From the NCBI GenBank assembly GCA_021740825.1, contig JAIOZA010000017.1:1-64000 (forward strand): a stretch of 64,000 nucleotides of DNA. Direction: 5' to 3'. Under the pieces are notes generated by a model. That model was given only the letters and a program-made list of their open reading frames with translations. It did no database searches and was not told where the DNA came from. A program made the position numbers and the translations under genes. This stretch comes from Bacteroidia bacterium (lineage in GTDB: Bacteria; Bacteroidota; Bacteroidia; B-17B0; Aurantibacillaceae). Positions 1 through 64,000 of the stretch are shown piece by piece. Numbering within the stretch: the stretch's first letter is position 1; each line of letters opens with the position of its first letter.

Positions 1-152
1 ACAAGGCTTTTCATTTTTCGTGGTAAATCATATTGCTAATTAGTTGCTCTCCAGCAGAGCTAATGTCCTCTTTTGACTTACAGGGCTAGTATAACAATTA
101 TTTTTATCAAAAGCACCAACTATTTTTTGCACCATTACCTTTTTTAAAAAAC
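1..152. other. Window edge, no convincing gene
   Basis: No convincing gene is visible. A minus-strand reading frame of about 31 codons starts with the ATG whose complement lies near position 133, but it has no recognisable motif. The stretch sits just outside the left 50-bp inverted repeat and may be a remnant of the sequence into which that unit inserted, or plain intergenic DNA. Confidence 0.4.
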
Positions 153-202
153 TACAACCTTGAAATATTCAAGTTAAATTTGAATATTTCAAGGTAAGTG
201 TT
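153..202 (+). repeat. Left 50-bp inverted repeat of the ATPase cassette
   Basis: This 50-bp sequence recurs in inverted orientation at 1385-1434 with one mismatch (G at 173). It is itself a palindrome: 15-bp arms at 158-172 and 180-194 around a 7-nt spacer, able to form a hairpin or cruciform. It ends one base before the stop codon of the ATPase gene (204-206), so it could also terminate that minus-strand transcript. The pair of repeats and their tight fit to a single gene suggest termini of a small mobile unit. No target-site duplication is obvious outside the repeats. Confidence 0.9.
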
Positions 203-203
203 T

Positions 204-1373
204 TTATATTTTTGGTAAATATTTAGTAATAAACGTTAATAAATCAACAACTATTATTTTATTTTTATTTATAAAATCAGCAGTTCCCGAACATATTACA
301 AAATTAAGTTTACTCCCTAAATCCTCTATACTATTATAATATCCTTTAGATACCACAGGCGCTTTACTTAATTTTATTTCAACGCATGCTTTAACAGTAT
401 TTCCATGTACTAATACTAAATCGCATTCGGCACCTGCGTGGGTTCTGTAGTAATAAGCGTCAATTCGGTTTGGTGCTGAATAAATAATTTGACTAATGAC
501 ATAACCTTCCCAGGATGCACCAACAGATGGATGATTGAGTAATTCTTTGTCGTTATGTATTCTAAGTAAGTAATGTAAAATACCGCTATCATTAATGTAT
601 ATTTTTGGCGCTTTTAATATTCGCTTACCATTGTTTACAAAGTAAGGCGGTAATCGCCGAATTAAAAAAGCGGCTTCTAAATAATCTAAATAGCGTTTTA
701 CTGTTGTGCCACTTAATTCTAATGATGATCCAAGATTTTCAGAGTTTAATATAGATCCTTGCAAATGCGCTAACATACCCCATAGTTTTCGCATAACAAT
801 TGGTGAAAATCGCACGTCAAATAAAAATGGTAAATCTCTTTCAATATAAGTAGTTACAAAAGCATCTAGCCAACCAAACACCATTTCGTTATCTTTTAAA
901 GTCAATGGTTTTGGAAAACCTCCTCTAAACCAATGTCTTTTTAAGCTAATAGTTGCTGGTAATTCTCTTAAAGCAATTGGATGTAAATTAAAATAATATA
1001 CACGGCCGGCCAAACTTTCAGAAGCGCCTTTCAATAAATCGGGTGATGCAGAACCAGTAATAATAAACCGAGCAGGTTTTCGTTTTTCATCTACTAAAGC
1101 CCTAAGCAGTGGAAATAGTTTTGGCATGCGTTGAACTTCATCAATCAATACGCAATCATCTATGTAATTGGTTAAATATTCTTCAGCATCTCTACTTAAT
1201 GTATTAAAATCGCTGTTTTTTTCTAAATCTAAATAGTGCGTTTTCTTTTTTAATGATTTAGTAATTTCTTTTACTAGCGTGGTTTTTCCAACTTGCCTAG
1301 GGCCTAATATCACAATAACTGGAAACTCCTTTAAATACTTATTTATAGTAGTTATTATTTCTCTATTTATCAT
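204..1373 (-). CDS. AAA ATPase with DUF4143 PD-(D/E)xK-like domain
   Basis: Predicted AAA_14/DUF4143 protein of 389 residues, normal for the family. It has a Walker A GPRQVGKT at residues 24-31, a Walker B ending in LIDEVQ (D78, E79), and a sensor-like IITGSAS near 104-110. A winged-helix-like stretch lies around 207-245. The C-terminal half carries E289, D318 and E332-I-K334, the layout of a PD-(D/E)xK nuclease-like fold. The family is widespread and patchily distributed in Bacteroidota and archaea; its biological role is not settled. Here the gene is alone, faces the same way as recJ, and is framed within a few bases by 50-bp inverted repeats, which hints at mobility. Whether the nuclease-like site is active is inference. 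The start is the ATG 11 bp inside the right repeat. Confidence 0.88.
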   Translation of the reverse strand: MINREIITTINKYLKEFPVIVILGPRQVGKTTLVKEITKSLKKKTHYLDLEKNSDFNTLSRDAEEYLTNYIDDCVLIDEVQRMPKLFPLLRALVDEKRKPARFIITGSASPDLLKGASESLAGRVYYFNLHPIALRELPATISLKRHWFRGGFPKPLTLKDNEMVFGWLDAFVTTYIERDLPFLFDVRFSPIVMRKLWGMLAHLQGSILNSENLGSSLELSGTTVKRYLDYLEAAFLIRRLPPYFVNNGKRILKAPKIYINDSGILHYLLRIHNDKELLNHPSVGASWEGYVISQIIYSAPNRIDAYYYRTHAGAECDLVLVHGNTVKACVEIKLSKAPVVSKGYYNSIEDLGSKLNFVICSGTADFINKNKIIVVDLLTFITKYLPKI

Positions 1374-1384
1374 AAAACAAAGAT

Positions 1385-1434
1385 AACACTTACCTTGAAA
1401 TATTCAAATTTAATTTGAATATTTCAAGGTTGTA
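1385..1434 (-). repeat. Right 50-bp inverted repeat of the ATPase cassette
   Basis: Reverse complement of 153-202 with one mismatch. Internal palindrome arms are at 1393-1407 and 1415-1429. It lies 11 bp upstream of the ATPase start codon, so besides being a possible element end it could be an operator through which expression is controlled. The recJ stop codon lies about 50 bp further on. Confidence 0.9.
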
Positions 1435-1481
1435 CTATTTTAATAATTAATAGTTTTTAGCGAAATTTTATGAATTTAATA

Positions 1482-3191
1482 TTAGGCAGAAGGCATAATT
1501 TCTTCCACTAATAATTGAATAGTAGTTGCACCTCTAAATTCATTTACTTTTATTTTATAAACTATATCTACAGGTATATTTCGTTTAAAGAAATTTAAAA
1601 AATCGCCTTTATTAAAAGCGATGGCTTCTATTTTAGTAAGTTGTGTATTGGGCTGGTAAACTTCTAATTTTAAGTGATTGTTGCCAACAATTTTTGCATA
1701 GCCCGTATCTAAAATATTTTTGCTACAAAATACAGGTGTCATGTTGTTTGGGCCATGCGGTGCAAACTGATTTAGTATGCGGATAAGTTTATCATTTATG
1801 TTATCCAATAAAATTTCTAAATCTATTTCTACAGTTGGATTTAGCATTTCTGTTTTGATGGTTCTTGAAACTTCGTTTTCAAATGCTTCTGCAAATGCTT
1901 TCACATTTTCTGTTTTTAAAGAAAGACCAGCTGCAAATTTATGTCCACCAAATTGTTCCAATAAATGACTGCAATTTTCAATGGCTGTATAAACATCAAA
2001 ATCTTTTACACTTCTAGCTGAACCCGTTGCCATGCCATTTGATTCAGTTAAAATAATTGTTGGTTTATAATAGCGCTCAATCATACGAGAGGCCACAATG
2101 CCAACAACCCCTTTATGCCAATTAGGATTAAACAATACCGTTGATTTTTTGAAAGGTGTAATAGGATCTAAATCCATAGTTTCAAAAGCTTCGTCGGTAA
2201 TGCTAATATCAATATCTCTTCGTTGAGAATTGGTTTCATTTATTTTTTTAGAAAATTCAGTAGCCTCATTCGTATCACTAATCAATAATTCTACAGCTTT
2301 TGAGCCATGTTCAATGCGACCTGCGGCATTTATTCTTGGCGCAATTGTAAATACTAATGTATTAATATCTAATTCTTTATCTTGTTGTTTGTTTAAGGCT
2401 AACAGGGCTTTTAATCCGGGACGAGGATTGGTATTAAGTAACTTTAATCCAAAATGTGCTAATACTCTATTTTCACCATCTATTGGCACAATATCTGCGG
2501 CAATACTAGTTACTACTAAATCTAAATAGTCAAACACTTCTTGTTCATCCATTCCGTTTTGGATACAAAAAGCTTGTGCCAATTTAAAGCCAATTCCACA
2601 TCCCGCTAATTCTTTATAAGGGTAGGGGCAATCGCTTTGTTTAGGATCTAAAACAGCAACGGCATTTGGTATGTCTTCGCCGGGCAAGTGATGATCACAA
2701 ATAATAAAATCTATGTTTTTAGAGTTAGCATAATCAATTTTATCGTTGGCTTTAATGCCACAATCTAGTGCAATAATTAAGCTGTAATTATTTTCAGAAG
2801 CATAATCAATACTTTTAAAAGAAATACCATATCCTTCGATGTATCTATCAGGAATGTAATAGCGTATTTCAGAAATATATTTTTTAAAAAAACTATATAC
2901 AAGCGCAACAGACGTTGTACCATCTACATCATAATCGCCAAATATTAAAACTTTTTCGTTGTCATTAATGGCTTTAATAATTCGTTCAATAGCAATGTTC
3001 ATTCCTTTCATTAAAAAAGGATCATGCAGCGTTTCTAAACTTGGCCTAAAAAAAGTTTTAGCTTCTTCAAAATTAGAAATGCCTCGTAACGCTAATAATT
3101 TTGCAATGGTTTCATCAACAGCTAAAGTACCTTGTAACTCAGAAATGACTTCTGAATTTTTTATGTGATGTATGTTCCATTTTTTTTGCAC
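1482..3191 (-). CDS. recJ: Single-stranded-DNA-specific exonuclease RecJ
   Basis: RecJ degrades single-stranded DNA 5' to 3' in recombination and mismatch repair. The 569-residue protein has the DHH-family metal motifs: D86-Y-D88-V-D90 (GDYDVDG), D143 in ALDCG, and D165-H166-H167. The DHHA1 half follows with RINAAGRI and GGHKFAAG, and a C-terminal OB-like region ends the protein. Length is typical of bacterial RecJ. The start MQKKWNIHHI is supported by the conserved N-terminus. The gene follows yebC on the same strand after a 111-bp gap. Nothing is missing or truncated. Confidence 0.97.
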   Translation of the reverse strand: MQKKWNIHHIKNSEVISELQGTLAVDETIAKLLALRGISNFEEAKTFFRPSLETLHDPFLMKGMNIAIERIIKAINDNEKVLIFGDYDVDGTTSVALVYSFFKKYISEIRYYIPDRYIEGYGISFKSIDYASENNYSLIIALDCGIKANDKIDYANSKNIDFIICDHHLPGEDIPNAVAVLDPKQSDCPYPYKELAGCGIGFKLAQAFCIQNGMDEQEVFDYLDLVVTSIAADIVPIDGENRVLAHFGLKLLNTNPRPGLKALLALNKQQDKELDINTLVFTIAPRINAAGRIEHGSKAVELLISDTNEATEFSKKINETNSQRRDIDISITDEAFETMDLDPITPFKKSTVLFNPNWHKGVVGIVASRMIERYYKPTIILTESNGMATGSARSVKDFDVYTAIENCSHLLEQFGGHKFAAGLSLKTENVKAFAEAFENEVSRTIKTEMLNPTVEIDLEILLDNINDKLIRILNQFAPHGPNNMTPVFCSKNILDTGYAKIVGNNHLKLEVYQPNTQLTKIEAIAFNKGDFLNFFKRNIPVDIVYKIKVNEFRGATTIQLLVEEIMPSA

Positions 3192-3302
3192 CGTAGTAGT
3201 TTTGAAAGTTAGATGGTTTTGAAAGTTAAATTGTTAAATAATTATAGAAAATTATAATCTAACTTCCTGACAATTATAACTCATTAAATCTCTAAACTTA
3301 TA

Positions 3303-4016
3303 TTAAGCAAGATTATGATAAACAGACATGATATCATCATCATCTTCCATTTTATCTAACATTTTTTGAAATTCAATTTCCTCTTCTTCACTTAATTCTT
3401 TTGTAGTTGTTGGGATAAATGTCTTAATGGTTTCTTTAACAACATATTTTTTGTCTTCTAAACCAGCTTGCATCATTCCAAAATCAGTAAAAGCCACTTG
3501 AACAATTAATTCATTAGTTTCATCATCCCAAGTTAATTCTTCTGCACCAAAATCAATTATATCTAATTCAACATCGTCATGGTTTAACCCTGTTGAATCT
3601 ATTTTAAATAAACCTTTTCGTTCAAACATAAAACTCACAGAGCCAGTAGTTCCAACAGAACCATTTGCTCTACTGAAATACAACCGTAAGTTTGCTATAG
3701 TACGTGTGGGATTGTCTGTAGCGCATTCTACTAATACAGGAACGCCAAATGGACCATAGCCTTCATATATAACTTCATCATAATTACTTGTATCTTTTTC
3801 CGAAGCGCGCTTAATAGCCGCGTCAATATTCGTTTTTGGCATATTAACAGCTTTAGCATTTGCTATGCAAGCTCTAAGGCGTGGGTTTAATTCAGGGTGC
3901 GGTCCACTAAGCTTTACAGCCATTACAATTTCTTTTCCAATTTTAGTAAACTGCTTAGCCATTTTAGCATAGCGTTTAAACATTGTTGCTTTTCTGGTTT
4001 GAAAAATACGTCCCAT
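3303..4016 (-). CDS. yebC: YebC/PmpR family protein
   Basis: YebC/TACO1 family protein of 237 residues. The family has been described as transcriptional regulators and, more recently, as factors that help ribosomes through difficult sequences. The N-terminus MGRIFQTRKATMFKRYAKMA is the Bacteroidota version of the GHSKW-type YebC start. The central YEGYGPFGVPVLVECATDNP and the following GSVSFMFERKG stretch are diagnostic. The C-terminus is acidic (EDDDD). It is transcribed toward recJ, and the gap of about 110 bp may allow cotranscription. The product is cytoplasmic. Confidence 0.95.
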   Translation of the reverse strand: MGRIFQTRKATMFKRYAKMAKQFTKIGKEIVMAVKLSGPHPELNPRLRACIANAKAVNMPKTNIDAAIKRASEKDTSNYDEVIYEGYGPFGVPVLVECATDNPTRTIANLRLYFSRANGSVGTTGSVSFMFERKGLFKIDSTGLNHDDVELDIIDFGAEELTWDDETNELIVQVAFTDFGMMQAGLEDKKYVVKETIKTFIPTTTKELSEEEEIEFQKMLDKMEDDDDIMSVYHNLA

Positions 4017-4106
4017 TATATATAAATCTTAAATTATCTAAATTTCGACAAATTTAACTCAAAATCTCAATTGCTTCATTATTTTTGCTGCAAATTAAGA
4101 ACAATC

Positions 4107-4421
4107 ATGAGCACTTTTCAGACTTTAGATACTTTTCAAGTTCATATACTATTACCTCAAATTTTTACGAGTCGTTTTGTTGCGCTTATCCCATCTCAGC
4201 GTCAGCGGGTTAATGAATTACTTGAAGACCGCACCATCCTAAATTATGCTTTGGATATTGATCGGAGTAATTTATGGCTTACGATGCAAGCTAAAGATCA
4301 AGCATCTGTCATGGATATCTTAGCTACGTTTCCAATAATTAAAGACGTTAAAGTAGAGATTTTTGAATTAGCTTTTTTTGATTCTGCTCCAATGGGTTTG
4401 CCTGATTTGATTATGAATTAG
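4107..4421 (+). CDS. Small conserved protein of unknown function
   Basis: A 104-residue protein if started at the ATG at 4107 (MSTFQTLDTFQVHILLPQIF); an in-frame ATG at 4071 would add 12 residues that look non-coding. There is no signal peptide or membrane segment. The layout (short strands, a central helix with SQRQRVNELL, then LWLTMQAKDQASVMDILATF) resembles a small ferredoxin-like alpha/beta barrel of the muconolactone-isomerase or YCII kind, but I cannot name a family with confidence. It is divergent from yebC, 90 bp away. Function unknown. Confidence 0.7.
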   Translation: MSTFQTLDTFQVHILLPQIFTSRFVALIPSQRQRVNELLEDRTILNYALDIDRSNLWLTMQAKDQASVMDILATFPIIKDVKVEIFELAFFDSAPMGLPDLIMN

Positions 4422-4656
4422 TAGATAGTCTTTCTGAAAATTAAATTACTTAGGGCAATACAGTTTTAAAGTAAGGCTAATTCAACTTATTATTAAAACT
4501 GCTTTTGTATTTCTGCTGCTGTAAATTGTTTTGCATACAGTGCTATTTATTGTTTATCAAAATTTTTAAATACTTGATTTTAAATTTTCACAAAGTATTA
4601 TAAACATTATTTTGAAGTAAGAAGTATTATATATAATTTTCAAAAAAATAAATTAC

Positions 4657-5940
4657 ATGAATACGTCAATTCCGTCAAAAAAATCAAAAGTATCAAAGCT
4701 TGCCGAAAATATTATTGGTTCTGAAATTATTAAACTTGCTGGTGAAGTAAATGAAAAAATAAAGCAGGGCGAAAAAATTTACAACATGACTATTGGAGAT
4801 TTTAATCCCAAGGAATTTCCTATTCCAGCAGAATTAAAACAATATATTGTTGATGCATATTTTGATGATCAAACAAATTATCCAGCTGCTGATGGTATGT
4901 TGGAATTAAGAAATGCAGTTTCTCATTTATTAAAAGAACGCGGAAATTTAGATTATAAAAATGATGAAATTTTAATAGCCGGTGGTGCTAGACCTATTAT
5001 TTACAGTATTTTTAGAGCTTTAGTAGATTCAAATGATACGGTTATTTTTGCAGTTCCGTCTTGGAATAATAACCATTATTCTTATTTGAACGCTGCAAAG
5101 GCAGTTGTAATTGAAGCAACCGCCGAACAAAATTTTATGCCAACAGCGGCAGATATTAAACCTTATATTCAAGAAGCAACTTTAGTAGCTTTATGTTCAC
5201 CTCAAAATCCAACGGGTACAATTTTTAGTAAAGAAGGTTTAGAGGAAATTTGTGATATGATATTAGCAGAAAATGCGCGTCGTGGTGCAGATGAAAAACC
5301 TGTTTATTTAATGTACGATCAAATTTATTGGGCCTTAACTTTTGGCAACAATAAACATTATAATCCGGTTGTATTAAGACCAGAAATGAAAGCGTTTACG
5401 GTTTTTGTAGATGGCATCTCAAAGTCATTGTCTGCTACTGGCGTGCGAGTAGGTTGGAGCATGGGACCAAAAGCAATTATTGATAAAATGAAAGCTATTT
5501 TAACGCACGTTGGAGCATGGGCTCCAAAAGCAGAACAAGTGGCAACGGCAAAATACTTAAGTAATTTGTCGATGTATGATGCTTTTATTGAAGAGCAAAA
5601 AACAAAAGTTATCACACGATTAGATGGTTTTTATAAAGGCTTTCAAGATTTAAAAAATGAAGGATTTAAAGTGGATGCCATTACGCCTCAAGCCGCCATT
5701 TATTTAACCATAAAATTTGATTTACATGGTTTAAAAAAAGCGGATGGAACTATCCTAACAACAACGAAAGATATTACTCAATTTATTTTAGATGAAGCTA
5801 AATTAGCCGTTGTTCCATTTTATGCCTTTGGCGCTGATGAAAATTCTACTTGGTATAGAATGTCCGTTGGAACTTGCAAAGTGAGCGATGTGCAAGATGT
5901 AATTACTAATTTAAGGTTAGCACTTCAAACGCTTTCGTAG
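4657..5940 (+). CDS. Class I/II PLP-dependent aminotransferase
   Basis: Fold type I aminotransferase of 427 residues, most like aspartate or aromatic aminotransferases. The PLP lysine is K256 in GISKSLSATG. N184 in SPQNPTG and D221-x-x-Y224 are the expected cofactor contacts, and GARP at 110-113 fits the phosphate-binding turn. Substrate cannot be decided from sequence. It stands alone, preceded by a gene-free 235 bp. The start MNTSIPSKKSKVSKLAENI is preceded by an A-rich stretch, typical for this phylum. The next gene is a secreted protein starting 91 bp downstream and probably unrelated. Confidence 0.92.
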   Translation: MNTSIPSKKSKVSKLAENIIGSEIIKLAGEVNEKIKQGEKIYNMTIGDFNPKEFPIPAELKQYIVDAYFDDQTNYPAADGMLELRNAVSHLLKERGNLDYKNDEILIAGGARPIIYSIFRALVDSNDTVIFAVPSWNNNHYSYLNAAKAVVIEATAEQNFMPTAADIKPYIQEATLVALCSPQNPTGTIFSKEGLEEICDMILAENARRGADEKPVYLMYDQIYWALTFGNNKHYNPVVLRPEMKAFTVFVDGISKSLSATGVRVGWSMGPKAIIDKMKAILTHVGAWAPKAEQVATAKYLSNLSMYDAFIEEQKTKVITRLDGFYKGFQDLKNEGFKVDAITPQAAIYLTIKFDLHGLKKADGTILTTTKDITQFILDEAKLAVVPFYAFGADENSTWYRMSVGTCKVSDVQDVITNLRLALQTLS

Positions 5941-6031
5941 GTCATTTTCTTTGTTCTAAGTTTTGACTGGACTTTTTTATTTTAGGTCCAATTTATTTTT
6001 TAGTATATTTACTAAAGCAAATTCAAATACA

Positions 6032-7978
6032 ATGAAAAAACTATTATTTTATTTACTACTATCAACTGCTATTGCTCCTCAAGTTTATTCTAATCCTGGA
6101 GATACCACGTGGGTAACTATTTACAACCTTCGCAAAATTACGCAGTGGGGAAATTATGATACGTCTGCTGTTTTACCAACAGGAAAAATATTTAGAAAAA
6201 TAAAATTACATTATATTTTAGGAAGATATGCTTGTCCGGCAGGAACGCAATATTGCGGTTCTTGGGATTATACAACGCAAGTTTATGCCAAACCTGCAAA
6301 CGCCGATACCGTTGAAATTGCAAGAATAATTACACCTTATGCAAATGATTGGCTAACTTCTAATAGAAAACATGATTTTACAGTTGATGTAACGGATTAT
6401 GCATCTATACTAAATGGTAATTTGGATTTTAGATATAAATATGACGGCTACTCTTGGGGATTTACCTTAACCTTAAAATTAGAGATGATAGAAGGAACGC
6501 CACCAATGAATGTTATTTCTGCTAAGAATATTTATGATGGTTACTTTTCTTATGGAAATACAACCTATCCGATAGAAAATTATTTAATTGAAAAATCCTA
6601 TCTCTATAATACACCTGTTGCAAAAGCATATATAAAAAATACAATTAGCGGTCATGGTGCAGATGATAATGATTGCAGTGAGTTTTGCAGTAAATACTAT
6701 AATCTAAAAATAAATGGAGCTGCTGTTTCTCAAAAACAATTATGGAAAAGTGATTGTGGAAAAAATGATATTTCTCCGCAAACAGGCACATGGCTTTATG
6801 ATAGAGCTAATTGGTGCCCCGGACAGATAGTATATCCAATTAATCATGACATTTCAGCAATTACAGCACCTGCATCTACGTTTTCTGTAGATTTAGATAT
6901 GCAGCCATACACCTCGCCAACGCAATCAAATACAGGAGGGTTCAATATTGTTTCGCAATTAATAACCTATGCTGCTCCAAATTACAGTAGAGATATTTCA
7001 ATTGAAGATATTATATCACCAAACCTAGATCCAAATTATGCACGATCAAATAATGCATGCAATAATCCAGTGATTAAAATAAAAAATACAGGTGCAAATC
7101 CAGTAACCGAAGTGGTTTTTAATTACGGAATTGCCGGAGGAGCTTCAAGTTCGTATACATGGACAGGGACATTAAATTTTTTAGAGGAAGCAATTGTTCA
7201 GTTAGGACCAACTTTGCAATTATATAACGGAAATACAACTAATCAATTTAATGTGGCTATTGATAAAGTAAACGGCATAAGTGCCGATGATAATAGTTTC
7301 AATAACACCTATGTGTCTACGTACAACGCTGTAAAAGTATATCCAAATAAATTTGTTGTTCAGTTTTCTACAAATGCTGCAACAAGTCCTATTAATCCTG
7401 GATTTAACGAAGCGCATTGGACAATTAAAGATATTAATGGGAACATAGTTGCTAGCCGAATAAATAATTTAAATAGCACTGTTTTTAAAGATACGGTTGA
7501 TTTACCAGATGGTTGCTACACTTTTACGATGGATGATGATGGTTGTGATGGAATTTCATGGTGGGCTTATCAGTATTATACACCAAATCCGGGAGCAGGA
7601 ACTTTAAGATTTAATAAATTAAGTCCTGCAATTCCTCTCAAAACATTTAATGGAGATTTTGGTTGCCAAATAAATGAACGATTTATGACCACTAGCACTG
7701 TTACAGCAATATATAATGAGGAAAACACAACGCTTTTTGATTTATTTCCAAATCCCACAACAAGTTCATTCATAAATTTAATTTATAGTAATAAGGAACC
7801 ACTCAATTATTCTATTACAGATATTACAGGTAAGGTGGTTAAATTTGGCCAAATAGATAATAATAACGCTGAATTACATCCTATTGAAATTGATGGATTG
7901 ATTAGTGGAATGTATTTTATGATTTGTAAGTTTGAGAAATCAGAAACAATAATTCGAAAATTTGTAATTGATAAATAA
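6032..7978 (+). CDS. PNGase F-like secreted glycoamidase with T9SS sorting domain
   Basis: The chosen start (ATG at 6032) gives a signal peptide MKKLLFYLLLSTAIAPQVYS; an upstream in-frame ATG at 5963 adds 23 implausible residues. Residues about 24-320 resemble the two jelly-roll domains of peptide-N-glycosidase F. GSWDY carries D79 at the position of the PNGase F catalytic Asp60. AYIKNTISGHG is followed by CSEFC, with E217 at the position of Glu206. DRANWCPG (258-264) matches DRAGWCPG. Glu118 seems replaced; D138 is nearest. Residues about 320-430 form a CARDB-like domain, then a Cys-containing beta domain. Residues about 567-648 (LFPNPTTSSF, then TDITGKVV and GMYFMICKF) are a type A T9SS sorting domain. 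The likely role is release of N-glycans from glycoproteins outside the cell or at its surface. The fold is well supported, activity is inferred. Confidence 0.85.
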   Translation: MKKLLFYLLLSTAIAPQVYSNPGDTTWVTIYNLRKITQWGNYDTSAVLPTGKIFRKIKLHYILGRYACPAGTQYCGSWDYTTQVYAKPANADTVEIARIITPYANDWLTSNRKHDFTVDVTDYASILNGNLDFRYKYDGYSWGFTLTLKLEMIEGTPPMNVISAKNIYDGYFSYGNTTYPIENYLIEKSYLYNTPVAKAYIKNTISGHGADDNDCSEFCSKYYNLKINGAAVSQKQLWKSDCGKNDISPQTGTWLYDRANWCPGQIVYPINHDISAITAPASTFSVDLDMQPYTSPTQSNTGGFNIVSQLITYAAPNYSRDISIEDIISPNLDPNYARSNNACNNPVIKIKNTGANPVTEVVFNYGIAGGASSSYTWTGTLNFLEEAIVQLGPTLQLYNGNTTNQFNVAIDKVNGISADDNSFNNTYVSTYNAVKVYPNKFVVQFSTNAATSPINPGFNEAHWTIKDINGNIVASRINNLNSTVFKDTVDLPDGCYTFTMDDDGCDGISWWAYQYYTPNPGAGTLRFNKLSPAIPLKTFNGDFGCQINERFMTTSTVTAIYNEENTTLFDLFPNPTTSSFINLIYSNKEPLNYSITDITGKVVKFGQIDNNNAELHPIEIDGLISGMYFMICKFEKSETIIRKFVIDK

Positions 7979-8030
7979 TCTATTTAGTGCATACTAATTA
8001 AAAAAAAATAGGATTAATTGTGAATAACTA

Positions 8031-8060
8031 TTGTTTGTATCACAAAATGTCTTATATTTG
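8031..8060 (+). promoter_or_regulatory. Bacteroidota-type promoter of rpsO
   Basis: TTG at 8031-8033 and TATATTTG at 8053-8060 are separated by 19 nt, matching the TTTG-N19-TAnnTTTG pattern of the Bacteroidota primary sigma factor. It lies 37 bp before the rpsO start codon. Confidence 0.7.
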
Positions 8061-8097
8061 TCACCCTATTTAAAGATAACATTAAACGACGAATAAC

Positions 8098-8367
8098 ATG
8101 TATTTAACATCAGAAGTAAAGAAAGACATTTTTAAAAAACACGGTGGTAGCGATAAAAACACTGGTTCTGCAGAATCTCAAGTGGCATTGTTTACGCATC
8201 GTATTGACCATTTAACAGGTCACTTAAAAAATAATAAAAAAGATTTTGGAACACAACGCGCTCTATTAAATTTAGTAGGTAAGCGTCGTGCATTATTAGA
8301 TTATTTAAAAAATACGGACATTATGCGTTACCGTGCGGTTATTAAAGTATTAGATATCCGTAAATAA
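8098..8367 (+). CDS. rpsO: 30S ribosomal protein S15
   Basis: S15 binds 16S rRNA early in small-subunit assembly. The 89 residues match the normal length. The family signature is clear: GSAESQVALFTHRIDHLTGH, then the R-A-L-L-N-L-V-GKRRALLDYL stretch. It is followed by a strong terminator and then pnp, the conserved rpsO-pnp order of many bacteria. A promoter of Bacteroidota type lies directly upstream. Confidence 0.98.
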   Translation: MYLTSEVKKDIFKKHGGSDKNTGSAESQVALFTHRIDHLTGHLKNNKKDFGTQRALLNLVGKRRALLDYLKNTDIMRYRAVIKVLDIRK

Positions 8368-8392
8368 TAATGGGTTATTGTTAATATTATGA

Positions 8393-8422
8393 GGCATTTC
8401 GGGAAACTGAAATGCCTTTTTT
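8393..8422 (+). terminator. Terminator after rpsO
   Basis: Perfect 8-bp stem GGCATTTC/GAAATGCC (8393-8400 and 8409-8416) with an 8-nt loop, followed by a run of T. It separates rpsO from pnp, so full cotranscription would need read-through or a second promoter. Confidence 0.85.
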
Positions 8423-8523
8423 ATTTAATACTTCGATAACCTAATTGTTCAGAAAATTAAGACGAAAAAAGAAAACAAATATAAATCCGTACCAAAAACG
8501 TTGGTACACAAAACAAAAACAAG

Positions 8524-10650
8524 ATGTCACAAATTGGAATTCAACATTCATTCGACCTAGGAGATGGACGAATAGTAACCCTAGAAACGGGTAAATTAGC
8601 TAAACAAGCTGATGGTGCAGTCGTAGTAAAATTAGGAAATACCATGATTTTAGCTACTGTAGTTAGTAACAAAGAAGCAAAAGAAGGAATCGATTTTTTA
8701 CCTTTAACAGTAGATTATCAAGAAAAATATGCGGCTACAGGTCGTTTCCCTGGTGGGTTTTTTCGCAGAGAAGCAAAATTATCAGATTACGAAGTGTTAA
8801 TTTCTCGTATTGTTGACAGAGCAATGCGTCCTCAGTTTCCAGATGACTATCATTCGGATACTCAAATTATGCTATCATTAATTTCATCTGATAAAAAAAC
8901 AATGCCAGATGCATTAGTTGGTTTAGCAGCTTGTGCAGCAGTTGCTGTATCTGATATTCCTTTTAACGGAATTATTTCTGAAGTTCGTGTTGCTAAAATT
9001 GATGGTAAATTGTGTATCAATCCTGATGCTGATATTTTACCAACGGCAACATTAGAAATGATTGTAGCAGCCACTGAAACCGATATTTCAATGGTTGAAG
9101 GTGAAATGAGCGAAGTATCTGAAGCAGAAATGTTAGAGGCTATTAAATTTGCACACGAAGCGATTAAAGTTCAAATTAACGCAATCAAAGAATTTGCTAT
9201 TAAAGCAGGTTTAAAACCAAAACGTGAATATTGCCATGAATTAAATGATGCTGATTTAAAAGCTGCAGTTTCTAAAGCAACATTTGATAAAGTGTACGAG
9301 TGCGCTAAACAAGGTAATCCAAATAAAAACGAGCGTAAAGCAAACTTTAAAGCTATTTTAACTGAGTATAAATCAACCTTTACAGCAGAGGAATTAAAAG
9401 ATAGAGAAGCTTTAATCAATAAGTATTATCATGATGTTGAGTATGATGCAGTTCGTCAGGCTACATTAGATACACAAATTCGCTTAGATGGTCGTAAAAC
9501 AAATCAAATTCGTCCAATTTGGAGTGAAGTAGGATATTTGCCTGGAGCGCATGGTTCTGCTATCTTTCAACGTGGCGAAACTCAGTCGTTAACTACTGTT
9601 ACTTTAGGTACTGGAAAAGATGCACAATTAATTGATGGCGCATTTTATCGTGGAGAAACTAAATTTATTTTACATTATAACTTCCCTGGTTTTTCAACTG
9701 GCGAAGCAAAACCTAACCGTGGTGTAGGTCGTAGAGAAGTAGGGCATGGTAATTTAGCAATGCGTGCGTTATCTAAAGTTGTTCCTACAGATACACCTTA
9801 TACGGTTCGTGTGGTTTCTGATATTTTAGAATCTAACGGCTCATCTTCAATGGCAACTGTTTGTGCAGGAACTTTAGCTTTAATGGATGCAGGTGTAAAA
9901 ATTGCAAAACCGGTTACTGGTATTGCTATGGGTTTAATTACTAACGATAAAGGACAATACGCTGTATTATCTGATATTTTGGGCGATGAAGATCATTTAG
10001 GTGATATGGATTTTAAAATTTGTGGAACTAAAGATGGTATCACAGCTGTGCAAATGGATTTAAAAGTTAATGGCTTACCATACGAAGTAATGGAAAAAGC
10101 TTTAGCGCAAGCGCGCGAAGGTCGTTTGCACATCATGGGTGAAATCATGAAAACAATGGAAGCTCCTCGTGCTGATTATAACGAAAACGTACCTCGTTTT
10201 GAAGTAATCATTATTCCGCAAGAATTTATTGGGGCGATTATAGGACCTGGAGGAAAAGTAATTCAAGATATTCAAAAGAAAACAAATGCTACTATTTCAA
10301 TTACTGAAGTTGATAATAGCGGAAGAGTTGAAATATTTGCAGAAAAATTAGAAGATTTAAAAGCAGCTGTAGCTCGTATTAAAGGAATTGTTGCAATTCC
10401 TGAAGTTGGAGAAGTATATGAAGCTAAAGTTAAATCTATTATGCCATATGGTGCATTTGTTGAATTTATGCCAGGTAAAGAAGGTTTATTACACATTAGC
10501 GAGTACGACTGGAAACGTATTGATTCTTTAGAAGGATTAGTAAAAGAAGGTGATATAGTTAGCGTAAAATACATTGGAACTGATCCTAAAAACGGAAAAG
10601 CAAAATTATCTCGTAAAGCTAATTTGCCAAAACCAGAAACGGCAGCTTAA
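8524..10650 (+). CDS. pnp: Polyribonucleotide nucleotidyltransferase (PNPase)
   Basis: PNPase degrades RNA 3' to 5' by phosphorolysis and can add tails. The 708 residues contain two RNase PH domains (about 10-230 and 320-545), with FPGGFFRRE and the second-core motifs [16 protein letters not shown] and [18 protein letters not shown] domain follows ([11 protein letters not shown], about 575-625) and then an S1 domain ([17 protein letters not shown], about 635-700). Length and order are standard. It follows rpsO by 156 bp and is cytoplasmic. No lesion is seen. Confidence 0.98.
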
Positions 10651-10723
10651 TAGAAGAACGCTAATTTTTAGTAAATCTTAATTGCAAGGAGTTAAAATTA
10701 ATCAATCTCAAAATTATTATAAC

Positions 10724-10754
10724 AGCCATTCTCTTAATTGAGGATGGCTTTTTG
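10724..10754 (+). terminator. Terminator after pnp
   Basis: A hairpin with AGCCAT-T-CTC pairing with GAG-G-ATGGCT (10724-10733 and 10740-10749), followed by TTTTTG. Its position inside the longer upstream reading of the next frame supports placing that gene's start at 10839. Confidence 0.75.
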
Positions 10755-10838
10755 ATTTTCTCATGGTATGCTAGATATTATTTAATTACAAATTTTGCTA
10801 ATTTTGTTACACATTACTTTAATTGGCTTAGTTTTATC

Positions 10839-11348
10839 ATGAGACTTTTAATAAATTTTTTTGGAATTATTTCAATTTCGACAATTTTAAGTTCTTGCAT
10901 TTATGTCAGCACAAAGGCGCACATCCATGCAAATCAAAGCACTATTGATTTGGATGCAATGGCATTTAAAAATAAAATCAATAATCATTATGATAGTCTA
11001 AACAAGTTTCAAAAATTAGGTAATGATGTTTTTGATGATGACTATTTAAATCGAAATATTTCTATTTCGTTTGATGAAACAGAAAATAATACTGGTTCCT
11101 TTATTGAAATAGGAGAAGCTTCTGGAAGAGCTAAGATACAAAATGAAAATTGGTTGTTATACAAAATAAAAAAGAAAGCAATTATGGCTGGTGCCAACCA
11201 TATTATTTTTACTCAAAAAAAAATATACGATAATAGTGGATCGCTTTGGCGCATTATTTCGGGTAGAAACAATGTTGTAACGTATCCACCTACTATGTTT
11301 ATTTACTATAAAGGAAAAGCCGTTTATAGAAAAAGGAAGGTTTATTAA
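10839..11348 (+). CDS. Predicted lipoprotein of unknown function
   Basis: A 169-residue protein if started at the ATG at 10839. This gives a signal peptide MRLLINFFGIISISTILSSC with a lipobox ending at C20. An upstream in-frame start at 10752 would lie in the pnp terminator and is rejected. The mature part has a charged first half and a central ASGRAKIQNENWLLYKIKKK-like helix, then a hydrophobic strand AGANHIIF and a basic end. I do not recognise a family. The pattern of an ATG-rich lipoprotein with an 'AxxxGAN' strand recalls small Bacteroidota proteins involved in envelope stress, but this is weak. It lies 57 bp before rsgA on the same strand. Confidence 0.72.
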   Translation: MRLLINFFGIISISTILSSCIYVSTKAHIHANQSTIDLDAMAFKNKINNHYDSLNKFQKLGNDVFDDDYLNRNISISFDETENNTGSFIEIGEASGRAKIQNENWLLYKIKKKAIMAGANHIIFTQKKIYDNSGSLWRIISGRNNVVTYPPTMFIYYKGKAVYRKRKVY

Positions 11349-11405
11349 AGATTATTTATTGAGCATAATCGGTGTACTACTTTTTTTATTATTACCTTAG
11401 CAGTA

Positions 11406-12341
11406 ATGACAGGCTTAGTAATAAAATCTACAGGAAGTTGGTACACCGTTCGCATTAATAGTGGCGAAGTGATTGATTGCAGGCTCAAAGGAAAGATAAG
11501 GTTAGATGATCGTAAAACAACTAATCCCATTGCCGTTGGCGATATTGTAGATGTTGATAGAGATAAAGATGGCAGCAATCAAATTACAAATATCCATCCT
11601 CGAAAAAATTATATTATTCGGAAGTCGATAAATCTTTCAAAACAATCACATATAATTGCCAGTAATTTAGATCAAGCTATTTTATTGGCTACAATAGTTG
11701 CTCCTCGCACTTCATTAGGTTTTATTGATCGATTTTTAGTTACAGCCGAAGCTTACCAAATTCCAGCTAAAATTGTATTTAATAAAAAAGATATGTTAGA
11801 TGAGGAAATGATAGAATTGCAAAATGACATCATCAAATTATATACGGATATAGGTTATGAATGCTTTTCTGTTTCTTCATTTGATACAGAAGATATTGAA
11901 TTTATTAAAACTCTTTTAAAAGATAAAACCACTTTAATTTCAGGGCATAGTGGAGTAGGGAAGAGTACATTAGTTAATGCAATTGATAATGAGCTAGATT
12001 TAAAAATCGGAGACATTTCAGCAGCACATTTAAAGGGAATGCATACTACTACTTTTGCAGAATTATTTCCTCTATCTTTTGGTGGCAATATTATTGATTC
12101 GCCGGGCATTAAGGAACTAGGCTTAGTGGAAATGAAAAAGGAAGAAGTTGCTCACTATTTCCCTGAAATGCTTGCCAAGATGAATGATTGTAAATTTAAT
12201 AATTGCCTTCACGTAAATGAACCCGGATGCGCTATTTTAAAAGCAGTTGATACTGCAACCATATCTCAGGAACGTTACCAAAGTTATTTAGGCATTTTAA
12301 ATGGCGAGGAAATGGACTGGAAAGAGTGGGAAATTAAGTAG
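11406..12341 (+). CDS. rsgA: Ribosome small subunit-dependent GTPase A
   Basis: RsgA is a circularly permuted GTPase that checks late 30S maturation. The 311 residues show an N-terminal OB domain (about 1-70), then G4 NKKD at 126-129, G1 GHSGVGKST at 180-188, G2 around HTTT 213-216 and G3 DSPG at 231-234. A C-terminal zinc site follows: C262, C267, H269, C275. Every expected element is present. The start MTGLVIKSTGSWYTVR matches the family. A strong bidirectional hairpin follows the stop. Confidence 0.97.
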   Translation: MTGLVIKSTGSWYTVRINSGEVIDCRLKGKIRLDDRKTTNPIAVGDIVDVDRDKDGSNQITNIHPRKNYIIRKSINLSKQSHIIASNLDQAILLATIVAPRTSLGFIDRFLVTAEAYQIPAKIVFNKKDMLDEEMIELQNDIIKLYTDIGYECFSVSSFDTEDIEFIKTLLKDKTTLISGHSGVGKSTLVNAIDNELDLKIGDISAAHLKGMHTTTFAELFPLSFGGNIIDSPGIKELGLVEMKKEEVAHYFPEMLAKMNDCKFNNCLHVNEPGCAILKAVDTATISQERYQSYLGILNGEEMDWKEWEIK

Positions 12342-12354
12342 CTATTTTAAACAA

Positions 12355-12390
12355 AAAGTCTCTTGAATTTTGTTTTCAAGAGACTTTTGT
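12355..12390. terminator. Bidirectional terminator between rsgA and 12407 gene
   Basis: A 13-bp perfect stem AAAGTCTCTTGAA/TTCAAGAGACTTT with a 6-nt loop sits between two convergent genes. A and T runs on both sides let it work for either strand. Confidence 0.88.
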
Positions 12391-12406
12391 AATTTATTTA
12401 GGATTA

Positions 12407-12760
12407 TTATTTTACAACTTTTATGGCAGTGGCTGTATTTATTATCTTACCAGATTTATCAGACTTTCTTTGATCGATGAAAAGTTTAGAGCCAACATCA
12501 ACATGCTTAAAAATAAATAGCGCGCTAGAATCCACTTCTGTATTTTTTGTTGAATAGTTCATTGCTTTTCCATTGCACTTTCCAGTAATTTCTGTAGCAA
12601 TAATTTTCACATCTTTCTCAGAACCTTCAAGTAGCTCATAATATGATTTTACTTTAAAGAGACTTTCCTTGCTCATCTCTTTTGGTTTTGCCTTATCTTT
12701 TGTTTGAGAATAAGATGCAAATGCGACACAAATCGCTAAAATTGTAAATAGTTTTTTCAT
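12407..12760 (-). CDS. Small secreted protein of unknown function
   Basis: A 117-residue protein with a clear signal peptide MKKLFTILAICVAFASYSQ. The mature region is lysine-rich, followed by beta-strand-like stretches (DVKIIATEITGKC, ALFIFKHVDVGSKLFID). It has one Cys in the mature part. There is no lipobox, so a periplasmic or secreted location is likely. I recognise no family. It is convergent with rsgA and divergent from the tetR operon, with a TATATTTG-like box just upstream of its start. Function unknown. Confidence 0.7.
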   Translation of the reverse strand: MKKLFTILAICVAFASYSQTKDKAKPKEMSKESLFKVKSYYELLEGSEKDVKIIATEITGKCNGKAMNYSTKNTEVDSSALFIFKHVDVGSKLFIDQRKSDKSGKIINTATAIKVVK

Positions 12761-12805
12761 TTTTTCTTCAAATATAATAAAATTAAATTTTATTTAACGG
12801 AAACT

Positions 12806-12836
12806 TGCAGAACAAAAATAGTTTCTTTAGTTTTGT
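12806..12836 (+). promoter_or_regulatory. Promoter of the tetR-efflux operon
   Basis: TTG at 12806-12808 and TAGTTTTG at 12829-12836 are separated by 20 nt, fitting the Bacteroidota TTG-N19/20-TAnnTTTG rule. It lies 74 bp upstream of the tetR start, leaving room for an operator in the leader. Confidence 0.6.
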
Positions 12837-12864
12837 GCCCCAATTATATCACCAAAGAAAGTAG

Positions 12865-12876
12865 TATCATATGATA
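12865..12876. promoter_or_regulatory. Candidate operator palindrome upstream of tetR
   Basis: A perfect 12-bp palindrome TATCATATGATA lies between the predicted promoter and the tetR start. TetR-family repressors usually bind palindromes near their own gene, so it is a candidate autoregulatory site. A short AT-rich palindrome can also arise by chance. Confidence 0.4.
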
Positions 12877-12910
12877 AATTATTATTAGGGCTTATTTTTA
12901 GTAATAATTT

Positions 12911-13525
12911 ATGAGTTTAATCATGGAAGCACAAGATAAAATATTAAAAACATCGTTGGAGTTGTTTTATAAATTTGGCATTAAGCGCGTTACTATGGAT
13001 GACATTGCTAAAGAATTGGGTATGTCAAAAAAAACAATTTACCATCATTTTAAAGAAAAAGATGATTTAGTAAATACGCTGTGCGACACCGAAATGATTA
13101 AACATGAACAAATTTTTGATGAATTATTTAACGAATCAAAAAATCCAATTCATGAAATGATGCTTATTTCAGCAAATATGCGAAAAATGATGCAGCATAT
13201 AAATCCAATATTTTTTCTTGATTTGCAAAAATTTCATCCACAGGCTTTAAATCGTTTTCAAGAATTTAAGCAAAATTGTGCGTTTAAACATATTGAGCGA
13301 AATATAAATAAAGGAATAGAAGCCGGCTTTTACAGAAACGAAATAGATGTTGAATTTACAGCAAAATATAGATTATCTCAATTAGACATGTTGTTGTTTG
13401 GAAATTACTATTCATTCGAAAAAATTAGTTTTACCAAATCGCACGAACTATTATTAGATATGTTTGTTTATGGTATTTGCACAGCAAAGGGCCATCAACT
13501 GCTTAACGACTACAAAAAAGTATAA
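12911..13525 (+). CDS. TetR/AcrR family transcriptional regulator
   Basis: A 204-residue regulator with an N-terminal TetR helix-turn-helix (about residues 10-55): RVTMDDIAKELGMSKKTIYH is the recognition segment. The C-terminal ligand-binding and dimer domain is helical and not family-specific. An alternative start at 12923 (MEAQDKIL) would remove four residues. It is the first gene of an operon with an outer-membrane channel, an adaptor and an RND pump, separated by 21 bp from the next gene. It probably represses the pump until an inducer binds. The inducer cannot be read from the sequence. Confidence 0.93.
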   Translation: MSLIMEAQDKILKTSLELFYKFGIKRVTMDDIAKELGMSKKTIYHHFKEKDDLVNTLCDTEMIKHEQIFDELFNESKNPIHEMMLISANMRKMMQHINPIFFLDLQKFHPQALNRFQEFKQNCAFKHIERNINKGIEAGFYRNEIDVEFTAKYRLSQLDMLLFGNYYSFEKISFTKSHELLLDMFVYGICTAKGHQLLNDYKKV

Positions 13526-13546
13526 AATATTAAAACACAAAATAAT

Positions 13547-14890
13547 ATGAATTCATTAAAAATTTGCTGCTTGCTTTTATCATGCTCGCTCTTTGTGCTA
13601 AAGTCTTTGGCTCAAGAAACAAATGACAAAACCTTTACACTGAAACAGTCCATTGAGTATGCTTACAAAAATAGTCCTAACTACTTAAATGCCGAAAACG
13701 ATGTATTGATGGCTAAGTATAAGCGAAAAGAAGTTTTAGGTATGGCAATGCCTCAAATTAATTCTAGTGTAGATTTTAAAGATTTTATTGAAATTCCAAC
13801 ATCGTTATTGCCTGGTCAAATTTTTGGTGCACCTGCCGGAACTTTTATTCCTGTTAGGTTTGGTACTAAATATCAGGCATCAGCTGGTGCATCAGGATCT
13901 TTGTTAGTTTTTAGTGCCGATTATTTAATAGCATTAAAAGGTACAAAGGAGCTATTAAGTTTGATGAATATAAATGTATTAAGAACTAAAACAGAAATTA
14001 TTAGTCAAGTTTCAAAAGCATATTACAGTGTTTTAGTCAACAATGAAAGAATCAATTTAATAGAGGCAAATATTGTAAAACTAAATAAATTATTAAATGA
14101 CACTAAAGCGTTTAATAAGCAAGGTTTTGTGGAGCAAATAGATGTGGATAGGTTAGAGGTATCCTATAATAATTTAACAACCGAAAAGCAAAAAATTGAG
14201 CGATTAATAAGTCTAAGTGTAAACTTACTTAAATTTCAGATGGGATATGTTGGTGCTGAAAATATCGTGTTAACCGATTCATTAGTGCTAACCGATAATT
14301 CAGAAATTAGTACTTCTAAAATAGATCCTACAAAACGAAGCGAGTACCAACTATTGGAAGTACAGCAAAAATTAAATAAATTAAATGTAAAGCGTTTGCA
14401 ATTTGGTTATTTACCAACTTTAGTTGCCTACGGCAGTTTTAACTATTCAGGGCAAAGAAATGAATTTGATTTTTTTGATAAAAAGAAAGATTGGTTCCCT
14501 ACAGCATTAGTTGGAGGAACGTTATCTTTAAGTTTATTTGATGGATTACAACGCCATTATAAAATTCAGCAAGCAAAACTCGATTTTAAAAAAGGAGAAA
14601 ATACAATTAAGAATTTAATATTAGGAATTGAGTTAGAAGGTGCCGCAGCAGTAGTTAATTATAATAATGCTATTTCATCACTCCAAATTCAAAAACGAAA
14701 TATGGACTTAGCAAAGAACATTTATAACGTATCACAAAAAAAATATGAGCAAGGTGTTGGTAGTAATTTAGAAGTTATAAACGCGCAGCAATCTCTAAGA
14801 GAATCTGAAACTAATTATTTTAATGCAGTTTATGATTTGTTAGTTTATAAAATTGATTATCAAAAAGTAACCGGAACATTAATTAAATAA
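13547..14890 (+). CDS. TolC family outer membrane efflux protein
   Basis: Outer membrane channel of a tripartite efflux pump. The 447 residues start with a signal peptide MNSLKICCLLLSCSLFVLKS ending before LAQ. Two TolC-like repeats follow: SIEYAYKNSPNYLNAENDV near the start, and the second-half motif KKYEQGVGSNLEVINAQQSL near 400-420. Long heptad-rich helices with QKIERL and EKQK segments fit the periplasmic barrel. Its neighbours, with gaps of 21 and 29 bp, are the regulator and the adaptor, so it is in the same operon. Confidence 0.93.
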   Translation: MNSLKICCLLLSCSLFVLKSLAQETNDKTFTLKQSIEYAYKNSPNYLNAENDVLMAKYKRKEVLGMAMPQINSSVDFKDFIEIPTSLLPGQIFGAPAGTFIPVRFGTKYQASAGASGSLLVFSADYLIALKGTKELLSLMNINVLRTKTEIISQVSKAYYSVLVNNERINLIEANIVKLNKLLNDTKAFNKQGFVEQIDVDRLEVSYNNLTTEKQKIERLISLSVNLLKFQMGYVGAENIVLTDSLVLTDNSEISTSKIDPTKRSEYQLLEVQQKLNKLNVKRLQFGYLPTLVAYGSFNYSGQRNEFDFFDKKKDWFPTALVGGTLSLSLFDGLQRHYKIQQAKLDFKKGENTIKNLILGIELEGAAAVVNYNNAISSLQIQKRNMDLAKNIYNVSQKKYEQGVGSNLEVINAQQSLRESETNYFNAVYDLLVYKIDYQKVTGTLIK

Positions 14891-14919
14891 GAAATAGAGT
14901 TATTATAAAATAAAAAAAT

Positions 14920-16035
14920 ATGTCAAAAATTCAAAACATTTTAATCCCAATCATTTCTTCTTCAATTTTCATAGCATCATGCGGAGGAGGTAGCACTGAA
15001 AGCTTAACAGATTTAAAATCACAACAAGCAGAGTTAAAAACCCAATTAGCTGATCTAAATGCTAAGATCTCAAAATTAGAAGGAGATTCTTCAAAAAAGT
15101 TTGCACTTGTTGAAGCCAGCGCAATAACTCCGGCAATTTTTAAAACATATATTAATGTGCAAGGAAAAGTGGATGCTGAAGAAAGTGTCTCTCTATCTTC
15201 TGAAATGCCCGGTACAATTACTAAAATTAATGTAAAACCTGGCGATCATGTTTCTTTAGGACAAGTGCTAGCAGAAACTGATGCACGCGCTTTGCAACAA
15301 ACAATTTCTGACTTACAAACAAATTATGAGTTGGTAAATCTTTTGTATGAAAAACAAAAAGCATTATGGGATCAAAAAATTGGAACAGAGGTGCAGTATC
15401 TTCAATCTAAAACTCAGAAGGAAAGTATCGAGAAAAAAATGTCAACGCTTCAAGAGCAAGTTCGCATGACAAAAATTATTTCTCCCATTAATGGAACAAT
15501 TGATGCCGTTGATATTAAGCTAGGTCAGTTAACTGCTCCAGGCATGCCAGCCATACGCGTTATTAATTTTAATAACTTAAAAGTAAAAGCTGATTTAGCC
15601 GAAAGTTATTCATCTAAAGTGCACAAAGGTGACGAGGTTTTAATAAAGTTTCCTGATTCAAACGATATGTTAACAGCTCGTATTAATTATTCCTCTCGTG
15701 CTATTAATGCGATGAATAGAACTTTTGGAGTAGAGATATTATTAAATAATAATAAGGAATACCATCCAAATCAAATTGCTATTTTAAGTATCAATGATTA
15801 TAAATCGCAAAAGCCGATGCTAAGTATTCCGTTAAATTATATTCAAAAAGATTTAAAAGGAGCACCATTTATTTTAGTAGCTGATGGAACTAAAGCAGCT
15901 AAGCGGAATGTTATTTTAGGAAAAGAATATAATGGTGTTGTAGAAATTATGGATGGTTTATCAGAATCTGATTTAGTTATAAAGTCTGGTTACGATGGAT
16001 TAAATGAGGGTGATGCCATAAAAATAAAAAAGTAA
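14920..16035 (+). CDS. RND efflux periplasmic adaptor lipoprotein
   Basis: Membrane fusion protein that links the RND pump to the TolC-type channel. The 371 residues start with a lipoprotein signal (lipobox IASC, C21) and a Gly/Ser linker. A heptad coiled coil DLKSQQAELKTQLADLNAKI follows at about 31-50, which is unusual in preceding the lipoyl part. The biotinyl-lipoyl half with VSLSSEMPGTITKINVKPGD (about 88-107) and the matching second half ISPINGTIDAVDIKLGQ flank the hairpin. The C-terminal membrane-proximal domain ends with GLNEGDAIKIKK. It sits in the operon between tolC and the pump. Confidence 0.94.
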   Translation: MSKIQNILIPIISSSIFIASCGGGSTESLTDLKSQQAELKTQLADLNAKISKLEGDSSKKFALVEASAITPAIFKTYINVQGKVDAEESVSLSSEMPGTITKINVKPGDHVSLGQVLAETDARALQQTISDLQTNYELVNLLYEKQKALWDQKIGTEVQYLQSKTQKESIEKKMSTLQEQVRMTKIISPINGTIDAVDIKLGQLTAPGMPAIRVINFNNLKVKADLAESYSSKVHKGDEVLIKFPDSNDMLTARINYSSRAINAMNRTFGVEILLNNNKEYHPNQIAILSINDYKSQKPMLSIPLNYIQKDLKGAPFILVADGTKAAKRNVILGKEYNGVVEIMDGLSESDLVIKSGYDGLNEGDAIKIKK

Positions 16036-16127
16036 GTTAATAGGATTTACATTAAATAAAAAAATAACAAATTTTAATACGTGTGATTGTTCAATATATT
16101 TTTGAGTAATTATCTAATATAAATAAT

Positions 16128-19100
16128 ATGAATTTTAAACAATTTAAACCTAGTAGCTGGGCTATCGATAATAAAACAGCCATATATATTGTTGTGATTA
16201 TTATTTCCTTAATGGGAGTGAGTTCTTATAATAAATTGCCTAAGGAAAGTTTCCCAGATATCGTAGTTCCTAAATTCTTTATAAGTACTGTATATGCAGG
16301 TAACTCGCCAAGTAACATCGAAAATACAATTACTAAGCCACTAGAGAAAAAACTAAAATCCATTCCTGGTGTAAAAAAATTATCAAGTAATTCAATGCAA
16401 GATGTTTCATTAATTACGGTTGAGTTTAATACAAGTGTATCCATTGATAAAGCCCGCCAATCAATTAAAGATAAAGTAGATGAAGCAAAATCTGATTTAC
16501 CATCAGGATTAACTCGTCAACCTTTTGTAAAGGAATTAGCATTTTCTGAGTTGCCAATAATGTATATCAATATTGCTGCCGATATGGATTTGCAAAAGTT
16601 AAAGCAATATGCTGATGAATTAAAAGATAGAATAGAAGGCTTGAAAGAAATTACTGAAGTGAAGATGGTTGGTGCACCAGATAGAGAAATTCAGATTAAT
16701 TTAGATATGTTTAAAATGCAAGCTTTGCAATTAGGCATGCAAGATTTAGAACGAGCTATTGGAAGCGAAAATGTTTCCATAAGTGGGGGCCAAATTCCAA
16801 TGGACGGAACTAAGCGTACCATTAGCATAAAAAATGAGTTTAAAACAATTAATGAAATAAAGGATTTAATTATTTCTTCTCAATCAGGTGCGCGTGTTTA
16901 TTTAAAAGACTTTGCACAAGTTACTGATACAGTTGCTGAAACACAAAGTTACGCTCGATTAGGAGGTAAAAATGTAATTACTTTAAATGTTATTAAACGA
17001 GCAGGAGAGAATTTAATTTCGGCATCAGATAAAATCAAAGAAACTATTGAAGAATTAAAGAAAACTGAATTTCCAAAAAATATTGATATAAAAATTACAG
17101 CTGACCAATCTGATAAAACAAAATTAACTTTACATGATTTGATAAACACTATTATCATTGGGTTCATTTTAGTAACTCTTATTTTAATGTTTTTTATGGG
17201 AGTAACAAATGCCTTATTTGTTGCGCTTTCTGTTCCTTTATCCATGTTTATTGCATTTATATTTATGCCCACTATGGGTTTCAGTTTAAACATGATTGTA
17301 TTGTTTGCTTTTTTATTAGCCCTCGGTATTGTAGTAGATGATGCCATTGTAGTTATTGAAAACACGCACCGTATTTTTGATAATGGAAAAATGGATATTA
17401 AAATTGCTGCTAAAAAAGCCGCGGGCGAGGTTTTTCTTCCGGTTTTAAGTGGTACTATTACAACACTTGCACCGTTTATTCCCTTAGCATTTTGGCCCGG
17501 TATTATTGGCAAGTTTATGTTTTTTTTACCGGTAACATTAATTGTAACATTATTGGCTTCTTTATTTGTGGCTTACATTATCAATCCAGTTTTTGCGGTT
17601 GATTTTATGAAATCGCATAAAGAAGAATTTCAAAATTATGGTAAAATAAATCGTAAGGCCTGGTTACGATTATTATTATACGGCATAGTGGCAGTTGTGT
17701 TTTACATAATGGGTAATGTCGCTTTTGGTAACTTAATGATTTTCTTTGCCTTATTTATGATACTTCACCGTTTGTATTTATACAAAGTCATCGAGGGTTT
17801 TCAAACAAAAGCTTGGCCATCATTTCAACGAGGATATACTAATTTATTAATTTGGGGTTTAAAACGTCCTTATGCATTATTAGGTTATACAATTCTATTA
17901 TTTATTTTCTCAATATTTTTAATGAAAGTAAGATCGCCTAATGTTGTATTTTTTCCTCAAGGTGATCCTAATAATGTATTTGTTTATGTAAAATTACCTG
18001 AAGGAACTGATCCTTCTAAAACTAATGAGGTAATGAAACAAGTAGAGAAAAAAGTGAATGATATTGTTGGAGAAAACAATCCGGTTGTTTCATCCATTAT
18101 TACTAATGTCACAATTGGTGTTACTGATCCGCAAGATGAAGACCAAAGTTCATATGCTAACCGAGGAAAAATTGCGATTAATTTTGTTGAATTTAGCGAA
18201 CGACATGGGCAAAGCACTATGAAGTATTTGCAACAATTACAAGCTACCAAATGGAATATACCAGGTGCTGAAGTTACTGCAAATAAAGAGCAAGCAGGTC
18301 CACCCGTTGCAAAGCCAATTAATATTGAAATTAGAGGAGATAAATTTGAAGAGTTAGTTGAAAACGCAAAAAATTTAAAGCGATTTTTACAAGAATCTGA
18401 CGTGCCAGGTGTAGCAGAATTAAAAACTGATTTTGTTGACAATAAACCTGAAATTATTTTTGACATTGATAGAGAGCGCGCAAACAGAGAAGGAATTTCT
18501 ACAGTGCAATTAGCAATGGAAATTCGTAAAGCTGTTTTTGGTATTGATAATCCTAGCAAATTTAGAGATGCTAATGATGAGTATCCAATTCAATTACGCT
18601 ATAATTACGACCAGCGAACTAATGTTGAGCAAATTAAAAATTTAAAAATTACATTCAGGGATATGAATATGGGCGGTATGCTTCGCAATGTTCCACTTTC
18701 CTCTTTTTGTGATATTAGATATGAAAACACTTACGGCGGAATAAAGCGTAAGCAAAATAAGAGGGTTATATCTTTATCGTCTGATGTTTTAGAAGGATTT
18801 AATCCAAATAATGTTGTTGCTAAATTAGAGCAAGTTGCCAAAGATTATGATCCTTCAGGCTCGGTTGAAATTAAATTTACAGGTCAGCAAGAAGAGCAAG
18901 CAGAAACCGGTGCATTTTTAGGAGGAGCAATGATGTCGGCTATTGGTATTATTTTATTAGTATTGGTAATTCAATTCAATTCAATAGGTAAACCAATTAT
19001 TATTTTATCTGAAATTGTGTTAAGTGTAATTGGGGTTTTATTAGGAACCGCTATTTTTAAAATGGATATGAGTATTGTAATGACAGGTATTGGTATTGTT

Positions 19101-19589
19101 GCATTAGCTGGTATAGTTGTGAGAAATGGTATTTTATTAGTTGAATTTGCTGAAGAAGAACGATTGAAAGGGGTAAGTTTATACGAATCGATTGTTGATG
19201 CAGGAAGAACTCGTATGACTCCTGTTTTTTTAACTGCTACAGCAGCTATTTTAGGTTTAGTGCCGCTTGCAGTTGGTTTAAATATTGATTTTGATGGTTT
19301 ACTTGCGCATGGTGCTCCTAATATTCACTTTGGAGGCGATAATGTGGTTTTTTGGGGACCACTTAGCTGGACAATGATATTTGGATTAGCCTTTGCCACA
19401 TTTTTAACCTTGCTTTTAGTACCTGCTATGTATTTAATTGCAGAACGATTAAAGCGCAAAGCGGAGGTTATTTTGCAACATTTTGGATTACCAAAAATAA
19501 TTATGTACGTGCCCTTTTTTGTGGCTTTTTGCCAACTAATATTGTGGATACAAAGAACCAAATTGGATTATGGTAATTTGGATAGGTAA
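16128..19589 (+). CDS. RND superfamily efflux pump (AcrB/CusA-like)
   Basis: Inner-membrane proton-driven transporter of 1153 residues, longer than AcrB (about 1050). TM1 follows a cytoplasmic start. PKESFPDIVVPKF is the conserved exit of TM1. A cluster of membrane helices with the proton-relay Asp pair LALGIVVDDAIVVIENT lies around residues 392-409. The second half repeats the plan: a second porter domain, then a helix cluster with GIVVRNGILLVEFAEEE and RMTPVFLTATAAILGLVPLA. A cytoplasmic or membrane insert around residues 490-580 explains part of the extra length. Substrates are not predictable. It ends the tetR operon, 92 bp after the adaptor. Confidence 0.96.
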   Translation: MNFKQFKPSSWAIDNKTAIYIVVIIISLMGVSSYNKLPKESFPDIVVPKFFISTVYAGNSPSNIENTITKPLEKKLKSIPGVKKLSSNSMQDVSLITVEFNTSVSIDKARQSIKDKVDEAKSDLPSGLTRQPFVKELAFSELPIMYINIAADMDLQKLKQYADELKDRIEGLKEITEVKMVGAPDREIQINLDMFKMQALQLGMQDLERAIGSENVSISGGQIPMDGTKRTISIKNEFKTINEIKDLIISSQSGARVYLKDFAQVTDTVAETQSYARLGGKNVITLNVIKRAGENLISASDKIKETIEELKKTEFPKNIDIKITADQSDKTKLTLHDLINTIIIGFILVTLILMFFMGVTNALFVALSVPLSMFIAFIFMPTMGFSLNMIVLFAFLLALGIVVDDAIVVIENTHRIFDNGKMDIKIAAKKAAGEVFLPVLSGTITTLAPFIPLAFWPGIIGKFMFFLPVTLIVTLLASLFVAYIINPVFAVDFMKSHKEEFQNYGKINRKAWLRLLLYGIVAVVFYIMGNVAFGNLMIFFALFMILHRLYLYKVIEGFQTKAWPSFQRGYTNLLIWGLKRPYALLGYTILLFIFSIFLMKVRSPNVVFFPQGDPNNVFVYVKLPEGTDPSKTNEVMKQVEKKVNDIVGENNPVVSSIITNVTIGVTDPQDEDQSSYANRGKIAINFVEFSERHGQSTMKYLQQLQATKWNIPGAEVTANKEQAGPPVAKPINIEIRGDKFEELVENAKNLKRFLQESDVPGVAELKTDFVDNKPEIIFDIDRERANREGISTVQLAMEIRKAVFGIDNPSKFRDANDEYPIQLRYNYDQRTNVEQIKNLKITFRDMNMGGMLRNVPLSSFCDIRYENTYGGIKRKQNKRVISLSSDVLEGFNPNNVVAKLEQVAKDYDPSGSVEIKFTGQQEEQAETGAFLGGAMMSAIGIILLVLVIQFNSIGKPIIILSEIVLSVIGVLLGTAIFKMDMSIVMTGIGIVALAGIVVRNGILLVEFAEEERLKGVSLYESIVDAGRTRMTPVFLTATAAILGLVPLAVGLNIDFDGLLAHGAPNIHFGGDNVVFWGPLSWTMIFGLAFATFLTLLLVPAMYLIAERLKRKAEVILQHFGLPKIIMYVPFFVAFCQLILWIQRTKLDYGNLDR

Positions 19590-19637
19590 TTTTTTTGGAT
19601 GTTGATTTGGTTATTTAACTAATTAATAATGACATTC

Positions 19638-19667
19638 TTGGATATTAAGATAAGTATCTTATTTTTG
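19638..19667 (+). promoter_or_regulatory. Promoter of the lipoprotein gene at 19691
   Basis: TTG at 19638-19640 and TATTTTTG at 19660-19667 with a 19-nt spacer, 23 bp before the start codon. This gives the lipoprotein gene its own transcription start after the efflux operon. Confidence 0.65.
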
Positions 19668-19690
19668 TACAAATTTTTAAAATCTATAAA

Positions 19691-20542
19691 ATGAACAAAT
19701 TACTTTTTGCTACGAGTCTATCATTGTCTATTATGTTTTCATCATGTGGAGACAAAGCTACTGATGAAATTTCTGAAAATTTAAACGCTGAGGTTGTAAA
19801 AGATACCACGCCTGTTACCGTAAACGAGGAAACTAAATTTAAATTTGATTTTGCCATTGCAAATATTCCTTCGCCAGTAGGAAGCGTTAATGAAATTTCT
19901 AGTTGGGGAATTGATTATGATAATGCTTTGTTGGTTGATTCCAAAAAACAATTAGCAGCGAGCAATGAATTTTCTAAAGCTATCACACTAGGAATTTACA
20001 ATATTGATATGGCTTATGCGATGGTAAATAACAATGGGCAAGATGTGTTAAAATACATGAAAACTATTGTTGGTAATGCTGATGCATTAGGGTTAAAAAA
20101 TGCGGTTGATCAAATGATTGGTAAACGTGCAGAGAGTAATTTAAGCAACAAAGATTCTTTATTAAATATCTTAGCAGAAATTTTTGTAAAAAGTGATTCT
20201 TATTTAAGAAGTAACCAGCGCCTTTACACAGCATCAGCTGTATTTGCAGGTTCTTGGGTTGAGAGTTTATATTTGACTTGTAAATTAACTGAAATTGCAA
20301 ACACACCTGCTGTAAAAGAAAAAGGATACAAGCATTTATGGGAACAACGTTTTTACTTAAAAAACTTAACTGATTTATTAAATGATTATAAGGATAAAAA
20401 AGAGTGCGTGGTATTAAATGATGACTTGAAAAAAATTCATACTGAAATTAATGTCATTAAAGATCCAAAAGAATTAACGGAAGCAAATTTTAAATCTATT
20501 TCTGAAAAAATTTATAAATTGAGAGCTTCTTTAATTAAGTAA
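19691..20542 (+). CDS. Helical lipoprotein of unknown function
   Basis: A 283-residue lipoprotein: signal MNKLLFATSLSLSIMFSSC with C19 as the lipid-attachment Cys. A Thr/Glu-rich linker follows to about residue 50, then a long helical region with few strands (AITLGIYNIDMAYAMVNNNG and SNLSNKDSLLNILAEIF are examples). Lys and Asn are abundant. There are no enzymatic motifs. Similar proteins occur in Bacteroidota as uncharacterised lipoproteins; I recall no function. It has its own promoter and terminator, so it is likely a single-gene unit rather than part of the pump operon. Confidence 0.75.
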   Translation: MNKLLFATSLSLSIMFSSCGDKATDEISENLNAEVVKDTTPVTVNEETKFKFDFAIANIPSPVGSVNEISSWGIDYDNALLVDSKKQLAASNEFSKAITLGIYNIDMAYAMVNNNGQDVLKYMKTIVGNADALGLKNAVDQMIGKRAESNLSNKDSLLNILAEIFVKSDSYLRSNQRLYTASAVFAGSWVESLYLTCKLTEIANTPAVKEKGYKHLWEQRFYLKNLTDLLNDYKDKKECVVLNDDLKKIHTEINVIKDPKELTEANFKSISEKIYKLRASLIK

Positions 20543-20562
20543 TAATAATTGATTTAACTTTT

Positions 20563-20598
20563 AGCCCTTTGATACTTTTGTATTGAAGGGCTTTTTTA
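20563..20598 (+). terminator. Terminator after the lipoprotein gene
   Basis: The stem AGCCCTT/AAGGGCT (20563-20569 and 20586-20592) is followed by a T run. It closes the unit that begins at the 19638 promoter. Confidence 0.75.
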
Positions 20599-20643
20599 AT
20601 AAATAGATTGATTAAGCATTTATACCATTTATAAGTAATAGAT

Positions 20644-20727
20644 AGTCCAAGCAGTTAGTCACCCTGAACTTGATTCAGGGTCTCTGAGATGCTGAATCAA
20701 GTTCAGCATGACCACCATAATTGGATC
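20644..20727. repeat. 84-bp MITE-like palindrome, copy 1
   Basis: This 84-bp unit is nearly identical to 43182-43265, and the similarity extends about 11 bp further left (AAGTAATAGAT). It begins AGTCCAA and ends TTGGAtc, imperfect terminal inverted repeats. Inside is a 15-bp perfect inverted repeat, CTGAACTTGATTCAG against CTGAATCAAGTTCAG, plus flanking GTCA/TGAC. It has no coding capacity. Such sequences are abundant in Bacteroidota genomes as dispersed palindromes; how they move is not known to me. It lies in a 273-bp gap between two genes. Confidence 0.85.
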
Positions 20728-20815
20728 ATGTAATAAATGTATTTGGTATTACTGCTCACTCCAAAAATAAATGGAGTTTAAGTGTTATAGAACAAAAAAG
20801 TAAAAATGTCATAGT

Positions 20816-21058
20816 ATGGAAAATTTAAAGTGGTATAAAAGTAAGCGAAAAGTGGATGACCTTTTAACAATGGTTTTAATTGCGGATATAAAAACGTATT
20901 ATGCAAAGGAGAGTATCACTGATCAAACTAAACTATATACTGCTTTAGGCAATTATTATATCAAAACAACTGATTTTAATAGATTGCTGCCATACTTGGG
21001 TGGTACTATTTTTGAAGAATGTGAAAAACCTGCAAGAAAAAATTTATCGCCACTTTAA
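20816..21058 (+). CDS. Possible small protein of unknown function
   Basis: An 80-codon frame with a plausible ATG start and a lysine-rich composition (MENLKWYKSKRKVDDLLTMV). There is no signal peptide or membrane segment, and I recognise no family. It ends in TAA, overlapping by 4 bp the stop end of the convergent phosphatase gene. The upstream 273 bp hold a terminator and a palindromic repeat. It could be real or a chance frame; conservation would be needed to decide. Confidence 0.35.
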   Translation: MENLKWYKSKRKVDDLLTMVLIADIKTYYAKESITDQTKLYTALGNYYIKTTDFNRLLPYLGGTIFEECEKPARKNLSPL

Positions 21059-23376
21059 ATTTTAATTCCAATTAAAGTAACATCATCAACTTGCTCTAAA
21101 CTACCAACCCATTTAGTAAAAGTTTGATACAGTATTTCTTTTTGTTTATTCATTGGTAATTCAGCGTTTGCAAGTAATAAATCTTTAAGGTTTTTACTCA
21201 TAAATTTTTTGCCTTTATCTCCACCAAATTGGTCTGGGAATCCATCTGTTAATGTATAGATGATATCTCCCTCATTTATTTTAATAGAATGTGAAGTAAA
21301 AGATTCTTGGTCCCTATCATGTTTTCCCACCGGCATTTTATCAGGTTTTATTTCAATGAGTTCAACATTCCCATTTTCGTGTTTTCGTAATATCCAAACA
21401 GGATTATGAGCAGCAGCAATGTGCAGTTGTTTATTTTTAAAATCAAATACAATTAAAGAGCAATCCATGCCGTCTTTTCCGCCTTCCGCACTGCCATCTC
21501 GCTTTAAACGATTAATAATTGTTTGACGAGTGTGATTCAAAATTTCAGCTGGATCTGATAAATGTTCAATTGCTTTTTCTAAACTGGTAATATTTAGTAA
21601 ACTCATAATGGCTCCTGGCACACCATGTCCTGTGCTATCAGCTGTTGCTAAAATAAAATTACCATTAGGCAATGTATCAGCCCAATAAAAATCGCCGCTG
21701 ACTACATCTTTTGGCTTAAAATAAATAAAGTAATTTTTTAGGTGTTGATTTAATAAATCATTTGAGGCCAAAAATGTTTTTTGTATTCTTTCTGCATAAT
21801 TAATACTGTCGGTAATTTCTTTGTGTTTTTCTTCTACAATGTGTTTTTGTTGTTCAATAATTTCTTTTTGTTTATTGGTAAGTCTGAAACGTTTAAATAA
21901 TAAGAAAGAAAAGACAATAAGTAATAATAATACTGAAAGTACGGCATAGGTAATTATTAGTTGTTGCTGTTTTTCTTTCTGCGAAATCGAATCTTTTATA
22001 TCCTGTTCAGCCCTATCAGCCAATTTTCGCTTTTCATAATCGCTTTTGAATTTTTGTTGAGTACTAGCTTTAGCCACCTCGGCATTGTTTAATTTTATTT
22101 GAAGTTGTGTGTAATTTTGATAGTGTACTAAAGCTTCTTTGTAATTTCCCAATGCAGAATCAGCTTTGTAGGATAAATTTTCTAAATTTGATTTTTCTAT
22201 TGCCGCAGAGGATAAAGGCAACACTTTATCTAGAATTAATTTCGCATTCTTGAATTCATGTGCGTATACATAATCCTTTGCTAAATGACTTCCAATATAT
22301 ACATAACTCGAATTATCTATTTTATCTCCAAATGCAGAAATTTTATCCCAAAGCCATTTGTGAGTTTCAATTGCTTTTTCATACCTTCCTAAAATTGCTA
22401 ATACATCACCTCTACTAATAATTGTTCGAACAATAGCACCAGGATCGTCGCTTACTTGTGCCATTTTTTCTGCAATTTCAAAATTATCAAGTGCTTTATT
22501 GAAATCCTTTTGCTTTTCGTAGGTATTACCTATTTGCCAATATGCATCTATTAATGCAGGCGTATCCTTGATTTTAGTATACCCTTTAATAGCTCCATCA
22601 TACTCTATTAAGGCATTTGAATATTGACCAAGTTCTCTGTATAAATTACCTCTTATAATATATGCTCTATTTCTGCGAGTACTATCATTAATCAGCTTTT
22701 CATTTGCAATGGCCTTATTTAAATAATTTAAAGCAGCGACAGTATCTTTATTTTCTGCATAAAAAAAAGCGGTTTGAATTAAAAAACGTGAAATACCTTT
22801 ATAATAATTCATTTTTTGTACTGCATCTAATCCATTTTGCAAACAGGTTAGTTTTTCAAACATTTCTCCTTGCCTAAAATATAAATCTGCAAGCTTTAAA
22901 CTGGTTTCTGTAATACCGATTGGGTCATTATACTTAGTAGCAATTTTAATATGAGTCTTTAATAATTCTATTTGCTTTGAAATTATTTCTTTACCTGAAT
23001 AAAAAAATATTGAGTAACCAACTGCATCATAACGCCACTTTAGCAATTTGCATTTGCTTAAACTATCTTTTTCAGTAGTTACTAATTTATCCAATAAATC
23101 AATAGCAGGTTGGGAGTATTTTAAATTATCAGTTAAATCGCACAATTCACAAATTTGTAAATACAATTTTACTTTTGTAGTGTCCACTCGTACTGTTCTA
23201 ATAATTTTCTCAAGTGAATCAATTTTTTTGTTCACATCTCTATTATTATTTTGTACATTATTTTTATTAATTGCTTTTTCCAGGATTTTCTGTGAAGCAG
23301 TTTGCGATTGAATTATGCTAAAAAAGCCTATAAAAAAACAAAGTAATAGCGTACTTAATGAATTTTTCATAATCAA
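21055..23376 (-). CDS. TPR protein with SpoIIE-type phosphatase domain
   Basis: A 773-residue signalling protein. A signal peptide (MIMKNSLSTLLLCFFIGFFS...) is followed by about 420 residues of tetratricopeptide-like helical repeats (YSNALIEYDGAIKGYTKIKD, FNKALDNFEIAEKMAQVSDD), which should face the periplasm. One membrane helix (IITYAVLSVLLLLIVFSFLL, about 475-494) and a coiled coil (QKEIIEQQKHIVEEKHKEIT) lead to a cytoplasmic PP2C-type domain: DVVSGDFYWADTL and ATADSTGHGVPGA supply the metal-binding Asp residues. It probably dephosphorylates a Ser/Thr-phosphorylated partner (for example an anti-anti-sigma factor) in response to a signal sensed outside. No such partner lies nearby. Confidence 0.9.
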   Translation of the reverse strand: MIMKNSLSTLLLCFFIGFFSIIQSQTASQKILEKAINKNNVQNNNRDVNKKIDSLEKIIRTVRVDTTKVKLYLQICELCDLTDNLKYSQPAIDLLDKLVTTEKDSLSKCKLLKWRYDAVGYSIFFYSGKEIISKQIELLKTHIKIATKYNDPIGITETSLKLADLYFRQGEMFEKLTCLQNGLDAVQKMNYYKGISRFLIQTAFFYAENKDTVAALNYLNKAIANEKLINDSTRRNRAYIIRGNLYRELGQYSNALIEYDGAIKGYTKIKDTPALIDAYWQIGNTYEKQKDFNKALDNFEIAEKMAQVSDDPGAIVRTIISRGDVLAILGRYEKAIETHKWLWDKISAFGDKIDNSSYVYIGSHLAKDYVYAHEFKNAKLILDKVLPLSSAAIEKSNLENLSYKADSALGNYKEALVHYQNYTQLQIKLNNAEVAKASTQQKFKSDYEKRKLADRAEQDIKDSISQKEKQQQLIITYAVLSVLLLLIVFSFLLFKRFRLTNKQKEIIEQQKHIVEEKHKEITDSINYAERIQKTFLASNDLLNQHLKNYFIYFKPKDVVSGDFYWADTLPNGNFILATADSTGHGVPGAIMSLLNITSLEKAIEHLSDPAEILNHTRQTIINRLKRDGSAEGGKDGMDCSLIVFDFKNKQLHIAAAHNPVWILRKHENGNVELIEIKPDKMPVGKHDRDQESFTSHSIKINEGDIIYTLTDGFPDQFGGDKGKKFMSKNLKDLLLANAELPMNKQKEILYQTFTKWVGSLEQVDDVTLIGIKI

Positions 23377-23574
23377 TAATTTAAATTTTAATTAAAGTAA
23401 CAACATCTAGTTTACCTATCAACACTCATTATATTATATTTACAGAAATGAACTAGATAAATAGAGTTTTTTCATTTAATACAATTTGAAAAACATACAA
23501 TAATTATATTAAAATAAGAATCTAATTTAAAATAAAAAAATAGAAAAGGGGAAATATTTTAATAGTTTATATTA
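23377..23574. other. Gene-free AT-rich stretch
   Basis: About 200 bp between the phosphatase start and the displaced bshA fragment. Very AT-rich, with no frame of convincing length. It may carry the phosphatase promoter, but I do not see a clear TTG-N19-TAnnTTTG box. Confidence 0.5.
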
Positions 23575-23765
23575 TTATATTCCCTTAGCAATTACTTCTT
23601 TATATAATTTTTCATACATTGGCAGTATAGATTCAATATCAAATTTCTTTGCTTGCGCAAATGCATTTTCTCTGAATTTCTGAAATTTTTTCTCGTCTGA
23701 TAATAAAGCAATAGTATTTTTTGCCATGTCTTCATAATCTCCCACGTTACTCATATATCCTGTTT
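23575..23765 (-). pseudogene. Displaced 3' end of bshA (63 codons)
   Basis: Read on the minus strand, this encodes the last 63 residues of BshA (KTGYMSNVGDYEDMAKN ... KEVIAKGI) and ends in TAA, with no start codon. It matches the C-terminus of the intact bshA at 25213 in 58 of 63 residues. At the DNA level about 29 of 192 bases differ, mostly silent third positions. The similarity stops abruptly at 23765, ten bases before the end of the serine hydrolase gene. The pattern fits a native bshA 3' end cut off by insertion of a serine hydrolase together with a divergent bshA 3' end. It is a remnant, not a gene. Confidence 0.88.
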
Positions 23766-23775
23766 AGCTATAAAT

Positions 23776-25188
23776 TTATTTATCGTTAACCTTAACAAAA
23801 TCAATATCCTTTACATTATTTTCATCTAATTTAAATCCTATTATCTCTTTTTTTGAGTTTTCGGATAAATGTAACAGGCACATGTTATTTACCCGTAATT
23901 CTTTATCTCCTCCAACTTCAACTTCGGCAATTTTAAAATCTCTCCATTTAACGAACAGTTTATTATCTTTTATAAAAAACTGATAATAAGTGTTTAGTTC
24001 TTCGCTATAGTATTTGCCGACAATCTTTTTAAAAAATATGGGATCTTTTTTTACTGGAATAAACGCAACAACTATTGGAGGTGTTCCATTTATTTTTTCC
24101 TGAGATGTATTTTGATAGGGAAAAAATATGTCTGCTACTTTTTTATTTAATGATTTTGGACTTATTTCAAGAGGTGAGTTTGATAAACAAATTATACTTA
24201 TTTGTTTATCAGGAAAACGAAGCAATCCACTTGTATATCCTGCCCATAAACCAAGGTGTGAAATTGTTTTTAAATTTTTATATTCATTTACGCCTAAACC
24301 GCATGCGTAACCAGATATTTGTTGATTATTTAATGTAAATGTTTTAATGGATTGTTCAATTAATTTTTGGCCACCTCCTAATTTGTTGTTATAAAAATTT
24401 TGATCCCATTTATATAGGTCTTCAACGTTTGTGTATAATCTTCCAGGACCTACTATTGTACTGAAAGAGATATTTAAATTATAAGTTTCAGCGCTTTGTT
24501 TGGAATAACCTAAAGCTCTGTTAGGAACTAGCTCTGTGTAGTCATCATGAAAATGTGTGCTGGCCATCCCTAGAGGCTTAAAAATGCTGCTGTCAGCAAA
24601 TTGACGTAAACTTTTCCCACTTACTCGTTCTATTATTTCTTTTAGAATAAAGTATCCTGTATTGGAATAAGAATATTCATCCCCTGGTTTAAAATTTAAT
24701 TGTTTTTGTTTAATAATTAGATCCATAAGCATTTCGTCTGAATAATTATTATCCCAGTTTAAACCGCTTAAAATAAGTAATGTATTATAATCTCTTAAAC
24801 CACTTGTATGGGTAATTAAATTGATAATTTTTATATTTCCATAATTTTTTAGTTCCGGAATATATTTTCTAATATCGTCATCTAATGATATTAAACCTTT
24901 TTCTGCGAGTTGTAGTGCGCAAAAAGCCGTAAAATGTTTGGATAGCGAACCGATTTCAAAAACTGTTTTTGGTGTTATTGGAATATTATGTTCAAGATCA
25001 GCTAAACCATAACTTTTTTTATAAATAACAGTTCCTTTTTCAATCACAATCATCGCCAAACCAGGAGAATTAGGTCGATTGTATTGAGATAATAAGTTGT
25101 CAATTTTAATAGTAGTAGAATCTTGCGCCTTTAATATAATTGATGCGCATGTAATTATTAGTGAAAATAATGTTTTGTATTTTTTCAT
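23776..25188 (-). CDS. Serine hydrolase, class C beta-lactamase family
   Basis: A 470-residue exported protein with signal peptide MKKYKTLFSLIITCASIILK. The three class C/PBP motifs are present: S81-L-S-K84 (EIGSLSKHF), Y174-S-N176 (YSYSNTGYF) and H311-L-G313 (SHLGLWAG). A C-terminal beta-rich domain of about 100 residues follows the catalytic part, as in family members with a lipocalin-like tail. It may be a peptidase or esterase acting on cell-wall peptides or D-amino acid compounds; a true beta-lactamase role cannot be claimed. It lies 24 bp downstream of bshA and between two copies of the bshA 3' end, so it appears to be an insertion. Confidence 0.9.
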   Translation of the reverse strand: MKKYKTLFSLIITCASIILKAQDSTTIKIDNLLSQYNRPNSPGLAMIVIEKGTVIYKKSYGLADLEHNIPITPKTVFEIGSLSKHFTAFCALQLAEKGLISLDDDIRKYIPELKNYGNIKIINLITHTSGLRDYNTLLILSGLNWDNNYSDEMLMDLIIKQKQLNFKPGDEYSYSNTGYFILKEIIERVSGKSLRQFADSSIFKPLGMASTHFHDDYTELVPNRALGYSKQSAETYNLNISFSTIVGPGRLYTNVEDLYKWDQNFYNNKLGGGQKLIEQSIKTFTLNNQQISGYACGLGVNEYKNLKTISHLGLWAGYTSGLLRFPDKQISIICLSNSPLEISPKSLNKKVADIFFPYQNTSQEKINGTPPIVVAFIPVKKDPIFFKKIVGKYYSEELNTYYQFFIKDNKLFVKWRDFKIAEVEVGGDKELRVNNMCLLHLSENSKKEIIGFKLDENNVKDIDFVKVNDK

Positions 25189-25212
25189 AGAATTGATGTT
25201 TATTTTTTTTAA

Positions 25213-26346
25213 CTAGATCCCAGCTTTAATTACTTCCTTGTACAATTTTTCATACATTGGTAATATCGATTCAATATCAAATTTCTTTGCTTGCTCAAAT
25301 GCATTTTCTCTGAATTTTTGAAACTTTTTCTCGTCAGATAGTAAACTAATTGTGTTTTTTGCCATATCTTGATAATCGCCTACATTACTCATATATCCTG
25401 TTTTTCCATGAATGTTTAGTTCAGGTATACCACCAGTGTTAGATGATATAACAGGTATCTTTAAAGCCATTGCTTCTAATGCAGACAAACCAAAACTTTC
25501 TGTTTCTGAAGGAAGAATAAACAAATCTGAAATAGATAATACTTCTTTAGGATTGGCAATTTTACCTAACGATATAATATCGCTACACGTATTTAGTTCT
25601 CTGCATAATTTATCAATAGCTGGTCTTTCTGGGCCATCACCTACTAATATTAATTTGCAAGGAATTTCTTTTCTAACAATATCAAATACCCTCAAAACAT
25701 CTTCTACACGCTTTACTTTCCTAAAATTAGAAACATGTATCAAAATTTTTTCGTTTGGTGCTGCAAAGTTTTTTCGATGACATTGCATCTCTGGTTGATG
25801 CTGATAGTCTTCTATTTTAATAAAATTCGGAATTACTTTTACATCATTGGCTATTTTAAAAGTCTTTAAAGTATCTTTTCTTAAACTTTCAGAAACAGAG
25901 GTTATGGCATTACTATTATTTAGTGAGAAAAAAATTACTGGTTCAAAAGAGGGATCTTGTCCTACCAATGTAATATCGGTTCCATGTAAAGTTGTAATGT
26001 ATGGAAGATTTATTTTTCGTGATTTTAAAATTTGTTGTGCCAAGTAAGCAACAGATGCATGAGGTATAGCATAATGCACATGCAATACATCTAAGCGCTC
26101 GTAAATGGCAACATCTACAATTTTACTGGCTAGTACACTTTCATACGGTTGATAATCGAATAAGGGATAATCATTGACGTTAACTTCATGATAAAATAAA
26201 TTCTCGTTAAACTGATTTAATCTAAAAGGTTGCGAGTAGGTAATAAAATGCACTTTATGTCCTTTATGTGCCAACGCTATTCCTAATTCTGTAGCAACAA
26301 CACCACTTCCGCCAAAGGTTGGGTAACATACAATTCCTATATTCAT
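25213..26346 (-). CDS. bshA: N-acetyl-alpha-D-glucosaminyl L-malate synthase BshA
   Basis: GT4-family glycosyltransferase that joins GlcNAc from UDP-GlcNAc to L-malate, the first step of bacillithiol synthesis. The 377 residues carry the BshA start MNIGIVCYPTFGGSGVVATE, the HVHYAIPHA stretch and the E-x7-E donor-binding motif in PSETESFGLSALEAMA. Length is normal. The last 63 codons are duplicated at 23575-23765. By the insertion hypothesis, the 3' end now joined to this gene may be foreign or of a different allele. bshB and bshC are not in this window. A palindromic hairpin sits just upstream. Confidence 0.95.
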   Translation of the reverse strand: MNIGIVCYPTFGGSGVVATELGIALAHKGHKVHFITYSQPFRLNQFNENLFYHEVNVNDYPLFDYQPYESVLASKIVDVAIYERLDVLHVHYAIPHASVAYLAQQILKSRKINLPYITTLHGTDITLVGQDPSFEPVIFFSLNNSNAITSVSESLRKDTLKTFKIANDVKVIPNFIKIEDYQHQPEMQCHRKNFAAPNEKILIHVSNFRKVKRVEDVLRVFDIVRKEIPCKLILVGDGPERPAIDKLCRELNTCSDIISLGKIANPKEVLSISDLFILPSETESFGLSALEAMALKIPVISSNTGGIPELNIHGKTGYMSNVGDYQDMAKNTISLLSDEKKFQKFRENAFEQAKKFDIESILPMYEKLYKEVIKAGI

Positions 26347-26362
26347 TTTTTTTAATTCTATT

Positions 26363-26424
26363 TTGTCAGTTCGAGCGGAGTCGAGAACCGATAAATTTCA
26401 TCTCGACTTCGCTCGATGTGACAA
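26363..26424. repeat. Palindromic repeat, TCGAGCG type
   Basis: Two arms of 24 bp (26363-26386 and 26401-26424) pair with three mismatches around a 14-nt loop; each holds TCGAG-CG-GTCGAGA-like sequence. Palindromes of this kind recur across Bacteroidota genomes. It lies between the M16 peptidase stop and bshA start, on the minus strand, where it could also end the upstream transcript. Confidence 0.8.
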
Positions 26425-26438
26425 ATTATTTAGTACGG

Positions 26439-29315
26439 TTAATTAACCTTATTGCCATTTACATCTAACTCAATCATTTCGTATCCAAGTTTAGATAGCT
26501 TTTCAAAATTAGTTGCTTTGTCGCCAACAATTAAAATCACCATATTTTTATAAGGCAAATTCTTTTTGGCTAAGGCATCAATTTCTGCTTTAGTAATTGT
26601 TTTAATAATTTCTCCTTGTTTAGCAACAAAAGTTTTATCTAGATCAAAATCAATAATACGTTTCACGAAACCTAATTTTTGGTAAGGCGATTCATATTTT
26701 AATGCATCTGCCTGCGCCATAGCATTTTTTGTAAAATCTAGCTCTTCGTTTGTTATTCCAACCTCATTGTATTTTTTTAATTCGTCCATAATAATGACTA
26801 ATGAACTATCTGTTGAGTTTGCTCTTACACCAGCACTTATGGTGTATGGCGCTACAAATTTTCCACCAGAAAAACCACCACGAGCACCATAAGTATAACC
26901 TTTTACCTCACGCAATATGTAATTTATTCTACTATTAAATGCTCCAGCAAATGAATAATTCATAATGGTTGATTTAAAAAATTCTTCGGTGGCATCATAT
27001 GCTAAGGATAAATTACCCACTCGTATTTCCGATTGAGGAGCACCTTTTTTATCTACAAAATATAAGCGTGTTTTATCAATTTCAGGAAGTTTATATTTTG
27101 CTAATGGCATCGTTCCAACAGATTGTAATTTATTTAAGAAGGCTAACTTTTTTAAAGCAGATGTTTGATCAATATCTCCGCTAATCGCTAAAATTGAATT
27201 GAAGCCAGAAAAATTTTTGTAGTAACTTTTTACGTCATCTAATGTAATAGAGCTTACTGTTTCTGTCGTTCCATTTGCAGGCATAGATAAATTGAACGCA
27301 TCGCTATATAATAGTTTTGCATAAACGTTATTTGCAATAGAGGTAGCTTGAGTTAATTGATTTGTAATACCATCTAATTGTTCTTTTTTTACTAATTCAA
27401 AATCTTCAGAATCAAATTTTGGTAAAAACAACATTTCTTCTGCAATTTTTAATGTAGAATCTAAATTTTGTTTTAAAGAAGATACCATCATTATTATTTC
27501 ATTATCGTTTGCCGAAAAAGAAACTTCACTTCCTAATCTTTCTAACATACTTCCAATTTCTTCAGCTGAATGTTTTTGCGTGGACTCTTCCATTAATGAT
27601 GTTAATAATACAGCTAATCCTGATTTGGGCTCATAACGGTGGCCAATTGGCATACTGAACTGAATGTTAACTTTTGGAATATCGTTGGTATTTATACCAA
27701 TTGCTTTTATACCATTGGTTAAATTAGACGTCCAGTAGTTTGGTAAAGGAACTAATTTAGCTGCTTTTGCAGATGGAATTTGATTGCGTTTAAAATTATC
27801 TTTTGGTTCAGTGTAAGATAAGTTTTTGTATTCAGCACTTTCTTCCTCAATAGTTCTTTCATACATTTTCCAAGTATCTGTTTTTGCTGATAAATCAGAT
27901 TTTCCTTTTGGTACACAACTTAAAATTACTCCAAATTTTCCTTTGATATAAGTGTTATAAACTCGCATCACATCTTCTTTAGTCACTTTTAAATTATTTG
28001 CCATTTCGGTTTTCAAATAATTTGGATTGTTAGCATACGTTTGGTAAGCTGCCAACTGAGCTCCCTTTCCTTGCACCGTAGCTAAACTATTATATAAATT
28101 ACTTTGATAGGATACTTTATATTTTTTAATATCATCGTTTGTTGCTCCGGTTTTTTCCCATTCTGCTAACGATTGGTTTAACATGGCTTCGATGTCAGTT
28201 AATTTTGTTCCAGCATTCGCGCGAACCATAATTTCAAATTGCCCTGCTAATTCTCTGCTATAATTATAGGCATTGGCCGAAACTGCTTTTTGGGATTTCA
28301 CGAATGTGTTATACAATGGTGAACTTTTTGAAGATGATAATATTTCTCCTAACACATCTAATGCTACTTCATCTTTATCCATTGAAGGAACGGTAGGGTA
28401 GGTTACTTTATACATAGGGAATTTAACGTTGTCTTCGTAAGAAATATATCTGTTTTCTGTTAAGACAGCAGCTTGTTTAGTCATATTTTTAACTTCTGGT
28501 CCACGAGGAATTGAACCAAAATATTTGTCGGCTAATTTTACAACTTCAGTAGTATTAACATCACCAGACACAGTAAGCACAGCGTTATTAGGTCCGTACC
28601 AACGCATGTAAAAACGTTTTAAATCATTTACATCAACTCTGTTTAAATCTTCAATATAGCCAATCGTAGTCCAAGAGTAGGGGTGACCTTTTGCAAATAG
28701 GGCTTCGCCAGTTTTTTCCCCAACTAAACCATACGGACGGTTATCATAATTTTGACCACGTTCATTTTTTACAGTAGCACGCTGCACTTCAAATTTCTTT
28801 TGTGTAACAGAGTCTAATAAAAACCCCATTCTATCGGCTTCTAACCAAAGCATTTTTTCTAATTGATTGGAAGGAACTGTTTCAAAATAATTTGTTCTGT
28901 CAGAGTTTGTCGAGCCATTTAATGTTCCACCAGCTTCGGTAATTATTTTAAAATGTTGTTCATCTGCTACATTCTTAGAACCTTGAAACATCATGTGTTC
29001 AAAGAAATGGGCAAAACCAGAACGACCTTGCTGTTCTCTGTTTGAACCAACATGGTATGTTACATCAACATACGCAATTGGATCACTATGATCTTCGTGA
29101 ACCACAATAGTTAAGCCATTTGCTAGCACATATTTTTTGTACGGAATTGAAATTTCATTACCAACTTTTGCAACGGTTTGCAATAATTTAGGTGCAGTAG
29201 ATAAAGGTTTTGCACTAGCTTTAGTGTTTGTAGTTTTAGTTGGAGCCGTTTTTACTTGAGCATTCATCGATAATGATGCTATAGTAAGAAGTGAAATAAA
29301 AGATTTATGAATCAT
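26439..29315 (-). CDS. M16 family metallopeptidase (insulinase type)
   Basis: A 958-residue secreted zinc peptidase with signal peptide MIHKSFISLLTIASLSMNAQ. The inverted zinc motif H103-x-x-E106-H107 (HFFEHMM) is followed 77 residues on by E185 in VKNERGQN, as the family requires. The sequence is two M16 halves in one chain; the second half (from about residue 510) lacks HxxEH, so it is the inactive partner domain. A role in breaking down peptides or quality control in the periplasm is likely. Neighbours are unrelated. Length fits fused-dimer bacterial M16 proteins. Confidence 0.94.
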   Translation of the reverse strand: MIHKSFISLLTIASLSMNAQVKTAPTKTTNTKASAKPLSTAPKLLQTVAKVGNEISIPYKKYVLANGLTIVVHEDHSDPIAYVDVTYHVGSNREQQGRSGFAHFFEHMMFQGSKNVADEQHFKIITEAGGTLNGSTNSDRTNYFETVPSNQLEKMLWLEADRMGFLLDSVTQKKFEVQRATVKNERGQNYDNRPYGLVGEKTGEALFAKGHPYSWTTIGYIEDLNRVDVNDLKRFYMRWYGPNNAVLTVSGDVNTTEVVKLADKYFGSIPRGPEVKNMTKQAAVLTENRYISYEDNVKFPMYKVTYPTVPSMDKDEVALDVLGEILSSSKSSPLYNTFVKSQKAVSANAYNYSRELAGQFEIMVRANAGTKLTDIEAMLNQSLAEWEKTGATNDDIKKYKVSYQSNLYNSLATVQGKGAQLAAYQTYANNPNYLKTEMANNLKVTKEDVMRVYNTYIKGKFGVILSCVPKGKSDLSAKTDTWKMYERTIEEESAEYKNLSYTEPKDNFKRNQIPSAKAAKLVPLPNYWTSNLTNGIKAIGINTNDIPKVNIQFSMPIGHRYEPKSGLAVLLTSLMEESTQKHSAEEIGSMLERLGSEVSFSANDNEIIMMVSSLKQNLDSTLKIAEEMLFLPKFDSEDFELVKKEQLDGITNQLTQATSIANNVYAKLLYSDAFNLSMPANGTTETVSSITLDDVKSYYKNFSGFNSILAISGDIDQTSALKKLAFLNKLQSVGTMPLAKYKLPEIDKTRLYFVDKKGAPQSEIRVGNLSLAYDATEEFFKSTIMNYSFAGAFNSRINYILREVKGYTYGARGGFSGGKFVAPYTISAGVRANSTDSSLVIIMDELKKYNEVGITNEELDFTKNAMAQADALKYESPYQKLGFVKRIIDFDLDKTFVAKQGEIIKTITKAEIDALAKKNLPYKNMVILIVGDKATNFEKLSKLGYEMIELDVNGNKVN

Positions 29316-29393
29316 AAGTATAAATTTTAATTTTTAAAAATATAAAGTTGTTTAGTTATGTTAATTGAAATAGTTTTAAAAGGTAAAATAAAA

Positions 29394-29738
29394 TTATGAT
29401 TCATCCAAAAAACCTGTCTTTTTAAAATACTCTATTAGTGCATCATTCATTAATTTATTTTGTTGTTTCGCATCTAAGTGAGGTAAATTTTCTTTTAGTT
29501 CCCAATGCGGCCAGTCATCATCATCTCTTCCTTTGTATTCATAAAACTCGTAGGGTTGTAATACAGTACATACACCTATATGCATGACTTCTAATTTTTC
29601 GTCTTTTTTATAAATCTTATAAGGCTTATCTAACTCTTGTAAACCAATCATAAACAAAATAGCGTCATGTTCCATTTCTGAACCAAAACGCTCCTTTAAT
29701 TTATCTTGTAATTTTTGCCAATCAGATATCAATTTCAT
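29394..29738 (-). CDS. Small conserved protein of unknown function
   Basis: A 114-residue acidic protein, helix-rich at both ends (WQKLQDKLKERFGSEMEHDA and KQQNKLMNDALIEYFKKTGF) with a central HIGVCTVLQPYEFYEYKGRD segment and a WPHWEL motif. No signal peptide. It resembles uncharacterised Bacteroidota proteins found beside engB, which fits its place 13 bp downstream of engB on the same strand. A role linked to ribosome assembly or GTPase work would be a guess. Confidence 0.7.
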   Translation of the reverse strand: MKLISDWQKLQDKLKERFGSEMEHDAILFMIGLQELDKPYKIYKKDEKLEVMHIGVCTVLQPYEFYEYKGRDDDDWPHWELKENLPHLDAKQQNKLMNDALIEYFKKTGFLDES

Positions 29739-29751
29739 TGTATAAGCTATT

Positions 29752-30426
29752 TTAACTATCTAAATCATCAAAGTTTTCAAAATCTTGCTGTTCATCATTT
29801 TCCATATTTTTTATACCTTTTGGTGGCGGAATAAAATACTGCATATTTTCTCCTATATATTCTAAAATAGCATCTTTACCTTGTTTTTTTTCGGCGCTCG
29901 TTTCAAAAATTACAGGTAACTCGCCCCAATAATCCATCAAGCGTTTTTTGTATTTTGCAAAATTATTGGCCCATTCATTTTTACCTAATTTATCAATTTT
30001 GGTAAAGGCTAAACAAAAAGGAATTTCATGCTGAGTGCACCAATCCATAAACTCGCCATCAATTTTTTGTAATTCTAATCTGCTATCAATTAAAATAATG
30101 ACACAAATTAAATTTTTACGTTTGGTAATGTAATTACTGATTAATTCTTCAAATTTATCTAAATTAGTTTTGCTTGTTTTTGCGTAACCGTAGCCAGGTA
30201 AATCTACCAAATACCATTTATCATCTATTGTAAAGTGATTAATTAGTTGCGTTTTTCCCGGTTTAGAGGAAGTTTTGGCTAAGTCTTTTTTGTTGCAAAG
30301 CATATTTATTAACGAAGATTTACCAACGTTACTTCGTCCGATAAAAGCAAATTCTGGTTTATCTGGTGTTGGACAACCTTTGTTATCTGAACTACTTTTT
30401 AAAAACTTTGCTGATTTAATTTCCAT
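29752..30426 (-). CDS. engB: Ribosome biogenesis GTP-binding protein YsxC/EngB
   Basis: EngB/YihA-type GTPase needed for 50S assembly. The 224 residues contain G1 FIGRSNVGKSSLI (30-37 within GRSNVGKS), G2 with KPGKTQ, G3 DLPGYG and G4 TKIDK. The acidic C-terminal tail (ENDEQQDFENFDDLDS) is longer than in many homologues. The start MEIKSAKFLKSS is preceded by an AT-rich leader containing a Bacteroidota repeat of the CCGCAAAGAACGC kind. It is likely cotranscribed with the small gene 13 bp downstream. Confidence 0.95.
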   Translation of the reverse strand: MEIKSAKFLKSSSDNKGCPTPDKPEFAFIGRSNVGKSSLINMLCNKKDLAKTSSKPGKTQLINHFTIDDKWYLVDLPGYGYAKTSKTNLDKFEELISNYITKRKNLICVIILIDSRLELQKIDGEFMDWCTQHEIPFCLAFTKIDKLGKNEWANNFAKYKKRLMDYWGELPVIFETSAEKKQGKDAILEYIGENMQYFIPPPKGIKNMENDEQQDFENFDDLDS

Positions 30427-30496
30427 GTTTTTTTATTTGTATTTAACCGCAAAGAACGCAAAGGGTTTATGCAAAGCTCGCTAAGTTTATCTGTAA

Positions 30497-31438
30497 TTAA
30501 ATTCTTTCTCTAAGTTCTTTGTTGTAAGTTTCAATATGTCTGTCAGATTTACTTTTGAAAATATCAGCAATGGTAACTAAAATGCCCGTTTCCTCAACTC
30601 CGCCAAATGTTGGGTTAATAGCAGTTCCAAAAGATAACATCGTGCTTGATAAATTACTGTATGCATTTACCATCGGTGGTATATTTTCGCCTAATGCTCT
30701 TACAATTTTATTTAAAATAGCATGACCAGTTTTGTAATCTTTATCTTTAATTTCTTTTAAAAATTCTGATACGTCTGTTTTTATTTCAATGCCATGAATA
30801 GGAGTAACTAGTTTTTGCGGATCTGGAAAATAGTATTTTAAAAAAGATAAAATATAATCTCTTGCTTCAATATTAAAATCGGTATACATAGTCACCTTTC
30901 CATAATAGTATTTCATATCAGGATTATCAACTACAATAGCGCCTAAACCATCCCATAAATTATCTAAACTAAACAATCCTTTTCTAAACTGCTCAGAGGG
31001 TTGATACAATGGTTGAATGAAAGAACGCCCTAATTCAATAGTATAAGGTAAATAAGTTTTATAAAATTCTGGAGAAAAATCAAACAATTCGGTAGTTGCT
31101 AATAATACTTTTCCATTTTTGTATTCAGCATCTCGACATAAAATAAAACGGTAAGCCCCAACAATTTCTTGGTCTTCCGGATTCCAAACCAATAACTGTT
31201 GGTATGGATGTTCGCAAGTATCAAATTCATCTAAATCGCATGCAAGTCCAGTGCCGCCTCCCGCATGCCTAAAAGTTACTTCACGCAACCTGCCAATTTC
31301 TTGCATTGTGTTGGGCGAATTGTGATGAGTGATAATGTAAATTTCATTATCGCCATTATTTGTTTTTCGTATGTAGCGATCTTTAGTTAACTCGTTTAAT
31401 AAAGCTTCACGAGGTATTTTATCTATGATATCTTCCAT
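30497..31438 (-). CDS. GNAT-like acyltransferase (GlsB/OlsB-like)
   Basis: A 314-residue protein if started at MEDIIDKIPREAL; an upstream in-frame ATG at 31486 would add 16 residues of low complexity. It resembles the acyl-ACP-dependent N-acyltransferases of Bacteroidota that make glycine or ornithine lipids (GlsB/OlsB-like). ATFR-like 'LREVTFRHAGGGTG', 'AYRFILCRDAEY' and 'ELGRSFIQPLYQ' are the motifs on which this rests. The partner O-acyltransferase (GlsA-like, PlsC family) is not in the window. Product identity is inferred from family resemblance, not shown here. It is divergent from the symporter. Confidence 0.7.
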   Translation of the reverse strand: MEDIIDKIPREALLNELTKDRYIRKTNNGDNEIYIITHHNSPNTMQEIGRLREVTFRHAGGGTGLACDLDEFDTCEHPYQQLLVWNPEDQEIVGAYRFILCRDAEYKNGKVLLATTELFDFSPEFYKTYLPYTIELGRSFIQPLYQPSEQFRKGLFSLDNLWDGLGAIVVDNPDMKYYYGKVTMYTDFNIEARDYILSFLKYYFPDPQKLVTPIHGIEIKTDVSEFLKEIKDKDYKTGHAILNKIVRALGENIPPMVNAYSNLSSTMLSFGTAINPTFGGVEETGILVTIADIFKSKSDRHIETYNKELRERI

Positions 31439-31588
31439 AATAGTATAATGGCAACAAGATAACAAAAAATGAGAATTAATAATCATGTAATTAGTTTTTT
31501 GAATGTTAAAAGATATTAACCTTTCGTTATTTACAACAAGATATATTTAATAATAAAGCCACAATAAATTTGTTTTAATTTTAACTTC

Positions 31589-33070
31589 ATGTCGCCATTA
31601 CTAATTGTTTCCTGCATCGGTTTATATTTTGGAGGATTACTCCTTATTGCATATTTAACCTCTAAAAATTCAACTGCCGAAAGTTATTTTTCGGGAAATC
31701 ATGCTTCGCCTTGGTATGCGGTTGCTTTTGGTATGATTGGTGATTCTTTAAGTGGTGTTACATACATTTCGGTGCCCGGCAAAGTTGGAGGGGCCAATTT
31801 TTCTTATTTACAATTAGTATTAGGTTATTTTGTTGGTTATTTCATCATCTCAAAAGTGCTATTACCCATTTATTACAAAATGAATTTAGTTTCTATTTAT
31901 ACCTATTTAGAAACTCGGTTTGGAAAACATACTCAAAAAACAGGCGCTTTCTTTTTTATTTTATCTCGTATTTTAGGAGCTTCTGGTAGATTATATCTAG
32001 CTGCTGGTGTGATTCAGTTTTTTGTATTCGACCAAATAAAAAGTGTTCATGTGCCTTTTTGGTTAAGTGTTTCGGTGATTTTAGTATTAATGTTATTATA
32101 CACCTACAAAGGTGGTATTAAAACATTGGTATGGACAGATACCTTTCAATCTTTATTTTTAGTGCTAGGTGTTATAATATCAATTGCAGTTATTATTCAC
32201 AAAATGGATATTGGTTTTGGAAATGCAGTATCTAATATTGTAAGTTCTGATTATTCAAAAACATTTTTTTGGGATTGGCATAAATCAAACTTTTTTGTGA
32301 AAGAGTTTATCGGTGGTATTTTTATAGCTGTTGCCATGACTGGCTTGGACCAGAATATGATGCAGAAAAATTTAAGTTGCAAATCGTTAGGAGACGCACA
32401 AAAAAATATTTTTTGGTTTAGTATTGTGATGGTTATTGTAAATATTTTCTTTTTAGCGTTAGGCGTTTTACTATATCAATATTATGCACATGCCGCCATT
32501 GATTTACCAATGAATATAGAAACAGGCAAAGTTATTACAGATAAAGTGTTTCCAAATTTAGCACTCAATCATTTAGGAATGTTTGCTGGCTTAATATTTA
32601 TTATTGGATTAACAGCTGCTACATTTAGCAGTGCTGACAGTGTTTTAACGACATTAACAACATCCACTTATATTGATATGTTGGAGTATGATAGAAATAC
32701 AACTTTAACAGACGAACAAAAATCTAAACGAAGAACCTTTATTCATATTGGATTTGCAGTGATTTTATGGTTTGTAATTATTGTATTTGATATTTTAAAT
32801 CAGCGCGCTATTATTGATACGATTTTGATGTTGGCGGGTTATACTTACGGACCATTACTTGGTTTATTTGCTATTGGATTATTTACCAAACATCATTTAA
32901 ATGATAGGTTAGTGCCAGTTGTTTGTGTTGTAGCTCCAATCATTACTTACATATTAGCAAATTATGTAATTAAAACCATGACGACTTATGAAATAGGAAA
33001 TGAATTGATTATAATTAATGCAGGTATAACCGTTTTAGGATTGATGCTAGTAAAGAGTAAGAGAAATTAA
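31589..33070 (+). CDS. Sodium:solute symporter
   Basis: SSS-family transporter of 493 residues with about 13 membrane helices. Na+/solute features are present: the N-terminal helix with GGLLLIAYLTSKNSTAESYF, the unwound TM1 region with GDSLSGVTYISVPGKV, and TAATFSSADSVLTTLTTS near residue 345-365. The substrate may be a sugar, amino acid or organic acid and cannot be assigned. The gene ends 4 bp into the convergent methyltransferase gene at 33067, leaving no terminator between them. Confidence 0.93.
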   Translation: MSPLLIVSCIGLYFGGLLLIAYLTSKNSTAESYFSGNHASPWYAVAFGMIGDSLSGVTYISVPGKVGGANFSYLQLVLGYFVGYFIISKVLLPIYYKMNLVSIYTYLETRFGKHTQKTGAFFFILSRILGASGRLYLAAGVIQFFVFDQIKSVHVPFWLSVSVILVLMLLYTYKGGIKTLVWTDTFQSLFLVLGVIISIAVIIHKMDIGFGNAVSNIVSSDYSKTFFWDWHKSNFFVKEFIGGIFIAVAMTGLDQNMMQKNLSCKSLGDAQKNIFWFSIVMVIVNIFFLALGVLLYQYYAHAAIDLPMNIETGKVITDKVFPNLALNHLGMFAGLIFIIGLTAATFSSADSVLTTLTTSTYIDMLEYDRNTTLTDEQKSKRRTFIHIGFAVILWFVIIVFDILNQRAIIDTILMLAGYTYGPLLGLFAIGLFTKHHLNDRLVPVVCVVAPIITYILANYVIKTMTTYEIGNELIIINAGITVLGLMLVKSKRN

Positions 33071-33834
33071 ATTTTCTCAACTTCTACAGTACAAAATAAT
33101 CCTAATTGTTTACTAAATGGTTTGCATAACCATTCGATTCCTTTTGCAAAGCCATACATAAAATAGGGGAGCATGGCGCTACGCGAAACACCACCACTTA
33201 ATACATACATAAATGGCGAGTGATAAGTGATATTCTTTATTTTTAATTTAGGAAAATCCTTTGCAAATAATTCTAAATCTCTTTCAAAATAAATGTGTGG
33301 TAATGCTTGATTTGAATTGCTCAAGGGGTTGCCGGCTTTAATTTCGCGTGGACCATTTTCTTCAAATGGTTCGTGATGAAAACGCTTGTAAATAAATCGC
33401 CCTAAATTTGAATTCGCAGGTTCAATCATAATGATTTTACCACCTTTTATTAAAGTTCTTTCGGCTTCCTTTAAAAATAAAAAGGGGCGAGGGATGTGAT
33501 GAAATACATTCAGCATCATAATGCAACCTAATTCATTTTCTTTGTATGGCATCTCTTCAGCACTAAACACTTTATCAACTACTGGTAAATCTAAAATATC
33601 AGAAGTTACAACTTCAGGAAATTCATCTTTTAAAAATCCGCCTCCAGAGCCAATTTCCAAATAAATACCTTTACCAACTTCTTTACTTTTTTGAATAAAA
33701 ATTTTATACCAATCTTGATACAAACGTTTTAAAAAAGGTTTTTGTAAAATAATATCTCTGTGTGCCAAGGTTGCTCTTGGATCATCTAAATCAAATGGTA
33801 TTGAATATTTTTTAAACACGGGCTTTACTTGCAA
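33067..33834 (-). CDS. SAM-dependent methyltransferase
   Basis: A 255-residue class I methyltransferase. Motif I is YLEIGSGGGFLKDEF (about 77-91), with an acidic SAM-ribose contact in VTSDILDLP, and a later LNVFHHIPRP motif IV. The C-terminal part has a hydrophobic segment but no clear membrane helix. It follows an FkbM gene with a 23-bp overlap, and both follow a glycosyltransferase gene on the same strand. The trio suggests modification of a surface glycan or lipid-linked sugar; the substrate is not known. Confidence 0.9.
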   Translation of the reverse strand: MQVKPVFKKYSIPFDLDDPRATLAHRDIILQKPFLKRLYQDWYKIFIQKSKEVGKGIYLEIGSGGGFLKDEFPEVVTSDILDLPVVDKVFSAEEMPYKENELGCIMMLNVFHHIPRPFLFLKEAERTLIKGGKIIMIEPANSNLGRFIYKRFHHEPFEENGPREIKAGNPLSNSNQALPHIYFERDLELFAKDFPKLKIKNITYHSPFMYVLSGGVSRSAMLPYFMYGFAKGIEWLCKPFSKQLGLFCTVEVEKI

Positions 33835-34561
33835 ATATGTTCATATAAGTTGACTCAGGTAAATCTAAAAATGTTTTTACTTTCTCCTCCGTCAATTCAA
33901 TTAATTGATTATTTTCAATTAAATAAATATAGAAATTGTACTGTTTTAAAAAATAAAAATAGTCTAAAACACTTGTTCCAGCTTTACGCATTCCGTATGG
34001 CCAAAATTCAGACAACATTTTTAAATTCGGACTTTGCAAAGTTTTTGTCATGCCTTTTACAGCGCTCATTTCAAAACCTTGAATGTCCATTTTAATGAAA
34101 TTTATTTCAGATGTTGATGATTGTAGATACTCATCCACTGCGATTGCATGAATATCGATTTCTTGATCGTACTCATCAGGCTTGTAAGTTCTATGATCAA
34201 CATTTAATTGTTTGGATGTGTAAATTTTTATGACTTCCGTTTTCTCAGAAACAGCTTTATTATTAATCTTTACATTGGTTAGTTTTTCACATCTGTTTTG
34301 TAAATGTTTAAAATTAGTAGTGTCAGGTTCAAAGCAATAAACTTTTCCATTTTCTCCAACGATGCCTGAAAGTATTTCTGCGTAAAAACCAATGTTTGCT
34401 CCAATATCTAAAACAGTATCTCCAGCCTTAATATATTTTTTCATCAAAGAAATTTCAAAAGCATCTTGTTTTTCTTTAAACGATTTATAAGTGAGTTTAT
34501 AAAGTGGAAAACAATTTTTATATAAAAAATTTCCCAATGCTATACTTAACGAGGAGGCCAT
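33812..34561 (-). CDS. FkbM family methyltransferase
   Basis: A 249-residue O-methyltransferase-like protein with FkbM-type motif I VLDIGANIGFYAEIL (about residues 50-64), VYCFEPDTTNFKHL for SAM binding, and INFIKMDIQGFEMSAVKGM, the FkbM signature. Family members methylate sugar hydroxyls. The start overlaps the stop of the upstream glycosyltransferase by one base, and the end overlaps the next methyltransferase by 23 bp, so translation is probably coupled in one operon. Confidence 0.92.
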   Translation of the reverse strand: MASSLSIALGNFLYKNCFPLYKLTYKSFKEKQDAFEISLMKKYIKAGDTVLDIGANIGFYAEILSGIVGENGKVYCFEPDTTNFKHLQNRCEKLTNVKINNKAVSEKTEVIKIYTSKQLNVDHRTYKPDEYDQEIDIHAIAVDEYLQSSTSEINFIKMDIQGFEMSAVKGMTKTLQSPNLKMLSEFWPYGMRKAGTSVLDYFYFLKQYNFYIYLIENNQLIELTEEKVKTFLDLPESTYMNIFASKARV

Positions 34562-36279
34562 TATTTTGTAATTTCAAATAAGTAGGCTTGTTCTGATAAG
34601 CCCTCGGTGTGTACTAATTTTAATTTATTAGGATATTTTTCCATAATTGGTTGCGCAATATTATGAACAGTATTAATAATTTGTCCTGAGTTTTCTTTTG
34701 GATTAATTCTTAAACTTCCAAGCATAATATGAGTTACGCCTTTAGCGGCAAAAAATGCCAATGCGCTGTCTGGATTTGATTGCTGCGTTAAGGAATCCTT
34801 AGTGATAACGCTGTAAATTGGAAAGAATTTTTTCCCTTTTCCATACACAAAACTCATCGGAGCTTTTCTACTGGCCACTAAGGTGTTTTTTGGTAAGCTA
34901 TCTGCACACCATTCACTACATCGTAAAAAGTTTTGCCAATCGGGAGTGTAACCATAATAAATATTGCCTGCCAGATTTTTTTTAACGATGGGGATATTTA
35001 CCACCCCTCTTTTAAACGAAGACATTAAAACCGAAGCACTTAATATGAGCGCTATTGCTAAATAAATATTTTGCCCCATACCTGATTTTTTTACAAAATT
35101 ATAAAATAGCAAGTACATTAAAATTAGCATTACAGGCATACAAATTAGCACAATACGTGGCTGATCCCAACGAGCTTGCAGTATTACAAATGACAATAAT
35201 AATTGCGCACCCGTAAATAAACCGAAAAATACAAGCGGTTTGTTTTTTTGTTTGATGACTTTAAATAAAGAAATCAGAACAATTACAACAATAAAAAAAG
35301 CTAAATATTTATATTCACTATTCAACTTATCGGCTGCTAATTGAGATTCAACAGGTTTTGTGTACTCTTCTCTCAGTCCTAATAATTCATAAAATCGTTT
35401 ACCTAAATACAAATTACAGTTATCAAAAAAACGCCCTATAAAACCAGCAACATCATCGTTTCCTAAAGATTTGTCATAAGGATCTTTTAATAATAAAATT
35501 TTACTTTGCCCAGCAAATTGATTTTGGGTACCCCAAACTAATTTTACAATTAATTCATAAGGGATTTTAAATAGTAAATAGGAACCTAAGGCAAGTCCAG
35601 CATTTTTCCATTGTTTTTCCAATAAGAAAAATACAATAAGCACAGGAACAGCAACTATAGCAACACTTTTACAAGTGGCGATGAAAAATGCAAATAAGCC
35701 TAACATTATCCATAGTTTAATATGTTTTAGGCCATTGGATTCAATTTGCAAAGCATCATATAATTTAAAAAACCAAAAGAAAAATAAGGATTGTAAGAAT
35801 AAATAAAAGGCTTCGGTAAATGTCATACTTGCATAATATTGTATCAAGTGATTACAACTCACAAATAGCATAACGGGTATTAAAACAACAACTGGAATTC
35901 TTTTATAAAAAGCTTTGTAAAAAAAGAAAACGGCAAAAAAACTAAATACAACATTAACTAATTTAAAAACTAAAAGTTTAAAGCCAAAAATCTTTGTCAG
36001 TAATCCTAAAAAAAGCACGTATAATGGTGCATTTTGAGTGTAAAAATAATTTGGAAATTCATTCACATAACGCCATCCACCTTCTAAATAAAGTGCATCA
36101 TCATGTGCTTCGCTAATACGAGCGTTAAATAGCATGAATGAAAAAAATAAGGATAGGGCAAGAAATGTAAATAGTAATTTTTGGTTATTATTTATGCCCC
36201 ATGTTTCTATTTTATCAAAGACCAATTTATGAGTTGCATAGTTAGTTGCGGTACTTTTTGATGTAGTTGTTTTTGCCAT
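34561..36279 (-). CDS. Glycosyltransferase family 39-like membrane protein
   Basis: A 572-residue polytopic protein with about 11-12 membrane helices and an N-terminal cytoplasmic tail. The first periplasmic loop holds the acidic ISEAHDDALYLEGGWRY motif, with the catalytic-type Asp pair, as in ArnT/PMT-type GT39 enzymes. A soluble C-terminal part of about 130 residues follows the last helix. It should transfer a sugar from a polyprenyl-phosphate donor. It is the first gene of a three-gene unit with two methyltransferases. A divergent methyltransferase gene lies 214 bp upstream. Confidence 0.85.
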   Translation of the reverse strand: MAKTTTSKSTATNYATHKLVFDKIETWGINNNQKLLFTFLALSLFFSFMLFNARISEAHDDALYLEGGWRYVNEFPNYFYTQNAPLYVLFLGLLTKIFGFKLLVFKLVNVVFSFFAVFFFYKAFYKRIPVVVLIPVMLFVSCNHLIQYYASMTFTEAFYLFLQSLFFFWFFKLYDALQIESNGLKHIKLWIMLGLFAFFIATCKSVAIVAVPVLIVFFLLEKQWKNAGLALGSYLLFKIPYELIVKLVWGTQNQFAGQSKILLLKDPYDKSLGNDDVAGFIGRFFDNCNLYLGKRFYELLGLREEYTKPVESQLAADKLNSEYKYLAFFIVVIVLISLFKVIKQKNKPLVFFGLFTGAQLLLSFVILQARWDQPRIVLICMPVMLILMYLLFYNFVKKSGMGQNIYLAIALILSASVLMSSFKRGVVNIPIVKKNLAGNIYYGYTPDWQNFLRCSEWCADSLPKNTLVASRKAPMSFVYGKGKKFFPIYSVITKDSLTQQSNPDSALAFFAAKGVTHIMLGSLRINPKENSGQIINTVHNIAQPIMEKYPNKLKLVHTEGLSEQAYLFEITK

Positions 36280-36493
36280 AATTCGTTACTCAGTAGCACA
36301 AAAATAAGAAATTAATTATCCTTACCTCATTTTATAACATCATGATTTTTTGTATTTTTACCCTCTATTTATTTTATGTTAGGAATTGAGTGTCATTTTA
36401 ATTTTAGTAATTAATTATTTAATATTAACCATTAATCCAAAGCGTCTCTAGCATCTTCAATTAATTGGAAGATTATCAGTGACTTTATACTTT

Positions 36494-37255
36494 ATGTTTC
36501 ATTTTATTCTTCGCACAGTTCCTCGTCCTATTTTAATTAAACTCAGTTTAATTTTCAGTAAAATAGCGCCTTTACTTTATTATGGTAATAAATTTGAGGA
36601 TCCTATTAGTGGCAAAACGTATCGAAAGTTTTTACCTTATGGATATAGTAACAATGTAAAGAGAGAAAATGCACTTTGCCCGGGTAGTTTGTCTTTAGAA
36701 AGGCATCGTTTATTGTGGTTGTATTTAAAAAATAAAACTAATTTTTTTACAACAAAACATAAGTTGTTACATATAGCACCTGAACAATGTTTTTACAAAT
36801 TATTTAAAGCGATGCCAAATTTAGAATATGTAACTGGCGATTATAATTCTCCAATTGCAGATCATCACTTTGATTTACATAAAGCTCCTTTTGCTGATAA
36901 TACGTTTGATGTGATTTTTTGTCATCATGTGCTAGAGCATGTGGAAGATGCCGACCAATGTATGAGAGAATTATACCGCATGATGAAACCAGGAGGTTTT
37001 GGTGTTTTTCAAATCCCTCAAGATGTAAATCGTTATGAAACCTATGAAGATAAAAGTATCATAAGCGAGAAAGATCGAGAGATTCATTTTTGGCAAAAAG
37101 ATCATGTACGTTTATTTGGCTTAGATTATAAAGATAAATTGGCCGCTGCAGGTTTTAAAGTTACCGTGGAAGATTATACTAAAGAAATTACGCCTGAACT
37201 GGTAGAAAGATATAGATTGCCAAAAGGGGAGTTATTGTATCTTTGTCAAAAATAA
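36494..37255 (+). CDS. SAM-dependent methyltransferase
   Basis: A 253-residue protein if started at the ATG at 36494; a GTG at 36479 would add five residues. Motif I is replaced by the looser LLHIAPEQCFYKLF stretch, as in the Methyltransf_11-like family with a 'HIAPE' motif. SAM binding continues with YVTGDYNS, and CHHVLEHVEDADQCMRELYR is the catalytic-loop region. The N-terminal 60 residues are hydrophobic and basic, and may attach the protein to the membrane. It stands divergent from the glycosyltransferase gene, so a shared role in glycan modification is possible but unproven. Confidence 0.85.
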   Translation: MFHFILRTVPRPILIKLSLIFSKIAPLLYYGNKFEDPISGKTYRKFLPYGYSNNVKRENALCPGSLSLERHRLLWLYLKNKTNFFTTKHKLLHIAPEQCFYKLFKAMPNLEYVTGDYNSPIADHHFDLHKAPFADNTFDVIFCHHVLEHVEDADQCMRELYRMMKPGGFGVFQIPQDVNRYETYEDKSIISEKDREIHFWQKDHVRLFGLDYKDKLAAAGFKVTVEDYTKEITPELVERYRLPKGELLYLCQK

Positions 37256-37267
37256 AAACTGCTTTTA

Positions 37268-38209
37268 TTAAGGTTTAGCAATCCATTTTTCTATTTCTGT
37301 TTGATCGAGATGCATATAGTCAACCCAATTTTCTACAACAGAATTATTGACCATATAAATGGCAGGCATATCTAATCCTGCCAAGTAAACAAAATTTTTC
37401 CCATTTAAAATACAATAGTCAATATTGGTGGCTTTAGTATCTTCAAAAAAGGGCTGTATTTTTTTATAATCGCCATTTAAAATTAAGTAAATAGAAATTG
37501 TAGGATTTTGTTCCTTCATTAATCTTAATTTTTTAGCGGCAATTCTGCAGTGCGGACAACTCATGCTCATAAACGCAATAACATGTTTGCCAACACTCAA
37601 CGTTTTTGGTGGCGTATGAATTTTAGCATTCGTATATACGCTATCTAATTCTAACTTAAATTGATCCTCTTTTTTAGTGAGGTATGCTTCCGAGTAATTA
37701 AAATCAACGTAATTTAAAATGTGAGGCATCGCAAATGCAGTAATAAAAAATGCACCAAAAATCCATTTCCCTATTTTTTGATAATTTAAACCGTCATAGT
37801 ATTTGTATATAAAATAACAAATAACCAACATCACACTATTTTTAATAAGCGCTTGCAATGGAGTCATGGCTATGGCAGTACCAAAGCAACCACAGTTGCC
37901 GTTGTTGCCATTGCTAATGATAATAAAAATGAGGTAAATACAAAAAATAATTAAAGAAACTGCAGTTAGTTTAATTGTAAAACGTTTAATATACATGCTG
38001 GTAATTAGAAGCAAGCCAATAAAAAATTCTAATCCAATCATAAATCGCGCAATAAAAGGTGCTAAACGCCAACCTCCAATTCCTAAATCTACAAACGTAT
38101 ATTCAAAGGGCTCGATGGGATATAGCTTTGTATAGCCGCTATAAATAAATACCAAACCCATAAAAGAGCAGAGTAAAAAGAAAACAATTTTTAAAATAAT
38201 GTCCTTCAT
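37268..38209 (-). CDS. MauE/DoxX-like membrane protein fused to a thioredoxin domain
   Basis: A 313-residue fusion. The N-terminal 165 residues have about five membrane helices with the MauE/DoxX-type CGCFGTAI motif (C106, C108). A periplasmic thioredoxin-like domain follows, with C218-P-H-C221 in SMSCPHCRIA and the cis-Pro stretch GLDMPAIYMV near the end. It should pass electrons across the membrane or reduce or oxidise cysteines of exported proteins. A convergent methyltransferase ends 12 bp away. The full-length BT_3928-like architecture is known in Bacteroidota; I infer the redox role. Confidence 0.88.
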   Translation of the reverse strand: MKDIILKIVFFLLCSFMGLVFIYSGYTKLYPIEPFEYTFVDLGIGGWRLAPFIARFMIGLEFFIGLLLITSMYIKRFTIKLTAVSLIIFCIYLIFIIISNGNNGNCGCFGTAIAMTPLQALIKNSVMLVICYFIYKYYDGLNYQKIGKWIFGAFFITAFAMPHILNYVDFNYSEAYLTKKEDQFKLELDSVYTNAKIHTPPKTLSVGKHVIAFMSMSCPHCRIAAKKLRLMKEQNPTISIYLILNGDYKKIQPFFEDTKATNIDYCILNGKNFVYLAGLDMPAIYMVNNSVVENWVDYMHLDQTEIEKWIAKP

Positions 38210-38257
38210 AATTGTGCTTTAAAATTACCATAAATAATTGGAAAGTTAAGCCGAAAA

Positions 38258-38282
38258 AAACTTCCACTTTTGGTGGAAGTTT
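38258..38282 (-). terminator. Terminator after the 38304 lipoprotein gene
   Basis: Stem AAACTTCCAC/GTGGAAGTTT around TTTTG, followed on the minus strand by a T run. Its sequence nearly repeats that after the paralogous gene at 38801-38838. Confidence 0.85.
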
Positions 38283-38303
38283 TATAACTATTTTAAGAAT
38301 AAA

Positions 38304-38657
38304 TTATTTTAGTTTACAAGTAGTTGTGTTCGTATACTTACCTATATCGCCAACAATAACATTAGAAGGGCCACTGTAGGTATAATCAAAATTTTCAGAT
38401 GATGTGGAAGAAGTCGGACAATTTTCCGTGCCTCTTCCTTTTCGGATTTTTTCATATACCGTTTCTTTAGTTGAACTTTGTGTTTCAGAAATCGGGATAG
38501 AAGTTTGATAATAGGTACCTGAAAAAGAGTCGTAATAATAATCATATGATGTACCTGAAGTTACCATAGATGTTACACAAGAACACGTTCTATCTTTTTT
38601 GCAAGAAGTAAAAGTAATAGCAAACAAAGTAGCTGCTAATAATGTGATTTTTTTCAT
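38304..38657 (-). CDS. Small Cys- and Tyr/Ser-rich lipoprotein
   Basis: A 117-residue lipoprotein. The signal MKKITLLAATLFAITFTSC with C19 is near-identical to that of the paralogue at 38853. The mature start CKKDRTCSC is also shared. A low-complexity Tyr/Ser/Thr stretch (DYYYDSFSGTYYQTS) is specific to this copy. It ends with TTTCKLK, parallel to KTTCELK in the paralogue. Cysteines at fixed positions suggest two disulphides. I recognise no named family. It is a tandem duplicate, each copy with its own terminator. Confidence 0.75.
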   Translation of the reverse strand: MKKITLLAATLFAITFTSCKKDRTCSCVTSMVTSGTSYDYYYDSFSGTYYQTSIPISETQSSTKETVYEKIRKGRGTENCPTSSTSSENFDYTYSGPSNVIVGDIGKYTNTTTCKLK

Positions 38658-38800
38658 GGTATTTAAAATTTTAAGTTTTCACGAAAATAAATAATTTATG
38701 CTATATATCTTCTTGTTAATTTTAATTGTACAAAAAATAGTAAAACTGCTCTTATGGAATTTTTTGCAGCAACTTCCCATTAGTTTTATAAAATTTTAGG

Positions 38801-38838
38801 CAAAAAAAAACTTCCACTTTAGGCGGAAGTTTTTTTTA
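38801..38838 (-). terminator. Terminator after the 38853 lipoprotein gene
   Basis: Stem AAACTTCC/GGAAGTTT (38808-38815 and 38825-38832), loop with TTTAG, and a long T run on the minus strand. It nearly repeats the terminator at 38258-38282, so the duplication included the terminator. Confidence 0.85.
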
Positions 38839-38852
38839 TTTTGAGTTAAAAA

Positions 38853-39089
38853 TTATTTTAACTCACAAGTAGTTTTGTCACCTGTGTTTGCAACTGGCGC
38901 AGTAACATCAGTTTGTGAACCCATACAGTAAAGACGAGCATCTTTTTTTCTAGATTCAAAATAAGTAGTTTTAGTTGTAACAGCAGTTCCAGATGTTGGA
39001 GTAGTTGTACAAGTACAAACTCTGTCTTTTTTGCAAGAAGCAAAAGTAATTGCAACTAAAGTAGCTGCTAATAATGTAATTTTTTTCAT
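38853..39089 (-). CDS. Small Cys-rich lipoprotein, paralogue of 38304
   Basis: A 78-residue lipoprotein with signal MKKITLLAATLVAITFASC (C19). The mature start CKKDRVCTC and the ending KTTCELK match the neighbouring gene, while the centre is shorter and Thr-rich. Four or five cysteines are present. I recognise no named family; many Bacteroidota have short CKKD-type lipoproteins of unknown role. Promoter boxes lie upstream at 39112-39144. Confidence 0.75.
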   Translation of the reverse strand: MKKITLLAATLVAITFASCKKDRVCTCTTTPTSGTAVTTKTTYFESRKKDARLYCMGSQTDVTAPVANTGDKTTCELK

Positions 39090-39111
39090 TGTTTTTTTTT
39101 AAAAGTTTCCG

Positions 39112-39144
39112 CAAATATAAAGCATTTTTATATAATGAAACAAA
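39112..39144 (-). promoter_or_regulatory. Promoter of the 38853 lipoprotein gene
   Basis: On the minus strand, TTTG (complement of 39141-39144) and TATATTTG (complement of 39112-39119) are 21 nt apart, a good match to the Bacteroidota consensus, 22 bp before the start codon. Confidence 0.6.
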
Positions 39145-39289
39145 TATTTTAGATTTTTTTTAAAAATTACGCTGATAATCATTATACTAAGAAATAAATT
39201 TAACAATTTAGTAAAGTAAAATATAGTTGATGACAATAATCATTCATTGTTAATCCCTCATTTTTACTCATTAATAAAAGCCAATTTCA

Positions 39290-40264
39290 CTATCTTTTTA
39301 AGGAATTTATTTGCAATTCAATATCATGCACTGCCTGCAATGCCAATTCGGCATCATTTAAGGTAACGGCAATTGGTAAATTTTCTGCTATACTTTTGTA
39401 AAAATGATTCAATTCCTCTGCAATGGCATTTACCGGATGTATCAAAAGCTGATTGCGAATCATTTCAAAGTTTTGCTCATTCACGCCGGTTTCAATAATA
39501 ATGCCTTTTGAGCTTGCTGAATTTGTAATGGGGTTAATGTGTTGAATGACAGTTTGCTTGTTCAGTAAATCAATATTGATAAAGGTGTTTTTTTGAAAAA
39601 TGGCCATTTTTCTTTCGTTACTCAGCGCTACTCTGTTTGCTGTTAAGTTTGCTATACAACCATTATCAAATTCAATACGAGCACTCGCAAAATCGACTGA
39701 TTTACTTACAATGGCAGCTCCTGATGCTGAAATTTTTCTAATTTTACTTTTCATCATGCTAAAAAGCAAATCAATATCATGAATCATTAAATCAAGCACC
39801 ACCGAAACATCTGTACCTCTTTTATTATAACAAGCTAATCGTTGTATATCAATATGAAGTGGATTTGTGATGAATTGTTTAGCGGCAGTAAAAGCAGGAT
39901 TAAAACGCTCAACATGACCAACTTGAACAACAACACCTGCTTCTTTTGCTAAGTTAATTAACGTTTTTGTATCATCTGGATTATCAGTGGCTGGTTTTTC
40001 AATAAAAACATGTTTGCCTTTTTTTATGGCGCTACTGGCTAAATCAAAATGAGAGGATGTTGGTGTGACGATTAATACGGCGTCGCTTAATTCAAGTAAT
40101 TCGTTGTAACTAGTGCATAATTTTACATGGTTTTGATAGGGTAAATTTGCCATTACCTCTTTATCAGTGTCGAACATGGCACTTAGTTTAAAAGCAGAAA
40201 TTTCGTTTATTAATTTTAAGTGAATTTTTCCTAAATGACCTAAACCAACAATTCCAACGTTCAT
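39290..40264 (-). CDS. Gfo/Idh/MocA family oxidoreductase
   Basis: A 324-residue NAD(P)-dependent enzyme. The Rossmann start NVGIVGLGHLGKIHLKLI fits the GxGxxG rule, and HVFIEKPATDNPDD gives the EKP motif with the catalytic Lys. HDIDLLFSMMKSK in the C-terminal half supplies the substrate-binding His. Substrate is usually a sugar or inositol-type compound; I cannot name it. It is divergent from pcm by 159 bp and has no obvious operon partner. Length is usual for the family. Confidence 0.92.
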   Translation of the reverse strand: MNVGIVGLGHLGKIHLKLINEISAFKLSAMFDTDKEVMANLPYQNHVKLCTSYNELLELSDAVLIVTPTSSHFDLASSAIKKGKHVFIEKPATDNPDDTKTLINLAKEAGVVVQVGHVERFNPAFTAAKQFITNPLHIDIQRLACYNKRGTDVSVVLDLMIHDIDLLFSMMKSKIRKISASGAAIVSKSVDFASARIEFDNGCIANLTANRVALSNERKMAIFQKNTFINIDLLNKQTVIQHINPITNSASSKGIIIETGVNEQNFEMIRNQLLIHPVNAIAEELNHFYKSIAENLPIAVTLNDAELALQAVHDIELQINSLKR

Positions 40265-40423
40265 AAATTTATTTTTGTGTTATTTTAGTTTGTGTTCTTC
40301 TCTATTTAAAAATAAATGCAGTAGGAACTAATTTTTCAAATATAATATCTATTAAATACTTATTGTTAAAAATCATTTTTTTTATATTAAAAACGGATTG
40401 TTTATTATAGTTATTTTTAAAAC

Positions 40424-41098
40424 ATGAATACGGTAGAAGACGATAATGAAAAAATATTTAAGGGTAAACGAAAACGTTTGGTTGAACAATTAAAAGAGAA
40501 AGGAATTGTTAATCAAGCCGTTTTAAATGCTATTTTAAAAATACCTCGTCATTTATTTTTAGATCAGTCGGAAGGAAGGCCGGCTTTGTTAGATCACGCT
40601 TATTCTGATAAGGCATTAAAAATAGGAGCAGGGCAAACCATCTCGCATCCGTTTACAGTTGCATTTCAAACCGAAAAATTAAATATTGCCCAAGGCGATA
40701 AAGTATTAGAAATAGGTACAGGTTGCGGTTATCAAACAGCCGTTTTGCTTGAAATGGGAGCAAAAGTGTTTAGTATTGAGCGACAAAAAGAACTGTTTGA
40801 TAAAACAAAAGGTTTTTTGCCTTTTATTGGATATAAAGGAGCAAAGTTAGTTTATGGAGATGGCTATAAAGGAATGCCTCAATTTGCACCCTTCGATAAA
40901 ATAATAGTAACCGCTGCCGCGCCTTATTTGCCAAACGACTTGCTAGCACAATTAGCAATTGGTGGTATTTTGGTAATACCATTGGGCGAAGGCGAAGAAC
41001 AAGTTATGAATGTAATTGTGAAAAAAAATGCCACACAATTTGATAAACAAACTTTTGGTAAATTTAAGTTTGTGCCTATGCTTCAAAATAAAAGTTAA
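40424..41098 (+). CDS. pcm: Protein-L-isoaspartate O-methyltransferase
   Basis: Repairs isoaspartyl residues in damaged proteins by methylation. The 224 residues contain the PCMT hallmarks: PRHLFLDQ near residue 40, GAGQTISHPFTVAFQTEKL (about 67-85), and SAM motif I VLEIGTGCGYQTAVLL. The end LGEGEEQVMNVIVKK is also typical. It is cytoplasmic. It stands alone between a Gfo/Idh gene (divergent) and an outer-membrane protein gene. Confidence 0.95.
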   Translation: MNTVEDDNEKIFKGKRKRLVEQLKEKGIVNQAVLNAILKIPRHLFLDQSEGRPALLDHAYSDKALKIGAGQTISHPFTVAFQTEKLNIAQGDKVLEIGTGCGYQTAVLLEMGAKVFSIERQKELFDKTKGFLPFIGYKGAKLVYGDGYKGMPQFAPFDKIIVTAAAPYLPNDLLAQLAIGGILVIPLGEGEEQVMNVIVKKNATQFDKQTFGKFKFVPMLQNKS

Positions 41099-41152
41099 GT
41101 ATTACTATGAACATTGTTAACAATTTGTTGTTAGCAATGGTAGATATTGTAA

Positions 41153-41160
41153 TAAATTTG
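41153..41160 (+). promoter_or_regulatory. Possible promoter -7 box of the 41219 gene
   Basis: TAAATTTG at 41153-41160 fits TAnnTTTG. TTG at 41128-41130 is 22 nt upstream, slightly longer than usual. It lies about 58 bp before the start codon. Confidence 0.4.
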
Positions 41161-41218
41161 CGGAGTCCTTAATTATTACATTTGAACTATAATTAAATTA
41201 AAAACCAAAAAAACAATT

Positions 41219-42220
41219 ATGAAAAAATCAATCGCTGTAGTAGCAATGGCATTCGGAGTAACCTCCGCCTTTGCTCAAGATTTAACATCAAAAAAAGGTG
41301 AGCCATTTTTACCAGAAGCTAAAGAGTGGTCAATAGGAATTGACGCTAATCCATTTTTAAACTATTTGGGAAATTTCTTTGGAAAAACTGGTCCAAACGT
41401 TGCTCCATCTTTTAATAACTATAGTTTAAATCAAACTATTACTGGTAAATATTTTAAAGATGCAAGCACTGCTTACCGTGCAACTCTTCGTGTTGGTTTA
41501 AACAACCAAAAAAACAAAAATGCAGTTGATAAATTTGCAGCTCCAACTGCTCTTACTGCAGCTTTAGCTGAAACTGCTGAACAAGAATTTGACGTAAGAA
41601 GAGCATCTACTCGTAACATCGTTTTAGGTGTAGGTTTAGAAAAGCGTCGTGGTAAAACTCGTTTACAAGGTTTTTATGGTGCTGATTTATTAGTATGGGG
41701 TGGTAACACTAGAGAAACATTCAAATATGCTAACGATTTAACGCAAACTACTGATGCCGTTATTGGTAATTTAGATGCAGATGGTAATGGAACTGCAACA
41801 GTTTATACAACAGATTGGAATGCTGTTAATCCTGCTTATGCAACAAACGTAGTTGCTGCAGCGCCTGGATTTGCAAATGTTGATGGTGCTCGTGCATTAA
41901 AAAGAAAAACTAATGGTGTAATTGGTGTAGGTGTTCGCGCATTTATTGGTGTTGAATATTTTGTTGCTCCAAAAGTTTCTATTGGTGGTGAATTTGGTTG
42001 GGGCTTAGGTTACCAATTAAACACAAAAAACAAAGCAACTTGGGATGCTGAAGGAACTGCAGTAGGTTCAACAACTCAAACAGCTGGCGAAATCAAAACT
42101 AAAGACGCTGTTAATGGTGGTGGTAGATTTATTATTGATACAGATCGTAACGCAATTAACTCAGCAACTTATAACTTATTAGGTGGTTCTGGTAACATTC
42201 GTTTAAACTTTTATTTCTAA
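41219..42220 (+). CDS. Predicted outer membrane beta-barrel protein
   Basis: A 333-residue protein with signal peptide MKKSIAVVAMAFGVTSAFAQ. The mature part alternates polar and hydrophobic residues, as in a beta barrel: YRATLRVGLNNQ, VLGVGLEKRRGKTRLQGFYG, VGVRAFIGVEYFVAPKVSIG. It ends with IRLNFYF, a C-terminal Phe expected of barrel-assembly substrates. Codon use looks well optimised, suggesting high expression. A strong terminator follows. Transport or structural role not known. Confidence 0.82.
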   Translation: MKKSIAVVAMAFGVTSAFAQDLTSKKGEPFLPEAKEWSIGIDANPFLNYLGNFFGKTGPNVAPSFNNYSLNQTITGKYFKDASTAYRATLRVGLNNQKNKNAVDKFAAPTALTAALAETAEQEFDVRRASTRNIVLGVGLEKRRGKTRLQGFYGADLLVWGGNTRETFKYANDLTQTTDAVIGNLDADGNGTATVYTTDWNAVNPAYATNVVAAAPGFANVDGARALKRKTNGVIGVGVRAFIGVEYFVAPKVSIGGEFGWGLGYQLNTKNKATWDAEGTAVGSTTQTAGEIKTKDAVNGGGRFIIDTDRNAINSATYNLLGGSGNIRLNFYF

Positions 42221-42241
42221 TCTAGAAATAGCATAAATTTA

Positions 42242-42272
42242 AAAACCCTTACCAATTTGGTGAGGGTTTTTT
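42242..42272 (+). terminator. Terminator after the OMP gene
   Basis: AAACCCTTACC pairs with GGTGAGGGTTT (one T-G pair) around an ATTT-like loop, followed by eight T. Confidence 0.85.
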
Positions 42273-42522
42273 TTGTGTACTTAAAAATAACTACTGACGG
42301 AATTAATACAAAAAACGAGTTTTAACTCACGTAATTAATATAAATTTAGTTATGTAATATACGGAAATTAAAATTTTATTGAATTTAAAGGAATGAAGCG
42401 TTAGGCAAAAAATAATCGAAGTGGCCGCGTGAAAAACGAATTATAAACTCGGTCTAATGATTTAAATCATCTAAATTAACATTGCACTCTCATACATTTT
42501 CTTTTAATTTTATCGGAATTAT
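42273..42522. other. Gene-free stretch before the 42523 gene
   Basis: With the terminator this forms a 302-bp gap. It is AT-rich with no convincing coding frame. I see no repeat shared with the other gaps and no clear promoter box, although transcription of the 42523 gene must start here or come from upstream. Confidence 0.5.
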
Positions 42523-43011
42523 ATGGAAGGTACAAGTTTAGCAAAAGACGTAATAATGATTGATTCCCAAAAAAGACCAAAGGTAATAACGGTGCTTTGT
42601 TTTTTAACCATGCTGGGATGTTGCTTATCAGTGATTTGGAGCATTTATCAATATTATTCAATTACACAATCAGAAGTGAGTTTAGAAAACATGGTTAAAT
42701 CAAAGGGTGATACTTATGGCTTGATGACAGGAATACAGGAAGTTATTAGAAAAGCAATTGATAATGCTTTATTAAATTTAATTATTGGGATTTTATGCTC
42801 TGCCATTTGTTTTTATGGGGCTGTGCAAATGTGGAAATTAAAAAAAATCGGTTTTTATATTTATTCGTTTGGTGAAATTTCACCAGCAATTGCCGCTTTT
42901 TTTTTAACGGGAGGCGGGCTTGTATCTGGTTTTTTATTAGTGTCTAAATTAGTATTTTGTATTGTTTGGATTGTGCTTTATGCCATAAATTACAAGTATT
43001 TGCAAAACTAA
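42523..43011 (+). CDS. Small membrane protein, paralogue of 43446
   Basis: A 162-residue protein with about four membrane helices (residues about 22-45, 78-100, 106-128, 132-158). The N-terminal pattern QKRPKVITVLCFLTMLGC matches PKRSQFLTILCILSFIMC of the 43446 gene, and MWKLKKIGFYIYSFGEI parallels MWNLKKNGFYMYSIVEI. The pair are thus diverged paralogues. I recognise no named family; motifs resemble the DUF4064/small-membrane type of Bacteroidota. Function unknown. A repeat-rich gap separates it from its paralogue. Confidence 0.75.
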   Translation: MEGTSLAKDVIMIDSQKRPKVITVLCFLTMLGCCLSVIWSIYQYYSITQSEVSLENMVKSKGDTYGLMTGIQEVIRKAIDNALLNLIIGILCSAICFYGAVQMWKLKKIGFYIYSFGEISPAIAAFFLTGGGLVSGFLLVSKLVFCIVWIVLYAINYKYLQN

Positions 43012-43076
43012 TATAAAACCTATTTACGGTTTAGTCCAATATGGAAATTCATAATGTTTCCGTTATAAAATAAATT

Positions 43077-43155
43077 TAAGATTGCTTCTTCGTGCCTCAT
43101 CGCAATGACGCTTCATTTATAAAGCTACGTCATCGCGACGAAGGAAGCGATCTTA
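43077..43155. repeat. Long palindrome, GATTGCTTC type
   Basis: Left arm 43077-43110 pairs with right arm 43128-43155 with gaps and mismatches (TAAGATTGCTTC... against ...GAAGCGATCTTA; CGCAATGACG against CGTCATCGCG). It belongs to a dispersed palindrome type (ATTGCTTCGTCGTGCC-like) that I know from many Bacteroidota genomes. Likely mobile in origin; no coding capacity. Confidence 0.8.
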
Positions 43156-43181
43156 CTTAATGGAATTTACAAGTAATAGAT

Positions 43182-43265
43182 AGTCCAATCGGTTAGTCAC
43201 CCTGAACTTGATTCAGGGTCTCTGAGATGCTGAATCAAGTTCAGCATGACTAGAATAATTGGACT
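43182..43265. repeat. 84-bp MITE-like palindrome, copy 2
   Basis: Nearly identical to 20644-20727. Here the terminal inverted repeats are perfect: AGTCCAAT (43182-43189) and ATTGGACT (43258-43265). The inner 15-bp arms CTGAACTTGATTCAG and CTGAATCAAGTTCAG are intact. This copy defines the unit's ends better than copy 1. Confidence 0.88.
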
Positions 43266-43445
43266 GAATTATATATCTATTTGGCATAATGCAATTTACT
43301 GTGTTTATTTCTATCTTTAAAATTAAAATATTATTTCCTGTTTTATCGGACAAAAACACATTTATTGTTGGTGAAATTTTTATTAATTCAACTTTTTTTA
43401 TTTTTTTAGAGGTATTAAATTTACCTTTGAAAAAATAAATAAGTG

Positions 43446-43970
43446 ATGGAAGAAAATTTGAACCTAGAAAGCAATATTTTTGAGCAACCAAAACGCTCAC
43501 AATTTTTAACGATTTTATGTATCCTCTCATTTATTATGTGTGGTATAAAATTATTAACTAGTGTTTATAGTATTTATCAAAATTCACCAGACGCTATGCA
43601 GCGCAATATTGAGCAGGTTAGAGCAATTGATTCGCAAATGGCGGATCAAATGGAAGCTAATATGGAAGAAATGCAAAATAATGCCTATTTAAGATTGTCT
43701 CCGTATTTAGAAATTATTTATACGTTGTTATCTTTTGCAGCAGTGCTATTGATGTGGAACTTAAAGAAAAACGGGTTTTATATGTATAGCATTGTAGAAA
43801 TTATACCATATATCAGTTTGTTTTTTGTGAGTAGTAAGTCGGTTAGTATTCCCGGATTATCGGCAAGTGCTGCAGCATCATTAATGGTATTTGGAACTGT
43901 GTTAATGATTATAATTGATTTAATTTTTGTGTTTCTGTATTTCAGAAACTTGAAAGAGATGACTAAATAG
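43446..43970 (+). CDS. Small membrane protein, paralogue of 42523
   Basis: A 174-residue protein starting at ATG 43446 (a GTG lies just upstream at 43443). Four membrane helices are expected (about 19-40, 85-105, 112-130, 143-168). Between helices 1 and 2 is a soluble, Met- and Gln-rich loop, AIDSQMADQMEANMEEMQNN, about 50 residues, that the paralogue lacks in this form. It probably arose by duplication with the 42523 gene. Function unknown. Confidence 0.75.
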   Translation: MEENLNLESNIFEQPKRSQFLTILCILSFIMCGIKLLTSVYSIYQNSPDAMQRNIEQVRAIDSQMADQMEANMEEMQNNAYLRLSPYLEIIYTLLSFAAVLLMWNLKKNGFYMYSIVEIIPYISLFFVSSKSVSIPGLSASAAASLMVFGTVLMIIIDLIFVFLYFRNLKEMTK

Positions 43971-44277
43971 GTTTCATTCAAAAACTCAATTTCCCTTTTA
44001 TTTTCTTTTTGCTTGGCAAAAAAGAAACAAAAACCCAAGACGAAAGACCAACTCCTATTTTTTATCCCTCAAAAGCCTGCGCAGAGCCACCTAAAAAATC
44101 GCAGTTCGCACTCTTTCGCCAAAAGCAACCGCACTATTACCAACTTATGAGAAATTTGCTATTAATTTCTGCAAGCATTTTCATATTTTCCACAAAATCC
44201 TTGCACTTAAAAAATAAAACACTTTCACTTACTGGAAACTATTAGAAATTCAATTATTTGAGTGAACCGTAAATAAT
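43971..44277. other. Gene-free stretch with a dispersed-repeat motif
   Basis: About 307 bp between convergent genes. It contains CTTTTTGCTTGGCAAAAAAG near 44006-44027, a motif of a dispersed Bacteroidota repeat, and CGCAGAGCC-type sequence. A frame of 78 codons crosses it but looks like repeat translation and is not accepted as a gene. Confidence 0.55.
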
Positions 44278-44931
44278 TTACTTATTATAATTTCGTTCCC
44301 CAAAAATACTGCTGCCAATGCGAATCATGGTTGAGCCTTCTGTTATTGCGAGTTTGTAATCACTACTCATGCCAAAACTTAATATTTTGAATTCTGGGTA
44401 TTGTAAACTAAATTGTTTTAATGACGCAAACTCCTTTTTAATTTGTTCTGTGTTATCAGTATTTGAAGCCATAGCCATAAATCCTTTGATAGTAATATTT
44501 TTCAATTCCTTGAAATCTGCTGAATGTAAAATATCAGTTGCTTCCTCAAAATCTAATCCAAATTTGGTTTCTTCTTTCGCAATATAAATTTGCAATAAGC
44601 AATCGATGATGCGGTTATTTTTTTGCGCTTGTTTATTAATTTCTTTCAATAAACTAAAACTGTCAACACCATGAATTAAATAAACAAATGGCGCAATATA
44701 TTTTACTTTATTACTTTGTAAATGACCAATAAAATGCCAATTAATATCTTTAGGTAATTGGGTTGCTTTATCCACTAATTCCTGAACATAATTCTCGCCA
44801 AAATCTTTTTGTCCAGACTTGTAGGCTTCTAAAAGCATCTCGTTTGATTTTGTTTTAGATACCGCAATTAATGTAACGTTCTCTGGAATTTGAGAAGTAA
44901 TGTGTTTTATGTTTTCTGAAATAGACATCAT
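44278..44931 (-). CDS. YggS family pyridoxal phosphate-binding protein
   Basis: PLP homeostasis protein (PLPBP/YggS), 217 residues. The cofactor Lys lies in LIAVSKTKSNE (K26). The diagnostic HFIGHLQSNKVKY and the end LSFGMSSDYKLAITEGSTMIRIGSSIFG are present. It buffers or delivers PLP rather than catalysing a reaction. The gene overlaps the stop of a GNAT gene by one base, and a DUF1015 gene lies upstream, a grouping that may be one operon. Confidence 0.95.
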   Translation of the reverse strand: MMSISENIKHITSQIPENVTLIAVSKTKSNEMLLEAYKSGQKDFGENYVQELVDKATQLPKDINWHFIGHLQSNKVKYIAPFVYLIHGVDSFSLLKEINKQAQKNNRIIDCLLQIYIAKEETKFGLDFEEATDILHSADFKELKNITIKGFMAMASNTDNTEQIKKEFASLKQFSLQYPEFKILSFGMSSDYKLAITEGSTMIRIGSSIFGERNYNK

Positions 44932-45458
44932 TAATTTAAGTTCATTTTCATCATAATATCAATCTGTTCGTCATCACCTAATTTAAAGATATGTTTATCA
45001 AACTCTACAAAGTTATACTTTTTATAGAATGCAATAGCCTTTAAATTAAGTTCCCACACTGCTAGCCAAATATATTGGTAATGATGTTCTTTAGCAATTT
45101 CAATGGCTTTGTCAAGAAGTTTTTTGCCTACATTTATACCATGAAATTCTTGTTTTATATAGATGCGTTCAATTTCAAGGGAAATGTCGTTCTTTAGTTC
45201 TGTTTGAGCTTTACCAGTATTGATTTTTAAATAACCGATGACGTCTGAGTTTAAATTTAAAAAGTAAAATGATGAGCCTTTTGTGTTTAGTTCTTTAGTT
45301 AGTTGTTCAATACTTAAATTTTCAGATACATATTTTTGCATATCATTTTCTGAGTTTTGATGTGCAAAGGTTTCTGTAAATGTTTGAACGCTGATGGCTC
45401 TTAATAATTCAACTTCATTAATAGTTACTTTTGATATCTCACTTGCCTGTTCTAACAT
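44931..45458 (-). CDS. GNAT family N-acetyltransferase
   Basis: A 175-residue acetyltransferase. The acetyl-CoA binding motif is HGINVGKKLLDKAIEIAKEH (about residues 110-129), a Q/RxxGxG/A variant with a slightly loose glycine pattern. The end WELNLKAIAFYKKYNFVEFD carries motif B. The substrate is unknown. It lies between DUF1015 and YggS genes with a one-base overlap to the latter. Confidence 0.92.
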   Translation of the reverse strand: MLEQASEISKVTINEVELLRAISVQTFTETFAHQNSENDMQKYVSENLSIEQLTKELNTKGSSFYFLNLNSDVIGYLKINTGKAQTELKNDISLEIERIYIKQEFHGINVGKKLLDKAIEIAKEHHYQYIWLAVWELNLKAIAFYKKYNFVEFDKHIFKLGDDEQIDIMMKMNLN

Positions 45459-45496
45459 TTTCTAATTATCTCATTAACTAATTTTCTAATTGAAAA

Positions 45497-46744
45497 CTAT
45501 TCTTCCAAGCTATAAATTACTAAACCACTGCGCATTTTAGGCTCAACCCACGTTGATTTTGGCGGCATAATATGGTCGGTATCCGCTATCCATTTTAAAT
45601 GATTCATTGTTACTGGAAATAAACCAAAAGAAATAGCGGCCTTACCTTCATCAACCTGCTTTTTTAATTCTTTACTTCCTCTCACTCCAGGAATAAATCC
45701 TATGCGTTTATCCGTTTTTAAATCATGAATATTAAAAATAGGAGATAAAATATATTTAGTTAAGATGGCAGCATCTAAACTATCAATAGGGTCTTGCGCA
45801 TTATAAATGGTATCTTTTACTTTTAGAGAGTACCATTTTTTATCAACATACATCGAAATTTCATGAATGCGCGTCGGCTTAAAATCGTTTCCGTTTACTT
45901 CGGTAATAATAAAATTTGTTTTAAGATTGTACATTAATTCGTTAACTGATAAATTATTTAAATCTTTAACGATGCGGTTGTAGTCATAAATTTTTAATTG
46001 AGATTCTGGAAAGAAGACGCCCAAATAATAATTAAAAGGTTCTTGGCCAGTAAAAGTTGATAGTTTACTACGTCTTAATTTCCCCAATAAAGTGGCCGAT
46101 GCTGACCGATGATGACCATCAGCAATATAAACACTAGGCATCAATGCAAAGCGTTCAGCAATTTGTTTTACTGTTTTTTTAGATTCAATAACCCAAACGG
46201 TATGCCTTACTTTGTCGGTCGTTGTAAAATCATAATCAGCGCGTGTACCTGCTATTTCTTGTGCAGTTGCATCTATTACTTCGTCGTTTGGATAACAAAA
46301 TAAAACAGGTTCAGCATTAAATTCACATACATCTAAATAATCTTTTAATTTTTCTTCTCTGGCAGTTAATGTTTGTTCGTGTATTTTAATAACGCCATTC
46401 ATATAATCATCAATACTTGTGCAAGCAATAATTCCTAAAAATTCGTCGCCGTCTTTTATTTGTCTGTATAAGTAATAGCATGGATTCGTATCTCGTAGAA
46501 ATATTTCTTCTTTAATAAATTTCTTGAAATGATTTTTAACTTTAGTTAATCTTTCTCTTGATCCCGGTTTTGTTTTAATCCCATCGTCAAAATCTGGATT
46601 TATGACATGTAAGAAAGAGTAGGGGTTTCCCGATAGTTTTTCTCTTAATTCAGCAGGATTATAACCATCAACAGATCTAGACGCTACTAAATGTACTTTA
46701 TCATTTACTGGACGAATTGCCTTAAATGGAATAACCTTTGCCAT
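45497..46744 (-). CDS. DUF1015 family protein
   Basis: A 415-residue cytoplasmic protein of the DUF1015 family. The start MAKVIPFKAIRPVNDKVHLV and the region IADGHHRSASATLLGK (about 211-226) are family hallmarks; the HH may be part of an active or binding site. The family is often linked to serine or PLP metabolism; its function is not established for most members. It is followed on the same strand after 38 bp by the GNAT and YggS genes. Confidence 0.9.
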   Translation of the reverse strand: MAKVIPFKAIRPVNDKVHLVASRSVDGYNPAELREKLSGNPYSFLHVINPDFDDGIKTKPGSRERLTKVKNHFKKFIKEEIFLRDTNPCYYLYRQIKDGDEFLGIIACTSIDDYMNGVIKIHEQTLTAREEKLKDYLDVCEFNAEPVLFCYPNDEVIDATAQEIAGTRADYDFTTTDKVRHTVWVIESKKTVKQIAERFALMPSVYIADGHHRSASATLLGKLRRSKLSTFTGQEPFNYYLGVFFPESQLKIYDYNRIVKDLNNLSVNELMYNLKTNFIITEVNGNDFKPTRIHEISMYVDKKWYSLKVKDTIYNAQDPIDSLDAAILTKYILSPIFNIHDLKTDKRIGFIPGVRGSKELKKQVDEGKAAISFGLFPVTMNHLKWIADTDHIMPPKSTWVEPKMRSGLVIYSLEE

Positions 46745-46837
46745 ATTTATTTAGGTACTTAAATGCGTTAACAAACATCTGTTTACGATTTTAAATATAA
46801 TTGATTTTAGCTTTATAAGCTAAAATTTTAGCCATAA

Positions 46838-46875
46838 AAAAAGCTCATCTGCCAACTGGCGGATGAGCTTTTTGA
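46838..46875 (-). terminator. Terminator after the TPR lipoprotein gene
   Basis: A long stem with AAAAGCTCATC and GATGAGCTTTT as outer arms and GCCA/TGGC inside, followed on the minus strand by T runs. It closes the minus-strand gene at 46891. Confidence 0.85.
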
Positions 46876-46890
46876 AATAAAATTTTGAAA

Positions 46891-48687
46891 TTAGTTAGCT
46901 AATGCTTTAAAATCGGCATTATCACGTAATTTAATAAATTCTGCATCATCTTTAGCCGCAGCTTTTAATGAACCATCTTTTTCAATAGCAGTTTTTAAAT
47001 TAGAAATTACTTCAGATGAATTATTATTACGAGCTGCAGCAACTGCTTTTAAGTAAGACGCCATTGCCATATCTTTTTCTTTACTAGCATCAATCGTTCC
47101 AACTACTGCACCAGCATTACCGTTTAATAATTCTGCTAAGGCTTTGTTAAATCCTTTATTATCCCCAAAGTTACTAACTGCATCTGCATATTTTCCATCA
47201 CGAACATTGATAATACCTTTATTGTAATTTACTTCAGGTCCAGCTCCATTTGCTTTGTCATAATATTCCATAGCTTTTGTACGATCACCAGCTTTAGCTG
47301 CAATAATACCTAAATGATTCATTACAATAGGGTTAGTACTAGCTGCTGATCCTTCAATTTTAACTTCATTTCCTTGAGCATCATATGCAACTTTTTCTTT
47401 CATTCCTGCCGCACGTTTAAATGCTTCACCTGCTTCAGTAACTTTGTTATTTGTTAATAGGGCAACTCCTAAGTTGTTAGATGTTCTCCAATCAGTACCA
47501 TATTTTTTCTCAGCAGCAGTATAAACTGCTATTTTAGTATTTAAGTCAGTTGTTAAGTTAGCACCGTATAACATTTCTTCCACTGATAAAGAGTCCGGGA
47601 AAGTTGTCATTAATTTAGTGATTTGCTCATCAGTACGAGATTTTTTGTCAACATTTAAAGTTAAAACAGCACGACGTAGTTTAGGTAATATTTTCTCAGA
47701 AACTTCTGTATACGTTTTAGATAAATTTTTGATTTCAGTTTCACGTTGATCAACATCCGTGTACATTGTCAATACTCTTAAGATTAAATCTTTATCTGCA
47801 ATTGCAGAACTTTCCATTAATGATTTAAATCCGTCCCAATCTTCAGCAGTTGTCTTAGTAACATAATTTGCTGCTTCTTTTCCAAACTTTTGATCTTTAT
47901 TTTTATCTTTCTTAAATTCATTCATCATAGCATTTGAACCTGCTTTTGCACGATCTTGAGCTAAATCAGCGTTTAACTTTTGTTCGCCATCTGGTGATGA
48001 GTACGCAGAAACACTAATGTCTTTAAACTCGTACCAAGGGCTAGTTAAATTTGTTTTAATAAATTCTTGAACAATTTTCATTTCATCGCTTTTCAATTCT
48101 TTTGAATTGACATCTGATTTATTAACCGCAAAGTAAATATTAGCTGTTTGGTTAGCTGGTACTGATTTAACAAAAGCATCTTTTGCATAAATTCCTTTCT
48201 CATCATTACGAACTAATAAAGGAGTAATAATTGTTCCATCAGCTAATTTGACTGCAGTAAAATCTTTCGTTTTTTTCTTTACAGCACCTTGAGCGCGTAA
48301 TTCAACAGTTGCAACTTTCATTCCCGGCTCGTAAGCAAACTTCTCGGAAGTATAGCTAAATGCTCCACCTGTTGCGTAGTTAATTTTTTGCCCTGGGTTA
48401 GTAGCTTTTTCACCAACTAAAATAACTGGCTTCATCGCTTTTTCTCCTCCTTCATATTTTACAACTGGCGTTACGGTTACTGTTGCCTTTTTAGCAAATA
48501 GTTTAGCCGGATATTTTCCTGTTACCGAAAAACTAACGCTATCGCCATGCATTTCTAATGGATTGGGTTTAGCATCATAAGAAAATGTAGCTTGTTTTTT
48601 TACCATTTTACCTAAGCCATTGCAACCAACTAAAAAAGCAGTTGTTCCAACAGCAAGACTTAAGTTTCGTAAAGTTTTAGTATTCAT
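46891..48687 (-). CDS. TPR-containing lipoprotein with OmpA-like region
   Basis: A 598-residue lipoprotein with signal ending FLVGC (C22). Residues about 30-160 form beta-type domains with repeated KPVILVGEK-like strands. A region around 185-230 (IYFAVNKSDVNSKELKSDEM) resembles an OmpA-type peptidoglycan-binding start but lacks a complete signature. The last 200 residues contain TPR-like helices (TNNLGVALLTNNKVTEAGEA, LGIIAAKAGDRTKAMEYYDK). Its role may be envelope structure. It is followed by a strong terminator and preceded by rpsT on the same strand. Confidence 0.75.
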   Translation of the reverse strand: MNTKTLRNLSLAVGTTAFLVGCNGLGKMVKKQATFSYDAKPNPLEMHGDSVSFSVTGKYPAKLFAKKATVTVTPVVKYEGGEKAMKPVILVGEKATNPGQKINYATGGAFSYTSEKFAYEPGMKVATVELRAQGAVKKKTKDFTAVKLADGTIITPLLVRNDEKGIYAKDAFVKSVPANQTANIYFAVNKSDVNSKELKSDEMKIVQEFIKTNLTSPWYEFKDISVSAYSSPDGEQKLNADLAQDRAKAGSNAMMNEFKKDKNKDQKFGKEAANYVTKTTAEDWDGFKSLMESSAIADKDLILRVLTMYTDVDQRETEIKNLSKTYTEVSEKILPKLRRAVLTLNVDKKSRTDEQITKLMTTFPDSLSVEEMLYGANLTTDLNTKIAVYTAAEKKYGTDWRTSNNLGVALLTNNKVTEAGEAFKRAAGMKEKVAYDAQGNEVKIEGSAASTNPIVMNHLGIIAAKAGDRTKAMEYYDKANGAGPEVNYNKGIINVRDGKYADAVSNFGDNKGFNKALAELLNGNAGAVVGTIDASKEKDMAMASYLKAVAAARNNNSSEVISNLKTAIEKDGSLKAAAKDDAEFIKLRDNADFKALAN

Positions 48688-48768
48688 TGTTAAAGTGGTT
48701 ATATTTTAATATTTGCACAAAATTAAAAAATAATTAGTTAATGCCTAATTATTTTACGTTTAAATAAA

Positions 48769-48794
48769 AAAATCCCACATTGATGTGGGATTTT
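48769..48794 (-). terminator. Terminator after rpsT
   Basis: Perfect stem AATCCCACAT/ATGTGGGATT with a 2-nt loop, flanked on the minus strand by T runs. Confidence 0.88.
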
Positions 48795-48816
48795 GAATTT
48801 TTTATAAAGATATTAT

Positions 48817-49074
48817 TTACTTAGCAATCGAATTAACTCGCTTAGTTAATTTTGATTTAAGATTAGACGCTTTATTTTTATGAATAACGCTTTTCTTAGC
48901 TAATTTATCTAATAATGCAACCACTTTTGGTAATAACTCGGCAGCTTCTTTTTTAGAAGTTGTTCCACGTAATTTTTTTACCGCGTTACGAGTTGTTTTT
49001 GCATAATAACGATTTTGTAAACGTTTAGCGTTATTTGATCTGATTCTTTTTATTGCCGACTTATGATTTGCCAT
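48817..49074 (-). CDS. rpsT: 30S ribosomal protein S20
   Basis: S20 is a primary 16S rRNA-binding protein of the small subunit. The 85 residues match the family length. [20 protein letters not shown] is the signature start, and the chain is helical and basic. A well-placed Bacteroidota promoter lies upstream and a strong terminator downstream, so it is a single-gene unit. Confidence 0.97.
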
Positions 49075-49111
49075 TCTATTTAGGTATTATTCTGTTTTTT
49101 AAATTGGATTG

Positions 49112-49141
49112 CAAATATACACTTTTTTTTATAATACCAAA
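49112..49141 (-). promoter_or_regulatory. Promoter of rpsT
   Basis: On the minus strand, TTTG (complement of 49138-49141) and TATATTTG (complement of 49112-49119) are 18 nt apart, 37 bp before the rpsT start codon. It matches the rpsO promoter in sequence and spacing. Confidence 0.72.
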
Positions 49142-49196
49142 TGTTCATAACAAAAATTTATGGAATATACTCTAAAACTTAAATTTGCTCAGATTA

Positions 49197-50285
49197 ATGA
49201 ATTTAAAAATCTCATACTTTATAAGTGTTTTTGTAATTTGTCAGGTTCTATTTTGTCAACAAAGTACCGAAATTGTAAAAAATTTAATACCTAACGGTAG
49301 TTTTGAAAATTATCGCAAAAAATCTGGAAGTATTAAGCAGGCAATTCCATGGCAACAAATTGCAACGGTTGATTTTTATCAAGAGGCAGTAAGCAATGAT
49401 ACTTCCATTAATAGAGGCGCTAGAACTGGAAGTTGTTATGCAGGCGTGCGATTTCAAAAAAAATATAAGGAATTTTTACAAATTAAATTAGCAGAGCCCT
49501 TGCATAGAGGAACTACCTATGATTTTGAAATGCATGTGCGCTTAGGATTTTGGAGCAATGCCGTTTTAAAATCTTTTGGCGCATTATTCAGTAAAATTGG
49601 TTACAAAAGTAAGAAAGATGCTGTTAAAGCTGCAATGATTGATTCTGTTTGTAAAAAAGGAGGATTTGTAAATGGATATCAATGGTTTAAAATTTCCGGC
49701 AAGTATTTGGCTGATGGCGGCGAAAAATATATAACAATTGGTAATTTTTCACCAAATGTGAAAAAGGATATGATTCGTATTAATATCTTTAAATTTGGTT
49801 TTAAAGAAGCTTACTATTTTCTGGATGATATCTCATTAACAAAAACCAAAGAAGTAGCAGAAAAAGTGAAAATTGAAATTGTTGGATCTTTTAAAATCGA
49901 AGACCAAGATTCAGTATTAGAAGTTAAAAACAACATTAAAGTTGGAGAAAAAGTACAGTTAAATAATATCTTTTTTGAAAATGGACGGTACTATTTGTTG
50001 CCAGAATCTTATGCCGAATTAAATAAATTAGCCCAATACTTATTGCGAAATCCGCAAATGGAAGTTCAAATAAATGGCCACTCTGATAATGTAGGTTCTA
50101 AAACTAAAATTCTAAAAATATCAGAACAACGTGCGCGCGAAGTTTTTGAGTACTTAATAAAAAAAGGTGTTCAAAATAAAATGTATTTTAAAGGATATGG
50201 AAGTTCAGTTCCAATTGCTAGCAATGATAATGACATTGATCGCGCTAAAAATAGAAGAGTAGAATTTGAAATTATAAAAAATTAA
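49197..50285 (+). CDS. OmpA family outer membrane protein
   Basis: A 362-residue protein if started at ATG 49197 (a TTG at 49185 is less likely). Signal peptide MNLKISYFISVFVICQVLFC, with a final Cys that could also be a lipobox. The first 200 residues are a carbohydrate-binding-like beta sandwich (LIPNGSFENYRKKSG, RTGSCYAGVRFQ), then an OmpA domain at about 255-360 with IFFENGRYYLLPESYAELNK, INGHSDNVGSK and GYGSSVPIASNDNDIDRAKN. It should tie the outer membrane to peptidoglycan. Confidence 0.9.
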   Translation: MNLKISYFISVFVICQVLFCQQSTEIVKNLIPNGSFENYRKKSGSIKQAIPWQQIATVDFYQEAVSNDTSINRGARTGSCYAGVRFQKKYKEFLQIKLAEPLHRGTTYDFEMHVRLGFWSNAVLKSFGALFSKIGYKSKKDAVKAAMIDSVCKKGGFVNGYQWFKISGKYLADGGEKYITIGNFSPNVKKDMIRINIFKFGFKEAYYFLDDISLTKTKEVAEKVKIEIVGSFKIEDQDSVLEVKNNIKVGEKVQLNNIFFENGRYYLLPESYAELNKLAQYLLRNPQMEVQINGHSDNVGSKTKILKISEQRAREVFEYLIKKGVQNKMYFKGYGSSVPIASNDNDIDRAKNRRVEFEIIKN

Positions 50286-50356
50286 TAATCTTCGTACCCA
50301 TTAATTTTTAGAAATTAATCGCGAACAGTAAATGAATTTATTTTACTCATTTTAGA

Positions 50357-51211
50357 TTATTTAACGCTAGCTTCCTCAACCTGCAGCACTTCATAATATG
50401 TTGCGCTATTTGGATCTGCATCGTAAACGTAAGCAATGATATGACATTTTGAAGGTCGATAGTTTGGACTTATTTTATAATTTGAATAAGATTTTGTTAA
50501 CGAATCATTTACTATTGCACCAGTAGAAAATACTACATCACCCCAAGCGCTATTCACAGCATCTCTTAATACATGTTTAAATTCATAGTTTGGAATTAGC
50601 TGACTACCTGAAGGTAATCTATAGTCTAATTGCTCTGCAATGATACTATCTTCAGAAAGTAATACAACTAGTTTATATTGTCCTGAATTGTTTGTTAAAG
50701 ATTTTAGAGTAATACTCGTATTTAAATTACTATTGGCTGCTGTGAAAGTATTTTTTATTTTTATTTCAAATTTTGCTGCTCTGCTTAACATTTGAGCTAA
50801 TTCGCCTTCCCACGAGGAATATGCTTTTATAAATCCCCCAGTTCCGTATCCTCCTCTATTTATTAAGCCATTTGGATTTCCTGCCGTTGAAATTCCAAAC
50901 TGAGTATCGTATGCGTTGCCTACCGTATTTCTTAAATCGGTTGGATAGGTGGCATTTATATTTGCAAAAAAGCCAGCATGAATTGCCAAAGGCACAACTT
51001 GACCATCGTATTTATTTTCTAAATACCTCAAAGTATCAGCTGCCGAAGGACAGTTCCCGCATTTATGACCAGTATAATCTTCTACTAAAACTTTTCTATT
51101 ACCTCTGATGATTTCGGCATTTGGATCTCTCACATCTTTTACATAATCGCAACCATAAATAGTAAAAGAAATGCCGATGATTACCGTTAACTTATAAATT
51201 ATTTTATTCAT
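50357..51211 (-). CDS. Omp28-related outer membrane lipoprotein
   Basis: A 284-residue lipoprotein with lipobox YGC at C21. The Omp28 signature KVLVEDYTGHKCGNCPSAAD (about 40-59) contains a thioredoxin-like C51-G-N-C54. The later part is the beta-rich domain of the family. Omp28 proteins are outer-membrane or surface lipoproteins of Bacteroidota with a CxxC centre. It closes a three-gene unit with DUF6029 and TlpA genes with gaps of 19 and 38 bp. Confidence 0.92.
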   Translation of the reverse strand: MNKIIYKLTVIIGISFTIYGCDYVKDVRDPNAEIIRGNRKVLVEDYTGHKCGNCPSAADTLRYLENKYDGQVVPLAIHAGFFANINATYPTDLRNTVGNAYDTQFGISTAGNPNGLINRGGYGTGGFIKAYSSWEGELAQMLSRAAKFEIKIKNTFTAANSNLNTSITLKSLTNNSGQYKLVVLLSEDSIIAEQLDYRLPSGSQLIPNYEFKHVLRDAVNSAWGDVVFSTGAIVNDSLTKSYSNYKISPNYRPSKCHIIAYVYDADPNSATYYEVLQVEEASVK

Positions 51212-51230
51212 GATAAATAGTAATTAACAT

Positions 51231-52949
51231 TTAAAAACTTGATGAAATACTGATTGACAATCCGCTTGATGCAGGAACAAAACGGCAAACACCACCGGCG
51301 CAAAAAATACCTTGTCGCTGGCGACCATAACTTAAAGAAACTCTTGTAGGGCCATTTGTGTAACCAATCATTCCAAAATAATAATGCACTCTTTTTGAAA
51401 TAACTGGATTGTTGTAATTGTATTGATCTGCAACAGTAATGCTCCAATGTGTATTTGGGGTCCATTCAATTAAAGCAGAAGCCCAAGATCCTGTATTATT
51501 AGTAATATTTTTTTCGCCATTATCATCATATTTATGTTCTTTATAATCATATGAACCAAAAAATCCTTGGGTTTCAAAACGAATGGCTGAGCCTGTTTTG
51601 TATCTCCAAATCACATCTAATACTCCAATATGCGATGTAATATCCGGATGTTCTTCTTTATCAGGTGTGTTAAATTGCACAATGGATTGATTTAAAAATT
51701 GATTAGCATACATTACAGTAAATTTGAGTTTCTTGCTTAATTTTTTGGTGATTTCGATATTAAAATCATGGTAATATTCTTCGCCCACACCACCGTAGTT
51801 GGTTGAATATTTAAAATTATTTAAAGTGTCTGAAATGGCCGCTATTCCAATTGTATCGATGCCGTAATAAGCTGATCCATTTATAGTAATATCCATCCCA
51901 TATTTACCACCTAATAGGCTTCCTTTTTTAAATTTATATTGTAATTCTCCCGTGCCACCAACTTCGCCGTTAGGTTGCGTAGCATATGGGTAATACGCCA
52001 TTAAGGAGTAGGTATGAAACTTACTAAAATCAGGTTGATAGTTAATCATATCGATTGTGTTTTGAGCATCTCTATCACTTCTAAAACTCATATTATCTAA
52101 CATTTTACCAGAAAACATTAATGAAAATCCATCCATGCCGTAAGAAGCTGAAGCTATAATGGCATGCCCTGGTTTATAGCTATATTTATTTTGGTACGAT
52201 GGATCATTAATTTTATAAGCATATTCTGCATTAAAATTAAAACCACCTCTAATAATTGTAACTCTCCCAGCACTATTTCCTACATTTTCAGGAAGTACTA
52301 ATGTTGGATTTTGATCTTGCTGGAATTTGCTGACAAAACTACCACCTAAAATAATTTTGGTTTTTGATTTCCCTAAAATCGAATCAAATACATCCATTAA
52401 ATTTATTTCGCCATCAAAACCTCTTACAACTCCCGGAGATAAAGAGAAATAGGTACGTTGTTTTCCTACTAATCCTTTTAAAATGATTCCTTTTTTTGGT
52501 GTAAAAATAACGCGCATTCCGTCTAAGGCATTATCATACAAAAGACCTCTGTTTTCATATGCTCTTAAAGAAATACCACTTCCAAATTGCTCATAAAAAT
52601 TCCCAACCGTAATGTCAATGTCTTTATGAGTATATCTAGCAAAGCGATAAGGAACTCCCGACCCTTTATAACCAGGCAAGTAGCCCAATAATGGGGGATT
52701 ATAACTTTCATAACGCACTCCGGCTGTAAACCCACCTTTCTGGTAATTAATGTTACCAAAGGCATTATACCTAAAAACTTCACTGCCTGGATCTGCATTA
52801 ATTATTGTGTCTCTCTCATAATTGGCAGCATCAATCTGAAAATTGCCATGAATTGAACCTAATTCATCTTTTATTTGAGCAAAAGATGAATTGAAAACAA
52901 GAATTATAAAAAAAGAAAAAAGTAGTTTTGAGGATAGTTTTAGTGTCAT
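51231..52949 (-). CDS. DUF6029 family outer membrane protein
   Basis: A 572-residue protein with signal peptide MTLKLSSKLLFSFFIILVFN. DUF6029 proteins are outer-membrane beta barrels of Bacteroidota. Barrel-like strands are frequent (FTAGVRYESYNPPLLGYL, DITVGNFYEQFGSGISLRAY). The C-terminus ends in SISISSSF, a terminal Phe. It is encoded between TlpA and Omp28 genes and is likely their partner at the outer membrane. Function not established. Confidence 0.88.
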   Translation of the reverse strand: MTLKLSSKLLFSFFIILVFNSSFAQIKDELGSIHGNFQIDAANYERDTIINADPGSEVFRYNAFGNINYQKGGFTAGVRYESYNPPLLGYLPGYKGSGVPYRFARYTHKDIDITVGNFYEQFGSGISLRAYENRGLLYDNALDGMRVIFTPKKGIILKGLVGKQRTYFSLSPGVVRGFDGEINLMDVFDSILGKSKTKIILGGSFVSKFQQDQNPTLVLPENVGNSAGRVTIIRGGFNFNAEYAYKINDPSYQNKYSYKPGHAIIASASYGMDGFSLMFSGKMLDNMSFRSDRDAQNTIDMINYQPDFSKFHTYSLMAYYPYATQPNGEVGGTGELQYKFKKGSLLGGKYGMDITINGSAYYGIDTIGIAAISDTLNNFKYSTNYGGVGEEYYHDFNIEITKKLSKKLKFTVMYANQFLNQSIVQFNTPDKEEHPDITSHIGVLDVIWRYKTGSAIRFETQGFFGSYDYKEHKYDDNGEKNITNNTGSWASALIEWTPNTHWSITVADQYNYNNPVISKRVHYYFGMIGYTNGPTRVSLSYGRQRQGIFCAGGVCRFVPASSGLSISISSSF

Positions 52950-52987
52950 ATTACAATTTACACTGCTAAGTGCTATTAAAGAAATGA

Positions 52988-53503
52988 TTAATGTGATAAT
53001 TTTTCTCCTTTTGCTAGTTTTCTAACATTTTCAAATAATTTTTCTTCATCACCTTCAGCATAAGAGTTATGACTCCAAACAATTTTACCATCACCATCTA
53101 CTAAAAATGTATGCGGTACATTGTTTACATTCATTGCGCGCTTAAAATCTTGATTCTCGTCAATATATACCTCATAGGTCCAACCTTTTACTTTCACATC
53201 CGTTACTACTTTTCCTGAACTACGAGCATCATCAATAGAAATGGCAATTAATTTAACACCTGTTTCTTTTACCAATTCAGCATATTCCTCATTAATAGCA
53301 TCTAGTTCTTTTTTACAAGGTTTACACCAAGTAGCCCAAAAGCTAATAATCATTGGCTTTCCTGCATTAACAAAAGTACTTGAGTTAGTGGTAGAGCCAT
53401 CTAATTTTTTTACAGTTGCCGAAGGTATTTTATCGCCGTCTGACGATTTAAAAGCAGATAAGCATACGATTATGGCTGAAGATAGAATAAGTAATTTTTT
53501 CAT
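52988..53503 (-). CDS. TlpA-like thioredoxin-fold protein
   Basis: A 171-residue exported disulphide reductase-like protein, signal peptide MKKLLILSSAIIVCLSAF. The active site is C60-K-P-C63 in FWATWCKPCKKEL, and the cis-Pro is in NNVPHTFLVDGDGKI. It should act in the periplasm. It is the first gene of an operon with DUF6029 and Omp28, so the redox centre of Omp28 could be its substrate; that is inference. Confidence 0.93.
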   Translation of the reverse strand: MKKLLILSSAIIVCLSAFKSSDGDKIPSATVKKLDGSTTNSSTFVNAGKPMIISFWATWCKPCKKELDAINEEYAELVKETGVKLIAISIDDARSSGKVVTDVKVKGWTYEVYIDENQDFKRAMNVNNVPHTFLVDGDGKIVWSHNSYAEGDEEKLFENVRKLAKGEKLSH

Positions 53504-53633
53504 CTTAAAATGTTTTAATTAAACAAATATAATAATTTTTGCATCTAATAAAGCAATAAAAATGCCAGAACTAAGCAGCTCATCAAAATTTTAAAATGAA
53601 TCTATTCTTTGTTACTATTAAAAAGTAGTTAAA

Positions 53634-54908
53634 CTAATAGCCATACTTTTTACCCCACTTTTGTTTTAAAAAATCTTTCAAATCTTTTTCTCTCGATAAT
53701 TCTGAAGGGTTATAAAAGGTAGTTCCACTAATTTCATTTGGCAAAAATTCTTGTTCTACAAAATTATTGCTAAAATCATGTGCGTATTTATACTCATCCC
53801 CGTAACCCAACTCCTTCATTAATTTTGTAGGTGCGTTTCTTAAATGCAAAGGAACTGGTAAATCTCCTGATTTTTTAACTTCTTGTTGAGCTAAGTTAAT
53901 GGCTACATAACTGCTGTTGCTTTTAGATGAGCAGGCTAAATAGGTTGTAGTTTGAGCTAAAATAATTCTACTTTCCGGAAAACCAATTACATTAACAGCC
54001 TGAAAACAATTGTTGGCAATTACCAATGCGGTTGGATTTGCATTTCCTATATCTTCAGAGGCTAAGATTAATAAACGTCTGGCAATAAAACTTGGATCTT
54101 CCCCTCCATCAATCATTCTAGCCAACCAATAAACAGCAGCATTGGGATCTGAGCCTCTTATTGATTTTATGTATGCCGAAATAATATCATAATGTTGTTC
54201 TCCTGATTTATCATATAATGCTAAATTTTGCTGAACATATTCTTTTACAATAGAGTCCGTAATCACAATATCATCGTCGCTGCAACAGTTCACTACTATT
54301 TCTAAAGCATTTAGCAATTTTCTGCCGTCACCACCCGAAATTCTTAATAAAGCTTCAGTTTCTTTTAAAACGATTTTCTTTCTTTTTAGAGAATCATCCT
54401 TTTCGATAGCATTTTGTAGTAATTGAATTAGATTATCTTTAGTAAGATGCTTTAAAACAATAACCTGACATCTTGATAAAAGAGCAGGAATAACTTCAAA
54501 AGAAGGGGTTTCGGTAGTTGCACCAATAAGGGTGACAATACCTTTTTCAACTGCGTTTAAGAGTGAATCTTGCTGTGATTTACTAAATCTGTGAATTTCA
54601 TCAATAAATAATACAGGTTTTTCTTGTTTAAAAAAACCGCCATCTTGTGAAGCTTTTTCAATTACCTCTCGCACATCTTTTACACCCGAATTTATGGCAC
54701 TTAGTGCATAAAACGGACGATTTAAAGTTTGAGATATAATTTGAGCCAGAGTTGTTTTTCCAACACCAGGTGGTCCCCATAAAATAATGGATGGTAATAA
54801 GTTCTGCTCAATAGCTTTTCGTAATGCAGAGTTTTTTCCAATAATATGCTCTTGTCCAATGTAATTATCTAAATTAGTCGGTCTAACGCGCTCTGCTAAA
54901 GGTTGCAT
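53634..54908 (-). CDS. rarA: Replication-associated recombination protein RarA
   Basis: RarA/MgsA-type AAA+ ATPase acting at stalled forks, 424 residues. Walker A WGPPGVGKTTLAQ (45-52 for GPPGVGKT), Walker B LFIDEIHRF, and sensor GATTETPSFEV are present. The C-terminal MgsA-like domain includes GSDPNAAVYWLARMIDGGEDP and LASEDIGNANP. The start MQPLAERVRPTNLDNYIGQE is conserved. It is divergent from the 55029 gene by 120 bp. Confidence 0.97.
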   Translation of the reverse strand: MQPLAERVRPTNLDNYIGQEHIIGKNSALRKAIEQNLLPSIILWGPPGVGKTTLAQIISQTLNRPFYALSAINSGVKDVREVIEKASQDGGFFKQEKPVLFIDEIHRFSKSQQDSLLNAVEKGIVTLIGATTETPSFEVIPALLSRCQVIVLKHLTKDNLIQLLQNAIEKDDSLKRKKIVLKETEALLRISGGDGRKLLNALEIVVNCCSDDDIVITDSIVKEYVQQNLALYDKSGEQHYDIISAYIKSIRGSDPNAAVYWLARMIDGGEDPSFIARRLLILASEDIGNANPTALVIANNCFQAVNVIGFPESRIILAQTTTYLACSSKSNSSYVAINLAQQEVKKSGDLPVPLHLRNAPTKLMKELGYGDEYKYAHDFSNNFVEQEFLPNEISGTTFYNPSELSREKDLKDFLKQKWGKKYGY

Positions 54909-55028
54909 AAAATTGGTATAAAAATTGCGTAAGAAGTAGTAAACTTATAAAATTTGTAAAATAGTAAAGCAACATTAAAGCATAAAAGTAATTTTATTAC
55001 ATTTACAACCATAAAAAAATTAATAACA

Positions 55029-55493
55029 ATGAATTTAAAAAACATCATTATTTCCGCTTCTGTATTAACAGTTGGAATATTAAGTATTAACGCCATAAGA
55101 AAAGGTGAACCAAAAGATACTTTAGACAAGCGCAAGTTTACGGTTACAATGACTGAAATAAAAGAAGGTGCTCCAGCAAAAAAAGGAGTGGAGGATGAAC
55201 TTGAATTTAAAGCCGGCAAAGGAATGTTTAGTAATTTTTTATTTGAAAAATTAGAGTATAAATGGATTAAGTACGAAATCACAAAGGACTCTACCTATAC
55301 TGACGAAGAAGAAAATGAAAATCATTATACTGAAGCAGAAATTTCGACAACGGATGCAAATGATCAAACCATGATAATGAAATGTGTTGTTGATAATTTA
55401 GAAATAAGTGGCGAAATAAAAATTACTAAAAAAGATAAATTGAAAAAGAAATACGAATTTAGTGGCAAGGAAAAAGCAACTAAAAAGAAGTAA
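55029..55493 (+). CDS. Secreted basic protein of unknown function
   Basis: A 154-residue protein with an N-terminal hydrophobic segment (MNLKNIIISASVLTVGILSI) that may be a signal anchor. The rest is Lys- and Glu-rich: acidic in the middle (DEEENENHYTEAE), basic at the end (KEKATKKK). Beta strands alternate with charged turns. I recognise no family. It is followed by a strong terminator and faces yfhO. Confidence 0.68.
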   Translation: MNLKNIIISASVLTVGILSINAIRKGEPKDTLDKRKFTVTMTEIKEGAPAKKGVEDELEFKAGKGMFSNFLFEKLEYKWIKYEITKDSTYTDEEENENHYTEAEISTTDANDQTMIMKCVVDNLEISGEIKITKKDKLKKKYEFSGKEKATKKK

Positions 55494-55512
55494 TAATTAT
55501 AAAAAAATATTA

Positions 55513-55543
55513 AAAAAGCTGCAGAATTTTCTGCAGCTTTTTT
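55513..55543. terminator. Terminator between the 55029 gene and yfhO
   Basis: Perfect AAAAGCTGCAG/CTGCAGCTTTT stem with a 5-nt loop and a T run downstream; A runs on the other side allow it to work for the minus-strand yfhO gene too. Confidence 0.85.
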
Positions 55544-55591
55544 TATTGGTAAATATTTAAGTGATACTTTGCTTACTGGAAGATAATTTCA

Positions 55592-58153
55592 TTATAAAAC
55601 AATCTCGTTTTTCTTTTTCGCGAAAAACAAACTAGTGCCAACTACTAAAAGTAATAAAATAGAACCAATCATAGCAATACTATTTCCCGTTTTATAAACT
55701 TGCGGTTCAAATTTAAATTCAATTTTGTGTTTACCAGCCGGGATTTCCATACCACGTAAAATATAGTTTACGCAAGTATGTGGTGTTAAGGTTCCGTCAA
55801 TATAAGCATTCCAACCTTTAGGATAATAAATTTCGGAGAATACTGCAAATCCTTTTTCAGCAGCATCCGTTTCATATACTAAATTATTTGGTTTATATGA
55901 TTGCATGGTTATTTTTCCATTAGAATTATATGTATTTGCAACCGGAGTAATAGCCTTGTTTTTTTCTTGTATAACCGCTTCACGTTTCGTATTTATACCA
56001 TATAAGGCTACTATTTCCGAATCGGCACTAGCAACTGTTTTGATATTTTTTACAAACCAAGCATTACCATTTGCTTGCGGATTTGGAATAGCAAAAGTTT
56101 GATCTTTAGCGGGCACAATCATGTATTTTGTATTTAACATATTTAATACGCCTAACTTTGCCATATGAATTCTCATTAATGAATCATTTTGAGCAGCTTC
56201 ATTTAAACCTTTATAAAAATCATTTATTTCCCCATCTAAATGAAAATCAATAATCTCTTGATATTTTTTCAATTTAGCTCCATGATAACCACCAATAGAT
56301 TTATGATAATAAGAGGTAGCTGCATCATTAAATGTGCTGGTTGATAAATTCAAAACACGGTAATCTAAACTCTTATCTGCTAATATTTGTTCATCCGCTG
56401 AGGTTTTAGCAGGCGGCGCATCGTATTGTGCTTTTGGAACATAGTTTTTACTATCTAAATAACGACCAGCAACTGGCCATAAATCAGCACACAAAAATAT
56501 TCCCATGGTTACTAAAAATAATTCTAATTTTAATTTTTTTGTAACATATAAAAATAAAAATATTGAGGATAAACCAACAAAAATTAAGGAACGACGAGCA
56601 TCACTTTGAAAAATTGACTGACGTGCTTTTTCAATATTGGATAAAAAATCAGGCATAAATTGCGAAATTTGAGCATCAGTAGCTCCACTTTGTTTAAATT
56701 GATTTACAATTTGTGTTTCTTCACCTAATGGAATAAATGAATTGGTTATCGAAGGCATAAATGCACTTATTAAACAAAAGCCACCAATTACTGCTATCGA
56801 AATAATTAAAATCTTTTTTAAATGAATTTGAGTTTTTAAAAATGGCAAAGTAAATTCTTCATTTTTTTCGGTAGCTTTTATAAATTTATCTAATGCTAAA
56901 ATTGCCAAAAGAGGAATGGTTAATTCGGCAATTACTAATATCATAGATACTGCTCTAAATTTATTGTAGCCGGGCAAATAATCCATAAATAAACTGGTTA
57001 ATGGCATAAAATTTTTACCCCATGCTAACATTACGGATAATAAAGTGGCAATTACTAAAGCCCATTTCAACGGATGATCAATAATAAATAATCCTAAAAA
57101 TGCCAGTAACATAACGATTGCACCTATATAAACTGGGCCGCTTGTAAAAGGTTGTTGTCCAAAATAAGCACTACTTTGAGCTACTTGCTCTCGCATCTGA
57201 GGGTCAACATTTTTTAATGCATTTTTATCTACACTTCCAATCGCCGCAGAACCGCCGCCTTTAAAATTTGGAATTAAAAACGTAAACGTTTCACCAACTC
57301 CATAACTCCATTGCGTTGCATAATCTTTATCTAACCCCGAAGTTTTATTTCCTTGATTAGTTTTCAATTCTGAATTCATGGTTAACTCCGTTTTACCACG
57401 AGTAGTATAATTACCGTATTCGTAGGTTGCTAATAAATTCCCTGCATTTGGCAATACACCAATTATAGAAGCTGCTGTAAATAAACCAACTCCAATAAAA
57501 AATGGTTTTAATGATTTTTGTTTTACAGCCATTATAAAGTAGGTTAAAAAAACTAAACCAAATAACATAAAGCCATAATAAGAAATTTGAACGTGATTGG
57601 CATTTAATTCCAGTGCCATAAATAAAGTTGTAACAGCAAAACCAAGCCAATGCTTTCCTCTCATTAATAAAATTATACCTCCCAATAAAGGCGCTAAATA
57701 ACCAATAGCATTTGCTTTTGAATTATGACCTGCCTCAATAATAATAAAGAAATAGGACGAAAAACCATAAGCCAAAGCACCAATAATTGCAAGCCATGGA
57801 TTAATTTCGAGGCACAATAATAAAATAAAAAAACCTACGAAGCATAAAAAAATGTAACCACTTGGATGCGGTAAAAATAAATGAAATACTTTGTCAACAT
57901 GACCTAATAAATTGCCTGGATATAATGTAGAAACCTGATATGCTGGCATTCCACCAAACATCGAATTTGTCCATAAAGCTTCAGAATGTTCTGCTTTTCT
58001 AAAGTCGGTCATTTCCTGACTCATCCCTTTATATCTTACAATATCGCCTTGTTCTAAAACCTTATTTGATAATAAGGGACTAAATTGTACTAATGTGATA
58101 ATAGCAAATAATAAAACAGCTGCTAAATGTGGTAAATACTTTTTAAAGTTCAT
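55592..58153 (-). CDS. yfhO: YfhO family membrane protein
   Basis: An 853-residue polytopic membrane protein with about 12-14 helices in the first two thirds and a large periplasmic or extracellular domain near the end (about 600-815), then a last helix. ILLLCLEINPWLAIIGALAYG is a typical early stretch, and PAGKHKIEFKFEPQVYKTGN marks the YfhO C-terminal region. The family glycosylates surface polymers such as teichoic or lipid-linked glycans in some bacteria; in Bacteroidota the substrate is unknown. The gene is alone. Confidence 0.9.
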   Translation of the reverse strand: MNFKKYLPHLAAVLLFAIITLVQFSPLLSNKVLEQGDIVRYKGMSQEMTDFRKAEHSEALWTNSMFGGMPAYQVSTLYPGNLLGHVDKVFHLFLPHPSGYIFLCFVGFFILLLCLEINPWLAIIGALAYGFSSYFFIIIEAGHNSKANAIGYLAPLLGGIILLMRGKHWLGFAVTTLFMALELNANHVQISYYGFMLFGLVFLTYFIMAVKQKSLKPFFIGVGLFTAASIIGVLPNAGNLLATYEYGNYTTRGKTELTMNSELKTNQGNKTSGLDKDYATQWSYGVGETFTFLIPNFKGGGSAAIGSVDKNALKNVDPQMREQVAQSSAYFGQQPFTSGPVYIGAIVMLLAFLGLFIIDHPLKWALVIATLLSVMLAWGKNFMPLTSLFMDYLPGYNKFRAVSMILVIAELTIPLLAILALDKFIKATEKNEEFTLPFLKTQIHLKKILIISIAVIGGFCLISAFMPSITNSFIPLGEETQIVNQFKQSGATDAQISQFMPDFLSNIEKARQSIFQSDARRSLIFVGLSSIFLFLYVTKKLKLELFLVTMGIFLCADLWPVAGRYLDSKNYVPKAQYDAPPAKTSADEQILADKSLDYRVLNLSTSTFNDAATSYYHKSIGGYHGAKLKKYQEIIDFHLDGEINDFYKGLNEAAQNDSLMRIHMAKLGVLNMLNTKYMIVPAKDQTFAIPNPQANGNAWFVKNIKTVASADSEIVALYGINTKREAVIQEKNKAITPVANTYNSNGKITMQSYKPNNLVYETDAAEKGFAVFSEIYYPKGWNAYIDGTLTPHTCVNYILRGMEIPAGKHKIEFKFEPQVYKTGNSIAMIGSILLLLVVGTSLFFAKKKNEIVL

Positions 58154-58268
58154 ACGAGTGGTTTTTAGACAAATATAATTAAATATCCATGTTTTAGGAA
58201 ACGTGTTGCCGCAGAATAAATTACAATTGTATTTGAATTTTATAAATCATAATCAGAATAACATAATC

Positions 58269-60206
58269 TTAATAAATAAATTCCCAAGCAGATTTGTAAA
58301 AGTTATTGCTTTCGCAATATTCAATAAACGACTTATAAAATGGATGATTGCCAATAGTGGCAGTATCCATTATAACTACCAACTTTTTTTTGGCACGCGT
58401 TAAAGCTACATTCATACGGCGAATATCTGATAAAAATCCAATTTCAGAATCGGGATTACTGCGCACCAAAGAAATATAAATTACATCACATTCTTCGCCC
58501 TGAAAACCATCGATTGTTTTCACAGCCAATTCATTTATTGGAAAAGCAGAATAATCAAAATCAATTAATTTTTCTTTTAACAGTTCAATTTGTTCTTTAT
58601 AAGGAGAAATAATACCTACGTCAATTTTTTGTTTTTCGCCGGCAAAATTATACTGCTGCAGAAGCAACTCTAAATGTTTAAATAATAAATCGGCCTCACC
58701 TTTATTTGATAAACTTAAACTCTCTGGGTTTTGAAATTCATCAAAACTACAACCAGCTGTATCAATTAATTCTACTGGCACATGCAGCAAACTCATTTCT
58801 TCGTTTAAAGATAATAACGTGTTTATGACAGTAGCATCAGCCTCTAATTCGTTATTATAAAAATAGTTATTGCTAAACTGCATAATGCGCTGATGCATTC
58901 GGTACTGCCTTGTTAAAAGACTTGAAATTTCGTCATGCTTGATGCAACTATCCAACATAGTTTTATCTAAACCACCTTGTTTAGCTTTTACACTTTTAAC
59001 AACTGGTGGCAATTGAAAATGATCACCGCTAAAAATAACACGATTACATTTTAATAAAGGAATCCATGATATAGCTTCCAAAGCTTGTGATGCTTCATCA
59101 AAAAACAATGTTTCAAATTTCTTATTAGCTAATGCTTTATTTGTTGAGGTTACAGGTGTACAGCAAATAACCTGTGCGTTTTCAAACAAAGAATCTACAA
59201 TGTAATCTTCTAGCAGACGGGATTCTTTAATGCAATTTCTTGCTTCGGCATAAAATAGCGCACGCTGCTTAGCATCTTCTTTTCCAAAAGTCCTTTTAAA
59301 TTTGGATGCCATTTTAAAATACTCTTCAGCTGTTTTACGCAAACTTTTAATATCCTTGTAATTAACGTGAGTTTGTATTTGTCCGTCAATAGTGGTTCTT
59401 AATAAATCTTCGGAAACACGCGCAGGATGTCCAACACGCAAAACATTGACACCTTGCTCTACTAATTTTTCGGTTAGTAAATCTACCGCTGTATTAGTTG
59501 GTGCACAAACTAAAACTTGTTTTTCTGTTTGTAAAACTAAACGAATTGCTTGTACAATAGTAGTCGTTTTTCCGGTCCCAGGAGGGCCGTGAACAACAGC
59601 AATATCAGTTGCAGATAAAATATGACGAACAGCTTTATTTTGAGATTGATTTAATTGAGGAATTAAAATGCTTTCATCCATCTTTTCGAACACTGGTGTT
59701 TGGTTACCTTCAATAATTTCTCGTAATTCTTGTACTCTATTATTTTTGGCGCCTATAACTACATCCAATGCCTTTTGCATTTCGATATAGCTGTTGTCAT
59801 CAAACTGTATATTAACTCCCAGTTTCCCATCGTAACACCAATCTGGCAATTCATCTGTATGAAGAATAATTTTCATTTTATTTTTACTGGATTGTTTAAT
59901 TGTTCCAGTTAATTCCTGAATATCCTCAGGATTTTTATTTGAAAAAAGACTTACATTTTTGCCGGCACTAAAGCGATGCGGTGCATCTAATTGAGTAGTG
60001 CGTTCAATTTCAACATGCACGTAATCGGCATACCCTATTTCATCTGATAAAATTTTAATTGGAAACCAAGTAACTCCATTTTTTTTGCGCTGGTCAACAC
60101 TTGCTCTTAAAAATTGTTCTTTATATTGAAAAAAATCTTCTTCACGTTCAATTAATAAAAGTTCTTTTAATTTTTTAATTCTATCTATGCTATTACTTTT
60201 TGTCAT
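58269..60206 (-). CDS. SF1 helicase, IGHMBP2/Upf1-like
   Basis: A 645-residue superfamily 1B helicase. An N-terminal beta domain is followed by motif I HGPPGTGKTTT (207-214 for GPPGTGKT), motif II FDEASQAL (370-373 for DEAS), motif III SGDHFQLPPVV, motif IV region ISPYKEQ, motif V VKTIDGFQGEECD and motif VI RRMNVALTRAKKK. It should unwind DNA or RNA:DNA hybrids 5' to 3'. It lies between a beta-lactamase-like gene and yfhO without clear link. Confidence 0.93.
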   Translation of the reverse strand: MTKSNSIDRIKKLKELLLIEREEDFFQYKEQFLRASVDQRKKNGVTWFPIKILSDEIGYADYVHVEIERTTQLDAPHRFSAGKNVSLFSNKNPEDIQELTGTIKQSSKNKMKIILHTDELPDWCYDGKLGVNIQFDDNSYIEMQKALDVVIGAKNNRVQELREIIEGNQTPVFEKMDESILIPQLNQSQNKAVRHILSATDIAVVHGPPGTGKTTTIVQAIRLVLQTEKQVLVCAPTNTAVDLLTEKLVEQGVNVLRVGHPARVSEDLLRTTIDGQIQTHVNYKDIKSLRKTAEEYFKMASKFKRTFGKEDAKQRALFYAEARNCIKESRLLEDYIVDSLFENAQVICCTPVTSTNKALANKKFETLFFDEASQALEAISWIPLLKCNRVIFSGDHFQLPPVVKSVKAKQGGLDKTMLDSCIKHDEISSLLTRQYRMHQRIMQFSNNYFYNNELEADATVINTLLSLNEEMSLLHVPVELIDTAGCSFDEFQNPESLSLSNKGEADLLFKHLELLLQQYNFAGEKQKIDVGIISPYKEQIELLKEKLIDFDYSAFPINELAVKTIDGFQGEECDVIYISLVRSNPDSEIGFLSDIRRMNVALTRAKKKLVVIMDTATIGNHPFYKSFIEYCESNNFYKSAWEFIY

Positions 60207-60312
60207 TATTTATTGTCCCGCAATTCTCAATGATATGTGCGGATTTTTCTAACTATTTATAAACTCTCAATGCTATTATTTTTTATCTGCTATTTTCCGC
60301 GACATCTGCGAG

Positions 60313-61524
60313 CTAATTCCTTTTCAATTCAAAATCATAAATTTGTCTACCAAGCTCTGCTAAAAATGGCAAGGCAATTGTGTTATATTCATATTTCCCA
60401 TCATTAATTACTCCATCGTCATTAGCATAAATTACTGCACTCAACATAAATTCAATATTTTCTTTTTTATTTTTAATATATGCGCAATCAATCATAAAAC
60501 CATATGATTGGCCTACTATGTTTGTTATTGAAATGTTCTCATTTGTAATTTGCTTTTTGCTATCGCCGTATATAAAATATTTTTTATAACTGTCAAAATA
60601 AGTATTGCTATAAGTTGGATATTTACTTTCACGAGGATACAGGGTTAGATACTTTAATAAAAACTCTTGATCTGACGTAGATAAATTGTACCGATAACTT
60701 TTTGGTGAATACTCATTAAAAACCAAACGTTGTAATACGGAATGTATGTTTTGCAACGAAATGTAGTTCATTTCAGTAAAATCTTTTGGCTTTTGTATTT
60801 TTTTATTTTTAGCATCAATATAAGCTTTACCTATTTTAACTGTTCCAATTGGATTGGTGTAGGTGTTTTTGGAAGTTTGCTGCTTTTGGTGAGATATTAA
60901 TTTTAAATCACTACTATAAAAAGAAACTGGATTAGTTGTTATATGTTCTATACCCTTGCAGCCTCCATCAAAACGATGCACAATACGCATGTTTTTATAA
61001 CCAAGATTGAATAAACGATGATGTAAATAATCTACACCTAAAAATTCATAAACTCTGCCATATGCATGATTGTCACTCACTAATAACATTCGTTTTATAT
61101 ATTGTGCAATACTTGGATAACCATTTATGTTTGTTGTATCACTTTTTACAGAATGCTGGCAAGTATAAGCACTATCAGTAAACATGATGGTATTTTTATC
61201 AATCTGAAGTTCGTTTAATTTTTCTAGTGCCATTATGGAGCAGGGCAGTTTTACTAAACTAGCACAATAAAAATAAGTAGTAGAATCAACATTATAAGTG
61301 TAATTTTTAAAATTTGGCGTTCCAAAGCTATCTCTGTTTATTTGCGTATAAATAATTTGCAATTTGTACTTAGTCTTATTTGCACTTACATTTTTAAGGA
61401 GTGTATTTTTATTTAATACTTCATCAAAGGAGAAATTTTGTTGACCGAAAAAAGTTTTGAATAATAACAAAAATGCAATGTTACAAATTGTCGCTTTTGA
61501 AATCGTAATAGGTGAAACTTTCAA
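60313..61524 (-). CDS. Class A beta-lactamase-like serine hydrolase
   Basis: A 403-residue exported protein (hydrophobic N-terminus, CNIAFLLLFKTFFGQ). S89-L-V-K92 (YCASLVKLPCS) is the SxxK motif and S150-D151-N152 is the SDN motif, the class A layout. The KTG triad is not evident; GQSYGFM lies at its place. The long loops and the 403-residue length exceed ordinary class A enzymes (about 290). A peptidase acting on wall peptides is as likely as a beta-lactamase. It lies 74 bp after murF on the same strand. Confidence 0.85.
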   Translation of the reverse strand: MKVSPITISKATICNIAFLLLFKTFFGQQNFSFDEVLNKNTLLKNVSANKTKYKLQIIYTQINRDSFGTPNFKNYTYNVDSTTYFYCASLVKLPCSIMALEKLNELQIDKNTIMFTDSAYTCQHSVKSDTTNINGYPSIAQYIKRMLLVSDNHAYGRVYEFLGVDYLHHRLFNLGYKNMRIVHRFDGGCKGIEHITTNPVSFYSSDLKLISHQKQQTSKNTYTNPIGTVKIGKAYIDAKNKKIQKPKDFTEMNYISLQNIHSVLQRLVFNEYSPKSYRYNLSTSDQEFLLKYLTLYPRESKYPTYSNTYFDSYKKYFIYGDSKKQITNENISITNIVGQSYGFMIDCAYIKNKKENIEFMLSAVIYANDDGVINDGKYEYNTIALPFLAELGRQIYDFELKRN

Positions 61525-61598
61525 TTTTTATTGTAATATTTTAATGAAAATGCTATTATAAAATTAATCAATTAAGCCTAATTGCTTTTTAAAAGTAA

Positions 61599-62918
61599 CT
61601 ATAAATAATCAATAATTTTCTCTAACTGCATTCCCCTTGAACCTTTTATCAATAAAGTGGAGTCCTTTATTTTATGACTCAATAAATAATCTTTCAAATC
61701 ATTTGCATTGATAAAAAAAAGATAATTTAAAAACATTTTTTTAAATTCATAAAAATGTGCGCCAACAAATAGTACATTTTTAATTTTACTTTTCATTAGT
61801 TGTAGAACTACTTTTTCATGCTCTTGATAACTATAATCACCTAACTCAAGCATATCTCCTATAATTGCGATTTTATTTTCAAATGCTTGATTGCTAAAAT
61901 TCTCTATAGCCAAACTCATACTACTTGGATTTGCGTTATAAGCATCAAGAATAACCAAGTTATTTTCTGTTTTTTTTATTTGCGAACGATTCATTTCTGG
62001 AATATAATTTGCCAATGCATCATTAATATCGTTTTTGCTGACATCAAAATAGTTTCCAATACAAACTGCACACAACAAATTAATAAAGTTATATTGCCCA
62101 AACATATTAGTTTTAACTAATGGCTCATTATAGATGCTTTGATGTTTTACATTCCATTTAAATTCTACAAATTCCGAATTTGAATAAGATTTTCCATGAA
62201 TATTAAATTCTTCGCTAGCGCCGTAATATATTTTTTCTAAATTGTTACTTAGCTCCAATAATACATCATCATCTCCATTGATAAATATTTTTCCTTTTGA
62301 AGATGAAATATGTTTATACAATTCACTTTTTCCAATCTTAACGCCTTCAATACCTCCAAAACCTTCTAAATGAGCTTTACCAATATTTGTTATCAAACCA
62401 TAATCTGGGTTGGACAATTCGCAAAGCATCGCAATTTCTCCCTGATGATTGGCGCCCATTTCAACGATGGCAATTTCATGTTCATGTGTTAAAGATAAAA
62501 GTGTGAGTGGGACGCCAATATGATTATTTAAATTTCCTTTTGTAGCAAACGCGTTGTATTTTTTTGATAGTACCGCGTGAATTAATTCCTTATTTGTTGT
62601 TTTTCCATTACTTCCGGTAATACCAATAATTGGGAATTTTAATTGCTTGCGATGATACTTAGCTAATTGCTGCAAGGATTCTAAAACATTTTCTACCAAA
62701 AAAATAGAGAAATTATCATGTCTTTTTTCATCATCCACAATAGCAAATGAGCATCCTCCTTCTATGGCTTTTGCAGAAAACTCATTTGCGTCAAAATTAT
62801 CCCCTTTTAGAGCAAAAAATAGCGATCCATTTTCTAATTTTCTTGTATCGGTTGATATTTTTTGGTTACACTGAATAAACAGTTTGTATAAATCCTCAGT
62901 ACTTAAATATTTAGTCAT
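61599..62918 (-). CDS. murF: UDP-MurNAc-tripeptide D-Ala-D-Ala ligase MurF
   Basis: MurF adds D-Ala-D-Ala to the cytoplasmic peptidoglycan precursor. The 439 residues contain the ATP loop GITGSNGKTTNKEL (about 102-115), the NLNNHIGVPLTLLSL stretch, and the MGANHQGEI and LDAYNANPSSM motifs. All parts are present. It follows gldJ on the same strand, as in other Bacteroidota, after 86 bp and a terminator-like hairpin. Confidence 0.97.
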   Translation of the reverse strand: MTKYLSTEDLYKLFIQCNQKISTDTRKLENGSLFFALKGDNFDANEFSAKAIEGGCSFAIVDDEKRHDNFSIFLVENVLESLQQLAKYHRKQLKFPIIGITGSNGKTTNKELIHAVLSKKYNAFATKGNLNNHIGVPLTLLSLTHEHEIAIVEMGANHQGEIAMLCELSNPDYGLITNIGKAHLEGFGGIEGVKIGKSELYKHISSSKGKIFINGDDDVLLELSNNLEKIYYGASEEFNIHGKSYSNSEFVEFKWNVKHQSIYNEPLVKTNMFGQYNFINLLCAVCIGNYFDVSKNDINDALANYIPEMNRSQIKKTENNLVILDAYNANPSSMSLAIENFSNQAFENKIAIIGDMLELGDYSYQEHEKVVLQLMKSKIKNVLFVGAHFYEFKKMFLNYLFFINANDLKDYLLSHKIKDSTLLIKGSRGMQLEKIIDYL

Positions 62919-62954
62919 ATTATTAAATATATATTGCAGTAGCGTATAAAGTTA

Positions 62955-62986
62955 AAAAGCCCCCACGATTACTCGAGAGGGCTTTT
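62955..62986 (-). terminator. Terminator-like hairpin after gldJ
   Basis: Stem AAAAGCCC/GGGCTTTT (62955-62962 and 62979-62986) around a 16-nt loop. It lies between gldJ and murF on the minus strand and may reduce, rather than stop, transcription into murF. Confidence 0.7.
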
Positions 62987-63004
62987 ATATAGTTTTCAAC
63001 AAAT

Positions 63005-64000
63005 TTATTTTCCTAATCCTACAGGGCTACCAACACGTACCATGGCACATCTAAATCCTAAATAAGCGGTAGCTTGTCTTTGATCTAAATACCGGCGAGT
63101 TCCTGGATTTAACCAGTATGCTCTGTCTCTCCAACTTCCTCCTTTATATACACGAGCTTTGTCGTTAATAAGGGATGTTTTAGCATATTCATACATTAAA
63201 CTGTTAGCTTTGTCTGAATAAGCCTCTTCCCCCTCTTTGTAATAAAGACTAGAATTAACGTCTCCATCTAAGTAACTGATATAGTCTGAAGTTTTGTAGT
63301 TTCTACGTTCATCTAAGTTATCTGAAGAAATAGCAGAATTTACTTCTCTCCATTTTACACGACCTGGAATATCGGATTTACCATCAGACGGCGCATTTTT
63401 ATAATTTTGGGCATCAGTAGTTAATATAGTTAAAACACTATCAGTAACTTCTTCTGTCGGTTGACTTACACCATGAGCTCCTGGTTTATTAACTTTATGT
63501 AAAAACTTTTGAAAAACGGGTCCATCAATATTTGTAGAAATAGAACCATCAGTACTATCTTTTACTTGAGTAACAAATACGTTACCGCGGAAAGGTCTAA
63601 ACTCATCAGCATCTTGTGCTGTTGATGCTCTGTACACATCCATTACCCACTCTGATACGTTACCAGCCATATTGTATAAACCATAATCATTTGGCCAATA
63701 CGAATAAACAGGTGCAGTAACATCAGCGTTATCATTTAAAAAACCAGCTGTTCCCATCAAATCTCCCGCTCCACGAACAAAATTAGCAGCAATTTGACCA
63801 ATGTATTTATCATCAGAATTACGAACACCATGCCCATTCCAAGGATATATTCTACGATCAGTTATACGCTCTCCAACAGTATTTCCAATTAGACCATAAG
63901 CTGCATATTCCCATTCAGCTTCAGTTGGTAAACGGTATTTTGGTAAAAATATACCATCTTCCATTTTTACATCTCTTTCAGGATTTTGTTCATCGAAAGA
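63005..64000 (-). CDS. gldJ: Gliding motility / T9SS lipoprotein GldJ, 3' part
   Basis: The gene is open at the right edge: the frame runs to base 64000 (12 codons precede the Met at 63964), so the N-terminus lies outside. The visible 331 codons are a formylglycine-generating-enzyme-like (SUMF1) domain: YRLPTEAEWEYAAYG, NMAGNVSEWVMDVYR, VYKGGSWRDRAYWL and TAYLGFRCAMVRV. GldJ is an outer-membrane lipoprotein of the T9SS trans-envelope complex; homology of GldJ to the SUMF1 fold does not mean enzymatic activity. Linkage to murF supports gldJ over its relative gldK. Confidence 0.9.
   Translation of the reverse strand, partial: SFDEQNPERDVKMEDGIFLPKYRLPTEAEWEYAAYGLIGNTVGERITDRRIYPWNGHGVRNSDDKYIGQIAANFVRGAGDLMGTAGFLNDNADVTAPVYSYWPNDYGLYNMAGNVSEWVMDVYRASTAQDADEFRPFRGNVFVTQVKDSTDGSISTNIDGPVFQKFLHKVNKPGAHGVSQPTEEVTDSVLTILTTDAQNYKNAPSDGKSDIPGRVKWREVNSAISSDNLDERRNYKTSDYISYLDGDVNSSLYYKEGEEAYSDKANSLMYEYAKTSLINDKARVYKGGSWRDRAYWLNPGTRRYLDQRQATAYLGFRCAMVRVGSPVGLGK

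Follow-up and report, generated by a model that had tools for sequence, protein, structure and literature searches.

A gene for an AAA+ ATPase with a PD-(D/E)xK-like nuclease domain, located near the start of the 64,000-nucleotide stretch of Bacteroidia DNA analysed here (the window), is likely to be a laterally acquired single-gene cassette whose product recognizes the palindromes which flank it. This view is built on sequence comparisons, which show that a palindrome, U, lies over the gene's own promoter and start, that in many Bacteroidota a matching palindrome, D, follows the gene, that the unit is present or absent as a whole at three chromosomal sites, and that residue 313 of the protein covaries with base X of the palindromic half-site CCXYG. 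The features of the window to which the text refers are as follows.

153-202, no strand: left copy of the 50-bp inverted repeat (direct reading)
157-195, no strand: D palindrome directly after the stop codon, 39 bp, 19-bp arms with one mismatch, 1-nt centre
158-162 (plus) and 194-190 (minus): D half-sites CCTTG
204-1373, minus strand: AAA_14/DUF4143 (PDC-S01-like) gene, 389 aa (domain search, PDC-S01 models, AlphaFold2 model)
372-428, minus strand: codons of the PD-(D/E)xK-like active site E316, D318, E332 and K334 (conservation)
435-437, minus strand: codon A313, the residue which tracks base X (here T) of CCXYG (covariation)
507-509, minus strand: codon E289 of the PD-(D/E)xK-like active site (conservation)
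1378-1385, minus strand: TATCTTTG, a TAnnTTTG box between U and the ATG
1385-1434, no strand: right copy of the 50-bp inverted repeat (direct reading)
1392-1430, no strand: U palindrome on the promoter side, 39 bp, perfect 19-bp arms, 1-nt centre
1393-1397 (plus) and 1429-1425 (minus): U half-sites CCTTG

The protein consists of an AAA+ ATPase, a winged-helix-like middle part and a PD-(D/E)xK-like C-terminal domain. Domain searches identified DUF4143 (E 1.2e-39; 107 bits against a curated cut-off of 27) and AAA_14 (E 1.1e-30; 136 bits against 28), a combination labelled COG1373. The PADLOC candidate models PDC-S01 match with E-values down to 7e-90. The AlphaFold2 model is good (pLDDT 90.3), and the predicted fold is similar to that of the archaeal ATPases 2FNA and 2QEN, ORC subunits, RuvB and other AAA+ proteins. 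Residues E289, E316, D318, E332 and K334 are kept in all 93 aligned proteins. Among 88 fresh proteins E289 is found in 87, D318 in 88, E332 in 83 (the other 5 have Asp) and K334 in 87. Judged by alignment, the family possesses the conserved E...D...ExK set of a PD-(D/E)xK nuclease. Because residues of a catalytic type are conserved, the protein is unlikely to do no more than regulate.

The arrangement around the gene agrees with what an earlier, sequence-only reading had described. The two 50-bp inverted repeats differ at one base and each holds an internal palindrome of 39 bp; a single base separates the end of the left copy (202) from the stop codon (204-206), and the right copy starts 11 nt upstream of the ATG (1371-1373). 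Read in the direction of the gene, the order is the repeat (1434-1385) with U inside (1430-1392), the TATCTTTG box (1385-1378), the ATG (1373-1371), the 389-aa reading frame, the stop codon (206-204) and D (195-157). TAnnTTTG is the Bacteroidota -7 element. With up to 3 mismatches the 39-mer occurs at 2 places in the window and at none in each of 100 shuffles; thus the repeat pair is not a product of chance. The solo copies for which the sequence-only reading had proposed to look did not turn up: a BLAST search of the own genome, which is 87.6% complete, returned these two places only. The same genome contains the window gene as the sole DUF4143 gene found. The left flank of the cassette is short since the contig begins at window base 1.

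The gene is distributed in patches. It was found in 29 of 60 relatives at E 0.001, in 31 of 87 family genomes at E 1e-30, in 44 of 395 class genomes at E 1e-90 and, by match, in 381 of 72,556 plasmid records. Neighbourhoods were inspected for 27 matches from these 381 records (about 28 loci when later near searches are included), all of them best or hand-picked rather than random; in one locus search 30 of 32 matches were taken. We know of no defence assay for the PDC-S01 family. According to PMC12988326, PDC-S01 is a single gene, an ATPase fused to a PD-(D/E)xK domain, which by abundance takes fourth place among prokaryotic defence systems (9,986 archaeal and 29,494 bacterial loci) and is treated as an unvalidated defence candidate without tested function. 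It may well be, with about an even chance, that the window gene is a phage-defence gene whose palindromes merely tether or regulate the nuclease and which spreads passively by ordinary horizontal transfer. The PDC-S01 match, the patchy occurrence and the standing of the family as a defence candidate (PMC12988326) argue for it. It is compatible with, not opposed to, a protein which recognizes its own palindromes.

The palindromes were followed through 87 family loci whose proteins score 140 bits or more against the window protein. A dyad was counted when at least 14 of 19 pairs matched, upstream of the ATG for U or at the stop for D. A first palindrome score had given U in 28, D in 21 and both in 14 of the 54 best loci, against 2, 2 and 0 in 57 control genes; it was replaced because it was too strict for loopy or mismatched sites, and the figures for U and D quoted below are those of the looser count. 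A U dyad is present in 61 of the 87 loci, compared with 3 of 343 control windows, and 26 loci are without it at this threshold. Among Bacteroidota loci of at least 300 bits U is found in 38 of 54, D in 27 of 54 and both in 18; at 140-300 bits the numbers are 22 of 26 for U and 7 of 25 for D. Outside Bacteroidota the same count gives U in 1 of 7 loci and D in 0 of 7. A laxer measure was applied to 18 non-Bacteroidota loci (Alpha- and Gammaproteobacteria, Acidithiobacillia, Acidobacteriota, Deinococcota): a weaker inverted repeat which abuts the ATG, with at least 11 of 17 positions paired, occurs in 15 of them (control windows, 107 of 1063), and the CCTTG core, identical to that of the window, also in 15 (control windows, 99 of 1275). 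Three loci on viral contigs (L227, L228, L231), which carry the same palindrome, have U too. Palindromes of this type stand beside the gene in other places too.

The position of U is informative. A TAnnTTTG box no more than 26 nt from the ATG is present in 32 of 60 U-bearing loci as opposed to 1 of 298 control windows; where U is distant 19 of 29 loci have the box, and where U is near 13 of 31. To judge from this arrangement, U lies on the promoter like an operator. The dyads are predominantly of odd length (56 of 61 U, p 6e-12; 30 of 34 D, p 6e-6). A fixed protein geometry would give such a bias, and inheritance of length is the alternative. Protein identity correlates with the identity between U palindromes (rho 0.68, 190 pairs), a relation for which shared descent alone could suffice.

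D is encountered less regularly. A D dyad at the stop was counted in 34 of 87 loci; it is missing in 52 of the 86 loci with a 3' flank, hence D is not essential. No second palindrome copy was found downstream in 15 non-Bacteroidota loci examined. Where D exists it belongs to its own element. Among 20 elements with both palindromes, own U and D are 88% identical compared with 56% between elements, and 0 of 10,000 permutations were as good. Of 59 loci with U, 22 have a U-like second site 10-31 nt after the stop; counted by rows, 225,571 own positions gave 32 such sites (two of these differ by a shift of one base), whereas 14.7 million positions in flanks belonging to other loci gave 8. Base X is identical in U and D for 18 of 21 elements. 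The sequence-only reading had offered a mundane alternative, that one palindrome is an operator and the other a terminator. Its first half fits the position of U. As to the second half, D as RNA forms a stable hairpin (-20.3 kcal/mol, z -7.65) with a terminator-like score in terminator prediction, and arm mismatches on the sense strand are more often G-T than A-C (40 vs 21, p 0.02), as a transcribed hairpin would give; this weak G-T excess leaves some room for a single-strand hairpin form. Yet a terminator requires neither a resemblance to its own U nor the same base X. D is far closer to its own U than to that of other elements, and is thus more than an unrelated terminator. Consequently, we regard as improbable a reading in which U serves as operator, D is a bidirectional terminator unrelated to it, and their likeness is incidental; termination of transcription may be a second role of D.

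The main indication that the protein recognizes its own palindromes comes from the nuclease domain. When protein columns of 27 elements were scanned for mutual information with the core class CC(NN)G, residue 313 ranked first (z 10.4; next column 6.7). This residue is located between R310 and E316/D318, five positions before D318. The discovery set comprised 28 elements with a readable CCNNG class and was reduced to 27 by removal of L040, the singleton of its class; L040 fits the code and was later counted among the 41 coded elements below. In 27 of 27 elements residue 313 predicts X: Ala or Val goes with T (8), Gln or Asn with A (7), His with G (7) and Asp with C (5). These pairings are chemically plausible. 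The window element, with A313 and X = T in all four half-sites, conforms.

A wider set contained 79 proteins with the motif R[TS]xx[GD]xExD and a readable site, with half-sites placed by a register rule which is blind to X. Residue 313 is again the best column (z 20.7; next 9.3). Among the 52 non-discovery elements 41 have a coded residue and 39 of the 41 agree, the exceptions being L072 and L264; for those which are viral or from outside Bacteroidota agreement is 18 of 19. These 52 elements had been inspected by eye before the register rule was set, therefore only the 88 fresh loci constitute a clean test. For these, rule and code were frozen beforehand and 395 phylum genomes were searched with another member of the family as query; the loci are those from this search plus 60 further places, leaving out L274, a copy of L094, and L276 from the own genome. 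The unscored loci fall into three groups: the motif is absent from 15, the half-site cannot be read in 11, and the residue is uncoded in 15, mostly Gly, which occurs with either A or T at X. Of the remaining 47 coded and readable elements 42 agree, where shuffles gave a mean of 15.2 and a maximum of 28, with 0 of 20,000 as good; 19 of the 42 represent one and the same pairing, Asn with A, and many of these belong to genus g222. Four of the 5 failures are Ala with conflicting half-sites, and the fifth, L296, looks misread.

Covariation of residue 313 with X can also stem from shared phylogeny. In a tree calculated without columns 311-315 (L072, L226 and L023 left out) the number of changes is about 19 for X, 21 for the residue class and 22 for both jointly, so most changes coincide. 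The correspondence between residue 313 and X points to a protein which reads the DNA on its own flanks. A clean second code, for base Z, did not emerge; residue 312 ranks only seventh in the 79-protein set. A distant subgroup (L020, L021, L048, L050, L053, L066, L068) has the motif WRDKTGHE and a different palindrome type (GGAAT...ATTCC), as if it possessed a code of its own.

Next to the palindromes, the chromosomal neighbourhoods are instructive. At the site between alaS and an M23 peptidase, in the genus of the window, the gene is present in 3 of 18 loci and 4 were not assessable; in the 11 loci without the gene the interval is 148-267 nt and has no palindrome (best palindrome score 8). At the site between GH3 and a glycosyltransferase in genus g2 the gene is present in 2 of 30 loci and 5 lack the GH3 neighbour; the 23 loci without the gene have 2-126 nt and no palindrome (best score 7), with one of these empty sites, L184, resting on a match of unchecked length. 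Between holA and mcm, again in the window's genus, 1 of 19 loci has the gene at the site and 9 are without mcm; in another 9 the gene is absent and mcm is located within 600 nt, at a distance of 33-37 nt in 4 cases. In G005, a relative of the holA-site carrier, the gene is about 1.8 kb from holA. Relatives lack gene and cognate palindromes jointly at these three chromosomal sites, thus the cassette is either there in full or not at all. In so far as the sequence-only reading saw in palindrome, gene and palindrome a real unit, it is borne out by these sites, by the patchy occurrence of the gene and by the palindromes of the same type beside the gene in other places. A prior residence of the palindromes, comparable to attB, was considered and discarded: none of cognate type exists at the 11 alaS, 23 GH3 and 9 holA empty sites. 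The holA-mcm interval of L245 (G006) harbours an unrelated GC-rich palindrome with 27-nt arms and a score of 18.

The gene is not a fixture of the recJ locus, as it is absent from all 18 other recJ loci of the genus (flank up to 1.5 kb). The result which would have told against the sequence-only reading, a gene invariably found at recJ and never an empty site, did not arise. The sequence downstream of recJ, on the side of window positions 1-152, differs between species of the genus and looks like a variable site. With a left flank of only 152 nt and recJ neighbours which vary by species, an exact empty site for the window's copy was not obtained. The closest copies (63-77% identity; G023, G060, G041) have no neighbour in common with the window or with each other. 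A decayed copy in G061 is situated near the same upstream neighbours as the copy of G060 and has retained its D palindrome.

Do these cassettes move on their own? An autonomous transposable element, in which cuts by the AAA+ nuclease at the two palindromes free the unit, perhaps hairpin-ended after cruciform resolution, for insertion elsewhere, would accommodate the tracking of the palindrome by a nuclease-domain residue, the conserved catalytic-type residues, the match of U and D, empty sites which lack the gene and both palindromes, and four closest copies in unrelated contexts; the similarity of the AAA+ part of the model to RuvB, among others, points the same way. Nevertheless, we consider it unlikely. 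Matching ends on both sides are present in the window, yet family-wide D accompanies only 34 of 86 loci with flank and its orientation is not fixed: of 22 elements the flanks of D fit U better as an inverted copy in 12 and as a direct copy in 6, and the cores are uninformative (inverted 8, direct 10). Outside Bacteroidota D was found in none of 7 and none of 15 loci, yet the gene is widespread on plasmids. In Rhizobium, the DNA common to copies which are 97% and 93% alike begins 85 nt before the ATG, which is beyond U, so U is not the physical end there; in the 97% pair the shared DNA reaches near the stop. At greater distance the alignment starts at the edge of U, which selection on U alone would also give. 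For Bacteroidota no equally close pair in new contexts was found. The empty sites at alaS, GH3 and holA are too diverged for junctions or a target-site duplication to be read, and near-identical copies within one genome were not seen. The Agrobacterium record H197, inspected as an empty site, proved to be an internally deleted copy.

Several loci have peculiar surroundings. Thermus thermophilus copies are surrounded by insertion sequences and have only a weak inverted repeat; in L103, on a plasmid of this species, IS5- and IS630-type insertion sequences are close to both gene ends. In L075 (G424) three tandem palindromes follow the stop (about +1 to +220, at +21, +109 and +198); the distance between them is 88-89 nt and their spacers are similar. 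L008 and L090 each have one additional copy upstream, at a comparable distance. Directly beside L043, upstream, the 5' part of a further family copy persists in decayed form, together with a palindrome of its own. Right behind the gene of L101, on a Runella rosea plasmid, begins what looks like a CRISPR array, a repeat of about 30 nt separated by unrelated spacers.

The sequence-only reading had likened the unit to RAYT/REP. Mobilization in trans by another transposase, as for a REP/RAYT- or IS200/IS605 (PATE)-like element, would suit a unit which contains neither a DDE nor a Y1 gene and has palindromes at or near both ends; near-terminal palindromes are on record for PATEs (PMC3119063). The cassette's protein gave AAA- and DUF4143-type matches only, and a Y1 (HUH) transposase domain was not found in it. 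However, the palindrome differs between elements and tracks the element's own protein, and it is not dispersed in the genomes searched: strong matches to the window palindrome, among the best candidates (at most 10 per genome), are confined to family genes and to 3 of 87 family genomes. The analogy finds no support, and we consider a mobilization of this kind highly improbable.

Returning to a cassette which recognizes itself, we propose the following. The AAA+ ATPase/PD-(D/E)xK protein would bind U and D through its nuclease domain at the outer half-site CCXYGZAA, probably as a dimer in view of the odd-length dyad. At U it would block the promoter, so that the gene would be autoregulated, a view prompted by the position of U; the protein probably acts there as an autorepressor. 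D, where the cassette ends, would offer the protein a second site to occupy. The nuclease would be held at its own sites until a trigger, such as phage, incoming DNA, or cruciform or hairpin formation, releases or activates it. A bolder version is a self-recognizing mobile element, which reads programmable palindromes at both ends by a code of one residue and one base, resolves cruciforms, releases a hairpin-ended or nicked intermediate and inserts elsewhere. We deem this rather doubtful; if true, one of the commonest 'defence' genes would be a new kind of minimal transposon. A cognate DNA site and a deducible code make PDC-S01 directly testable, because the exact oligonucleotide stands beside each gene; if the code holds, a single-residue swap should alter the preferred base. 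The outcome bears on whether PDC-S01 genes are defence genes, selfish cassettes, or both.

How does the cassette compare with known systems? With PDC-S01, i.e., AAA_14 plus DUF4143, it shares the sequence family, the single gene and the ATPase-PD-(D/E)xK fusion, whereas the palindromes present here are lacking from that description, in that neither 'palindrom' nor 'inverted repeat' appears in the main text of PMC12988326. In the open-licence literature, partly at the level of abstracts, we found no report of palindromes or inverted repeats with DUF4143, COG1373, PF13635 or PDC-S01. PATEs and IS200-IS605 elements resemble it in near-terminal palindromes and in presence or absence between strains (PMC3119063); in contrast, the cassette has no Y1 transposase and its palindromes are specific to each element's protein. 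RAYT/REP units likewise have a gene between palindromes, yet here neither dispersed copies nor a Y1 protein in the cassette were found. Homing endonucleases such as I-TevI repress their own gene, and the likeness would be a nuclease which binds an operator over its own promoter; the differences are a site which is intact beside the gene, a long palindrome, an AAA+ ATPase, and no intron or intein. Finally, the controller (C) proteins of restriction-modification systems and autoregulated toxin-antitoxin operons combine a cognate palindromic operator, lateral mobility and self-regulation. The present cassette appears similar in all three respects, its regulation being presumed, but here one protein would be both reader and nuclease, and a second site is positioned at the 3' end.
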